From a virus, in IMG/VR virus record IMGVR_UViG_3300017692_000004, positions 1 to 32,315 of that record: 32,315 nt of DNA; one strand, 5' to 3'. How positions within the stretch are numbered: position 1 is the stretch's first letter; every line of letters starts with the position of its first letter. The notes beneath the pieces were generated by a model. The model searched no databases. It was not told where the DNA came from and saw only the letters and a list, made by a program, of their open reading frames with translations. This document shows, one piece after another, positions 1-32,315 of the stretch. Both the position numbers and the translations under genes were made by a program.

Positions 1-171
1 ACAGGCCTCGTGGGGGAGTTGGTCAAGCAGGCTCGCTACATTCGGCCATATCTGAATTGGACGATTGGAGCGGAGAGCCCCGGCCACCATCCAACGATGC
101 CAAGCGCCGTCGCAGCTTTCACGACTGCATTAGACGCCCTCTCCAAAGCCAAGGACACCCGTCATGGTTGA
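1..171 (+). CDS. partial small phage protein (C-terminal 56 residues)
   Basis: The first reading frame is open from the window edge to a TGA at 169-171, so this is the C-terminal end of a gene whose start lies outside. The visible 56 residues begin TGLVGELVKQARYIRPYL and end in a basic tail SKAKDTRHG. I recognise no family. It is kept because the next gene starts at ATG 164 and overlaps it by 8 nt, the same tight packing seen in all the following plus-strand genes. A longer overlapping frame (57-665) also covers this stretch, but only its last part is used by a real gene. Confidence 0.6.
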   Translation, partial: TGLVGELVKQARYIRPYLNWTIGAESPGHHPTMPSAVAAFTTALDALSKAKDTRHG

Positions 172-370
172 GCAAGTCATACCTGACGCCGGGAAGCTGG
201 TGGAGTTGGGAAACGACCTGCGAGATATGTTTGTCGAGCGCTGGGGGTTTGGACCTCCACCTCCTGCATATGCCGTCCTTTATCGGCGTGATCTTGAGGT
301 TGTACGGTGGGCAGATGGCATTTCTGCCCGCGCATCCTCCGATACCGCTAAGAGTGAGGGGGAGGTATAA
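164..370 (+). CDS. hypothetical small phage protein, 68 aa
   Basis: A 68-residue acidic protein (starts MVEQVIPDAGKLVELG) with a short proline run (FGPPPPAYAV) in the middle. No family is recognised and no membrane segment is seen. The start is supported by an AAGGAC ribosome site 7 nt upstream and by the 8-nt overlap with the gene before it. Its last codon is followed at once by the next gene, whose ATG begins at 370. It belongs to a run of at least nine small plus-strand genes, a layout typical of early or accessory regions of phages. Function unknown. Confidence 0.65.
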   Translation: MVEQVIPDAGKLVELGNDLRDMFVERWGFGPPPPAYAVLYRRDLEVVRWADGISARASSDTAKSEGEV

Positions 371-489
371 TGCGCCTCTGTATGCTGATCGGTCACAAGT
401 GGGGCCGCTGGGATTGGTGGTTCCCGTTGTTCGAACGTCAGGCGCGCCACTGCACGCGCTGCAAGCTAAAGCAGACGAGGGATATATGA
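370..489 (+). CDS. 39-aa DUF1660-like prophage protein
   Basis: A 39-residue protein reading MRLCMLIGHKWGRWDWWF at the N-terminus and CTRCK near the C-terminus. The pattern of a leading Cys, GHKW, aromatic residues and a closing CxxC resembles the small prophage family DUF1660, which looks like a minimal metal-binding knuckle (Cys/His plus CxxC). That assignment is from memory of the family pattern. A strong ribosome site (GGGGGAGG) lies 4-5 nt before ATG 370, and the TGA at 487-489 overlaps the next ATG at 486 (ATGA). The strong Shine-Dalgarno, the overlaps on both sides and the conserved-looking cysteines make a real gene likely despite the short length. Role unknown. Confidence 0.6.
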   Translation: MRLCMLIGHKWGRWDWWFPLFERQARHCTRCKLKQTRDI

Positions 490-665
490 ACCCCGCCTAT
501 CGCATCATCCAGTCCGGCAAGACCGTCGCCCGCGTCGAAGGCCAACATGCCTTGCGCGAGATCATGCTCGCCACCCGCACCTACGCCCAGGACGGCCCGC
601 TATCCATACAGAAGCGGATCAAGCGGCACTGGCGGGGGTTTGGGGTGATGGGAGAACCGACATGA
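486..665 (+). CDS. hypothetical protein, 59 aa, basic
   Basis: A 59-residue basic protein (MNPAYRIIQSGKTVARVEGQ at the N-terminus, IQKRIKRHWRGFGVM near the end). The frame extends upstream to 57, but the upstream part overlaps two better-supported genes, so I use ATG 486, which overlaps the preceding stop as ATGA. The end overlaps the next gene in the same way at 662-665. No domain is recognised. The arginine- and lysine-rich C-terminal half could contact nucleic acid, but nothing shows this directly. Confidence 0.6.
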   Translation: MNPAYRIIQSGKTVARVEGQHALREIMLATRTYAQDGPLSIQKRIKRHWRGFGVMGEPT

Positions 666-919
666 CAGAGGATGTTGAGGCAATCGCGGGGAAGCTGAGC
701 CAGCAGGATCGAGACATTGCCTTGTCGCTGTGCGGCAACGCATGGCAAGGACAAGGTTCCGTCACGCCTGGGTTGAAGCGCATGAACGCGCTCGAACTGA
801 TCCACCTTGATGTACTAATATCGGCCACCGGCAACGTCAGGCGCTACAAGGCGAGACCGACCGAGCTGGGAACGTCTCTGCGTGCCTTCCTCGCCAGCAA
901 GGAGCAGAGCGGTGGATGA
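662..919 (+). CDS. hypothetical protein, 85 aa, HTH-like features
   Basis: An 85-residue, probably helical protein starting MTEDVEAIAGKLSQQDRDIA. The middle part (LKRMNALELIHLDVLISATG) followed by RRYKARPTELGTSLRAFL looks like a small winged-helix or helix-turn-helix fold of the kind where a target type (here Leu- and Arg-rich) is switched on or off. This reading is weak. The start is coupled to the previous stop (ATGA) and a GGGAG ribosome site lies a few bases upstream. The end overlaps the next gene by 8 nt. No specific function is proposed. Confidence 0.6.
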   Translation: MTEDVEAIAGKLSQQDRDIALSLCGNAWQGQGSVTPGLKRMNALELIHLDVLISATGNVRRYKARPTELGTSLRAFLASKEQSGG

Positions 920-1169
920 CGAAGACAACAACGATCTGGTACAGGCGGTCGCACGCTCTTTAAGCGAGACCGGCGGTGCATGCGGATGGGATCATGCGAT
1001 CGAGTGCGCGCACGCCTTGCTGCCGATCGTGATCGAAGCTGCCGCCGTTGAGGCAGACAGGTTCGTTTATGGTTATCCGCGTTTGACCAAGTGCGATGTC
1101 ACCGCTCGCGAGATTGCGGATGCGATCCGTGGCCTCAATCCCTTGCAGAACGAACCCGGAACAAGCTAA
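912..1169 (+). CDS. hypothetical protein, 85 aa, GTG start
   Basis: An 85-residue acidic protein, (V/M)DDEDNNDLVQAVARSL at its start. An upstream GTG at 882 is in frame, but the GTG at 912 has a textbook AAGGAG 7 nt upstream and gives a normal short overlap, so 912 is preferred. The middle (CAHALLPIVIEAAAVEADRF) is a hydrophobic helix too interrupted by acidic residues to be a clear membrane segment. The C-terminal part (VTAREIADAIRGLNP) looks helical. No family is recognised. The 9-nt gap to the next gene is one of the few spaces in this run. Confidence 0.6.
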   Translation: MDDEDNNDLVQAVARSLSETGGACGWDHAIECAHALLPIVIEAAAVEADRFVYGYPRLTKCDVTAREIADAIRGLNPLQNEPGTS

Positions 1170-1178
1170 TCTCCATGA

Positions 1179-1439
1179 ATGGCCCGCATCCGAGTCGACG
1201 AAGGGGCAGTCACCCGAGCCCTGAGCGTGCTAGCCGAGGCGCGTGATGCCGACATACCCATGCAGACCAAAGGCGTCGCCCTCGCGCTCTATGTGCTTCG
1301 TGGACATTGCCCCGATGACTGGCTGCGGTACTTTTGGGATGCTGCCGGTACAGACCATGACATCGGTAGAGCGCAGAGCATGCACGCGGCTTACAACGGG
1401 GTTGAGTTACGGGTGAGAGGGAAGGATAAGAAACCATGA
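1179..1439 (+). CDS. hypothetical protein, 86 aa
   Basis: An 86-residue protein starting MARIRVDEGAVTRALSVLAE. It looks like a mixed helical protein with a Trp/Tyr-rich centre (DDWLRYFWDAAG). No known domain is recognised. The start has only a weak ribosome site. An ATG four bases upstream (1175) is in another frame that soon stops, so 1179 is used. The stop overlaps the next start as ATGA at 1436-1439, which supports translational coupling and a real gene. Confidence 0.55.
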   Translation: MARIRVDEGAVTRALSVLAEARDADIPMQTKGVALALYVLRGHCPDDWLRYFWDAAGTDHDIGRAQSMHAAYNGVELRVRGKDKKP

Positions 1440-1705
1440 CCGACACACCCCTACACCGCGCCGCCCGCGCCCTCATGAAATCGCAGAGCGGTGTCGATGA
1501 CTTCGACGCGCTCGACGACGAGATGCAGGCGAGCTTGCTGGATGATGTGCGAGCGGTGTTGGAGGCGCTTAGGGAACCAAGCCCTTTGATGTTGACCTCA
1601 GCAGCTTATACGCTCGCTGGTGTCACTAAGGAGGCAAACGAAGCAAACGAGCAAGAGGCTTGGCGGATATTCCGTCGTATGATCGACGCTGCCCTATCCG
1701 AGTGA
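1436..1705 (+). CDS. hypothetical protein, 89 aa
   Basis: An 89-residue acidic, helical protein beginning MTDTPLHRAARALMKSQSG. Proteins with this kind of N-terminus (a short RAARALM helix followed by acidic stretches) are common as unassigned genes in alphaproteobacterial phages, as I recall; no function is known to me. The start is coupled to the gene before (ATGA) and has AAGGAT about 9 nt upstream. It contains no transmembrane segment. The stop at 1703-1705 overlaps a GTG start at 1702 for a very short membrane peptide. Confidence 0.6.
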   Translation: MTDTPLHRAARALMKSQSGVDDFDALDDEMQASLLDDVRAVLEALREPSPLMLTSAAYTLAGVTKEANEANEQEAWRIFRRMIDAALSE

Positions 1706-1791
1706 GACTACCCCGCGCCTACCTGCGGTTCCTTGGCGTGCTGCTGGTGGCTGCGGTGCTGATCGAGCTTGCGCGGGGGATGGTGGGCTAG
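1702..1791 (+). CDS. 29-aa single-span membrane peptide
   Basis: A 29-residue peptide starting at GTG 1702, which overlaps the previous TGA as GTGA. It begins VRLPRAYLRFLG and continues into a hydrophobic stretch (VLLVAAVLIELA) long enough for a short membrane span, with positive charges before it, predicting the N-terminus inside. The coupled start and membrane-like composition favour a real gene, but a peptide this short could be chance. It ends in TAG at 1789-1791, sharing CTAG with the stop of the opposing minus-strand gene. It sits directly next to the lysis block, so a holin-like or lysis-modulating role is possible but unproven. Confidence 0.4.
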   Translation: MRLPRAYLRFLGVLLVAAVLIELARGMVG

Positions 1792-1937
1792 ATTAGATCA
1801 TCCAGCTTGGAAGCAGCCCCACCAGTCCGCTTGTCGATCGCCTTCTTAGCCAGGCCATCCACGCCCTCTGCTATCACCGCAGCGTCCTTCTTGCCCAGGA
1901 ACAGGCCGAACACGAAGCGAAGGGGTTTGCGGATCAT
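1788..1937 (-). CDS. 49-aa basic amphipathic protein at the end of the lysis block
   Basis: A 49-residue protein, MIRKPLRFVFGLFLGKKDAA at the N-terminus, then a lysine-rich helical tail ending in SKLDDLI. The N-terminal dozen residues are amphipathic or weakly hydrophobic with basic residues on both sides, so it could lie on the inner membrane. Its ATG at 1935-1937 overlaps the stop of the two-helix membrane gene upstream (ATGA, 1934-1937). That coupling is the main evidence it is real. It is the last gene of the minus-strand block and meets the plus-strand run tail-to-tail at CTAG 1788-1791. No known family recognised. Confidence 0.55.
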   Translation of the reverse strand: MIRKPLRFVFGLFLGKKDAAVIAEGVDGLAKKAIDKRTGGAASKLDDLI

Positions 1938-2275
1938 GGCCTGATCTCCTCTGCGCGCTCTACAGCAGCGTCCGCGACCTGATCGGCAGCTTCCACCGCG
2001 CTCTTGGGTACAACGCCCCCCACAGCCGCCGTAGCAGCCTGCTCAGCGATCCTAGCACTGCTCTCGGCCATCTCGCCGCCGCTCTTGGTCGCTTGGTATG
2101 CCCAACCTACAGGACCGTTTGCCCAACCGGTAATGACGATGGCGGTGGCCAGCACCAGGAAGGCATTGTTGTCGAGTAGGCTCTTGTCGATCGCGATCAT
2201 GGCCAGCACGATCAGGACGAGGACGAAGCAGCCGGCGCCGATCCAGCCTCGCGCGTCGGGCATCTGGAACTTCAT
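1934..2275 (-). CDS. two-helix membrane protein, candidate holin
   Basis: A 113-residue protein starting MKFQMPDARGWIGAGCF. Two hydrophobic segments are visible, about residues 12-28 and 37-59, followed by a long alanine- and glutamate-rich helical tail. An in-frame ATG at 2290 exists, but ATG 2275 overlaps the endolysin stop (ATGA), so 2275 is chosen. Size, two spans, charged tail and position directly after the endolysin gene fit a class II holin-like protein, which would form lesions in the inner membrane and release the endolysin. No holin family was matched by sequence, so the call rests on topology and context. The 117-aa one-span gene on the other side of the endolysin is the competing candidate. 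Confidence 0.55.
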   Translation of the reverse strand: MKFQMPDARGWIGAGCFVLVLIVLAMIAIDKSLLDNNAFLVLATAIVITGWANGPVGWAYQATKSGGEMAESSARIAEQAATAAVGGVVPKSAVEAADQVADAAVERAEEIRP

Positions 2276-2967
2276 CCTACCACCTTCCATGCTGCAGCAA
2301 TGCGCTGATCGTAGCCCTTCTGACCCTTGCCGTTGTAGCCGCGAGCAAAGGCCAGGCAGTTTGCGGGATTGCCGTCACAGGCGTTCAGGGCATCCGTCAG
2401 GCCGTTCACGACCACGAAGCGGCAGAAGGCCTCGTAATGCGCCGCCTCGCTGCGAGACAGGCCCCACACAAACTCTGCGACGCTCGGATAGCCGAGAGCC
2501 TTCCAGTGGGCGCCCATGATCTGGAACTTGCCGAAGCTGGCGCACTCGAACGCGACGTTGAAGCCGAACAGCCCGGTCGCATCAGCCAGCTTCTCCCAGC
2601 TGTCGTTCACACCGTCCTTGTTCGCATCGACCGTGTAGCCGCCACCAGTGGGCGAGGACAGGACACCGAACGCCTTGCCGATCCGGCGGAACAGATAGTG
2701 CCGCTCGTAAAGGCAGGCGAGTAGGCCGGTGCGATCCCAACCGCTGCCGCCGCTCTCGACCTTGGCGACGGCCTTCATGGCGCGCAGGTTAAAGTCGTGG
2801 CGGTTGGCGAGGGCCTTGATCTCGTCAGGAGTGATCGACGCGGCCTGGCGGTTGCGAAAGGCCTCAATGACGGCGTTGCGGGTCTGCTTGCCCCAGCGCC
2901 CATCCTCAGCCAGGCTTACGCCGTGATTGTTCAGCCAGCGCTGCAGGTTTAGGATGCGGTCACTCAT
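2272..2967 (-). CDS. N-acetylmuramidase endolysin (DUF3380/muramidase family) with N-terminal binding domain
   Basis: A 231-residue lysis enzyme from ATG 2967 (MSDRILNLQRWLNNHG). Residues 1-55 resemble a peptidoglycan-binding helical repeat (LQRWLNNHG...DGRWGKQTRNAV). Residues 60-231 match the phage N-acetylmuramidase family (Pfam Muramidase, formerly DUF3380): the helix AVAKVESGG carries the likely catalytic Glu71, followed by CLYERHYLFRR, FGKFQIMG and ARGYNGKGQ, all typical of the family. It would cut the glycan chain of murein. The frame opens up to 3075, but that extension overlaps the upstream gene and looks like another gene read out of frame, so 2967 is used, giving an 8-nt overlap upstream. 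No signal peptide is seen, so export through a holin is expected. Confidence 0.88.
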   Translation of the reverse strand: MSDRILNLQRWLNNHGVSLAEDGRWGKQTRNAVIEAFRNRQAASITPDEIKALANRHDFNLRAMKAVAKVESGGSGWDRTGLLACLYERHYLFRRIGKAFGVLSSPTGGGYTVDANKDGVNDSWEKLADATGLFGFNVAFECASFGKFQIMGAHWKALGYPSVAEFVWGLSRSEAAHYEAFCRFVVVNGLTDALNACDGNPANCLAFARGYNGKGQKGYDQRIAAAWKVVG

Positions 2968-3313
2968 CACGTTGCACCTTCTGTGTCTCAAGCCGCCCCA
3001 TGCGCTCATCCAGCGATCGGAACTTGGCTTCCCAATTGGTGGTGTTGGACGATTGGCGTTCGTCCATGCGGGCAAGGGTGAGTTGCATTTGACTGATGCT
3101 GGTAATCATCCAGAACAGGAGGCCGGCGCACCCTACGGTCATGATCCCAGCAATGATCGCGCCCGCCCACTTCAGCGGCGCAGGCATCTTTTCTTCAGGC
3201 GACAATGGTTGCTCCCTGCGCAGGCCTTCACCCTGCACTTTGAGGATTACGGCCTCGGCGACCTGTTCGATGATGAGGCGCTTTTGCGCGGCGTCGCCCA
3301 GGCTGTCAGGCAT
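2960..3313 (-). CDS. one-span membrane protein with C-terminal coiled coil (lysis accessory)
   Basis: A 117-residue protein from ATG 3313 (MPDSLGDAAQKRLIIEQ). About 45 soluble residues are followed by one clear membrane span (AGAIIAGIMTVGCAGLLFWM) and then a charged heptad-like tail (ARMDERQSSN, FRSLDERMGRLETQ). Span and tail resemble phage lysis accessories of the haemolysin XhlA or inner-spanin type, but no specific match was made. An in-frame start at 3388 would add a proline-run extension across the G-rich tract. I prefer 3313, where GAGAG lies about 11 nt upstream, but this is not certain. It overlaps the endolysin start by 8 nt. Confidence 0.55.
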   Translation of the reverse strand: MPDSLGDAAQKRLIIEQVAEAVILKVQGEGLRREQPLSPEEKMPAPLKWAGAIIAGIMTVGCAGLLFWMITSISQMQLTLARMDERQSSNTTNWEAKFRSLDERMGRLETQKVQRDE

Positions 3314-3334
3314 CAGCTCGTTCTCTCGATCATA

Positions 3335-3356
3335 GGGCGGTGGGGGGGTGTGGGGG
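3335..3356 (+). other. G-rich tract with a G7 homopolymer between divergent genes
   Basis: The plus strand carries GGG, GG, GGGGGGG and GGGGG in 22 bases (runs at 3335-3337, 3339-3340, 3342-3348, 3352-3356). It lies in the 102-nt gap between the divergent starts at 3313 (minus) and 3416 (plus). The spacing allows a G-quadruplex if the G7 run is split. The tract lies upstream of the acetyltransferase start. Whether it acts as promoter element, slippage site or nothing is unknown. Confidence 0.35.
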
Positions 3357-3415
3357 CGTGAGCGATCTTCGGTTGTACGGTTGCGCACGCCCGCTGCTGA
3401 GCTAAGTGTGGTTCC

Positions 3416-3955
3416 ATGGGAATCCGAGACAAATTCAGGAAACTAGTTCGCGCTATGCGAGGCGCCGCTCGCCTTCGTGAAGATCCACGGCGCCTCGCAT
3501 TCTTGGCGCCTGGTGTCTCTCTCAACATCGCAAGCACAGGCAGGCTGACGCTCGGGCGAAAGGTCTCCATTGGTAAGCGTTGCGGCATCTCAGTGGGGCC
3601 AGGAGCAGTCCTCGCGATTGGCGATAGAACTGACATCCAACCAAATACTCGGATCAATGCCATGGTGGATGTTAAGATCGGATCAGATTGCGCTATATCT
3701 TGGCAAGTCGACATCCTCGATTGCGACTTCCATTCACTCATTCGTCCTGACGGCTCAGTCGCACCTAACAAAGCGCCAGTTTGCATCGGCGATCGCGTTT
3801 GGATCGGCACAGGCGTGAAGATATTGAAGGGCGTTACCATCGGCGAAGATTGCGTAGTTGCTGCCGGAGCCGTCGTTACTAAATCCTTCCCAGCACACTC
3901 CCTGATCCAAGGCGTCCCAGCAGTCCGCAAGGGCGAGGTAACGGGCTGGCGCTGA
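3416..3955 (+). CDS. hexapeptide-repeat (left-handed beta-helix) acetyltransferase, likely surface-polysaccharide O-acetyltransferase
   Basis: A 179-residue protein of the WbbJ/LacA/XAT-like acyltransferase group. A basic N-terminal helix (about residues 1-30) is followed by hexapeptide repeats from residue 40 on (LTLGRKVSIGKRCGIS, VLAIGDRTDI, VKIGSDC, VCIGDRVWIGTGVKIL, VTIGEDCVVAAGAVV). DCDFHSL holds the likely catalytic His106, and the family end motif GVPA is at 166-169. Such enzymes move acetyl from acetyl-CoA to sugar hydroxyls. It is the only plus-strand gene in this part, it is AT-richer than its neighbours, and no good ribosome site precedes ATG 3416. These are signs of a separately acquired moron. 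Because it sits beside tail enzymes, the inferred role is changing host O-antigen or capsule. It ends 4 nt before the convergent glycosidase gene. Confidence 0.85.
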   Translation: MGIRDKFRKLVRAMRGAARLREDPRRLAFLAPGVSLNIASTGRLTLGRKVSIGKRCGISVGPGAVLAIGDRTDIQPNTRINAMVDVKIGSDCAISWQVDILDCDFHSLIRPDGSVAPNKAPVCIGDRVWIGTGVKILKGVTIGEDCVVAAGAVVTKSFPAHSLIQGVPAVRKGEVTGWR

Positions 3956-3959
3956 CCCG

Positions 3960-5336
3960 TCATGTCAGGAACACGAACTTGGGTGTGCCGGTTACCGCCA
4001 GGTTCGGAGTCAAAGCGATGGACGCCCCGACATTGCTCCGAATTTCCAACGCCCCGGGGATAGGTACGGAGGCTGTCAGCACGTCATCGCACCAATACAC
4101 GCGGCCAATCCGCCCGCTGCTTGTAGTGAAGCTGGCAGAATAATATTCCTTGCCGGCCTCGACCTTCTTGCCGAAGCCCGACAGATAACCGCCGCTCAAT
4201 GCCGACACGGTGTATGCGTAAGCCGCCGCGCCGACCTTTGGCGTGGCGTGGTCGGTGCTCTCGTATAGCTTCTGCGATGCCCAGTGAAACGCATCGACTG
4301 AATAGTAGCACATGCGCTTGAAGCCAACGCACCAGTTCAAGATGAGCATTCGTGAGATGTAGTCGGCGGCCATCTGATCGGGCATCGGGTCAGGTGCGGG
4401 TGTGCCGCTATCCCCAGAGTGGAACGCGCCGGTGCTATCCCGCCACTGCCCCCATCCCCATTCTGTATTCCAAACCGGCTTTGCTATGCCGGCCGATCTC
4501 AGCAGGTTCTTGATATTGTCCGCAAACCCGATCAACCCCTCCGGGCGGGTCCAGGGAGCGGATGTGTTATAGCCATGTATTGATACTACATCGGCGTAGG
4601 CCATGCCGCCTGCTGCGATGAAGGAGTCGAGCGCCACGGCTCCAGTGTGAGAGGCAAAAACGCCATCAAGGCCTGTGAAGTTCGGCGCCACGATGATTGC
4701 TGTCGGGTCAACGGCAAGAATAGCTGCCCGCGCGAGTTGTGTTAGCTGGACGAGGCGCTCCACGGTTCCGGCATAACCTGAACCCACCCCATTCGGCCCG
4801 TATGATAGATCATTGCACTCGTTCCAGATCTCGTAAGCGGCACCAGGAAAGCCCGCGTTCTTGATCCGCGCTGCAACAGCCGCGCACCATGCTGTCCAGT
4901 CAGCGTCTAGGGTGGGAGGATGTGGATTATAGCCGACATAGAGTCCCGGCATCTGACCAGGCAGCGCTGTCGCCCAATCGGGGCCACAACCCAGGGTGTA
5001 AATCACCTTGCAATTGTTAGCCGCCGCTTGAGCTAGATAGTAATCCAACCTACCCCAAGCAAAGTTGCCTTTGGTGCGCTCGATGTTGCGCCATGAGCAC
5101 CCGTTACCATCCCACGGACGGATAGTGCCCGCGCCGAGTGCCGTTGGCCAAGGCGTCTGAATATGATTGGCGGCAGCGCTGGCGCTATAGTCACCCCATA
5201 TCGTCGTTGGGGTGAGAGACCCAGCGTGGAACCCGAAATATTCTGCCGGGATGGGGTCACCCCCACCTCCGCCCGCACCAGGAGCGCCGCCCGTAGCACC
5301 CGAGGTTCGCAACCTGAGCTTAAGAGCGCTCCCCAC
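3960..5336 (-). CDS. clan GH-A glycoside hydrolase (GH39/GH5-like), candidate virion depolymerase
   Basis: A 458-residue protein with a short N-terminal arm, a Gly-rich linker (residues 16-26) and a TIM-barrel glycosidase. YEIWNECND at 168-176 carries the expected acid/base Glu173 after Asn. VWNTEWGWG carries the expected nucleophile Glu292. IRPWDG, YTLGCGPDWA and VSIHGYN fit the other strands of clan GH-A. The family within the clan (GH39, GH5 or similar) and the substrate are not resolved. No signal peptide is seen, and the N-terminal arm plus glycine linker suggests attachment to the virion, so I infer a tail-associated enzyme cutting a host polysaccharide. GTG 5336 has AGGAA 7 nt upstream and lies just after the previous stop. 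Residues after about 385 form a small beta-rich C-terminal domain. Confidence 0.8.
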   Translation of the reverse strand: MGSALKLRLRTSGATGGAPGAGGGGGDPIPAEYFGFHAGSLTPTTIWGDYSASAAANHIQTPWPTALGAGTIRPWDGNGCSWRNIERTKGNFAWGRLDYYLAQAAANNCKVIYTLGCGPDWATALPGQMPGLYVGYNPHPPTLDADWTAWCAAVAARIKNAGFPGAAYEIWNECNDLSYGPNGVGSGYAGTVERLVQLTQLARAAILAVDPTAIIVAPNFTGLDGVFASHTGAVALDSFIAAGGMAYADVVSIHGYNTSAPWTRPEGLIGFADNIKNLLRSAGIAKPVWNTEWGWGQWRDSTGAFHSGDSGTPAPDPMPDQMAADYISRMLILNWCVGFKRMCYYSVDAFHWASQKLYESTDHATPKVGAAAYAYTVSALSGGYLSGFGKKVEAGKEYYSASFTTSSGRIGRVYWCDDVLTASVPIPGALEIRSNVGASIALTPNLAVTGTPKFVFLT

Positions 5337-5337
5337 G

Positions 5338-5871
5338 TCAGTTCCTCACGTTCAAGTTGACGCCTACGAGTCCGGTGGTGCCGCCGATCGTCCCGAAGTT
5401 GATGCCTAGTCTACAGTTAACGCCTGTTTTTATCCGCTCGAAGGACGCAACGAAGCCGGACGAACTTAAAATGGGAATTTCTGAGAGTAGAACTTTCGTG
5501 CCTATAATCGGCAGATAGACAGTTCCACCACTTAAGTCAGCCTCAAGCCAGATGAACGCACCAGATGTTTCGGGAACCCAAGTCCGATCACTACCGGGTC
5601 CGAGATACTTGGAGAGACGGAGCATAAGGAATTCGCCGGTAGGGATGAAGGGATTACCATATGCGACTCCGTTGTTTGCACTGGTCGACGGAGAACCCAC
5701 ATTTGCGTATCCGCCATTTCCACGTACCACGTTAGAAACGACAGGCACCGGAGTTGTGTCTGACCCAATCCCCGCAAGGGTTGCGCGGACCTGCTCAAGC
5801 TTCACGTCACTTGCCACGTCGAACTGCGTTCCGTCCGCCTTGGAGCCACGAAAAGGATAGCCACCAGCCAT
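5338..5871 (-). CDS. hypothetical tail-module protein, 177 aa
   Basis: A 177-residue protein (MAGGYPFRGSKADGTQFDVA at the start) rich in Gly, Ser and Thr with many short beta-type stretches (GTVYLPIIGTKVLLSEI, GINFGTIGGTTGLVGVNL). No family is recognised. The composition fits an extracellular beta-structured virion protein, and its neighbours are a glycosidase and tail proteins. ATG 5871 overlaps the previous stop (TGATG) and has GGAG 8 nt upstream. A GTG three bases earlier is also possible. The stop is 1 nt from the glycosidase GTG, so the two are probably co-translated and may act together, for example as an adaptor for the enzyme. That last point is inference. Confidence 0.6.
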   Translation of the reverse strand: MAGGYPFRGSKADGTQFDVASDVKLEQVRATLAGIGSDTTPVPVVSNVVRGNGGYANVGSPSTSANNGVAYGNPFIPTGEFLMLRLSKYLGPGSDRTWVPETSGAFIWLEADLSGGTVYLPIIGTKVLLSEIPILSSSGFVASFERIKTGVNCRLGINFGTIGGTTGLVGVNLNVRN

Positions 5872-6248
5872 CACACGATCTCCGCTGTTGCAGTGTCGGT
5901 AAGGGTCGCGCGGACCTCATAGGCGTTGTCGAAATAGGGATAGTCCTCAGCGGGACCGGTCGGGCTGTAGGAGGCCACCCCGGCGCTCACCGTGCCGTCG
6001 CGAGCGCGTGTGTCGATCGAGACTGCGCCGGTGCCGCCGAGCAGGATGCGATAGATCGCCGGCAGCTTCACCCACACGCCGTTCGTCAGCGGACCGCCAC
6101 GCACCTGCGCCGCCGCCGAACCTACGAGCCCGTCTGCTTTGACGCCGGTGCCGGCGGTCGCCTGATCCTTCGTCAGCAGACCGGACGTATCGCCCGCAGC
6201 TAGAAATTCCGCACGCTGCGCCGGCGTCATGTTCGAGAGGATGGTCAT
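5871..6248 (-). CDS. hypothetical tail-module protein, 125 aa
   Basis: A 125-residue protein starting MTILSNMTPAQRAEFLAAGD. The N-terminal 35 residues are helical (PAQRAEFLAAGDTSGLLTKD), the rest is Gly/Thr/Ala-rich with short beta strands (GVWVKLPAIYRILLGGTGAVSIDTR is split by turns). I recognise no domain. The start overlaps the upstream gene's stop as ATGA (6245-6248), and the end overlaps the downstream gene as TGATG. The position among tail genes and the composition suggest a minor structural protein. No enzyme motif is visible. Confidence 0.6.
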   Translation of the reverse strand: MTILSNMTPAQRAEFLAAGDTSGLLTKDQATAGTGVKADGLVGSAAAQVRGGPLTNGVWVKLPAIYRILLGGTGAVSIDTRARDGTVSAGVASYSPTGPAEDYPYFDNAYEVRATLTDTATAEIV

Positions 6249-6568
6249 GCAGCCAGCTCCAAGTAGTTGCCGTCAGAGAACTGGAGCGGCGATCCGTCTG
6301 AGAAGGTGAGGGCGCGTAGGGGCAATGAGCCGCCCGCGATCTGTCGGACAAGCTCGATGGCCTGCATCGGGATCATGCCGAGTGCGATTAGCTTCGCGGC
6401 GCTGCCGATACTTCCGATGAATGACGCAACCAGCTGGGCGAGCAGGCCGACCATCCCCAATTCGGAAAGGCGCCTAGCATTGCCTGAACCGGCGTTGATC
6501 TGAGAAGCCAACTCACGCGCTAAGGGCGGTGCGAATCCGACTTCTGCAAGGCGACGGGCATCTGCCAT
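6245..6568 (-). CDS. three-repeat helical protein (family shared with the gene at 21320-21568), 107 aa
   Basis: A 107-residue protein built from three imperfect repeats of about 26 residues: ARRLAEVGFAPPLARELASQ, ARRLSELGMVGLLAQLVASF and AKLIALGMIPMQAIELVRQI. The shared pattern is Leu-x-x-x-Gly-hydrophobic-x-x-x-x-Ala followed by a helix ending Gln-Ile. After the repeats come about 25 residues with a small doublet (FSDGSPLQ, FSDGNYLE). The same three-repeat layout occurs in the 82-aa gene in the head module, so the two appear to be paralogues. No function is known to me. The start overlaps the preceding 49-aa gene's stop (TAATG) and the end overlaps the next gene (ATGA). Confidence 0.65.
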   Translation of the reverse strand: MADARRLAEVGFAPPLARELASQINAGSGNARRLSELGMVGLLAQLVASFIGSIGSAAKLIALGMIPMQAIELVRQIAGGSLPLRALTFSDGSPLQFSDGNYLELAA

Positions 6569-6717
6569 TAGCGCGGCCTTCCTCGTTCAGGATCTTTCCA
6601 GATCGCCCGCACCTCTTCCAGGCTTAGCCCCGTGCGATCGGATGCCTCGCCATAGGAACGGCCTGCACGCAGCAGGGCCAAGGCATGGCGACGCGTGTCA
6701 TCAGCAATAGGCGTCAT
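6568..6717 (-). CDS. 49-aa helix-turn-helix-like protein inside the tail operon
   Basis: A 49-residue basic protein: MTPIADDTRRHALALLRAG at the start, then SYGEASDRTGLSLEEVRAIW and a basic tail. The centre has the spacing of a short helix-turn-helix (helix, Gly-turn, helix). Both ends are coupled: ATG 6717 overlaps the tailspike stop as ATGA (6714-6717), and its TAA overlaps the next ATG at 6568 (TAATG). Two coupled junctions are strong evidence that it is translated. A DNA-binding-type protein between tailspike and minor tail genes is unexpected. It could also simply be a small helical structural adaptor. Confidence 0.6.
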   Translation of the reverse strand: MTPIADDTRRHALALLRAGRSYGEASDRTGLSLEEVRAIWKDPERGRPR

Positions 6718-8450
6718 CCTGGGTCTCCTACAGAGGCCTTCCACGCGAAGTTGAGCGTACTCGCGGCGGCGCCAGTCGTCCGCACCGTGAACTGCGTGGA
6801 CGTGATAGTTGTGGAATCGAGCCAGATCGGGTTGCTGCCCTCGCCAATCGTCGGCGTGATCGAGATATCCTGCTGGCGAGGCGCTTCCGAAAGGCCGTGG
6901 CTGATGGTCACTGACGAGCTACCTGATGCCACAGCAGAGGTGCCGCTACTGGCGGTCACATACCCACGGTTGCCCCAAACGCGCTTGGTCGGTGACCAAC
7001 CCGTATGGCCAAAGAGGGATGCCACGCTCTGCCACCGCAGATCGCAGCCGGTAATCTCGTAGTCGTCGTTCAATCCGGCCAGATAGATGCCGTACTGGTT
7101 TACGTTCAGATCATCAGCGGCCTCGCATTGCAGGCCCTTGATGCTGAACTTGGTGACGCCCTGGCCGACGAACACACTGTCTCCGGCGGCGTTTGCACGC
7201 GCCCTAGGAACGCCGTCCACACGGACGTTAATCGTTTTGGTGCCGAGGATGACAATCCCGTTGTTACCGTTAAGATGCGTCTCAGAATCAATGACATCAA
7301 AGCCGTCGATCGCTGCGGTAGTGCCTGTCAGTGTAGACCCGGTGCTATCCAGAACGATGCCATTGGCCGAATGTGAACTCGCCCAATCGCCCGACGACTT
7401 GCCGCGAATGACCCGGCCCGTTCCTTGGGGGGAGATGGCAATGCCGCCGAGCGCTGTGTCGTAGAAGTTGTCATAGCTACGAAGGCTCGCAACGACTTGG
7501 CCATTGCCTGGCGAGACGAACAGATCGAAGCCCTGGCCGATGATGTCGTTGTTGTAGATCTTCAGCGCAGCGCTATCGTCCGTGAAGATGCCGGCTTGTA
7601 CGCCAGGCGGCTGATAGTGCATCAGATTGTCGTGGATGGACTGGCTTAGATCGCCGCCGGTTGCCCAGATCCGCCGCGCTCCAGCAGCGCCGTTGGCGAA
7701 CACATTGAAGTAGATATCGCAGTTCACGCCGGTCATTTTGATGCCACACTTGTCGGCGTCGAAAGAGCACTCAGTGACGAACGAGTTGCCGCCGGCCAGC
7801 AGCACAAACGGATCGTAGTTGGTGCGCGTGACGCTGCTGGTCAGGCGGCAATGCTGGATGGAACTGTCGTTGGCGCGGATCTCTACGCCGTTGCCCGTCG
7901 CTCCAGTGTGGATAAGTGCAGTGCCGAAGCCCTGGCCGCGAATGGTCACCGCAGGCCCGACAGGAATGACGATGTTGGTGTAGCGGAAGTTGCCGTATGG
8001 AAGCTCGACAACGCCGCCACCGCGAGACTGGGCGAACAGGACGGCGGCATTGATCGCAGCGTCATTGTTGGTCGCGTCGTCGCCAACCGCGTAGAACGGC
8101 GCCATCGTTGGGCGCACTATCTCAACCAGAGCGGCACCGGCGGTCCCGTCCGTGTATGTGGCCGTACCGGAATAGCCCACTAGGCCAGCGCCCTTCGCAG
8201 GGTCAGTGGAAGCGAGCTTGGCCGGGGTCACACTCAGGGCATCAATCGCCTGGCCCACACGCAAGGGCGTGACGATCTTGGCATTATCGACCCCAGATTC
8301 AGCATCCGCTTGTGAGGCCACAGGCCTAGCCGCATCGACTAGGCCCAACGGCGTGGTCCGATTGACGGTCACTCCATTGTCGAACAAGAGGGCGGCACTA
8401 CCGTTAGGCGTCCCTACCACCAGATCCTTGGGGCGAATTTGGTCAACCAT
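6714..8450 (-). CDS. tailspike with pectate-lyase-like beta-helix
   Basis: A 578-residue tail protein. Residues 1-110 form a head-binding and linker part (VDQIRPKDLVVG at the start, SGVDNAKIVTPLRVGQAID typical of phage tail fibres). From about 120, DATNNDAAINAAVLFAQ and GGGVVELPYGNFRYTNIVIP match the start of the pectate lyase superfamily (Pfam PF12708) right-handed beta-helix, which continues with repeated short strands to about 490. The last 80 residues (ISHGLSEAPRQQDISITPT and onward) are a beta-rich C-terminal domain of a type seen in many tail fibres. Tailspikes of this class are homotrimers that bind or cut surface polysaccharide. No catalytic residues can be assigned by eye. The start touches the collar gene stop (TGATG). 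Confidence 0.85.
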   Translation of the reverse strand: MVDQIRPKDLVVGTPNGSAALLFDNGVTVNRTTPLGLVDAARPVASQADAESGVDNAKIVTPLRVGQAIDALSVTPAKLASTDPAKGAGLVGYSGTATYTDGTAGAALVEIVRPTMAPFYAVGDDATNNDAAINAAVLFAQSRGGGVVELPYGNFRYTNIVIPVGPAVTIRGQGFGTALIHTGATGNGVEIRANDSSIQHCRLTSSVTRTNYDPFVLLAGGNSFVTECSFDADKCGIKMTGVNCDIYFNVFANGAAGARRIWATGGDLSQSIHDNLMHYQPPGVQAGIFTDDSAALKIYNNDIIGQGFDLFVSPGNGQVVASLRSYDNFYDTALGGIAISPQGTGRVIRGKSSGDWASSHSANGIVLDSTGSTLTGTTAAIDGFDVIDSETHLNGNNGIVILGTKTINVRVDGVPRARANAAGDSVFVGQGVTKFSIKGLQCEAADDLNVNQYGIYLAGLNDDYEITGCDLRWQSVASLFGHTGWSPTKRVWGNRGYVTASSGTSAVASGSSSVTISHGLSEAPRQQDISITPTIGEGSNPIWLDSTTITSTQFTVRTTGAAASTLNFAWKASVGDPG

Positions 8451-9211
8451 CAGAGCGACGCCTTGATGATATAGTTGACCACCAAGGAGGGCTGGACGTT
8501 CGGGTGCGCCTGCCCTCCGCCGCCTTGGCCGATGGAGATGCCGGTAGTGGCCGGCGTCGTGCTGCCGCTGACGATGTTGTATGGCGAGCCGACGCCGATT
8601 GACGCACCACCTGATGCGATCTGGTTCCCTAGGCTGTGGATATGTCCTGGGTCATTGACGGGGTGGCTGTGAGGTGCAAGCTGTGCCTCTGTCAGCGTCA
8701 CCGACTGCGAACCAACCTGCGCGCCGAGACTTGCGCCGCCGGTTAGCCGGGACGCACTCGCCCCTCCCATGTCATCGCGGCCAGCAGCGACGTTGCCCCG
8801 CATATCGGGGGCATTGAATGTGGTGGTTCCGTTGCCAGCGCCGTACGAAGTTCCGATCACCGCGAACAAAGCCGCATAGTCAGCGCGGCTCAATGCCTGC
8901 CCGTAGCAGAGTGCGAAGCCATCCGGCGCCACTGCACCCGCGAACGGGAGAAGGGCACCGACTGGAATGCCTGCTTGACCTACTGTGGCGAGGTCCGTTG
9001 GCAGAGCGCCAGGCTGTGCATTGCGGATCGCATTTCCGCCCATATCGAGCGGCGCTCGCATGCCACCCGCGCCGTTGCGATCGAGCGAGTTGCCGAGTGC
9101 AGCAGCGATATCCTGCATGGCAGGGTTGTGCTGCGTCGGCAGCAGCGTATCGCCGCTTGAGACTAGCGTGCCAGGTGGAAGGGAATAGCCGCCGTCAGGA
9201 CTGCGAGGCAC
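8450..9211 (-). CDS. phage tail collar domain protein
   Basis: A 253-residue fibre protein. N-terminal LPPGTLVSSGDTLLPTQHN and NSLDRNGAGGMRAPLDMGGN are standard in phage tail-fibre attachment regions. VGALLPFAGAVAPDGFALC, SRADYAALFAVIG and TTTFNAPDMRG at about residues 80-140 are the hallmark of the phage tail collar domain (PF07484). LAPHSHPVNDPGHIHSLG is a His-rich loop of the type that holds metal ions in such fibres. Start GTG 9211 has GGAG about 9 nt upstream. It is the first gene of the host-contact block and probably forms the fibre that carries or accompanies the tailspike. Confidence 0.85.
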   Translation of the reverse strand: MPRSPDGGYSLPPGTLVSSGDTLLPTQHNPAMQDIAAALGNSLDRNGAGGMRAPLDMGGNAIRNAQPGALPTDLATVGQAGIPVGALLPFAGAVAPDGFALCYGQALSRADYAALFAVIGTSYGAGNGTTTFNAPDMRGNVAAGRDDMGGASASRLTGGASLGAQVGSQSVTLTEAQLAPHSHPVNDPGHIHSLGNQIASGGASIGVGSPYNIVSGSTTPATTGISIGQGGGGQAHPNVQPSLVVNYIIKASL

Positions 9212-9236
9212 CGTTTCGTTCTCCGTGTCAGGGAAA

Positions 9237-9255
9237 GCGAAAGGGGGTCAGTCGC
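9237..9255 (-). repeat. 19-nt direct repeat, copy 1, in the leader of the collar gene
   Basis: Plus-strand GCGAAAGGGGGTCAGTCGC matches 14335-14353 in 18 of 19 positions. Both copies lie just upstream of a minus-strand start codon: here 25 nt before GTG 9211. This lies in the 145-nt divergent gap 9212-9356, which otherwise holds no gene. A regulatory role (promoter or operator on the minus strand) is possible, but only two copies are seen. Confidence 0.45.
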
Positions 9256-9356
9256 GGGCAGTGATTTCGGTAAGGGTTTTAGCATTACGAACGGCAGTAC
9301 GCAAGGATGTGCTTCAGGCATTGATTGAGGCACGTCACGTAAGGTAAGAGCAGAGA

Positions 9357-9647
9357 ATGATCATAGCATTATCGACAGCGTTGGCCCTGTTAATGTCTCA
9401 GTCGGCATCGCCCGCTCAAGGTGGTGTAGAATTTGAGACGTTTTCAGGGCCTGCAAAGTTGATAGCATTCTCTGGCGGCATCGCGATAACTGATTACCCA
9501 TCTCAGCAAAGATGCGAGTCTGCCAAGAAAGCTTTGTTGTATATGTTGGAAAAAGAGAACGAGAATAATCCGCCCAAGTATCTTCCAGGTGGCGGAACGA
9601 TATATACTCCTCGCTTAAACGCACGTGCCTTTTGCTTCCCCGGATAA
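9357..9647 (+). CDS. secreted hypothetical protein, moron gene 1, 96 aa
   Basis: A 96-residue protein with an N-terminal signal peptide (IIALSTALALLMSQSASPAQ, likely cut after about residue 20). The mature part of about 75 residues includes two cysteines (QRCES, RAFCFPG) that could pair. No family is recognised. It is on the plus strand between two minus-strand virion genes and is clearly richer in A+T than its neighbours, the pattern of a moron expressed from its own promoter, for example in a lysogen. No convincing promoter was identified in 9256-9356. Periplasmic or outer-membrane action such as exclusion of other phages is a guess. Confidence 0.65.
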   Translation: MIIALSTALALLMSQSASPAQGGVEFETFSGPAKLIAFSGGIAITDYPSQQRCESAKKALLYMLEKENENNPPKYLPGGGTIYTPRLNARAFCFPG

Positions 9648-9648
9648 C

Positions 9649-9888
9649 ATGGGCAGCATTTTCATCTCGACTTTTCTCAAGAGCGTTATCTTCTCGGCTT
9701 GGTCTTGGTTTAAGGCGCGGAAGGCACGCCAACCAATACCGTTAAAATTGAGAAACGGTGTTCATGTCCCTTGGGGCTTCACACACAAAGTCGATCATTA
9801 CGGGCGAAAGTTCACCATCGCATGGTGGATAATGATGGCTATCCTGCTATCCATTGCGGCGATTAAGGCGATTTGCGGCACCCTCTAG
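9649..9888 (+). CDS. small membrane protein, moron gene 2, 79 aa
   Basis: A 79-residue basic protein from ATG 9649, 1 nt after the previous stop. It has a weakly hydrophobic N-terminus (MGSIFISTFLKSVIFSAW), a basic loop (KARKARQPIPLKL) and one clear membrane span near the end (IAWWIMMAILLSIAAIKAI). An in-frame start at 9625 would overlap the upstream gene by 23 nt and is less likely. The AT-rich composition matches gene 1, so the pair was probably acquired together. Its TAG shares CTAG 9885-9888 with the stop of the opposing ejection-protein gene. No family recognised. Confidence 0.6.
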   Translation: MGSIFISTFLKSVIFSAWSWFKARKARQPIPLKLRNGVHVPWGFTHKVDHYGRKFTIAWWIMMAILLSIAAIKAICGTL

Positions 9889-12533
9889 CGGGGCAATAAG
9901 CCATTTACAGCAGCACTGGTGCCAATTGTCCCACCACGGCTAGCATAGTCTTCAAGCTGCTGGCCGACACGCAAGGCAAGATCTGGCCTTTCCAAAAGCA
10001 AGCGCTCAATCGACCGCTGTGACGCGCGAGAGCCACCCGCCATAAGGGCGAGCGTGACACCAAGACCCGCGCCGGCACCGGCACCCGTGTCTCCCGCGAC
10101 ATAGCCAGCCCCGCCGCCTGCAACGCCACCCACGCCCAGACCCGCGACAAGCGCGCGCGTTGCCGTACCGCTGTCAGGCAATTTGGAGGGAAGGATTGCC
10201 TGCCCCGCGTTTGCTAGGTCTGCGAATGGCCGATTTCCAGAAGCTGAGTTGACCCGCCCTGTCAGCCGCGTGGCACTTGCAGCATCCGCGCGATTAAGTT
10301 GCGCCGGAGTGAATAGTTGATCCTCTTGGCTCTTGGCCGCATCGACCGCCTGCGCCAGCACGTTCATGCGACGGTTGCCTTGGTTCGCATCAACAAAACC
10401 CTGGTAGGCGCCGGGGTTCTGCCTCTCCAGCGCAGCTGCAAGCGCATCCTGGCCCCCGCGCATGGACTGCGCGATCTCATGACCGTAGTCGCCGTTCGCG
10501 CGCTCTCGGCCTGTACGTGCCATGCCGCGATATGCTTCTTGGAAGCCGCGCCCGGTCATGGCCTCCGCTACTGGATCAATGGCGCCATCAACCCTCGACT
10601 GAAGGCCCGCCATGGCGGCATCTTGAGCGCTGTTCACATTGGGGATGCGCTGGATGCCCGCCACCACGTTGGCAAGGTCTTGTCCAAGCTGAGGATCATT
10701 TGTGTCGATACGCACAGGATCAAGGGCAGTCCGATAGCTCTGCTGGACTGCGCCCTGCAATTGGCCAAGCCCGGCGGCGCCATAGTCCTGGACCTGATTG
10801 CCAGTAGTCTCCGCACCGATGTCGAACGCGGCATGATTGAAGCCTTGCAAGCCTTCCATACGCCGCGCTTCGATCATGTTCCCGACACCGGGGATGCTGG
10901 TTAGGGCATCCTCCACCTTTTTAACGCCCCGACCAACAGGGCCGCTCTGACTCAATATCTGCCCAACGGTCAGGGGTACTCCGGTTTCGCGCAGGTACTG
11001 GACGGCAGGGTCACGAACGCCGCGAGCAAGGGAGCTTGCCACGTTCATGGCGCCATCGCCGATCGCACCGCCTGCAACGCCAAGGCCCGCTCCAATGGCG
11101 GCATCACGCAGGCCATTACCGTCTTGAGCGCCGTTGAAGCCGGTGACTGCGCCATAAAGCGCATCTGCGGCACGCGGGGCATACTGTGCGATGGCAGTTG
11201 GCGCACGAGCAGCCACGCCCGCCTCAACAGCGCCGGCGCCCGCGATGCCGCCCAAGATAGATCCTGCCATGGACGCATTCGGACTTGTTTGGCTCATGGC
11301 GTCGAGGGCGCCTTGACCTTTTTCGCCCGCGAGCATGCCAACAGTCCCGGCGGTGGCTGCATTTGCCATCTGCGCCGTGAATGCTCCCGGTGCTGAGCCA
11401 GCTGCCTGCTGCAACAGACTCAGTGGTTCGCGACGCACCGCGTTAGTGCCGCTGTATGGGCGCCCGGACTTGATTTGAGCCTGGACTGCACTCCATTCAG
11501 CAGGATTGATAGGGCCAAAACCTTGCTTTTGCAGGATTGCGTCAATCTCAGCTTTAGATGCCCCCGCATTGACCATGCTGTCGATCATGGAGGCCGCGCG
11601 CTTATCCTGCACCTCACGGAATGCCCCACTTGCTACAGTTTGGCCAGCAGGCGCATTAGGCTGGTCCCATGGGCTCCGTGGAGCCCCACCGGAACTGCTG
11701 GATTGCGAGGGCGGGTTCGCTCCTGGCAGGGCGCCCGAAATGGCACCGATAGGGCCCTGCTGATCATTTTGGCTGCTATTTGCCTGCCCAGGCGTTGCGG
11801 CAAGCGCAGCCTCCAGCCCAGGGGTCTTGTAGGGGCGATAGCCATTGTCGGGGGTGTAGTAGTCAGCTGCTTCTCTTATTTGACCCTGAAGCTCCGACCG
11901 GAACCGCAAGAGCTTTTGCGTTGCCACCTCTGGAGTGTCCGTGACTGTGGGGACAAAAGGCGTGAAGCGAGGCGCTTCAGACGCTGACACCGCCGCGCCG
12001 GACAAATCATGGATCTTTTGGGCGCCTACAGCGGCGACCAACGACCGTGTAGCCGTGCCTTCTGGATCATGCCATTGCGTAAACTTGTCGCCAAGCATAC
12101 CGGTCCCGGTCCCGATGGACTGTGGGCGGGTCCTAAGGCTTGCCAGCGCCTCATCAATCGAACGAAGCGCCTTTAGGTTTTCTTGCACCCCAGTCGCTGC
12201 GCCGGCAGGAATGTTGGCGAGTTTGCCGGCGGTGGCCTTTGGTGTGCCATCAGCGTTGTGCGTGGCTTCAAATTCTCTACGCTGTCTGTCAGCCGCCTCA
12301 TTCGCACGCGTCTCTGCCGCCGCCGCACGATCAGATGCTTCCCGAGCCAGGCGCAGACGCTCACGCTCCATCGCCTGATCCTCGTCCTTGCGCCCCTCGT
12401 CGCGAGCGCGAAACGGGTTCGAGATGATCGTGGCCTGGCGTCCGCCGCCCTGTGCCGGGCCCTGCATTGTCCACGGCTCGCCAGCAGCGCTCCGCGTATA
12501 GACATAGCCGTTGTAAGTACGCGTTTCGGCCAT
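9885..12533 (-). CDS. ejection (DNA injection / internal virion) protein, 882 aa
   Basis: A very long Ala/Gly/Gln-rich protein from ATG 12533, chosen because it overlaps the upstream stop (TAATG) rather than the in-frame 12563. Residues 40-90 are charged and coiled-coil-like (ARDEGRKDEDQAMERERLRL). Further on there are Gly/Ala-rich hydrophobic stretches (DAAIGAGLGVAGGAIGDGA at about 490, GVGGVAGGGAGYVAGDTGA at about 805) and an ending QQLEDYASRGGTIGTSAA. Such proteins in P22-like phages (compare gp16/gp20, from knowledge of the group) are ejected into the cell with the DNA and help form a channel through the envelope. Size, composition and place downstream of head-completion genes fit this. 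No enzymatic domain was found. Confidence 0.72.
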   Translation of the reverse strand: MAETRTYNGYVYTRSAAGEPWTMQGPAQGGGRQATIISNPFRARDEGRKDEDQAMERERLRLAREASDRAAAAETRANEAADRQRREFEATHNADGTPKATAGKLANIPAGAATGVQENLKALRSIDEALASLRTRPQSIGTGTGMLGDKFTQWHDPEGTATRSLVAAVGAQKIHDLSGAAVSASEAPRFTPFVPTVTDTPEVATQKLLRFRSELQGQIREAADYYTPDNGYRPYKTPGLEAALAATPGQANSSQNDQQGPIGAISGALPGANPPSQSSSSGGAPRSPWDQPNAPAGQTVASGAFREVQDKRAASMIDSMVNAGASKAEIDAILQKQGFGPINPAEWSAVQAQIKSGRPYSGTNAVRREPLSLLQQAAGSAPGAFTAQMANAATAGTVGMLAGEKGQGALDAMSQTSPNASMAGSILGGIAGAGAVEAGVAARAPTAIAQYAPRAADALYGAVTGFNGAQDGNGLRDAAIGAGLGVAGGAIGDGAMNVASSLARGVRDPAVQYLRETGVPLTVGQILSQSGPVGRGVKKVEDALTSIPGVGNMIEARRMEGLQGFNHAAFDIGAETTGNQVQDYGAAGLGQLQGAVQQSYRTALDPVRIDTNDPQLGQDLANVVAGIQRIPNVNSAQDAAMAGLQSRVDGAIDPVAEAMTGRGFQEAYRGMARTGRERANGDYGHEIAQSMRGGQDALAAALERQNPGAYQGFVDANQGNRRMNVLAQAVDAAKSQEDQLFTPAQLNRADAASATRLTGRVNSASGNRPFADLANAGQAILPSKLPDSGTATRALVAGLGVGGVAGGGAGYVAGDTGAGAGAGLGVTLALMAGGSRASQRSIERLLLERPDLALRVGQQLEDYASRGGTIGTSAAVNGLLPR

Positions 12534-12820
12534 TACCGGCCCCTTCCTAGTACGAAGTGCCAATGCGGGCCGGTGGCATTCTTCGACGGGTGGTTCACCT
12601 CATCGATCGCTTCGACCAAGCCGTAACCTTGCTTCTGGATTGCCTGCTTGGCCTGTGCGAAGCTCATGCCTGGAATAGGCGCGATATCGACCGCCGCATG
12701 GCTCTTCGTATGCCATGAACTGGGATTGGCGCGGCTGAGCGAGTGGCTAGGCGGACGATAACCGCTGGTCACACGTGCATCGGGGAAGATGCTTTTGAGC
12801 GCACCCACTCCGTTAGCCAC
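12533..12820 (-). CDS. M15-like peptidase domain protein (putative virion-associated murein hydrolase), 95 aa
   Basis: A short protein with a peptidase M15 (VanY/VanX-like, Zn-dependent D-Ala carboxypeptidase) pattern: VTSGYRP at 17-23, HTKSHAAVDIAP with His41 and Asp45, and PHWHF with His86 and His88. Together these give the usual His/Asp/His metal site. Glu70 or Glu74 may be the catalytic base. The start is uncertain: GTG 12820 overlaps the upstream stop by 8 nt, an ATG at 12919 would give an overlap of about 107 nt with no sensible sequence, and the frame runs on to 12994. At 95 residues it is a bare domain. Being next to the ejection protein, it may open the murein locally during DNA entry. 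Confidence 0.65.
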   Translation of the reverse strand: MANGVGALKSIFPDARVTSGYRPPSHSLSRANPSSWHTKSHAAVDIAPIPGMSFAQAKQAIQKQGYGLVEAIDEVNHPSKNATGPHWHFVLGRGR

Positions 12821-13517
12821 CGGGGCGAAAGCTACCAGACGCGGGTGGCGTCTGACCTCCTTGTCCGAAGTCGAAATCGGGCGGGAGTGTTTTGGGTGGG
12901 GCAGCACCCTGCGGAACATTCGTTTGTGGCTGTCCCTGCCCTGCAAGCGCCTGCTGCACCAGGGATTGAGGCCCGAAGGCGGTCCTCCCGTCACCTAGCG
13001 TGATGTTGGTGAACGGATCTGTCCGGGTGGTCAGCAGTTCTTGTGCTTTGGCCGTGTATTCCGGTGTTCCCGGCTGAAACCCTGCTGCACTCAGGAGGCC
13101 TTCGAACTCGAATGGCATGCGCGGCTTGGGATTCTGCCGATCATACTGCATCTTGGCGAACTGCTGCACCTGAGGCGAGGCATAGGGGCTTGTCAGTCCG
13201 GCAGTCACCGCGTCCTTGTCGCCGCCCATTATCGCCTTCAGAAGGGCGTCGCTCTCGGAGCGATTGGCCGCGTCCTGCTTACCAAGAGATCGGCCCTGTA
13301 GGGCGCCAGTGACGTTGTTCGCCACACGGCCCAAACCTTCCCAAACTGACCCGACCGGCGAGAAGTCGGCCTTCATCTGGCCTTGCGCAATCTCGCGCTG
13401 GGCCATGATCTGTTCCGGCGTCAGGCGCGCGCCACCCTGTCCCCAAACGAATGGGGCAGAGGGCTGCTGGTCAGGAAAGTCCTGCCACCCGATCGGCAGC
13501 TTGCTAGCCCCTATCAT
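12813..13517 (-). CDS. hypothetical virion protein, 234 aa
   Basis: A 234-residue Gln/Gly/Pro-rich protein (MIGASKLPIGWQDFPDQQPS at the start). The middle (LTPEQIMAQREIAQGQMKAD) is helical and the end is a low-complexity Gly/Pro tail (QGAAPPKTLPP, FGQGGQTPPASG). Composition and position, between two other Gln-rich structural genes and the ejection protein, suggest an internal virion or ejection component. I cannot name a family. ATG 13517 overlaps the upstream stop (ATGA, 13514-13517). The 3' end overlaps the M15-like gene by 8 nt if GTG 12820 is its start. Confidence 0.6.
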   Translation of the reverse strand: MIGASKLPIGWQDFPDQQPSAPFVWGQGGARLTPEQIMAQREIAQGQMKADFSPVGSVWEGLGRVANNVTGALQGRSLGKQDAANRSESDALLKAIMGGDKDAVTAGLTSPYASPQVQQFAKMQYDRQNPKPRMPFEFEGLLSAAGFQPGTPEYTAKAQELLTTRTDPFTNITLGDGRTAFGPQSLVQQALAGQGQPQTNVPQGAAPPKTLPPDFDFGQGGQTPPASGSFRPGG

Positions 13518-14323
13518 CCGAACAACCCTCCGGTGATCGCAGAGCTACCCAAGGAGCCAGCGAGACCGAACAACCCGCCCATCATACCGTTGCTGGCCTG
13601 AAGCTTGTTCTGATAGCCCTGCTGCACCAACCCGCTATAATCCACACCAGCAACCTGCGTTTGAGGGGTACCGGACGAAGCGGTGCCAGGGTTCTGTAGC
13701 TGACTCTGGCCGAGTAGGGCGTTCAGCTCATTCAAGGGCTGGTTGCGTGTGGTCAGTTGCTCGTTGAACGCCTGCTGGCGACCGGTCAGGGCGAGCTGGT
13801 TATTCTGGTCCGTTTGTGTGTTGCCGAGGCGCGTCATCTCGCGCTCATAGGCTGCGGTGCCGGGGCGAAGGCCAGAGTTGACCAGCTGGTTGCGTAGGGC
13901 CTGTGAAGCCTGTTGCTGCTGCGGCGCTATGCGGGTCTGCGCCAGATCATAGGACCAATCCGCCGCGTCCTGGTTGTTGAACTCGAACGGCTTGCTCAGC
14001 GTGTCGGATACGGCCTGCGATTGGTTCGCTGCGGTCTGCGAGAGGTTAGTCTGAGCGTCCAGCGTGTTGTCGAAGATCTTCTGGCCTTCAGGCGTGAAGC
14101 TCGTCGATTGCGTGAAGGACGGCAGGCTGTAGCTCTTGCCGTCCGCGCCCACGAACGAGTTGGTGCCGGTTTGGCTGTAGTTCACCGAGCCATAGGGGTT
14201 TGTCTGGTTGACCATGTTGAGCAGCTGGCCCGAGATGGCCGTGTTCGTGTTGAACTGGCTCTGCGCCTGTGCGGTCTCGTACGGGTCTGGTGCTTTTGGG
14301 GCTTTCAAAACGCGGCTCCACAT
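13514..14323 (-). CDS. Gln/Asn-rich virion protein, 269 aa
   Basis: A 269-residue protein very rich in Gln, Asn, Ser and Thr. The N-terminal part (KAPDPYETAQAQSQFNTNTA) is followed by a Tyr/Ser-rich segment with NYSQTG, then helices full of Gln (ARTRI-type pattern ... PQQQQASQALRNQLV, TRLGNTQTDQNNQLALTGRQ). The C-terminus is Gly-rich and hydrophobic (MMGGLFGLAGSLGSSAITG), similar to membrane-interacting ends of ejection proteins. Proteins of this style recur in podoviruses of high-GC hosts downstream of the head-completion genes (general recollection). No exact family. A 19-nt repeat ends 12 nt before its ATG at 14323. Confidence 0.62.
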   Translation of the reverse strand: MWSRVLKAPKAPDPYETAQAQSQFNTNTAISGQLLNMVNQTNPYGSVNYSQTGTNSFVGADGKSYSLPSFTQSTSFTPEGQKIFDNTLDAQTNLSQTAANQSQAVSDTLSKPFEFNNQDAADWSYDLAQTRIAPQQQQASQALRNQLVNSGLRPGTAAYEREMTRLGNTQTDQNNQLALTGRQQAFNEQLTTRNQPLNELNALLGQSQLQNPGTASSGTPQTQVAGVDYSGLVQQGYQNKLQASNGMMGGLFGLAGSLGSSAITGGLFG

Positions 14324-14334
14324 TCTTGACGAAT

Positions 14335-14353
14335 GCGAAAGGGGGCCAGTCGC
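14335..14353 (-). repeat. 19-nt direct repeat, copy 2, before the Gln-rich virion gene
   Basis: Plus-strand GCGAAAGGGGGCCAGTCGC, 18 of 19 identical to 9237-9255. It lies in the 29-nt space before ATG 14323 and its last base overlaps the stop codon of the upstream gene. It is thus placed like copy 1, immediately upstream of a minus-strand virion gene. Confidence 0.45.
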
Positions 14354-14751
14354 TATGAATTTGCAGGGAAGCTACCGTATTTGTAGTCCTGATGCAATAC
14401 GCCGACGATGATGCCGGGGCGACCAAGGCCGAAGTAATCTCGTAGAAGCCCCTCGCGCGCTCCGCCAAGCCTCTCACCCAGCTTGGCCACATGCTCTTGT
14501 TCGGTAGTGAAGGTCATCCGCGTACAATTGAGCTGCTCGAACACATACCGCCCCACAGCTTGCAAGAAGCTGCGCGTCCACCCTGATCCAGCTGCGCTCA
14601 CATGTATGTTGCGGCCCTCGTAGCAGTTGAACAAGAGTCCAGCGGAGATCGTGCCGTCACGTTCGATACCCATCACCGTGTAAGGCGGGCACGGCTCAAT
14701 GCCGAGGCGCGCCGCGATAAACTCCGCAACGCGCTGATCGGTGACGATCAC
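14353..14751 (-). CDS. GNAT-like N-acetyltransferase domain protein, 132 aa
   Basis: A 132-residue protein (MIVTDQRVAEFIAARLGIEP). The order of a beta strand AGLLFNCYEGRNIHVSAAG, a helix around FLQAVGRYVFEQL, a strand CTRMTFTT and then EHVAKLGERLGGAREGLLRD with a final GIIVGVLHQ strand fits a GNAT acyltransferase fold. The acetyl-CoA pyrophosphate-binding signature (R/Q-x-x-G-x-G/A) is not sharp, so binding of the cofactor is uncertain. Small GNAT proteins are often found among the structural genes of P22-like phages, with unknown role. It overlaps the gp10-like gene by 4 nt (ATGA) and is followed by a 29-nt gap carrying a 19-nt repeat. Confidence 0.6.
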   Translation of the reverse strand: MIVTDQRVAEFIAARLGIEPCPPYTVMGIERDGTISAGLLFNCYEGRNIHVSAAGSGWTRSFLQAVGRYVFEQLNCTRMTFTTEQEHVAKLGERLGGAREGLLRDYFGLGRPGIIVGVLHQDYKYGSFPANS

Positions 14752-16646
14752 GTCACAGCTTCCGCCGTGTTGAAGTGCAACTCCATGCGGATCATCTCGT
14801 CATCGAGCGGGATGATCGATCCGCTGGACACCTGATAGGCCAGCGACAAGGCATAACCTGTCCCACCAGCGGACTGCCATTCTTGGTTGATACGATGCGG
14901 TGTTGTGCCACCCCACACGCCCATGCCCCAGAGCGCCGTGCCCCAGTTGTTATCCCCTACGATAGCGGTCGCGTCTGGGGCCGGCGGCAGGTCATCGCCA
15001 AAGTCAGACTGCACCGACACGACGCCATTTACGTCGCCATTGGCCCGTGTGACCGCCCGCGAGACCGTGCCTATTTTCAGGGACGATGGCGATCCCATAT
15101 CCTGGAACAGAGGCACCACCTTGCCGGTGTAAACTTCGCCATTGTCATTCCCAGCGACGTTGCCGATGAACACTTGGCCGTTATCGCTGCCGAAATAAAG
15201 CACGCCTTGGAACACTTCGGTGCAATAAGCCTGCCAGTTAGTGAAGCGCGCCCACGCCCCTGTCTCGGTGTTCGACACGAACATTACCGGGTCTGCACCA
15301 CCATCCATGCGCGGAGGAGAGACCAGCGCCATCTTCTGTTCCGGCCATACCTCGCATTGCCACTCCTGATAGCCTCGGAAGGTGAGGGCGTCGGTCCAAG
15401 CGTCAGCTATGCGATACGACACCGTAGCGACTGCAAGCGACGTAACATCAAGATTCACGGCCTTGGATAGCGGCACCAGGCCGACGCTCGTAGCAATCGC
15501 CAAATCGCCGCCGCCTCGAAAATGAGCGCGATTGCCCAGCGGACGCCCAATGCGATAGGTGCCCACCTTGCTCCACGTCGCCGCTTCCGAAGGATCGGTT
15601 CCGCTATAGACGGCCACCTCTCCCTCTGAGGATACGAACACGCATTGCTCAGATAGACCCGCGTCTGCGGTGCCATCCAATGACCAGGCAGAGCCGAACA
15701 ACAGAGAACCGCCGCGCCCAAAAACTCCTGCGAGCGGAAAGAAGTCGGCAGCTCCACCGATGCTGTCCACGTCTGTCGCATACCACGCGGTCATGCTGTT
15801 TTTCTGGGCAAAATAGATGCGGTTCTTATAGGCCCAGACATAGGACATGTCTGCGCTTGTTAGCGTTCCGAACGACAAGCCAGGCACCACCAAAGCCGCC
15901 GTGCTATCGCTTGTCCCGGCTCCACCCTCATCGCCTGCAATCGCTTCATTATCCTGAAACGTGCCAACGATGTCCTGCAGGTAGAGGAACCCATCGCCAG
16001 CGCGGTAGACAGTTCCTGTCGCCCCCGAAACACTGCCAGTGACAGTCTCGCCAGGAGCATATGGGTTGGTCACTGGATCAAGGTTCAGGCGCGAAATGCC
16101 GCCCCCGACTAACGGCCACATATCGGCGCCGTCATATATGAACCCTGTGTCGTCGCCATTGACGCCAACGAGATACACACCGCCGCTGGTTGCGAATTGG
16201 ACGGTGATCCAGCGACCGTTGGTGTGACCCTCGCTTGCCTCAAATCCCTCTGTACTAGTCACGCCAAAATAGTCACCTGTCTCGGTGATTATGCGCATCT
16301 CCTCGTCATTTACGAGGTTCCATCCATAGGGATACACCACCGATGTAATGTCATAGATGGTGTCAGCTGTGGCGGCGAATATCTTCTGGTTATTGCCGTT
16401 CACATACGAGAACGTTGATAGACACGGCTGCGAGCCATCGCCTAGGGTGCAGTACAGCTGCTTCCCGCGACGCAGCTTAACGCTGGATGCCTTGGGGAAG
16501 AAGTTGTCCAGCACCGCCGCACCAGGCCCCCCAGCGGCGTCAGGCTCTGACAAGGCCACGTTCGATAGCCAGCCATAGACCGGGGCGGGAAACTTGTAGG
16601 CTTGTGACTTACGAGGCTTAGGCCGCGTCGGCGTGCGAGCGTACAT
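14748..16646 (-). CDS. gp10-like head-completion / packaged DNA stabilisation protein, 632 aa
   Basis: A 632-residue protein rich in beta strands: MYARTPTRPKPRKSQAYKFP basic arm, GWLSNVALSEP and GAAVLDNFFPKASSVKLRRG near the start, then many repeats of short strands with Gly/Trp turns (YVNGNNQKIFAATADTIYDI, GVYLVGVNGDDTGFIYDG, AYKNRIYFAQKNSMTAWY). The fold looks like a beta-propeller. In P22 the gene after the gp4 adaptor encodes gp10, which plugs the portal and holds the tail, and phage proteins with this NFFP...RRG opening occupy that place. P22 gp10 is about 470 residues, so this one is longer. Role assigned by position and general look. It abuts the adaptor gene at TAATG-style contact (16646). 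Confidence 0.65.
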   Translation of the reverse strand: MYARTPTRPKPRKSQAYKFPAPVYGWLSNVALSEPDAAGGPGAAVLDNFFPKASSVKLRRGKQLYCTLGDGSQPCLSTFSYVNGNNQKIFAATADTIYDITSVVYPYGWNLVNDEEMRIITETGDYFGVTSTEGFEASEGHTNGRWITVQFATSGGVYLVGVNGDDTGFIYDGADMWPLVGGGISRLNLDPVTNPYAPGETVTGSVSGATGTVYRAGDGFLYLQDIVGTFQDNEAIAGDEGGAGTSDSTAALVVPGLSFGTLTSADMSYVWAYKNRIYFAQKNSMTAWYATDVDSIGGAADFFPLAGVFGRGGSLLFGSAWSLDGTADAGLSEQCVFVSSEGEVAVYSGTDPSEAATWSKVGTYRIGRPLGNRAHFRGGGDLAIATSVGLVPLSKAVNLDVTSLAVATVSYRIADAWTDALTFRGYQEWQCEVWPEQKMALVSPPRMDGGADPVMFVSNTETGAWARFTNWQAYCTEVFQGVLYFGSDNGQVFIGNVAGNDNGEVYTGKVVPLFQDMGSPSSLKIGTVSRAVTRANGDVNGVVSVQSDFGDDLPPAPDATAIVGDNNWGTALWGMGVWGGTTPHRINQEWQSAGGTGYALSLAYQVSSGSIIPLDDEMIRMELHFNTAEAVT

Positions 16647-17317
16647 TAGGCAATGCCCGTATAAGCCAGCGACGTATTCGCGATACGTCCGCCACCGCCG
16701 AAGCGTAGCACGCGCGAACCCTTGTCCTTGGCTGCGTACTCGTCGAGCGCCTTAACGAAGGCCTCTTGGTCGCCCGACGCATCCAACTTCTTGTTCTCCC
16801 TCCATCGCCACACAAGGCCAAGGGTGAGCAGGCGCTCGTCCAGGAAGAAGGTGTCGGTGTCAGCAGTGAACTGCGTCTTGCCAGTACCATCAGCGCCAGC
16901 TGCGACTGCCTTACTGATGTATGGGAACGTGATGCCGGAAGCTGACGGCGAGAACCTAATCTTGCCTCCATAGATAATCCACCCGCCCGGGTAAGGGGCG
17001 AACCCACGTGCCTCCTGCTGAAGGAACGTGTTGATATCAGAGAAGTGGCTGTAGCCTCGAGCCCAGTTGCGAAGGTCTTGAACGCCAGCGTCCACGTTCA
17101 TGCGGTCATAGTCATCGGGCAGATCTGACAAGGCGCCCGTAAGCGTCGCCGTCTTCTGCAAGGCTTGCCAATCCTGGTACTTGGCAATGTCGTGGGCGAC
17201 CTCGTTCACCCAATCGCATAGCTCTGCCTCGAACACGCCTGAGGCGCCGAAGAAGCCTGCAGGCTTTCGCGAGATCAGCCGCATCGCCGCTGATTGCATG
17301 GCCTGCAGGACTGTCAT
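16646..17317 (-). CDS. P22 gp4-like head-tail adaptor, 223 aa
   Basis: A 223-residue protein (MTVLQAMQSAAMRLISRKPA). The N-terminal helices with the acidic/aromatic run ELCDWVNEVAHDIAKYQDWQAL are typical of phage adaptors of the P22 gp4 kind, which form the ring below the portal and close the head after packaging. The middle (GGWIIYGGKIRFSP, DTFFLDERLLTLGLVWRWRE) gives the conserved strand and helix of this family. P22 gp4 is 166 residues, so the C-terminal arm here is longer. The gene is coupled to both neighbours by one-base overlaps of stop and start codons. Confidence 0.72.
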   Translation of the reverse strand: MTVLQAMQSAAMRLISRKPAGFFGASGVFEAELCDWVNEVAHDIAKYQDWQALQKTATLTGALSDLPDDYDRMNVDAGVQDLRNWARGYSHFSDINTFLQQEARGFAPYPGGWIIYGGKIRFSPSASGITFPYISKAVAAGADGTGKTQFTADTDTFFLDERLLTLGLVWRWRENKKLDASGDQEAFVKALDEYAAKDKGSRVLRFGGGGRIANTSLAYTGIA

Positions 17318-18066
17318 CAGGCGGCCTTTAGCAGATCGTCGAGGTTCGCGATCAGTGTGGTTCGGCTCGGGTTGCCGCGTGGGCGCGCGCCGGCCAACTT
17401 CTCAATCTCATCCTTGAGATCGCTATCGCTCATGTCCTCGTACCCGACTGGCAACTCGGGCTCAACTTCCTGCAGAACGTGCGAAAGCGGCGCTGCCGAC
17501 AGATCAACGGCCTCCCCGCGAAGTTCGGCCAGCTGTCGCTTCAGCTCGTTTAGTTCGGTCTGCTGGGTCGAGCCGTCACGGCGCGCATCCATGTAGCGCT
17601 GTGCCATGGGCTTGAGATCGTTGCCGTGGATGCCGAGACGCTTGACGCCTGGACCTTCCAAGTGCGCCATCTGCTCGATGGAATAGATGTTGAGCGCGCG
17701 GCAGATCGAAAGCTGGGCCTGACTGATGCCGTAAGGTAGAAGCTCTTCCAATGGCGTGCCTTCCGCCTGCTGCTCGGAGCCGGCCAGAAACGCACCGTAC
17801 TGATCCTTGTAGCGTTCGGCCCACGTGATGATGCGCCCGGTGCCCTCGTCGATCGTGCACTGCTCATCGACGCCGAAGATCGGCTTGTACTGCGGGTTCG
17901 CCGGGAAGCGGATTTCCACCACAGCCTTCAGCTCGAACACCTGCTTGCCCTGCAAACGGCTCTGCGGCTCGTTGAAGATATTGAGGTACTTGAAATACGG
18001 GGTGCTGGGTGCGTAGCGCTCGCCAGGAATGCGCATCTCTTCGCGCGGAATCTCAGACCACTGCAT
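17317..18066 (-). CDS. hypothetical virion-module protein with coiled coil and SAP/HeH-like tail, 249 aa
   Basis: A 249-residue protein. Residues 1-100 (MQWSEIPREEMRIPGERYAP, ELKAVVEIRFPANPQYKPIF) look like a small beta-rich domain. Residues about 125-150 (EQMAHLEGPGVKRLGI) resemble a helix-hairpin-helix-like segment. Residues 170-190 (TELNELKRQLAELRGEAVD) are a short coiled coil. The last 45 residues (EDMSDSDLKDEIEKLAG and NPSRTTLIANLDDLL) resemble an SAP/HeH-type DNA-binding motif. Genes with this arrangement are found between capsid and adaptor genes in many podoviruses, usually unnamed. Start ATG 18066 has GAGGTAATTT directly upstream. It is preceded by a stem-loop at 18088-18106. Confidence 0.6.
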   Translation of the reverse strand: MQWSEIPREEMRIPGERYAPSTPYFKYLNIFNEPQSRLQGKQVFELKAVVEIRFPANPQYKPIFGVDEQCTIDEGTGRIITWAERYKDQYGAFLAGSEQQAEGTPLEELLPYGISQAQLSICRALNIYSIEQMAHLEGPGVKRLGIHGNDLKPMAQRYMDARRDGSTQQTELNELKRQLAELRGEAVDLSAAPLSHVLQEVEPELPVGYEDMSDSDLKDEIEKLAGARPRGNPSRTTLIANLDDLLKAA

Positions 18067-18087
18067 AAATTACCTCGCGAAGAGGAA

Positions 18088-18106
18088 GGGGAGCGCGAAG
18101 CTCCCC
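18088..18106 (-). terminator. stem-loop between capsid-associated genes (possible attenuator/terminator)
   Basis: GGGGAGC (18088-18094) and GCTCCCC (18100-18106) form a perfect 7-bp stem with a 5-base loop GCGAA. On the minus strand it is followed by TTCCTCTT, only moderately U-rich. It lies 22 nt upstream of ATG 18066 and just after the 109-aa gene, one of the few non-overlapping spaces in the block. It may lower expression downstream of the highly expressed capsid genes or stabilise the 3' end of their mRNA. Confidence 0.5.
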
Positions 18107-18113
18107 CACCGGG

Positions 18114-18443
18114 TTAGAGAGCGCCCTTGCGCGCCCAGAAGAAGCCGCCCGAAGGAACGCCGCTAGGTGCGACGGTGCTGTTGGGGGCATAGAAGCCACC
18201 CGCGCCCGATGCAGCGGTGAACGCGGGCTCGGTGATCGTGACCTGGGTGCCAGGTGCAGCAGCAGCGGCAACAGCCGCAGAAGCCTGAACCAGCACGTAG
18301 TCGTGACCATCCGAGCCAACGGCCTTGCTGCCGAGACGCGGGCTGATGAGTGCACCCAAGCCCGGAATATCGAACCAGACCTGACCAGCAGGAATGACCG
18401 TCTCGATGCCGGGGCCAAGCGAAGGGGTGATGCGAAATGCCAT
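18114..18443 (-). CDS. putative capsid-associated / decoration protein, 109 aa
   Basis: A 109-residue protein starting MAFRITPSLGPGIETVIPAG with many short beta strands (QVWFDIPGLGALISPRLG, HDYVLVQASAAVAAAAAPG, QVTITEPAFTAAS). It has no cysteine. It directly follows the capsid gene, and small Gly/Ala/Pro-rich beta proteins in this place are often head-decoration or capsid-stabilising proteins. That role is inferred from position and composition only. A strong ribosome site (AAGGAG) lies 8 nt before ATG 18443, consistent with high expression. Confidence 0.55.
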   Translation of the reverse strand: MAFRITPSLGPGIETVIPAGQVWFDIPGLGALISPRLGSKAVGSDGHDYVLVQASAAVAAAAAPGTQVTITEPAFTAASGAGGFYAPNSTVAPSGVPSGGFFWARKGAL

Positions 18444-18455
18444 GTCGTTCGCTCC

Positions 18456-19469
18456 TTAAGCGGTGGTGCGCAGGCGCCACGTGTAGCGCGGGTTGCCCAG
18501 GACCATTTCGCCGTTCCAAACGAGGAACTGTGCGATGGCGTCCTGGTTGATGGGCTGCGCGCCGTCGCCGGGGAACAGCGGGACCATGTTGCGGCTTGGG
18601 TGGTAGTAGATATTCAGGCCATCGAGATCGAGGCCGTAGATCGTACCGGCAGGCATGACGTTGCCAACACCCGTCGCGCAGAACACTTCGATGTTGCCAG
18701 CAGGCGTCGCCACCTCAAGGCCGTTGAAGCCCAAGGTTGCATCCCCGCCGTCAGCACGAGCGATCCGCTGGTGCGCCACCATGGACGCAGAGACAGCCTG
18801 ATAGGCAGTCAGGTCAGCCACAGCGATGGTCGCACGGCGGCGACCCTTCGAACGCAGCGCCACAATGCGCTCCAAGACCGGGCGGGCCGTGGTTGCATCG
18901 AAGGTAGTACCGATGTCGGGGAAGTCGGTGGACATCGTGTAGGTGGTCGGACGCCAGATAGCGTTCGTGGCGCGATCGATACCGCCGTAGGTGCCGACAG
19001 CCGGGTTGATCGGCAGAGCGCCACCAAAACCGATCATCTGCCGGCCAGCATCGCCGGTGCCGTCGCCGTGCAGCGCCTGCTCCCACAGATCGACCATGGA
19101 GTTCTCAGCGGTCTCCATGTACTGATCCATGAGGTTGTAGATGCGCGTCTTACCCTCATTGGCCAGAAGCTCGGTGCCGGTCAGCGAGAAGCCTACCGCG
19201 AGGTTCTTGGGGGTGAAAACGGCGTCGTTGATGAGTTCCTTCGGCTGTGCGTCGAGGAAGTCATACCCAGTGAACCACTGCCCACCGAGCTTATCGATCT
19301 GCAGGGATACGCGGATTTCAGGGCCGGAATAGGCCTTGTAGCGACCACGTGCCTTGAGCAGCGCGGACACAGGGTTGGAGTTGAAAACCAGATCCTGGAT
19401 TTCACGCGTGCGATATGCCAGCGACGTACTCAGGATCTGCCGGTAGTTACGGTCAGACGTGATAGGCAT
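18456..19469 (-). CDS. major capsid protein (HK97-type fold), 337 aa
   Basis: A 337-residue protein (MPITSDRNYRQILSTSLAYR). The N-terminal helix, the stretch with EIRVSLQIDKLGGQWFTGYD, the NAVFTPKNLAVGFSLTGTEL-like E-loop and P-domain type strands (here NDAVFTPKNLAVGFSLTG), and the A-domain motif TYQAVSASMVAHQRI with a late NGEMVLGNPRYTWRLRT strand fit the phage major capsid proteins of HK97 fold. The position after the scaffold and before the adaptor gene supports it. No separate protease gene is seen, so the head probably matures with scaffold release rather than cleavage (inference). AGGGAA lies 8 nt before ATG 19469. Confidence 0.82.
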   Translation of the reverse strand: MPITSDRNYRQILSTSLAYRTREIQDLVFNSNPVSALLKARGRYKAYSGPEIRVSLQIDKLGGQWFTGYDFLDAQPKELINDAVFTPKNLAVGFSLTGTELLANEGKTRIYNLMDQYMETAENSMVDLWEQALHGDGTGDAGRQMIGFGGALPINPAVGTYGGIDRATNAIWRPTTYTMSTDFPDIGTTFDATTARPVLERIVALRSKGRRRATIAVADLTAYQAVSASMVAHQRIARADGGDATLGFNGLEVATPAGNIEVFCATGVGNVMPAGTIYGLDLDGLNIYYHPSRNMVPLFPGDGAQPINQDAIAQFLVWNGEMVLGNPRYTWRLRTTA

Positions 19470-19487
19470 GGTGCCTGTTCCCTATGG

Positions 19488-20687
19488 TCAGGTGACGCCA
19501 AGATCGGCCATTGCGGCTTCGATGGCTTCCCCGCGAGACATTTTGCGCTTCGCTCGGTTGGACGTGTCCACACCAGATGACGGAGCGCCACGGACGGATT
19601 TGTTTCCGCCGAGGTCTTGGGCAACGGCGCGAGATTGGGGGGTCGCAAGGTCCTGCTGGGGCTCGGGTGCTTCGTAGGTGGAAGCCGGATTAATCCGAGC
19701 AGCCATATCGTAAGCAACCTCAAGCCGCTCACGGTGGCCCAGGCTAGACGGTATCCTATCAGATTGCAGAAAGAACGCAATATCCCGCTCAAGTTCATTG
19801 TAGCGCGGGTGGCTAGCCTTGAATGGTTCGATCACGGTATCGCGCAAGTGTTCGGCCTGTTGCTGCTGAAGTGCCGTCTGTAGCTGAGCGATACGTGGGT
19901 CTTCGGGAGCCTTGGGCTGCTGGCGAGGCTGCTGCGGCATGTATGCTTCGGGCGACTGGGCAATATGCTGGGCCAACACTTGCGGGTTCACGCCATAAGC
20001 GCTGAGGATCTGTCCGATGGCCTGCGTCGGGTCCATCTGCATGTTGTCGAGCAACTGCTTGAAGCCCTGCGCGGGGTTGTCACGCAGCGTCTGCTCCATG
20101 CCAATATAGCGCTCGAGCGCTTCGGGTAGTGTGGTGCCGGTCTGCTGCGCCATCTGGTGGTACTTCACCAGTGGCTGTATGAACTCGCGGGCGCCTGATA
20201 CCTCGTCCTCATGCTCCTTGACGATGCGGGCGAAGTCCACCTTGACCTCACCAGGAACATTAGCCCACTTCTCCTTCGCGGAGGGCAGAAGCTTCTCGGG
20301 CGCGGGCGTCTGGTTGATCTCGTAGCGACGGCGCTGCTCGGGCGTCATCGCCGCAAGCTTGGCTTGACGCTCTGCCTCGGTCAGTTCCTTGGGAGCGGCA
20401 GGCTTTGGCGCCGGCTCATCCTTGGCCTTTTCTTCGGGCTCAGCCCGCGCCGCGGGCTTCTCCTCGCCCTCCTTGGTCTCTTCCTCGGGCTTGGCTGTCT
20501 TTTCCACGTCCTCGGCAGCGCGCTTGATGGCGTCCAGGCGGCTCTCAGGCTTTTTAGCCTCCTCCTTGTCCTCGGCAGGCTCCTTATGCTCGTTCTGGCC
20601 AGGATCGGTCGGCTTACCGGTGTCCAGCTGCGTGGAAAGCTCGGGCGCTTCGGGTTCGGCCAGCGAGAGGCTATCGAGGTCTGCCAT
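19488..20687 (-). CDS. capsid scaffolding protein, 399 aa
   Basis: A 399-residue highly charged protein. Residues 1-110 are an acidic/lysine/proline-rich disordered stretch (PEAPELSTQLDTGKPTDPG, AKPEEETKEGEEKPAARAEP). The centre (residues 120-330) is helical and Gln-rich (MTPEQRRRYEINQTPAPEKL, QLQTALQQQQAEHLRD). The C-terminal end (NRAKRKMSRGEAIEAAMADL) is basic and probably contacts the capsid shell. Composition, length and position directly upstream of the capsid gene mark it as the scaffold, which guides procapsid assembly and is then released. ATG 20687 is preferred over an in-frame TTG at 20693. GGAG lies 10 nt upstream. No protease domain is seen. Confidence 0.8.
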   Translation of the reverse strand: MADLDSLSLAEPEAPELSTQLDTGKPTDPGQNEHKEPAEDKEEAKKPESRLDAIKRAAEDVEKTAKPEEETKEGEEKPAARAEPEEKAKDEPAPKPAAPKELTEAERQAKLAAMTPEQRRRYEINQTPAPEKLLPSAKEKWANVPGEVKVDFARIVKEHEDEVSGAREFIQPLVKYHQMAQQTGTTLPEALERYIGMEQTLRDNPAQGFKQLLDNMQMDPTQAIGQILSAYGVNPQVLAQHIAQSPEAYMPQQPRQQPKAPEDPRIAQLQTALQQQQAEHLRDTVIEPFKASHPRYNELERDIAFFLQSDRIPSSLGHRERLEVAYDMAARINPASTYEAPEPQQDLATPQSRAVAQDLGGNKSVRGAPSSGVDTSNRAKRKMSRGEAIEAAMADLGVT

Positions 20688-20689
20688 GG

Positions 20690-21046
20690 TCAAAGGTCTC
20701 CTAGGGCGCGCTTCACGGCTTCAATGGCCTTCGCCTTATCGCGCGTGGGGCGGGTGAACTTGCTGGTGTCCTCGTTGCCGACGCATTCGTAGCGGACGCC
20801 CTGCGGATTGCCGTCTGCGCGGTAGCTGGCGTAAAGCGCGGACTTGCTCTCGTAAGTCTTGCCATCGGCCATCGATCGCACAGCATCAATGTGGTCGGAC
20901 ATGATGACTAGACCGGAGGAAGTTTCCTCCCCCCGGTCGAGCTTGCGATGATAGCTTCTGCCATCATCGAACTTGAACCAAGCGAAGCCATCCAATTCGC
21001 CAGTGACGTGCGATTTGGTGGGCTTGACATGGATCAATTCAGCCAT
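20690..21046 (-). CDS. hypothetical protein, 118 aa
   Basis: A 118-residue protein (MAELIHVKPTKSHVTGELDG). It has a small domain of short strands (GFAWFKFDDGRSYHRKLDRG, GLVIMSDHIDAVRSM) and a basic, probably helical C-terminus (DTSKFTRPTRDKAKAIEAVK). No family is recognised. Start ATG 21046 has AAGGA about 10 nt upstream, 3 nt after the stop of the previous gene. The end touches the scaffold start. Location between portal and scaffold genes suggests a minor virion or assembly protein. Confidence 0.6.
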   Translation of the reverse strand: MAELIHVKPTKSHVTGELDGFAWFKFDDGRSYHRKLDRGEETSSGLVIMSDHIDAVRSMADGKTYESKSALYASYRADGNPQGVRYECVGNEDTSKFTRPTRDKAKAIEAVKRALGDL

Positions 21047-21048
21047 AA

Positions 21049-21309
21049 TCAGGCTTCCTTTTCGCGCTTCTCGGCCAGCTTCTGTTCGGCCTTTTCGTCG
21101 CGGTAGGAGGCATGACTGCCGGCAGGGTTGTTCGCGTCGATCGACGCCTTGACCTGTTCGGTGGTGAGGTCGTTGGAGGTCGCCATGCGCTCATTGCTGG
21201 TAGCTGCATCCGTCGCAAACTCCGGGTCCTTGTCCGCCATGATCTTGAGCGCTGCTTCCTGATTTTCGCGAAGCTCCTTGGCTTCCGCGTTTTCCTTGCG
21301 GTTCGTCAT
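21049..21309 (-). CDS. charged helical hypothetical protein, 86 aa
   Basis: An 86-residue protein with a very high content of Glu, Lys and Asn (TNRKENAEAKELRENQEAAL at the start, EQKLAEKREKEA at the end). It is predicted to be mostly helical and soluble, without domains known to me. It could be a scaffold accessory or a disordered linker protein. A strong AAGGAG lies 6 nt before ATG 21309. It is separated by 10 nt from the three-repeat gene upstream and by 2 nt from the gene downstream. Confidence 0.6.
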   Translation of the reverse strand: MTNRKENAEAKELRENQEAALKIMADKDPEFATDAATSNERMATSNDLTTEQVKASIDANNPAGSHASYRDEKAEQKLAEKREKEA

Positions 21310-21319
21310 CTTGGTCTCC

Positions 21320-21568
21320 TTACGAAGCGATTTGGGCGGCGAACTCGTTCACCACTGCAGGGACGATCCCTGCCTCGATCAGCGATCGCTTGTTCACTGA
21401 GTGCGAGACGATGGAAGCGGCCATGATGACCGAGGCGCGAGGCACGATACCCACTTCGCGAAGGCGGGCCGCATTGCCGACGCTTGCGGTGATCTGGGCC
21501 GCCAGTTCACGCGCGAGCCGAACAGGAACGCCGCGCTCGATGAACGGCATGGCTTTACCGGTGGCCAT
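21320..21568 (-). CDS. three-repeat helical protein (paralogue of the gene at 6245-6568), 82 aa
   Basis: An 82-residue protein from ATG 21568 (MATGKAMPFIERGVPVRLA), 2 nt after the upstream stop. A longer in-frame start at 21688 would run inside the previous gene and is rejected. Three repeats of about 26 residues are visible: FIERGVPVRLARELAAQITA, ARLREVGIVPRASVIMAASI and SLIEAGIVPAVVNEFAAQIA. They share Leu/Ile-x-x-x-Gly-hydrophobic-Pro-x-x-x and an Ala-rich helix. The 107-aa tail-module protein has the same layout, and RLARELAAQI here is nearly PLARELASQI there. The pair looks like a duplicated small family with no function known to me. Confidence 0.65.
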   Translation of the reverse strand: MATGKAMPFIERGVPVRLARELAAQITASVGNAARLREVGIVPRASVIMAASIVSHSVNKRSLIEAGIVPAVVNEFAAQIAS

Positions 21569-21570
21569 AA

Positions 21571-22005
21571 TCAGGGCTCCAATGCGATGAGGTGGAGGGT
21601 CGCCGCAATCGGCGTTGGGTTGATCGAGAGCGCGCCAGTGACCAGTGACAGGAGGCCGGACGAAACACGGTTGATCTGGAAGGTGCACTGCGTGTTCGAG
21701 GGCGCGCCGACGATCTGCACGTTGAACAGGTCGGTTGTTCCATTAGGCACCTGGACGATGCCAGAAACCACCGGGACCACGCCTGCTGCAAACGCCGTGG
21801 GATAGGTCCACACGTAAGTGGTGCCGGCGCTTGGCATGACGATGATCTGCTTGCGCGCCTTGCTAGCGTGAGTGTGGTCTTCGCGCGCATACTTAGTGCC
21901 GGACCCTACTTGGCCGTTGTCCTGAACGCCTGTCGGCATCGTTGTAGCCGGCTGCGGGATCATCAGGCTCTGCGCTGTGACAGGGGGATAGGCCACGTCC
22001 GACAT
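21571..22005 (-). CDS. putative virion protein with REDHTHAS motif, 144 aa
   Basis: A 144-residue protein (MSDVAYPPVTAQSLMIPQPA). It has REDHTHAS at 41-48, a His-rich signature seen at the junction before the C-terminal domain of many phage fibre and head-fibre proteins (recollection of such motifs). The second half (TTYVWTYPTAFAAGVVPVVS, CTFQINRVSSGLLSLVTGAL) is a beta-rich domain like those of fibre tips. It lies three genes from the portal, in the head module, so a head-surface fibre is a reasonable guess. The start is coupled to the upstream gene by a one-base overlap. Confidence 0.62.
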   Translation of the reverse strand: MSDVAYPPVTAQSLMIPQPATTMPTGVQDNGQVGSGTKYAREDHTHASKARKQIIVMPSAGTTYVWTYPTAFAAGVVPVVSGIVQVPNGTTDLFNVQIVGAPSNTQCTFQINRVSSGLLSLVTGALSINPTPIAATLHLIALEP

Positions 22006-22406
22006 CAGAACGTCTCCATGATGCCAAGCGTTTGCGCTGCAGTAGGAGAGGTCGCAAACACGGCTGCGGTGGTCTGCATGGTCACCGACGCACCGACAGT
22101 GCCGGCCAGAAAGAAGCCTGTGGTCAGGCCAGTAGTGACGGCGGTGGCGGTGAAGTAGACCGGCTGCGTGCCTGTAATGTTGGTGATCGTGACTGATCGC
22201 CGGCCCGAACGCGCCGCGACGACCTGTAGAGACGTGGCAGGAGAGAGGGAGGAGGGCGCCTGCGAGGTGGTAATCGAACTTGAGCCTAGGGACCGCTCGT
22301 AGGTAGGATTGGCGAGACTGCCTTGCGGATTGCCGCTCGCATCGCTGGCGGCACCGATTATCCGGCCCGAGCCGTCTACAGGCGTGAATGGTGTCGCCTT
22401 AGGCAT
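22005..22406 (-). CDS. hypothetical head-module protein, 133 aa, beta-rich
   Basis: A 133-residue Ser/Thr/Ala-rich protein. Residues 1-50 (MPKATPFTPVDGSGRIIGAA, NPTYERSLGSSSITTSQAP) look flexible. Residues 55-133 form a beta-sandwich-like domain (VTITNITGTQPVYFTATAV, GFFLAGTVGASVTMQTTA). No cysteine and no enzyme motif. Together with the 144-aa gene after it, this may be a head fibre or decoration protein. It is the first gene after the portal, with one-base coupled start and stop. Confidence 0.6.
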   Translation of the reverse strand: MPKATPFTPVDGSGRIIGAASDASGNPQGSLANPTYERSLGSSSITTSQAPSSLSPATSLQVVAARSGRRSVTITNITGTQPVYFTATAVTTGLTTGFFLAGTVGASVTMQTTAAVFATSPTAAQTLGIMETF

Positions 22407-24835
22407 CAGTCGTCCCCTTCGGTCATGGCTTGCTTCTCGGCAAAGGTTTGTCGCCGGTCGCTGTTCTGTTCAGTGAAGTCTTGCTGGCGGTCGGCACGCT
22501 CATGCTCGGCAGAGCGGAACTGAGCGTCCTGCTGCTGCCCTTCGACAGCCATCTGCTGGTCGACCTGACGGGCCTGCGCCTGATCCGCTGCCGTGTACTC
22601 GGACAGCTGCTGCTTGCGCTCATCAAGACCGATGGAGGCGAGGATCTTGGCGGTCTGGGCAGTTAGGTTGTCGATCTCGGCCTGCTGCTTCTCCTGAGCC
22701 TGACGCGCTTTCGTGTCGGCATCGGCAATCTGCAGCTTCAGCTTTTCGTTCTCATGCTGTGCCTTACGCTCGGCGTCCTGCGCCTGCTGCTGCAACTGCG
22801 CGAACTTGAGCTGGCTATTTGCCTGGTCCAGCTGAGCCTTGGCCTGTACGCCAGCCATCGCCGCCTGCGCCTTGACGCCCTCTGCCTCGGCAAGCTTTTT
22901 GTTCGCCTCTGCAAGGCCGCCATCGTCCTCGCCGCCCTGCTGCTGGGCCATCTTGGCGGCGATCTCAGGTGCCTGTTCGATCAGCTCATCTAGCGTGGAC
23001 TGGATCTGACGATTACCTTGCGTATACGGCTGCAACGTGCGCTCAAGGATGGCCACCGCGAGCTTCACGCCGGGCTCGCCTATCTGAAACAGCGGCAACA
23101 TCGCGCCGATCGCGCTGCTGAACGCGGCCAGCAATTCATTGCACATCTGCTTTTCAGCAAGCTCGTCACTTAGGACGGTGCTGTCCGTCTCGATGTCGAT
23201 GGCGAGGCTACGGGCGCGCTTATCCTTGATGACCTCCATGACCATTTCAACAGTCACGGTCTGCTGCAGCGCCTGTAGCTTTTCGGCCCACTTTTGGGCG
23301 ATCTGCTGCAATGCCTGCTGTGCTGCCTGCTCGGCTTCTGGCGGTATCTCCTGACCAGACTGCTGGGCCTTTGCCGCCTCTTCCTTGACCTTCGCCGTCA
23401 GCGCTTCGGCCTCGGCCTTGGCCGCCTTCTTGATGCCATCGATGTCCTTCTGCACGTCAGACTTCGACGGAAGATCCATTTGGGCGATTTCCAGCAGGTC
23501 ATCCTTGCTGAAGTTATCGCACACGATCTCCACAGCGATGCGCGCGGTGTCACGGGACACGCGGACAACCTCATCCACTTTGTCACGGACGCGAACGCTG
23601 CCGTACTGGCTCTTGAGGCGCTGGGCTCCCAGCGTTTCCTCTGCCTCGGTCTCGCCGCGCATGATGTCCGAGATGCCAGACAGGCGATCAAAGTCGGCAA
23701 ACAGCTGATTGCGGGCCTCAATCAGGCCTTGAATGGCGGTGGCGATCTCCACCAGCGGCAACCACTGCACGAAGTTACCTGCGCCGCCAGAGGCCATCAG
23801 CGCGGCACCAGGCACCGGCACGATGGTCATGGCCTCAGTGCTGGACAACGCGACCTGCACGGCTTCCGCCACGTCGCCGCCGCCAGCCACAAGGCCCATC
23901 ATGCGGATCTGCTCAAGCAACGTGTAGATCTTGTCGGTACAGGTGTTGATCTGACCGATATGTTGCTCGTAGCGGCGATAATCGGGGATCGGCACCAGCG
24001 TGCGACGGCGCACCGTACCGTAGGCTGGGCGAGGGCTCGAGAAGAAGTCGCGCGTGGTGATGAACGGCTCGCTCTCATCGAGCATCACGTCCACGCCTTC
24101 AGTGACCCAGTATACGCGGTTGTCGGTCTTGCTCCAGACCTCCCAAACCGGCGCCTTGGTCACTTCGCTGCGATTCCCCTCGTCATCATTAGCCGTGCGC
24201 GATACAAACCCAGCCTGCTTGTACGCATCGCCGGAATGCTTGCCGAACCGCTCCTTCATTTCCGGCTCGGTCAGCCAGGCGCAGAACGCCTCCCATCCCA
24301 TCTCACGCCAGTAGCGCACCGGGTCATGGCGGTAGTCGAGCCGGTCCACGTGATCGACGCAAATGCGCTTATCACCGTCCTTGCTCTCGTATGAGACACG
24401 AAGCACGCCACGGTTCAATAGCGTCAGATCGTCGCGCAGATCCTTCAGGTGCGTGTCGATGTTCGAGCGCTCGAACTCGCTGTTCACGACACGCTCGATT
24501 ATCTCAGCGGCCACCTTGTCAGCAGGCGAAGCGTCCGAATAGCGAGGCTTGGCGACAACCTTGGGCGGCTTGGCGTAGATGGCCGGCTTAAGGACCTCCA
24601 TGGAGGCCCAGAACGTATCGTAGGCGTTGTCGGTGACGCCCATGTCGCTAACTCGGCCATCCAACACCAGCTTGGCGGAATAGATGCTGTCGATACGGTT
24701 GCATTCGTCGTGGTAGGCGCGAAAGGCCTTCTCCGACTGGCGCAAGGCGTCCAGCACGGGGCCGCTGTTGTTGGGCTCGGCCTTGTCTTTGAGGGACGCG
24801 CCGCGCTCGTCTTCGAGATAGGGAAGGCCGGTCAT
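22406..24835 (-). CDS. portal protein (P22-like), 809 aa
   Basis: An 809-residue portal, the dodecameric ring through which DNA is packaged and leaves. Early motifs are AKPPKVVAKPRYSDASPADK and the AEIIERVVNSEFERS region; then come GWEAFCAWLTEPEM, DFFSSPRPAYGTVRRRTLVP, LSGISDIMRGETEAEETLGAQ (split across a turn) and RVRDKVDEVVRVSRDTARIA, all typical of P22-type portals. From about 620 to the end there is a long Gln/Ala/Lys-rich coiled coil (LKFAQLQQQAQDAERKAQHE) corresponding to the alpha-helical barrel. P22's portal is about 725 residues, so this barrel is somewhat longer. The start overlaps the terminase stop (ATGA). Confidence 0.9.
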   Translation of the reverse strand: MTGLPYLEDERGASLKDKAEPNNSGPVLDALRQSEKAFRAYHDECNRIDSIYSAKLVLDGRVSDMGVTDNAYDTFWASMEVLKPAIYAKPPKVVAKPRYSDASPADKVAAEIIERVVNSEFERSNIDTHLKDLRDDLTLLNRGVLRVSYESKDGDKRICVDHVDRLDYRHDPVRYWREMGWEAFCAWLTEPEMKERFGKHSGDAYKQAGFVSRTANDDEGNRSEVTKAPVWEVWSKTDNRVYWVTEGVDVMLDESEPFITTRDFFSSPRPAYGTVRRRTLVPIPDYRRYEQHIGQINTCTDKIYTLLEQIRMMGLVAGGGDVAEAVQVALSSTEAMTIVPVPGAALMASGGAGNFVQWLPLVEIATAIQGLIEARNQLFADFDRLSGISDIMRGETEAEETLGAQRLKSQYGSVRVRDKVDEVVRVSRDTARIAVEIVCDNFSKDDLLEIAQMDLPSKSDVQKDIDGIKKAAKAEAEALTAKVKEEAAKAQQSGQEIPPEAEQAAQQALQQIAQKWAEKLQALQQTVTVEMVMEVIKDKRARSLAIDIETDSTVLSDELAEKQMCNELLAAFSSAIGAMLPLFQIGEPGVKLAVAILERTLQPYTQGNRQIQSTLDELIEQAPEIAAKMAQQQGGEDDGGLAEANKKLAEAEGVKAQAAMAGVQAKAQLDQANSQLKFAQLQQQAQDAERKAQHENEKLKLQIADADTKARQAQEKQQAEIDNLTAQTAKILASIGLDERKQQLSEYTAADQAQARQVDQQMAVEGQQQDAQFRSAEHERADRQQDFTEQNSDRRQTFAEKQAMTEGDD

Positions 24836-26298
24836 ACGAGCGCCGGCACAGCAACACGGCCCAAGAGGCGAGCCATTTCTGGATCAGACTTCGGCTTTGG
24901 TGCCGATCCTGTCTCCATGCGATCGAGGAGCTGACCGACAAGCCCTAGGGCGTCGACCTGATCGTCATGCACACCAACAGGAAAGCTCATCATTTCGCTG
25001 ATCAGGTCAGTCAGCCAGGGCGCCTCTCGGGGCACATGCAGCCCTTGGATTGCCATGCGCCCACGAATGGACTGTGCACGCACCGCCTTGTCACCTCGCG
25101 TCGGGAACTGCTCGCGGTAGACGAAAGATTTGCTCTCGATCATGCGTTTGGTGAGAAACGGCCCGACGCCCGCCTTGATCTGACCGGTTTCCTCCGCCCA
25201 TCCCATAGGCTTCCAACGGCGTACCAAAGCGCAGAACGCGTCAACCCATACATCGGAGGCTGACTGTTGACGCCAGAGATCCAGCAGGTACATCCGGTTT
25301 TCATGGTCAATCCCAATGACCACATGCACAGTGTAATCGCCGCCATTCGCTGTAACGGCATAGTCCGAGCCGCCGTATACACTCATCTCGGAGACAGGCG
25401 GGATTACATCGACCGGGATCAGCCATTCGCGCTTGAAATAGTCGCCGGTCTCTGGCGCTGGTCGCTGCTGGTAGAGCGCGGTCCAATCCCGCGACCCGAC
25501 CGCGCGCTTTATGCCAGCCAGCGCTTCCTCATCGTATTGCTCGGGCCAGAGCGCGTCGCCAGCCTCACGGCCTAGCGGGTCATTCCCCTCCGCTACGGCG
25601 GGCAGGTTGATGATATCCCAGCCCTCGTGCTTGTGTTCGGCCAAGAGCCAACCTGATAGATCATCCTCATGCCAGCGGGTCTGGATAACCACGATCGCTC
25701 CGCCTGGCATAAGTCGCGTGTATGCAGTCGAGGTGTACCACCCCTTGATCTTGGCCCTAATGGTCTCGCTGTCCGCGTCCTCACGATTGCGCACCGGATC
25801 GTCGATGATCAGCAGGTGAGCGCCACGCCCGGTAAGCGGGCCACCCACGCCAACAGCATAATACGCGCCCTGCCTGTTGGTGGCTTGCTCGATACCGCCG
25901 TAGTTGCCATCAACTGCGAAACGCCGTGATGCTCGGCTATCGTCAGCTACGGCCACGCCCGGGAATATCTCTTGGAATGCCGGATCGGCTAGCTGGTTCT
26001 TGACCTGACGGCCAAAGTCATCCGCCAAATCCTGCCCGTAGGTCGCAGTGATAATGTACTTGTCAGGGTTGCGCCCAAGATACCATGCCGGGAAGTAGGT
26101 TGACGCCAACAGGCTCTTGCCATGGCGGGGCGGCACAAAGATCATCAGCCGCTTGGTCTCGCCGCGTTCGACGGCCTCCAGCTTGCGGCAGATCAGGCGA
26201 TGATGAGGAGCATCCTGATACTGCGGCCACTGGTAGGCCACGTAAGGCAGGAGACGGGAGTACGCGAAATCCTCGGCTGTGAGAGCTTTACTGGCCAC
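24832..26298 (-). CDS. terL: terminase large subunit
   Basis: A 488-residue packaging motor with two domains. Residues 1-290 form the ATPase: PPRHGKS at 56-62 is the Walker A motif, LLIIDDP at 162-168 the Walker B motif, and VVIQTRWHEDDLSG at about 203-216 the motif III/coupling region. Residues 300-488 form the RNase H-like nuclease: YGGSDYAV with Asp312, and HDDQVDAL at 444-451 with the conserved acidic pair. It cuts and pumps phage DNA into the procapsid through the portal. GTG 26298 lies within the end of terS (11-nt overlap) and its stop is coupled to the portal start. Confidence 0.95.
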   Translation of the reverse strand: MASKALTAEDFAYSRLLPYVAYQWPQYQDAPHHRLICRKLEAVERGETKRLMIFVPPRHGKSLLASTYFPAWYLGRNPDKYIITATYGQDLADDFGRQVKNQLADPAFQEIFPGVAVADDSRASRRFAVDGNYGGIEQATNRQGAYYAVGVGGPLTGRGAHLLIIDDPVRNREDADSETIRAKIKGWYTSTAYTRLMPGGAIVVIQTRWHEDDLSGWLLAEHKHEGWDIINLPAVAEGNDPLGREAGDALWPEQYDEEALAGIKRAVGSRDWTALYQQRPAPETGDYFKREWLIPVDVIPPVSEMSVYGGSDYAVTANGGDYTVHVVIGIDHENRMYLLDLWRQQSASDVWVDAFCALVRRWKPMGWAEETGQIKAGVGPFLTKRMIESKSFVYREQFPTRGDKAVRAQSIRGRMAIQGLHVPREAPWLTDLISEMMSFPVGVHDDQVDALGLVGQLLDRMETGSAPKPKSDPEMARLLGRVAVPALV

Positions 26299-26671
26299 GA
26301 TCAGCCCTCAAGAACGCTGCTGCCGCTGCGTCGCGCTGCTCTTTTGTCGAAACGTCGACGGCGCCGCTATGCTCGACGTGCTGCTTTTCTCGCCATTCTT
26401 CGGGGTCAGCGTTCTTGAGGGCAAACATGCGAGCTGTGACAGCCGGGCCACTTTCAGCTCCGAGCATCCCCTTCTCCAGGGATGCGGTGCGCTTTGCCTT
26501 AGCAACGCGTACAGCTTCGGAAAATTCCGGGTGAGTAGCCATCCACTCATTAATGGTTCCGCGATGAACCCCTATGTCGCCAGCAAATGCAGTGAGCGAA
26601 AGACCGGTCGCCATGACGTTTATAACATCATCGCAAAATGCAGGATCATACTTGGAGGGACGGCCGACCAT
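26288..26671 (-). CDS. terS: terminase small subunit
   Basis: A 127-residue protein from ATG 26671 (MVGRPSKYDPAFCDDVINVM). Residues 1-60 hold a helix-turn-helix (GLSLTAFAGDIGVHRGTINEW) that would recognise the packaging signal. Then comes a helical oligomerisation region (ARMFALKNADPEEWREKQHV), and a helical C-terminal tail (STKEQRDAAAAAFLR) that contacts the large subunit. The frame opens up to 26782, but the extra residues do not look like a terminase and start inside the preceding gene. The GRPSKY-type start is usual for small terminases. It overlaps terL by 11 nt. Confidence 0.85.
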   Translation of the reverse strand: MVGRPSKYDPAFCDDVINVMATGLSLTAFAGDIGVHRGTINEWMATHPEFSEAVRVAKAKRTASLEKGMLGAESGPAVTARMFALKNADPEEWREKQHVEHSGAVDVSTKEQRDAAAAAFLRADRGQ

Positions 26672-26726
26672 GGCAGTCCATCTACACCTTATCGAATGGC
26701 TTCGGCATATGACATAAATCGAATTA

Positions 26727-26891
26727 TCAACGAGCCAGCGATAGCCTTGGCAAGGCTCGAAACACCGTACGAATAGGCACATGCAATTCGCGCGCGATAC
26801 GGGACTTATTCACCCGCTCTCCGTTAGCGCGCATCTCTGCAGCTCTAAGGATGATGCGCTGACGTTGTGCAGCTGGTCTACCTCTGGCCAT
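26727..26891 (-). CDS. 54-aa helix-turn-helix protein upstream of terS
   Basis: A 54-residue basic protein (MARGRPAAQRQRIILRAAEM). After a GRP basic patch come two helices and RVNKSRIARELHVPIRTVFR, a clear helix-turn-helix pattern with a basic recognition helix, similar to small resolvase or transposase-type DNA-binding domains. ATG 26891 is preceded by AAGGAGGGATAGC, an ideal ribosome site with correct spacing. It is too short for most gene finders. It stands 55 nt upstream of terS and may control the packaging operon or take part in pac recognition. That is inference from location. Confidence 0.65.
   Translation of the reverse strand: MARGRPAAQRQRIILRAAEMRANGERVNKSRIARELHVPIRTVFRALPRLSLAR
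26743..26757. promoter_or_regulatory. palindrome (7-bp arms, 1-nt centre) near the end of the HTH gene, upstream of terS
   Basis: AGCCTTG G CAAGGCT is a perfect inverted repeat. A second one overlaps it: CGAGCC at 26731-26736 with GGCTCG at 26754-26759. Both lie inside the 3' end of the 54-aa HTH gene, 72-86 nt upstream of the terS start. This could be an operator for that protein or for terS, or part of a packaging recognition site. No direct evidence of binding exists. Confidence 0.35.
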
Positions 26892-26933
26892 GCTATCCCT
26901 CCTTCAGCTTGCGGGGTGGTGCTGAGATCTCGC

Positions 26934-27272
26934 TCACCAGTTGTCCCCTTGGTCTTTGGTGGTGGGTGGTCCGAAGGTTACCGCCGCAGCCATGGCAGAG
27001 AAGAAATCGACCTTGCGCTGACGATTGCATGGCAGGTCCAGATCGACGATCTCGATGGCGAAGGCGGACTGGCACATGCCGCGATCAGAGGCTGGGATCT
27101 TGGCCCAAAAGTCAGGATGCGCACCAACGTGCTCGCGGTCGCCTCTCGTAAACCGCAAAGCATGGTCGGACGGCAGCAACCGCATGGACGCGAAGAACGG
27201 CGCCGGCGGGATCGCCTCAAGCTGCTTCATCGCCTCTCGCAACGTATCGAGCGCAATGCTCTGCTCAGCCAT
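26934..27272 (-). CDS. hypothetical protein, 112 aa
   Basis: A 112-residue protein (MAEQSIALDTLREAMKQLEA). After a charged N-terminal helix come Cys- and aromatic-containing segments (HVGAHPDFWAKIPASDRGMC, AFAIEIVDLDLPCNRQRKVD). The C-terminal part (FFSAMAAAVTFGPP) is only mildly hydrophobic. No family is recognised. It overlaps its upstream neighbour by 8 nt and is followed by a 42-nt gap to the HTH gene start, one of the few breaks in this block and thus possibly a boundary between transcription units. Confidence 0.55.
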   Translation of the reverse strand: MAEQSIALDTLREAMKQLEAIPPAPFFASMRLLPSDHALRFTRGDREHVGAHPDFWAKIPASDRGMCQSAFAIEIVDLDLPCNRQRKVDFFSAMAAAVTFGPPTTKDQGDNW

Positions 27273-27576
27273 GGTGTGGGGTGCTTTCGTTGGGGGTGGT
27301 GCGGTAGTGGGTGCTGCCCATCATGTGCGTGGACCGACGCTCGACGATCTCAAACCAACGCCAGCCATCCGACTCCCAATCCCACGGGTCGGCACGCACC
27401 GGGAACCATGCGAACCAAGGGCGCCATTCGTCGGTAGGGCCAACAGCCTTACGCTTGAGCCAGGCGACGCCGATCATTGCGAGCAACCCTAGCCACGCCG
27501 GCGCGGTCAGGACGAGCAGCGTATAGCCGATAACAGCCTCCGTCCGTTTCGACAGTGTTGGTGCCCTTAGTCTCAC
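27265..27576 (-). CDS. membrane protein with Trp-rich segment, 103 aa
   Basis: A 103-residue protein from GTG 27576, coupled to the previous stop as GTGA. A hydrophobic region at about residues 15-40 (AVIGYTLLVLTAPAWLGLLA, then AMIGVAWLKRK) could span the membrane once or as a tight hairpin. The next 40 residues are unusually rich in Trp and Phe (DEWRPWFAWFPVRADPWDWE). I know no family with this pattern. An AGAGGAGAGACG ribosome site is shared word for word with the gene upstream. Function unknown. A link to the host membrane is suggested by topology. Confidence 0.6.
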   Translation of the reverse strand: MRLRAPTLSKRTEAVIGYTLLVLTAPAWLGLLAMIGVAWLKRKAVGPTDEWRPWFAWFPVRADPWDWESDGWRWFEIVERRSTHMMGSTHYRTTPNESTPHHG

Positions 27577-27845
27577 GCCGTCTCTCCTCTTGTCGAAGGC
27601 TCAGCCTCACGCACGACAAGCTCAAGCACTCGCCCATCGGACGCGGTGAAGCTCATCGTGCTGGAGATCTCGAAACCGGTGCCAGATCCGACCCACTGCC
27701 GCTTCTGGGAGACGGCAACCATGCGATCGCCGATCAGGTCACCAAGCATCTCCATGGTCGTGCGCGGCTTCTTGCGCTGAGCCCAGATTGCACCAAACAT
27801 GAAGCCCCACCCGAAAACCGAGATTGCCCCGAAGAACTCAGCCAT
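27573..27845 (-). CDS. hypothetical protein, 90 aa, N-terminal membrane segment
   Basis: A 90-residue protein (MAEFFGAISVFGWGFMFGAI). Residues 4-22 are hydrophobic and aromatic and may form one membrane anchor. After that comes a basic patch (AQRKKPRTT) and a probably beta-rich soluble part (GFEISSTMSFTASDGRVLEL). No family recognised. ATG 27845 is preceded by the AGAGGAGAGACGCACC site, part of a 15-nt sequence that also precedes the next gene. The stop overlaps the GTG of the following gene. Confidence 0.58.
   Translation of the reverse strand: MAEFFGAISVFGWGFMFGAIWAQRKKPRTTMEMLGDLIGDRMVAVSQKRQWVGSGTGFEISSTMSFTASDGRVLELVVREAEPSTRGETA
27579..27593 (-). promoter_or_regulatory. duplicated 15-nt leader with ribosome site, copy 1
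   Basis: The minus strand reads ACAAGAGGAGAGACG here, 3 nt before the GTG start at 27576. The same 15 nt occurs before the gene starting at 27845 (27850-27864). Both contain a full Shine-Dalgarno core. An identical stretch longer than the core suggests either a duplication or a shared translational control element. Confidence 0.5.
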
Positions 27846-27849
27846 GGTG

Positions 27850-27864
27850 CGTCTCTCCTCTTGT
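27850..27864 (-). promoter_or_regulatory. duplicated 15-nt leader with ribosome site, copy 2
   Basis: Exactly the same minus-strand 15 nt (ACAAGAGGAGAGACG) as at 27579-27593, here 5 nt before ATG 27845. The copy sits in a 36-nt gap after the 129-aa membrane gene. Confidence 0.5.
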
Positions 27865-27881
27865 GGTCAGGCCTGCTTGGG

Positions 27882-28271
27882 TCACTTGGCGTCAGAGGGC
27901 GTGTCACCAGCGATCTGCCGGTCAAGCCAAGCATCCAGTGCCTTCACGGCCTTGCCAGCGGTGGGTGTGTTGATGAGATCTTCGCCCATCTCGGCAGCAG
28001 CAATCGCATAGATCGTGTTGCGCCCAGGAATGAACGAGGCCACCAAAGCCGCTGCGATCGCAACCGGGAAGAAGCCTTTGCCGGCCTTCCAACCCGTGGA
28101 CAGGCAAGGCCGCTTGTTACGCTCACCAATGTTATCGAAGTCGGTCTTCGCCGCGATGGCGACCACAGCGACAGCGCCACCTATACCTGCGCCAACAGCC
28201 ACAAGCGTTGCCACGGTGGAAACACTACCCGCGACATCAGCGAGATAGATCATCCAGGATAGATTGTTCAT
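27882..28271 (-). CDS. hypothetical membrane protein, 129 aa, two to three hydrophobic segments
   Basis: A 129-residue protein (MNNLSWMIYLADVAGSVSTV). Hydrophobic segments lie at about 20-42 (VATLVAVGAGIGGAVAVVAI) and about 69-95 (GFFPVAIAAALVASFIPGRN), separated by a basic loop (DFDNIGERNKRP). A possible third lies in the AIAAAEMG part. The C-terminus (KALDAWLDRQIAGDTPSDAK) is a soluble helix. No family recognised. ATG 28271 overlaps the stop of a candidate small gene upstream (ATGA), and the leader lies next to the repeat region. An inner-membrane role, perhaps tied to replication or superinfection, is speculation. Confidence 0.6.
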   Translation of the reverse strand: MNNLSWMIYLADVAGSVSTVATLVAVGAGIGGAVAVVAIAAKTDFDNIGERNKRPCLSTGWKAGKGFFPVAIAAALVASFIPGRNTIYAIAAAEMGEDLINTPTAGKAVKALDAWLDRQIAGDTPSDAK

Positions 28272-28447
28272 CGTTCGGTTCCTTTGATGCCTGCTTGGGT
28301 GGTGGAGAAGGTGGCGAGGATTCCGACCAAAACCGGGGCGAGCCGAGCCAAGAGGCGACGCCCCGGATAGTACGTAGTACTAGGGGCACACAATGCCGCA
28401 GCTCCCGCACTACCTCCCGCAATGATTTCAAGCACTTGCAAGCTCAC
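28268..28447 (-). CDS. candidate 59-aa membrane peptide starting in the iteron array
   Basis: An open frame ends in TGA at 28268-28270, overlapping the next ATG at 28271 (ATGA), as real genes do here. Going upstream it runs through hydrophobic segments (AGGSAGAAALCAPSTTYY and LLARLAPVLVGILATFSTTQ). The start is not certain: GTG 28447, GTG 28435 and TTG 28465 all follow a GGGAGG that is part of the repeated TGCGGGAGGT units, which would act as the ribosome site. The coupled end and two hydrophobic stretches favour a gene. Against it are the short length and the repeat overlap. If real, its translation start is built into the repeat. Confidence 0.4.
   Translation of the reverse strand: MSLQVLEIIAGGSAGAAALCAPSTTYYPGRRLLARLAPVLVGILATFSTTQAGIKGTER
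28333..28366. repeat. inverted repeat, 8-bp arms, 18-nt loop
   Basis: CCGGGGCG at 28333-28340 and CGCCCCGG at 28359-28366 are perfect complements. On either strand this could form a stem-loop or cruciform. It lies next to a second inverted repeat and to the iteron array, inside the candidate small gene. Termination downstream of the primase-helicase gene is an alternative reading, though no U-run follows. Confidence 0.45.
28360..28387. repeat. long imperfect inverted repeat GCCCC-TAGTAC-GTA-GTACTA-GGGGC
   Basis: TAGTAC (28368-28373) and GTACTA (28377-28382) pair around GTA. GCCCC (28360-28364) and GGGGC (28383-28387) extend the stem with a 3-nt bulge. This gives 11 paired positions per arm with an AT-rich centre in an otherwise GC-rich region. 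It shares its left arm with the preceding inverted repeat, so only one of the two can form at a time. Confidence 0.5.
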
Positions 28448-28521
28448 CTCCCGCACCTCCCGCAAATACCTCCCGCAAGCGATTACAATGACTTACGAGG
28501 TCACCTCCCGCACCTCCCGCA
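28401..28521. repeat. iteron-like array: six ACCTCCCGCA units plus one variant; candidate replication origin
   Basis: Exact copies of ACCTCCCGCA begin at 28412, 28446, 28455, 28468, 28503 and 28512; a variant GCTCCCGCA is at 28401-28409. Units at 28446/28455 and 28503/28512 are fused tandems sharing one A, and each pair is preceded by TC, making two identical 21-bp blocks 57 bp apart. AT-richer spacers (ATGATTTCAAGCACTTGCAA; GCGATTACAATGACTTA) lie between. Together with the inverted repeats at 28333-28387 and the adjacent primase-helicase gene, this resembles an iteron origin of a phage or plasmid. The span 28448-28555 holds no gene that I can support. All units point the same way. Confidence 0.6.
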
Positions 28522-28555
28522 GCCGGGAAATGAGCGTAGAGGGCCATCTCAGTCA

Positions 28556-30847
28556 TCACTTTGCAGCCAGGCCGAGAACCGGATGACGGTCCCTGCCAGT
28601 CCAAAGAGGTTGCGATGCTGACAGCTTGTCGAGCGTGAAAAGGCGCTCCATGGCACGCTTCAAGGAAGCCATTCCGACGCCCTTTGCGTCAGGCATCGCG
28701 GCCATGACCTTGGGTGCGTAATGGGCCACATTCGGGGCGTGTGAGACGTGCCGGCGCTGCTGGGTCAGCTTCTCAAGCAAGTGCAGGAACAAGGCGTTCT
28801 CGTTAGCTGCCTGGACAGTTTCGCGCTGAACACTGGCCGTGCCTTCGGGAATTTGATCAGACGCGATGAAGGCACCCTGATACCAGGTGAACGCCACCTC
28901 GGCGCCGCGCTGAGAGTAGTTCGCCTTTTCGTTGCGGAGGACTCGCTTATCCGGATCATGAGGCACGCCGTCGTCGCCCTTTGGCACCTCCAAGTACAGC
29001 CGCGAGCGGACTTGGTTCTCCCAAGCCGTGGACCCGGAATAGCTGTCGCCCGCCTTGTTGGGGTGGCCGACCATGAGCACGCTGCCACCAATCACTTGCG
29101 CGATCCGGTTGTTTAGGTTGACGTATCCTGCGACCTGGTGCCGATCGTTCTCGTTGCCGGCGAACGTGTGCGCGGTGTTGTCGATCGTGACATCCTGGAT
29201 GCCGTAAGCCTCGCACGTGCGGATTAGGCGATCGTACAGGGGGCCGACAGTCATCGTTCCGTCCGGCGCGAACATCGCCAGCTCGTTGCCGATCTCACCC
29301 TGTAGCGAGAGCAGATAGAGCTTGCCGTTCAGGGACTCAGGATCGACGCCGAGCAAATCGCATATCGCCAGCTGTCGGCGATGCAGCTCCTCAAGGTCAT
29401 CCTCGCACGTGATGTATAGGGTTGGGCATTGCTTGGTCGCTATGCCAAATAACGGCAGGCCGAGCGCCGTGCACGTCGCGCGCTGCTGGCTGAACAGCGA
29501 CTTGCCCGCCGCGCCGGCGCCTGTAAGAAGCGTTGCCTGCCGGTCTGGGATGAAATCTTGCCAACGCCACTCACGAGCGGGGGCGATGCTGCCCTGCCAC
29601 TCTGCCGGATTGAACACTGGCAAAAGGTCGGGATCTCCGACTTTTTCAGCAGCAGACGGCTCGACGAATTCGCCCTGCTCGTCGCCATAATCCGGCATAT
29701 CCATGATAGGGTCGCCGGTCTCAGGGTCGTAACCCTGTTCGTCGGCTGATGTGTAACTGTAGCGCTCTGGCTGCGGCATACCTGCCTTACGCTCGGCGTG
29801 AAGCTGGCGGTGCGCGGCCTTGTGATTGCCCTTGTGCTCGTAGTGCACATACAGGTCGTACGCGTCGCCGAAGCACCCGGACTTGCACCGCGCGCCAACA
29901 CCGGCCGCAGCGTCCGACATGGAAAGGCTGACCCACGCGTCACCCATGATCCGGGTCGCGTAGCTGTCGCCCTCCTGATAGCCTGACTTCCAGTCCTCAC
30001 CGTGACGTGGGCTCTGCGAGTAGCCATAGAGTTGCAGAAGGTTGGCGATCGAGTTGGAGCGATTGAAATCCTCCATGATCGACACGCCCTCACTCGGGTC
30101 GCGCGGACGCGCAGCCTTTCGAGCCTCAGCGTCACGACGCATGGCCTCGCGCGCACGGTCGTCCTCGGCGCGCTTGCGGCGGATGGCATCAATGCCGGCA
30201 CCAAGGGCACCACGATCAAGGCGCAGGCCGGCAGAGGTGCTGCCAGTGGTCGCACGCTCATAGAAGATCGGATCGCCGCGACCATCGCGCAGGGGCTCGC
30301 CGGACTTGGTGTGGATCTCCGGAACGTTTGGGAGATAGACAGGCTGGGCGGCTCGATCGAGTGCGCGGTCGACCGGCACGCCACCGACCTCCAAGAAATT
30401 GAAAAGGGCGTTCTGCGCGTCGTGCCAATCGCCAAAGGACACCGGTGCATCGAGCGGCATCACGACACGCCAGCGCTTGTCACCGGGGCGGGAGTGAGCG
30501 CTGCTGTAGATCAGCCAGGCGCAATTCTGCGCGAAACCGCGGACAAGGCTTTCGATGCGCGCGAGCGGGTGATCGCCTTTATCGATGTCGACGCATAGGG
30601 CGACGTACTCGCCTTTGGCACGCTGTACTGCATGCTCGCGACCGTCAAAGTCGTGATATGACGAAGGGATAAACGCCCAACCTTCTCCCTTGGGCTTGTT
30701 CTCAGGCTCCATATGGAAAAGCGAAGCCAGCGGGCGCGTCTCGTAGTCGTCGCCCGTCTTGATATGCGTGTCGAACTGGCCAGCAAAAACCAGCACCGAT
30801 CGGCGGTTCCATTGTGGGCCGACAGCCGTAAGCGGGGAACTGTTCAT
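28556..30847 (-). CDS. primase-helicase (archaeo-eukaryotic-type primase-like N-terminus, RepA-like AAA helicase C-terminus)
   Basis: A 763-residue replication protein. Residues about 55-210 look like a PrimPol-type primase: CVDIDKGDHP at 85-94 gives the acidic D-x-D pair, YSSAHSRPGDKRWRVVMPL at 114-132 the strand with basic residues, and DRALDRAAQPVYLPN the third conserved region. A central region with CKSGCFGDAYDLYVHYE follows. Residues about 415-680 are a RecA-type ATPase of the AAA_25/RepA group: Walker A GAGAAGKS at 443-450, TLYITCEDD, DVTIDNTAH with Walker B at 552-560, and VLMVGHPNK at 590-598. It would prime and unwind phage DNA. A RepA-like initiator-helicase next to iteron-like repeats fits origin-linked replication. 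Start overlap ATGA with the 59-aa gene. Confidence 0.82.
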   Translation of the reverse strand: MNSSPLTAVGPQWNRRSVLVFAGQFDTHIKTGDDYETRPLASLFHMEPENKPKGEGWAFIPSSYHDFDGREHAVQRAKGEYVALCVDIDKGDHPLARIESLVRGFAQNCAWLIYSSAHSRPGDKRWRVVMPLDAPVSFGDWHDAQNALFNFLEVGGVPVDRALDRAAQPVYLPNVPEIHTKSGEPLRDGRGDPIFYERATTGSTSAGLRLDRGALGAGIDAIRRKRAEDDRAREAMRRDAEARKAARPRDPSEGVSIMEDFNRSNSIANLLQLYGYSQSPRHGEDWKSGYQEGDSYATRIMGDAWVSLSMSDAAAGVGARCKSGCFGDAYDLYVHYEHKGNHKAAHRQLHAERKAGMPQPERYSYTSADEQGYDPETGDPIMDMPDYGDEQGEFVEPSAAEKVGDPDLLPVFNPAEWQGSIAPAREWRWQDFIPDRQATLLTGAGAAGKSLFSQQRATCTALGLPLFGIATKQCPTLYITCEDDLEELHRRQLAICDLLGVDPESLNGKLYLLSLQGEIGNELAMFAPDGTMTVGPLYDRLIRTCEAYGIQDVTIDNTAHTFAGNENDRHQVAGYVNLNNRIAQVIGGSVLMVGHPNKAGDSYSGSTAWENQVRSRLYLEVPKGDDGVPHDPDKRVLRNEKANYSQRGAEVAFTWYQGAFIASDQIPEGTASVQRETVQAANENALFLHLLEKLTQQRRHVSHAPNVAHYAPKVMAAMPDAKGVGMASLKRAMERLFTLDKLSASQPLWTGRDRHPVLGLAAK

Positions 30848-31023
30848 GCTGCTTTCAGCTCCAGCACCGCAATCCAGTCCTCGGCCTCGCGATCGGACAG
30901 ATGCCCGTGCTCGCGCGCGATCAGGATGCGTTGTTTCTGTTCGTGCGGATTGCCGGCCTCAGCCTCGATCAGGCGCAGCACCAGACGGCGCGCGACATCG
31001 TTGAGGGTGAGGCTGGCGCTCAC
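30844..31023 (-). CDS. hypothetical protein, 59 aa, helical
   Basis: A 59-residue protein from GTG 31023, which overlaps the nuclease stop as GTGA. The frame extends to 31065, but that would overlap the nuclease gene by 46 nt without reason. Sequence (SASLTLNDVARRLVLRLIEA, then REHGHLSDREAEDWIAVLEL) predicts three helices. A short spacer between nuclease and primase-helicase genes, it may be an accessory of either. No family recognised. Its stop is coupled to the primase-helicase start (ATGA). Confidence 0.6.
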   Translation of the reverse strand: MSASLTLNDVARRLVLRLIEAEAGNPHEQKQRILIAREHGHLSDREAEDWIAVLELKAA

Positions 31024-31499
31024 TGCATCTTGCCTTTGATGGGAGCACCAAGCTGCCGCAGCCATTCGATGGCGCTGCGAGCGGAGAAGAAGCAGGCAAC
31101 GCGATGGCCTTGGCGTGTCAGCCGGTTGCCGAACTCGATCTGCTGGCGGGTCAGCGAGCCAGCCTTGCCGCCGGAGAAGCCCTTAAATTCAATCATTGCC
31201 ATGGTGGCGGGGCAATCTGGGTGCGCGTGCGCGATGCCCCAGGTTACCAGCGTGTCGAAGGCGCCGGCGACCATGCCCTCTTGCTTTGCCTGGCGCTGAG
31301 CCTTGAAGCCTCGCTTGGCCGCATTCGGAATGGCGGCGACCACCATGTGCGGGCAAACCTTCTTCATGAAGCCAACGAACTGTGACTGCCGCTCGAGCTC
31401 GCCCAGGTCCCGACGCGGATCGGCCAGCGCTTTCCAGTCCTCGACCGGGAACAGCGGCTTTTCGTCGAGCGGCGTTTCGAGATCATCCCACATTGTCAC
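31020..31499 (-). CDS. VRR-NUC domain nuclease, 159 aa
   Basis: A stand-alone VRR-NUC (PD-(D/E)xK type) nuclease. The conserved elements run in order: ERQSQFVGFMKKVCPHMVVA with Glu37, AIPNAAKRG at 57-64, GMVAGAFDTLV with Asp82, MIEFKG at 102-107 with Glu104 and Lys106, then LTRQQIEFGNRLTRQGHRVA. These match the VRR-NUC family, which includes phage endonucleases and the FAN1 nuclease domain. In phages it is probably a structure-selective DNase for recombination or replication intermediates. GTG 31499 overlaps the upstream stop (GTGA). ATG 31493 is an alternative. Confidence 0.85.
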   Translation of the reverse strand: MTMWDDLETPLDEKPLFPVEDWKALADPRRDLGELERQSQFVGFMKKVCPHMVVAAIPNAAKRGFKAQRQAKQEGMVAGAFDTLVTWGIAHAHPDCPATMAMIEFKGFSGGKAGSLTRQQIEFGNRLTRQGHRVACFFSARSAIEWLRQLGAPIKGKMQ

Positions 31500-31708
31500 G
31501 CCCCCGCCCTCCGCTCAACCGCATGCTCAAACGTACTGCGGATCATGCCCACCGGCAGGTTGTGGCGCTTGGCGAACGTCTCGGCGGTGTGTCCGTCGAT
31601 GAGCTCGGCCACGCGCTCGGGCGTCGCCATGATGAGGCGGGTGCAAAGAGCCGTGGCGCGGTCCTCGCGCGTGCGGGTCTGCGATTGGGGGGCGTGGCGG
31701 GGCCTCAT
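31496..31708 (-). CDS. hypothetical protein, 70 aa, HTH-like C-terminus
   Basis: A 70-residue basic protein from ATG 31708 (MRPRHAPQSQTRTREDRATA). The start overlaps the DnaA-like gene's stop as ATGA, while an in-frame start at 31777 lies deep inside that gene and is rejected. The C-terminal half (ELIDGHTAETFAKRHNLPVG, MIRSTFEHAV) fits a helix-turn-helix in which HNLPVGMIRSTF would be the recognition helix. A DNA-binding helper of the replication module is likely by position, but no family was matched. Confidence 0.55.
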   Translation of the reverse strand: MRPRHAPQSQTRTREDRATALCTRLIMATPERVAELIDGHTAETFAKRHNLPVGMIRSTFEHAVERRAGA

Positions 31709-32103
31709 GCGGCCACGTCCAACGGCCAGGCTTCGTGCCAGCGATGCTCTTCGTCCGAAGGGGCAAAAGCGAAGCAAACCGTGGGCTGCCAGCCCGTGTC
31801 ACTAACGAAGCTGCCTGCGCTAACGACATTTTCGCGCAGGGCGTCGACAAAGGCGGGCAGCTGTGGGTAGATCACGGAGTAGCGGTCAAGGCCTCGGTAA
31901 ACCGCAATGATGCTGGAATGGTCGCGACCCGCCATAGCACGGCCGATCGCCGGGTAGCTGTAACGATGCTCTCGCGCGATCGTGTAGATGGCGCTGCGGA
32001 CGGCGCTAAACCTGCGGCAGCGGATCGCGCCGTATAGCGCCTCTTCCCGCATGCCGGTCATTCTCGCCGCGACGGTGACGAGGTCTGCAACCCGAGCCCT
32101 CAC
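31705..32103 (-). CDS. stand-alone DnaA domain IV-like DNA-binding protein, 132 aa
   Basis: A 132-residue protein from GTG 32103, which overlaps the previous stop as GTGA. Residues 1-80 match the DNA-binding domain IV of DnaA: VADLVTVAARMTGMREEALY, VRSAIYTIAREHRYSYPAIG and AGRDHSSIIAVYRGL, where GRDHSS is the signature that reads the DnaA box. The AAA+ ATPase part is absent, so it cannot open DNA itself. The last 50 residues are unrelated and Trp/Pro-containing. Such single domains occur in phages of alphaproteobacteria as DnaA-like repressors or decoys (recollection). Its target, whether phage iterons or host DnaA boxes, is open. Confidence 0.85.
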   Translation of the reverse strand: MRARVADLVTVAARMTGMREEALYGAIRCRRFSAVRSAIYTIAREHRYSYPAIGRAMAGRDHSSIIAVYRGLDRYSVIYPQLPAFVDALRENVVSAGSFVSDTGWQPTVCFAFAPSDEEHRWHEAWPLDVAA

Positions 32104-32315
32104 GCCGCAGCCCCTTCCTGCCGGCGCACCAGCTCGCGGCGCAGTTCGATTGTGGAGAAGTCAGCCAGCTTCTCCTTCGCCTCGTCGGGCGTCAGCTCAT
32201 GCTTCACCGTGACGCGCTCCAGCACCTCGATCGCTCGTTCGCGATTGGGCATGCGCCGGATGAAGCCGCGCTCCTCCAAGCCCTTGACGATGCGCGAGAC
32301 GTTGCTGGTCGAGTG
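32100..32315 (-). CDS. partial LexA-type winged-helix DNA-binding protein (C-terminal 71 residues)
   Basis: The minus strand enters the window within a gene and stops at TGA 32100-32102. The visible start (HSTSNVSRIVKGLEERGFIR, then MPNRERAIEVLERV) has the second helix, the recognition helix and the wing of a winged helix of the kind seen in the LexA N-terminal domain and MarR-like proteins. A helical tail follows (HELTPDEAKEKLADFSTIEL). A short regulator at the head of the replication genes is likely. LexA's protease half is absent from the part seen, so this is not an intact LexA. Cut at the window edge. Confidence 0.6.
   Translation of the reverse strand, partial: HSTSNVSRIVKGLEERGFIRRMPNRERAIEVLERVTVKHELTPDEAKEKLADFSTIELRRELVRRQEGAAA

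Follow-up and report, generated by a model that had tools for sequence, protein, structure and literature searches.

A candidate replication origin with short iterons beside a primase-helicase gene in a phage genome

The locus and its features

The window is the whole stretch of 32,315 nucleotides analyzed here (viral record IMGVR_UViG_3300017692_000004), a linear and possibly incomplete record for which the collections searched contained no near relative. A compact array of short direct repeats is placed about 35 bp beyond the stop of a gene encoding a 763-aa helicase (28556-30847, minus strand), between this stop and the next gene (27882-28271, minus strand). Two hairpins follow on the far side of the array. 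The features are listed below.

28556..30847, minus strand: primase-helicase-winged-helix protein of 763 aa, candidate initiator (Pfam, profile and AlphaFold)
30218..30847, minus strand: AEP (PrimPol-like) domain, residues 1-210, with invariant D87xD89, S115 and D160 (fold match)
28853..29590, minus strand: RecA-fold helicase core of the RSF1010 RepA type, residues 420-665 (PF13481, E 1.4e-28; 1g8y)
28556..28780, minus strand: predicted winged helix, residues 690-763, the proposed iteron reader (AlphaFold model, covariation with the unit)
28400..28521, plus strand: iteron array, the variant AGCTCCCGCA at 28400 and six exact copies of ACCTCCCGCA, which read TGCGGGAGGT in the helicase sense
28420..28437, minus strand: AAGTGCTTGAAATCATTG, a conserved box in the spacer that differs from AAGTCATTGAAAACATTG at 3 positions; the other strand is the IHF-like TTTCAAGCACTTG
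28477..28494, minus strand: AAGTCATTGTAATCGCTT, a weaker box of the same kind, 57 bp from the first and differing from the 18-mer AAGTCATTGAAAACATTG at 5 positions
28368..28382, minus strand: hairpin TAGTAC-TAC-GTACTA past the array; loop conserved and stem re-paired in relatives
28333..28366, minus strand: GC-rich hairpin CCGGGGCG...CGCCCCGG, arms at 28333-28340 and 28359-28366

The window also encodes a phrog_824 protein (31020-31499, minus strand), which many relatives likewise have immediately upstream of the helicase (L105-L115, L120; sequences used for comparison carry L numbers). A nuclease function is possible, because the corresponding region of Roseobacter phages codes for a putative PDDEXK endonuclease.

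The repeat array

The exact copies of ACCTCCCGCA start at positions 28412, 28446, 28455, 28468, 28503 and 28512, all on the plus strand, and no further exact copy occurs elsewhere in the 32-kb window. With up to one mismatch, nine matches are counted against a shuffle mean of 2.6, and nine was reached in none of 100 shuffles. The fused pairs have a 9-bp tandem spacing within the pair and 57 bp between pairs, and Tandem Repeats Finder reports a higher-order unit of 57 bp present in 2.2 copies (score 173). The six exact copies and one variant in a single direction, as well as the two fused pairs 57 bp apart, had been noticed in the original prediction and are both borne out. The region 28400-28521 has the several near-identical and closely packed direct repeats of an iteron origin. 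Cumulative GC skew, proposed as a check at the same time, was uninformative and gave no pointer to the array; the raw curve has its minimum at 30001 and the detrended curve at 17547.

For the window's own array, IMG/VR yielded no close DNA relative. An exact search of the same collection with the doubled unit returned 18 matches, mostly in coding-like sequence and none near such a helicase. Rfam gave no match.

The adjacent primase-helicase

Pfam assigns the helicase core to AAA_25 (PF13481, E 1.4e-28). A profile built from 40 relatives retrieves RSF1010 RepA (1g8y, E 6.3e-27) as the best solved structure, and in the full AlphaFold model (pLDDT 84.6) residues 444-664 align to RepA with a Z score of 20.4, against 15.7 for the next family. 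The hexameric RepA-type helicase of RSF1010/IncQ is the best match by both sequence and structure. Residues 1-230, modelled alone (pLDDT 94), match the PrimPol of cyanophage S-2L (Z 10.1) and RSF1010 RepB' (Z 8.0). The RepA-like core, together with the N-terminal AEP fold, supports the RepA-like primase-helicase that had been proposed as the neighbour of the array.

The C-terminal residues 690-763 are predicted to form a winged helix, judged by modelled secondary structure alone, with helices at 711-716 and 726-738 and wing strands at 742-750 and 756-762 in the AlphaFold model. The N-terminal module varies among relatives, being an AEP, a Toprim (L110, phage WO) or a PF09250 Prim-Pol domain (L242), or absent (L113). 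Despite this exchange of primase modules, the array keeps company with the helicase core.

Conservation of the array across helicase loci

A single-sequence search found no close helicase relatives, and an alignment query was required. The alignment-based search gave 80 viral loci and 22 loci from bacterial genomes, largely sphingomonads, many of which are prophages or fragments; the loci of the Roseobacter phages and of phage WO were taken from the phage collection. Arrays were scored by repeated 8-mers per 200-bp window in 50 non-redundant helicase clusters. In 41 of the 50 clusters, against 4.0 expected, the highest-scoring repeat window anywhere in the locus is the one at the 3' end of the helicase gene, so that adjacency to the initiator gene, a property of iteron origins, is conserved in relatives. 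Scores of at least 20 were obtained in 36 of 50 helicase 3'-end zones and in 3 of 460 background zones. Relatives that conserve the helicase and lack the repeat had been named in advance as evidence against an origin; the opposite was seen, with arrays in the same place in 41 of 50 loci. Nine clusters have no top-scoring array in this zone, and two of the loci (L192 and L199) nearly reach it. In L129-L131 and L144 the zone scores only 3-6 and the densest repeats are found about 0.5-2.7 kb downstream.

Arrays at the 3' end occur in the Roseobacter phages CRP-831, 811, 823 and 821, in sphingomonad prophages, in Acidiphilium, in others, and in the Wolbachia phage WO. The repeat unit is uniform inside each array and different between phages: TGCGGGACG in L105, GGCGGAAGT in L109, GCACCGACC in L113 and L122, GCACAAAGT in L125 and GCGCCAACC in L119, L120, L123 and L127, with ACTACAAAAAC as a further example. 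The four Roseobacter phages carry two different words at largely corresponding positions of a 175-187-bp gap. In phage WO, direct and inverted repeats of the AAGATGGCA type run from the RepA stop codon on and are followed by an AT-rich palindrome; this region (L185 4160-4430, KX522565) is a candidate WO origin.

Three further observations concern the position of the repeats relative to the gene. In a helicase subgroup (L129-L133, L232, L233, L245) the repeats or the spacer box are placed about 1.3-2.8 kb downstream and not at the gene end, which suggests a moved origin. In many sphingomonad elements (L112-L127, L187-L202) the helicase frame runs on through the array and would encode a proline/threonine-rich tail. 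In a Novosphingobium element (L190) an in-frame stop interrupts the helicase homology; the gene looks decayed and the array persists.

The spacer box and the hairpins

The AAGTCATTGAAAACATTG box is found between the iterons of many arrays, abutting an iteron. In the window and in most relatives its complement is one mismatch away from the IHF consensus WATCAANNNNTTR; in L105, L122 and L205 the match is exact. With the box as the sole query, 80 loci were obtained, of which 42 have a short-repeat array; in several, the gene of a RepA-type helicase ends 60-520 bp upstream. The box is present in many IMG/VR contigs of this set (L211-L290), often within arrays of quite different words, such as ATGTTCC in L266, AATGTAACA in L280 and TTACTGGAGCAG in L250, and in some of these contigs no RepA-type helicase was detected nearby. 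Phage origins in general may share the 18-bp AAGTCATTGAAAACATTG element as a host-factor box.

The two inverted repeats beyond the array had been described as mutually exclusive. Both exist, but the exclusivity does not hold for their cores: the palindrome at 28360-28387 contains the core TAGTAC-TAC-GTACTA, and only its outer arms clash with the CCGGGGCG/CGCCCCGG repeat. In the minimum-energy fold of the single-stranded DNA (-15.7 kcal/mol, z -3.6) the hairpins at 28368-28382 and 28333-28366 stand side by side.

A short hairpin just beyond the array is shared by relatives. Its stem changes in sequence, from AT-only to GC-only, yet stays paired, and its loop is TAC, TAAA or TTTA. Among 51 loci these loops were counted 14, 14 and 4 times, with 0.16, 0.05 and 0.06 expected, and in control stretches each was seen in 1 of 150. 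The significance of the loops rests on shuffles and on these control stretches; an arm permutation was set aside as biased, since the hairpins had been chosen as hairpins. GC-rich hairpins resembling the one at 28333-28366 also follow in L105, L119, L120 and L113.

Covariation of the repeat word with the C-terminal domain

In 26 loci, the similarity of the repeat units was compared with the similarity of 12-column protein windows, the similarity of the ATPase core being held constant. Untrimmed C-terminal similarity may take in array-encoded residues of the read-through frames, and the trimmed analysis is the one relied on. Two peaks of partial correlation with a dip between them were obtained, about residues 700-718 and 740-763, with values of 0.45-0.53 at residues 697-718 and 0.45-0.56 at residues 743-763, and values in the ATPase core were mostly near zero. 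For the wing residues 740-760 the partial r with unit similarity is 0.55, a value reached in 0 of 10,000 permutations. L113 and L127 illustrate the pattern: their cores have a similarity of 0.94, and their wings (RGPNRVMKQGI versus KGSNRHWKVGI) and units (GCACCGACC versus GCGCCAACC) differ. Likewise, 27 of the 29 residues separating the two unit groups of the Roseobacter phages fall in residues 601-750, the last 150.

Because the array lies right next to the DNA for the winged helix, recombination linkage could contribute to the covariation, and the linkage of neighbouring sequences is a serious alternative explanation for part of the signal. No tracking of the unit is seen for the hairpin loop beyond the array (partial r 0.05, p 0.24). 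This argues against plain physical linkage, as does the dip between the two peaks. The covariation supports the reading of the iteron word by the helicase's own C-terminal domain.

Alternative roles of the array

The computed features comprise the array, its conserved position, units that are uniform within an array and different between phages and that covary with the C-terminal domain, the conserved hairpin and the folds of the protein. On these features, the region 28333-28521 is very probably a phage replication origin, at which the initiator encoded by the adjacent gene would bind the iterons of about 9 bp through its own C-terminal winged helix.

An unlikely alternative is that the array is an operator, or an incompatibility or partition-like cluster, for the initiator or a repressor, serving the control of expression or copy number instead of being a start site. 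Repeats by themselves do not distinguish an origin from such regulatory roles, and plasmid iterons act in copy control too. Nevertheless, the array lies 3' of the helicase gene, and several sphingomonad elements have it inside the open frame of that gene. A search for a sigma-70-like promoter at the array found none, and none of the ORFs searched was recognised as a ParB or a repressor. The conserved hairpin also favours an origin over a regulatory cluster.

About equally improbable is an origin at which some protein other than the helicase reads the iterons, such as a host factor or the product of the small ORF at 31705-32103 (minus strand), which matches only the DNA-binding domain IV of DnaA (Bac_DnaA_C, E 1.7e-8). 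A precedent is RSF1010, which binds its iterons with a separate RepC. The unit, however, covaries with the winged helix of the helicase itself, and among helicase loci a DnaA-like ORF was found only in L105, which leaves the earlier suggestion of the DnaA-like protein as a binder without support.

A packaging site of the pac or cos type, bound by the small terminase, is more doubtful still. Some pac sites typically contain repeats, and in the window terS and terL follow the array, the small terminase gene being about 1.6 kb away. The closest terminase relatives, L023 (84% TerL identity) and L024 (82%), have no such helicase and no dense array upstream of terL; array scores at this position are 6-11 in the terminase relatives and 69 in the window. 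In CRP-831 the array adjoins the helicase gene, with seven genes and about 4 kb between it and terS. The lack of an array in terminase relatives without the helicase and the distance of the CRP-831 array from terS together make a packaging site unlikely.

RNA-level signals, either Shine-Dalgarno-like sites or a terminator, are scarcely credible: TGCGGGAGGT resembles a ribosome site and the hairpin of L111, which is followed by a T-run, fits a terminator, but units of relatives such as GCACCGACC and ACTACAAAAAC are not Shine-Dalgarno-like, so that the second use as a ribosome site once suggested for the repeat finds no support, and the T-run is missing after the window hairpins, as is any constancy of stem composition among relatives.

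Comparison with known systems

The replication origin proposed here shares with the oriV of RSF1010 (IncQ) the RepA-matching core (Z 20.4, E 6e-27) and iterons beside hairpins; the AEP domain resembles RepB' in fold (Z 8.0), though S-2L PrimPol scores higher (Z 10.1). It differs in having primase, helicase and DNA-binding domain in one polypeptide and units of about 9 bp, the iterons of RSF1010 being of about 20 bp. Instead of the separate repC initiator and separate primase gene of IncQ plasmids, a single 763-aa protein holds all three domains. IncQ replicons use ssi hairpins as primase start sites; in the phage loci a hairpin is conserved, and priming on it would be the counterpart. The alpha protein of phage P4 is likewise a primase-helicase initiator with iterons; unlike the window protein it has an SF3 helicase, and the iterons of the ori-crr system are placed at two separated sites.

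In SaPI Rep and SCCmec Cch2, which have been likened to the D5-type helicase family, the C-terminal domain of the helicase recognises short iterons directly downstream of its own gene (PMC7581432). The window arrangement resembles SaPI Rep/ori and Cch2 in the iterons directly 3' of the helicase gene and in a primase that is fused or encoded nearby. It is unlike them in belonging to tailed phages, in the conserved hairpin and AAGTCATTG box, and in a helicase core of the RecA-fold RSF1010-RepA type and not of the D5/SF3-type AAA+ class. The different helicase fold places the system outside the SaPI Rep family, and its single fused protein places it outside the IncQ replicons.

In pRN1 ORF904 and Bordetella phage BIP-1, a primase-helicase with a winged helix is accompanied by a functional or proposed origin stem-loop just 3' of the gene, and the iteron structures of BIP-1 were found not to be its origin (PMC4234260). 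Both differ from the window in their SF3 helicase and in a stem-loop of about 100 nt, the window hairpin being short. By analogy, SaPI Rep and Cch2, as well as pRN1 ORF904 with its downstream stem-loop, may be regarded as functional analogues.

Proposed mechanism and significance

For binding, unwinding, priming, the role of IHF and origin activity, we infer the following course. The initiator would contact the iterons of about 9 bp through its C-terminal winged helix, and the hexameric helicase domain of the RSF1010-RepA type would thereby be loaded and the duplex opened near the adjacent hairpins. The N-terminal AEP domain, or the other primase modules in relatives, would then make the first primers, perhaps on an exposed hairpin. 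The conserved AAGTCATTG box between the iterons is probably occupied by IHF or another DNA-bending protein.

It is somewhat favoured, with considerable room for doubt, that the locus represents a widespread class of tailed-phage origins in which one protein is primase, helicase and iteron reader, roles for which RSF1010 has three proteins. Such origins would combine an iteron word that varies with a host-factor box that stays constant and a hairpin whose loop is conserved, and the winged helix would act as a readable recognition code; the Wolbachia phage WO and the Roseobacter phages would be included. In the open-access papers searched, no description was found of this combination, its breadth, the recognition-code pattern or its presence in phage WO.

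If true, membership of this class would place the origins of the Wolbachia phage WO and of the Roseobacter phages, and it provides a general rule by which origins can be located from sequence in many uncultured phages as well as in phage WO. Natural variation would also link an initiator domain to its DNA word. Through this link, origin specificity and the possible incompatibility of co-infecting phages would become testable by exchanging about 75 residues or the 9-bp unit.
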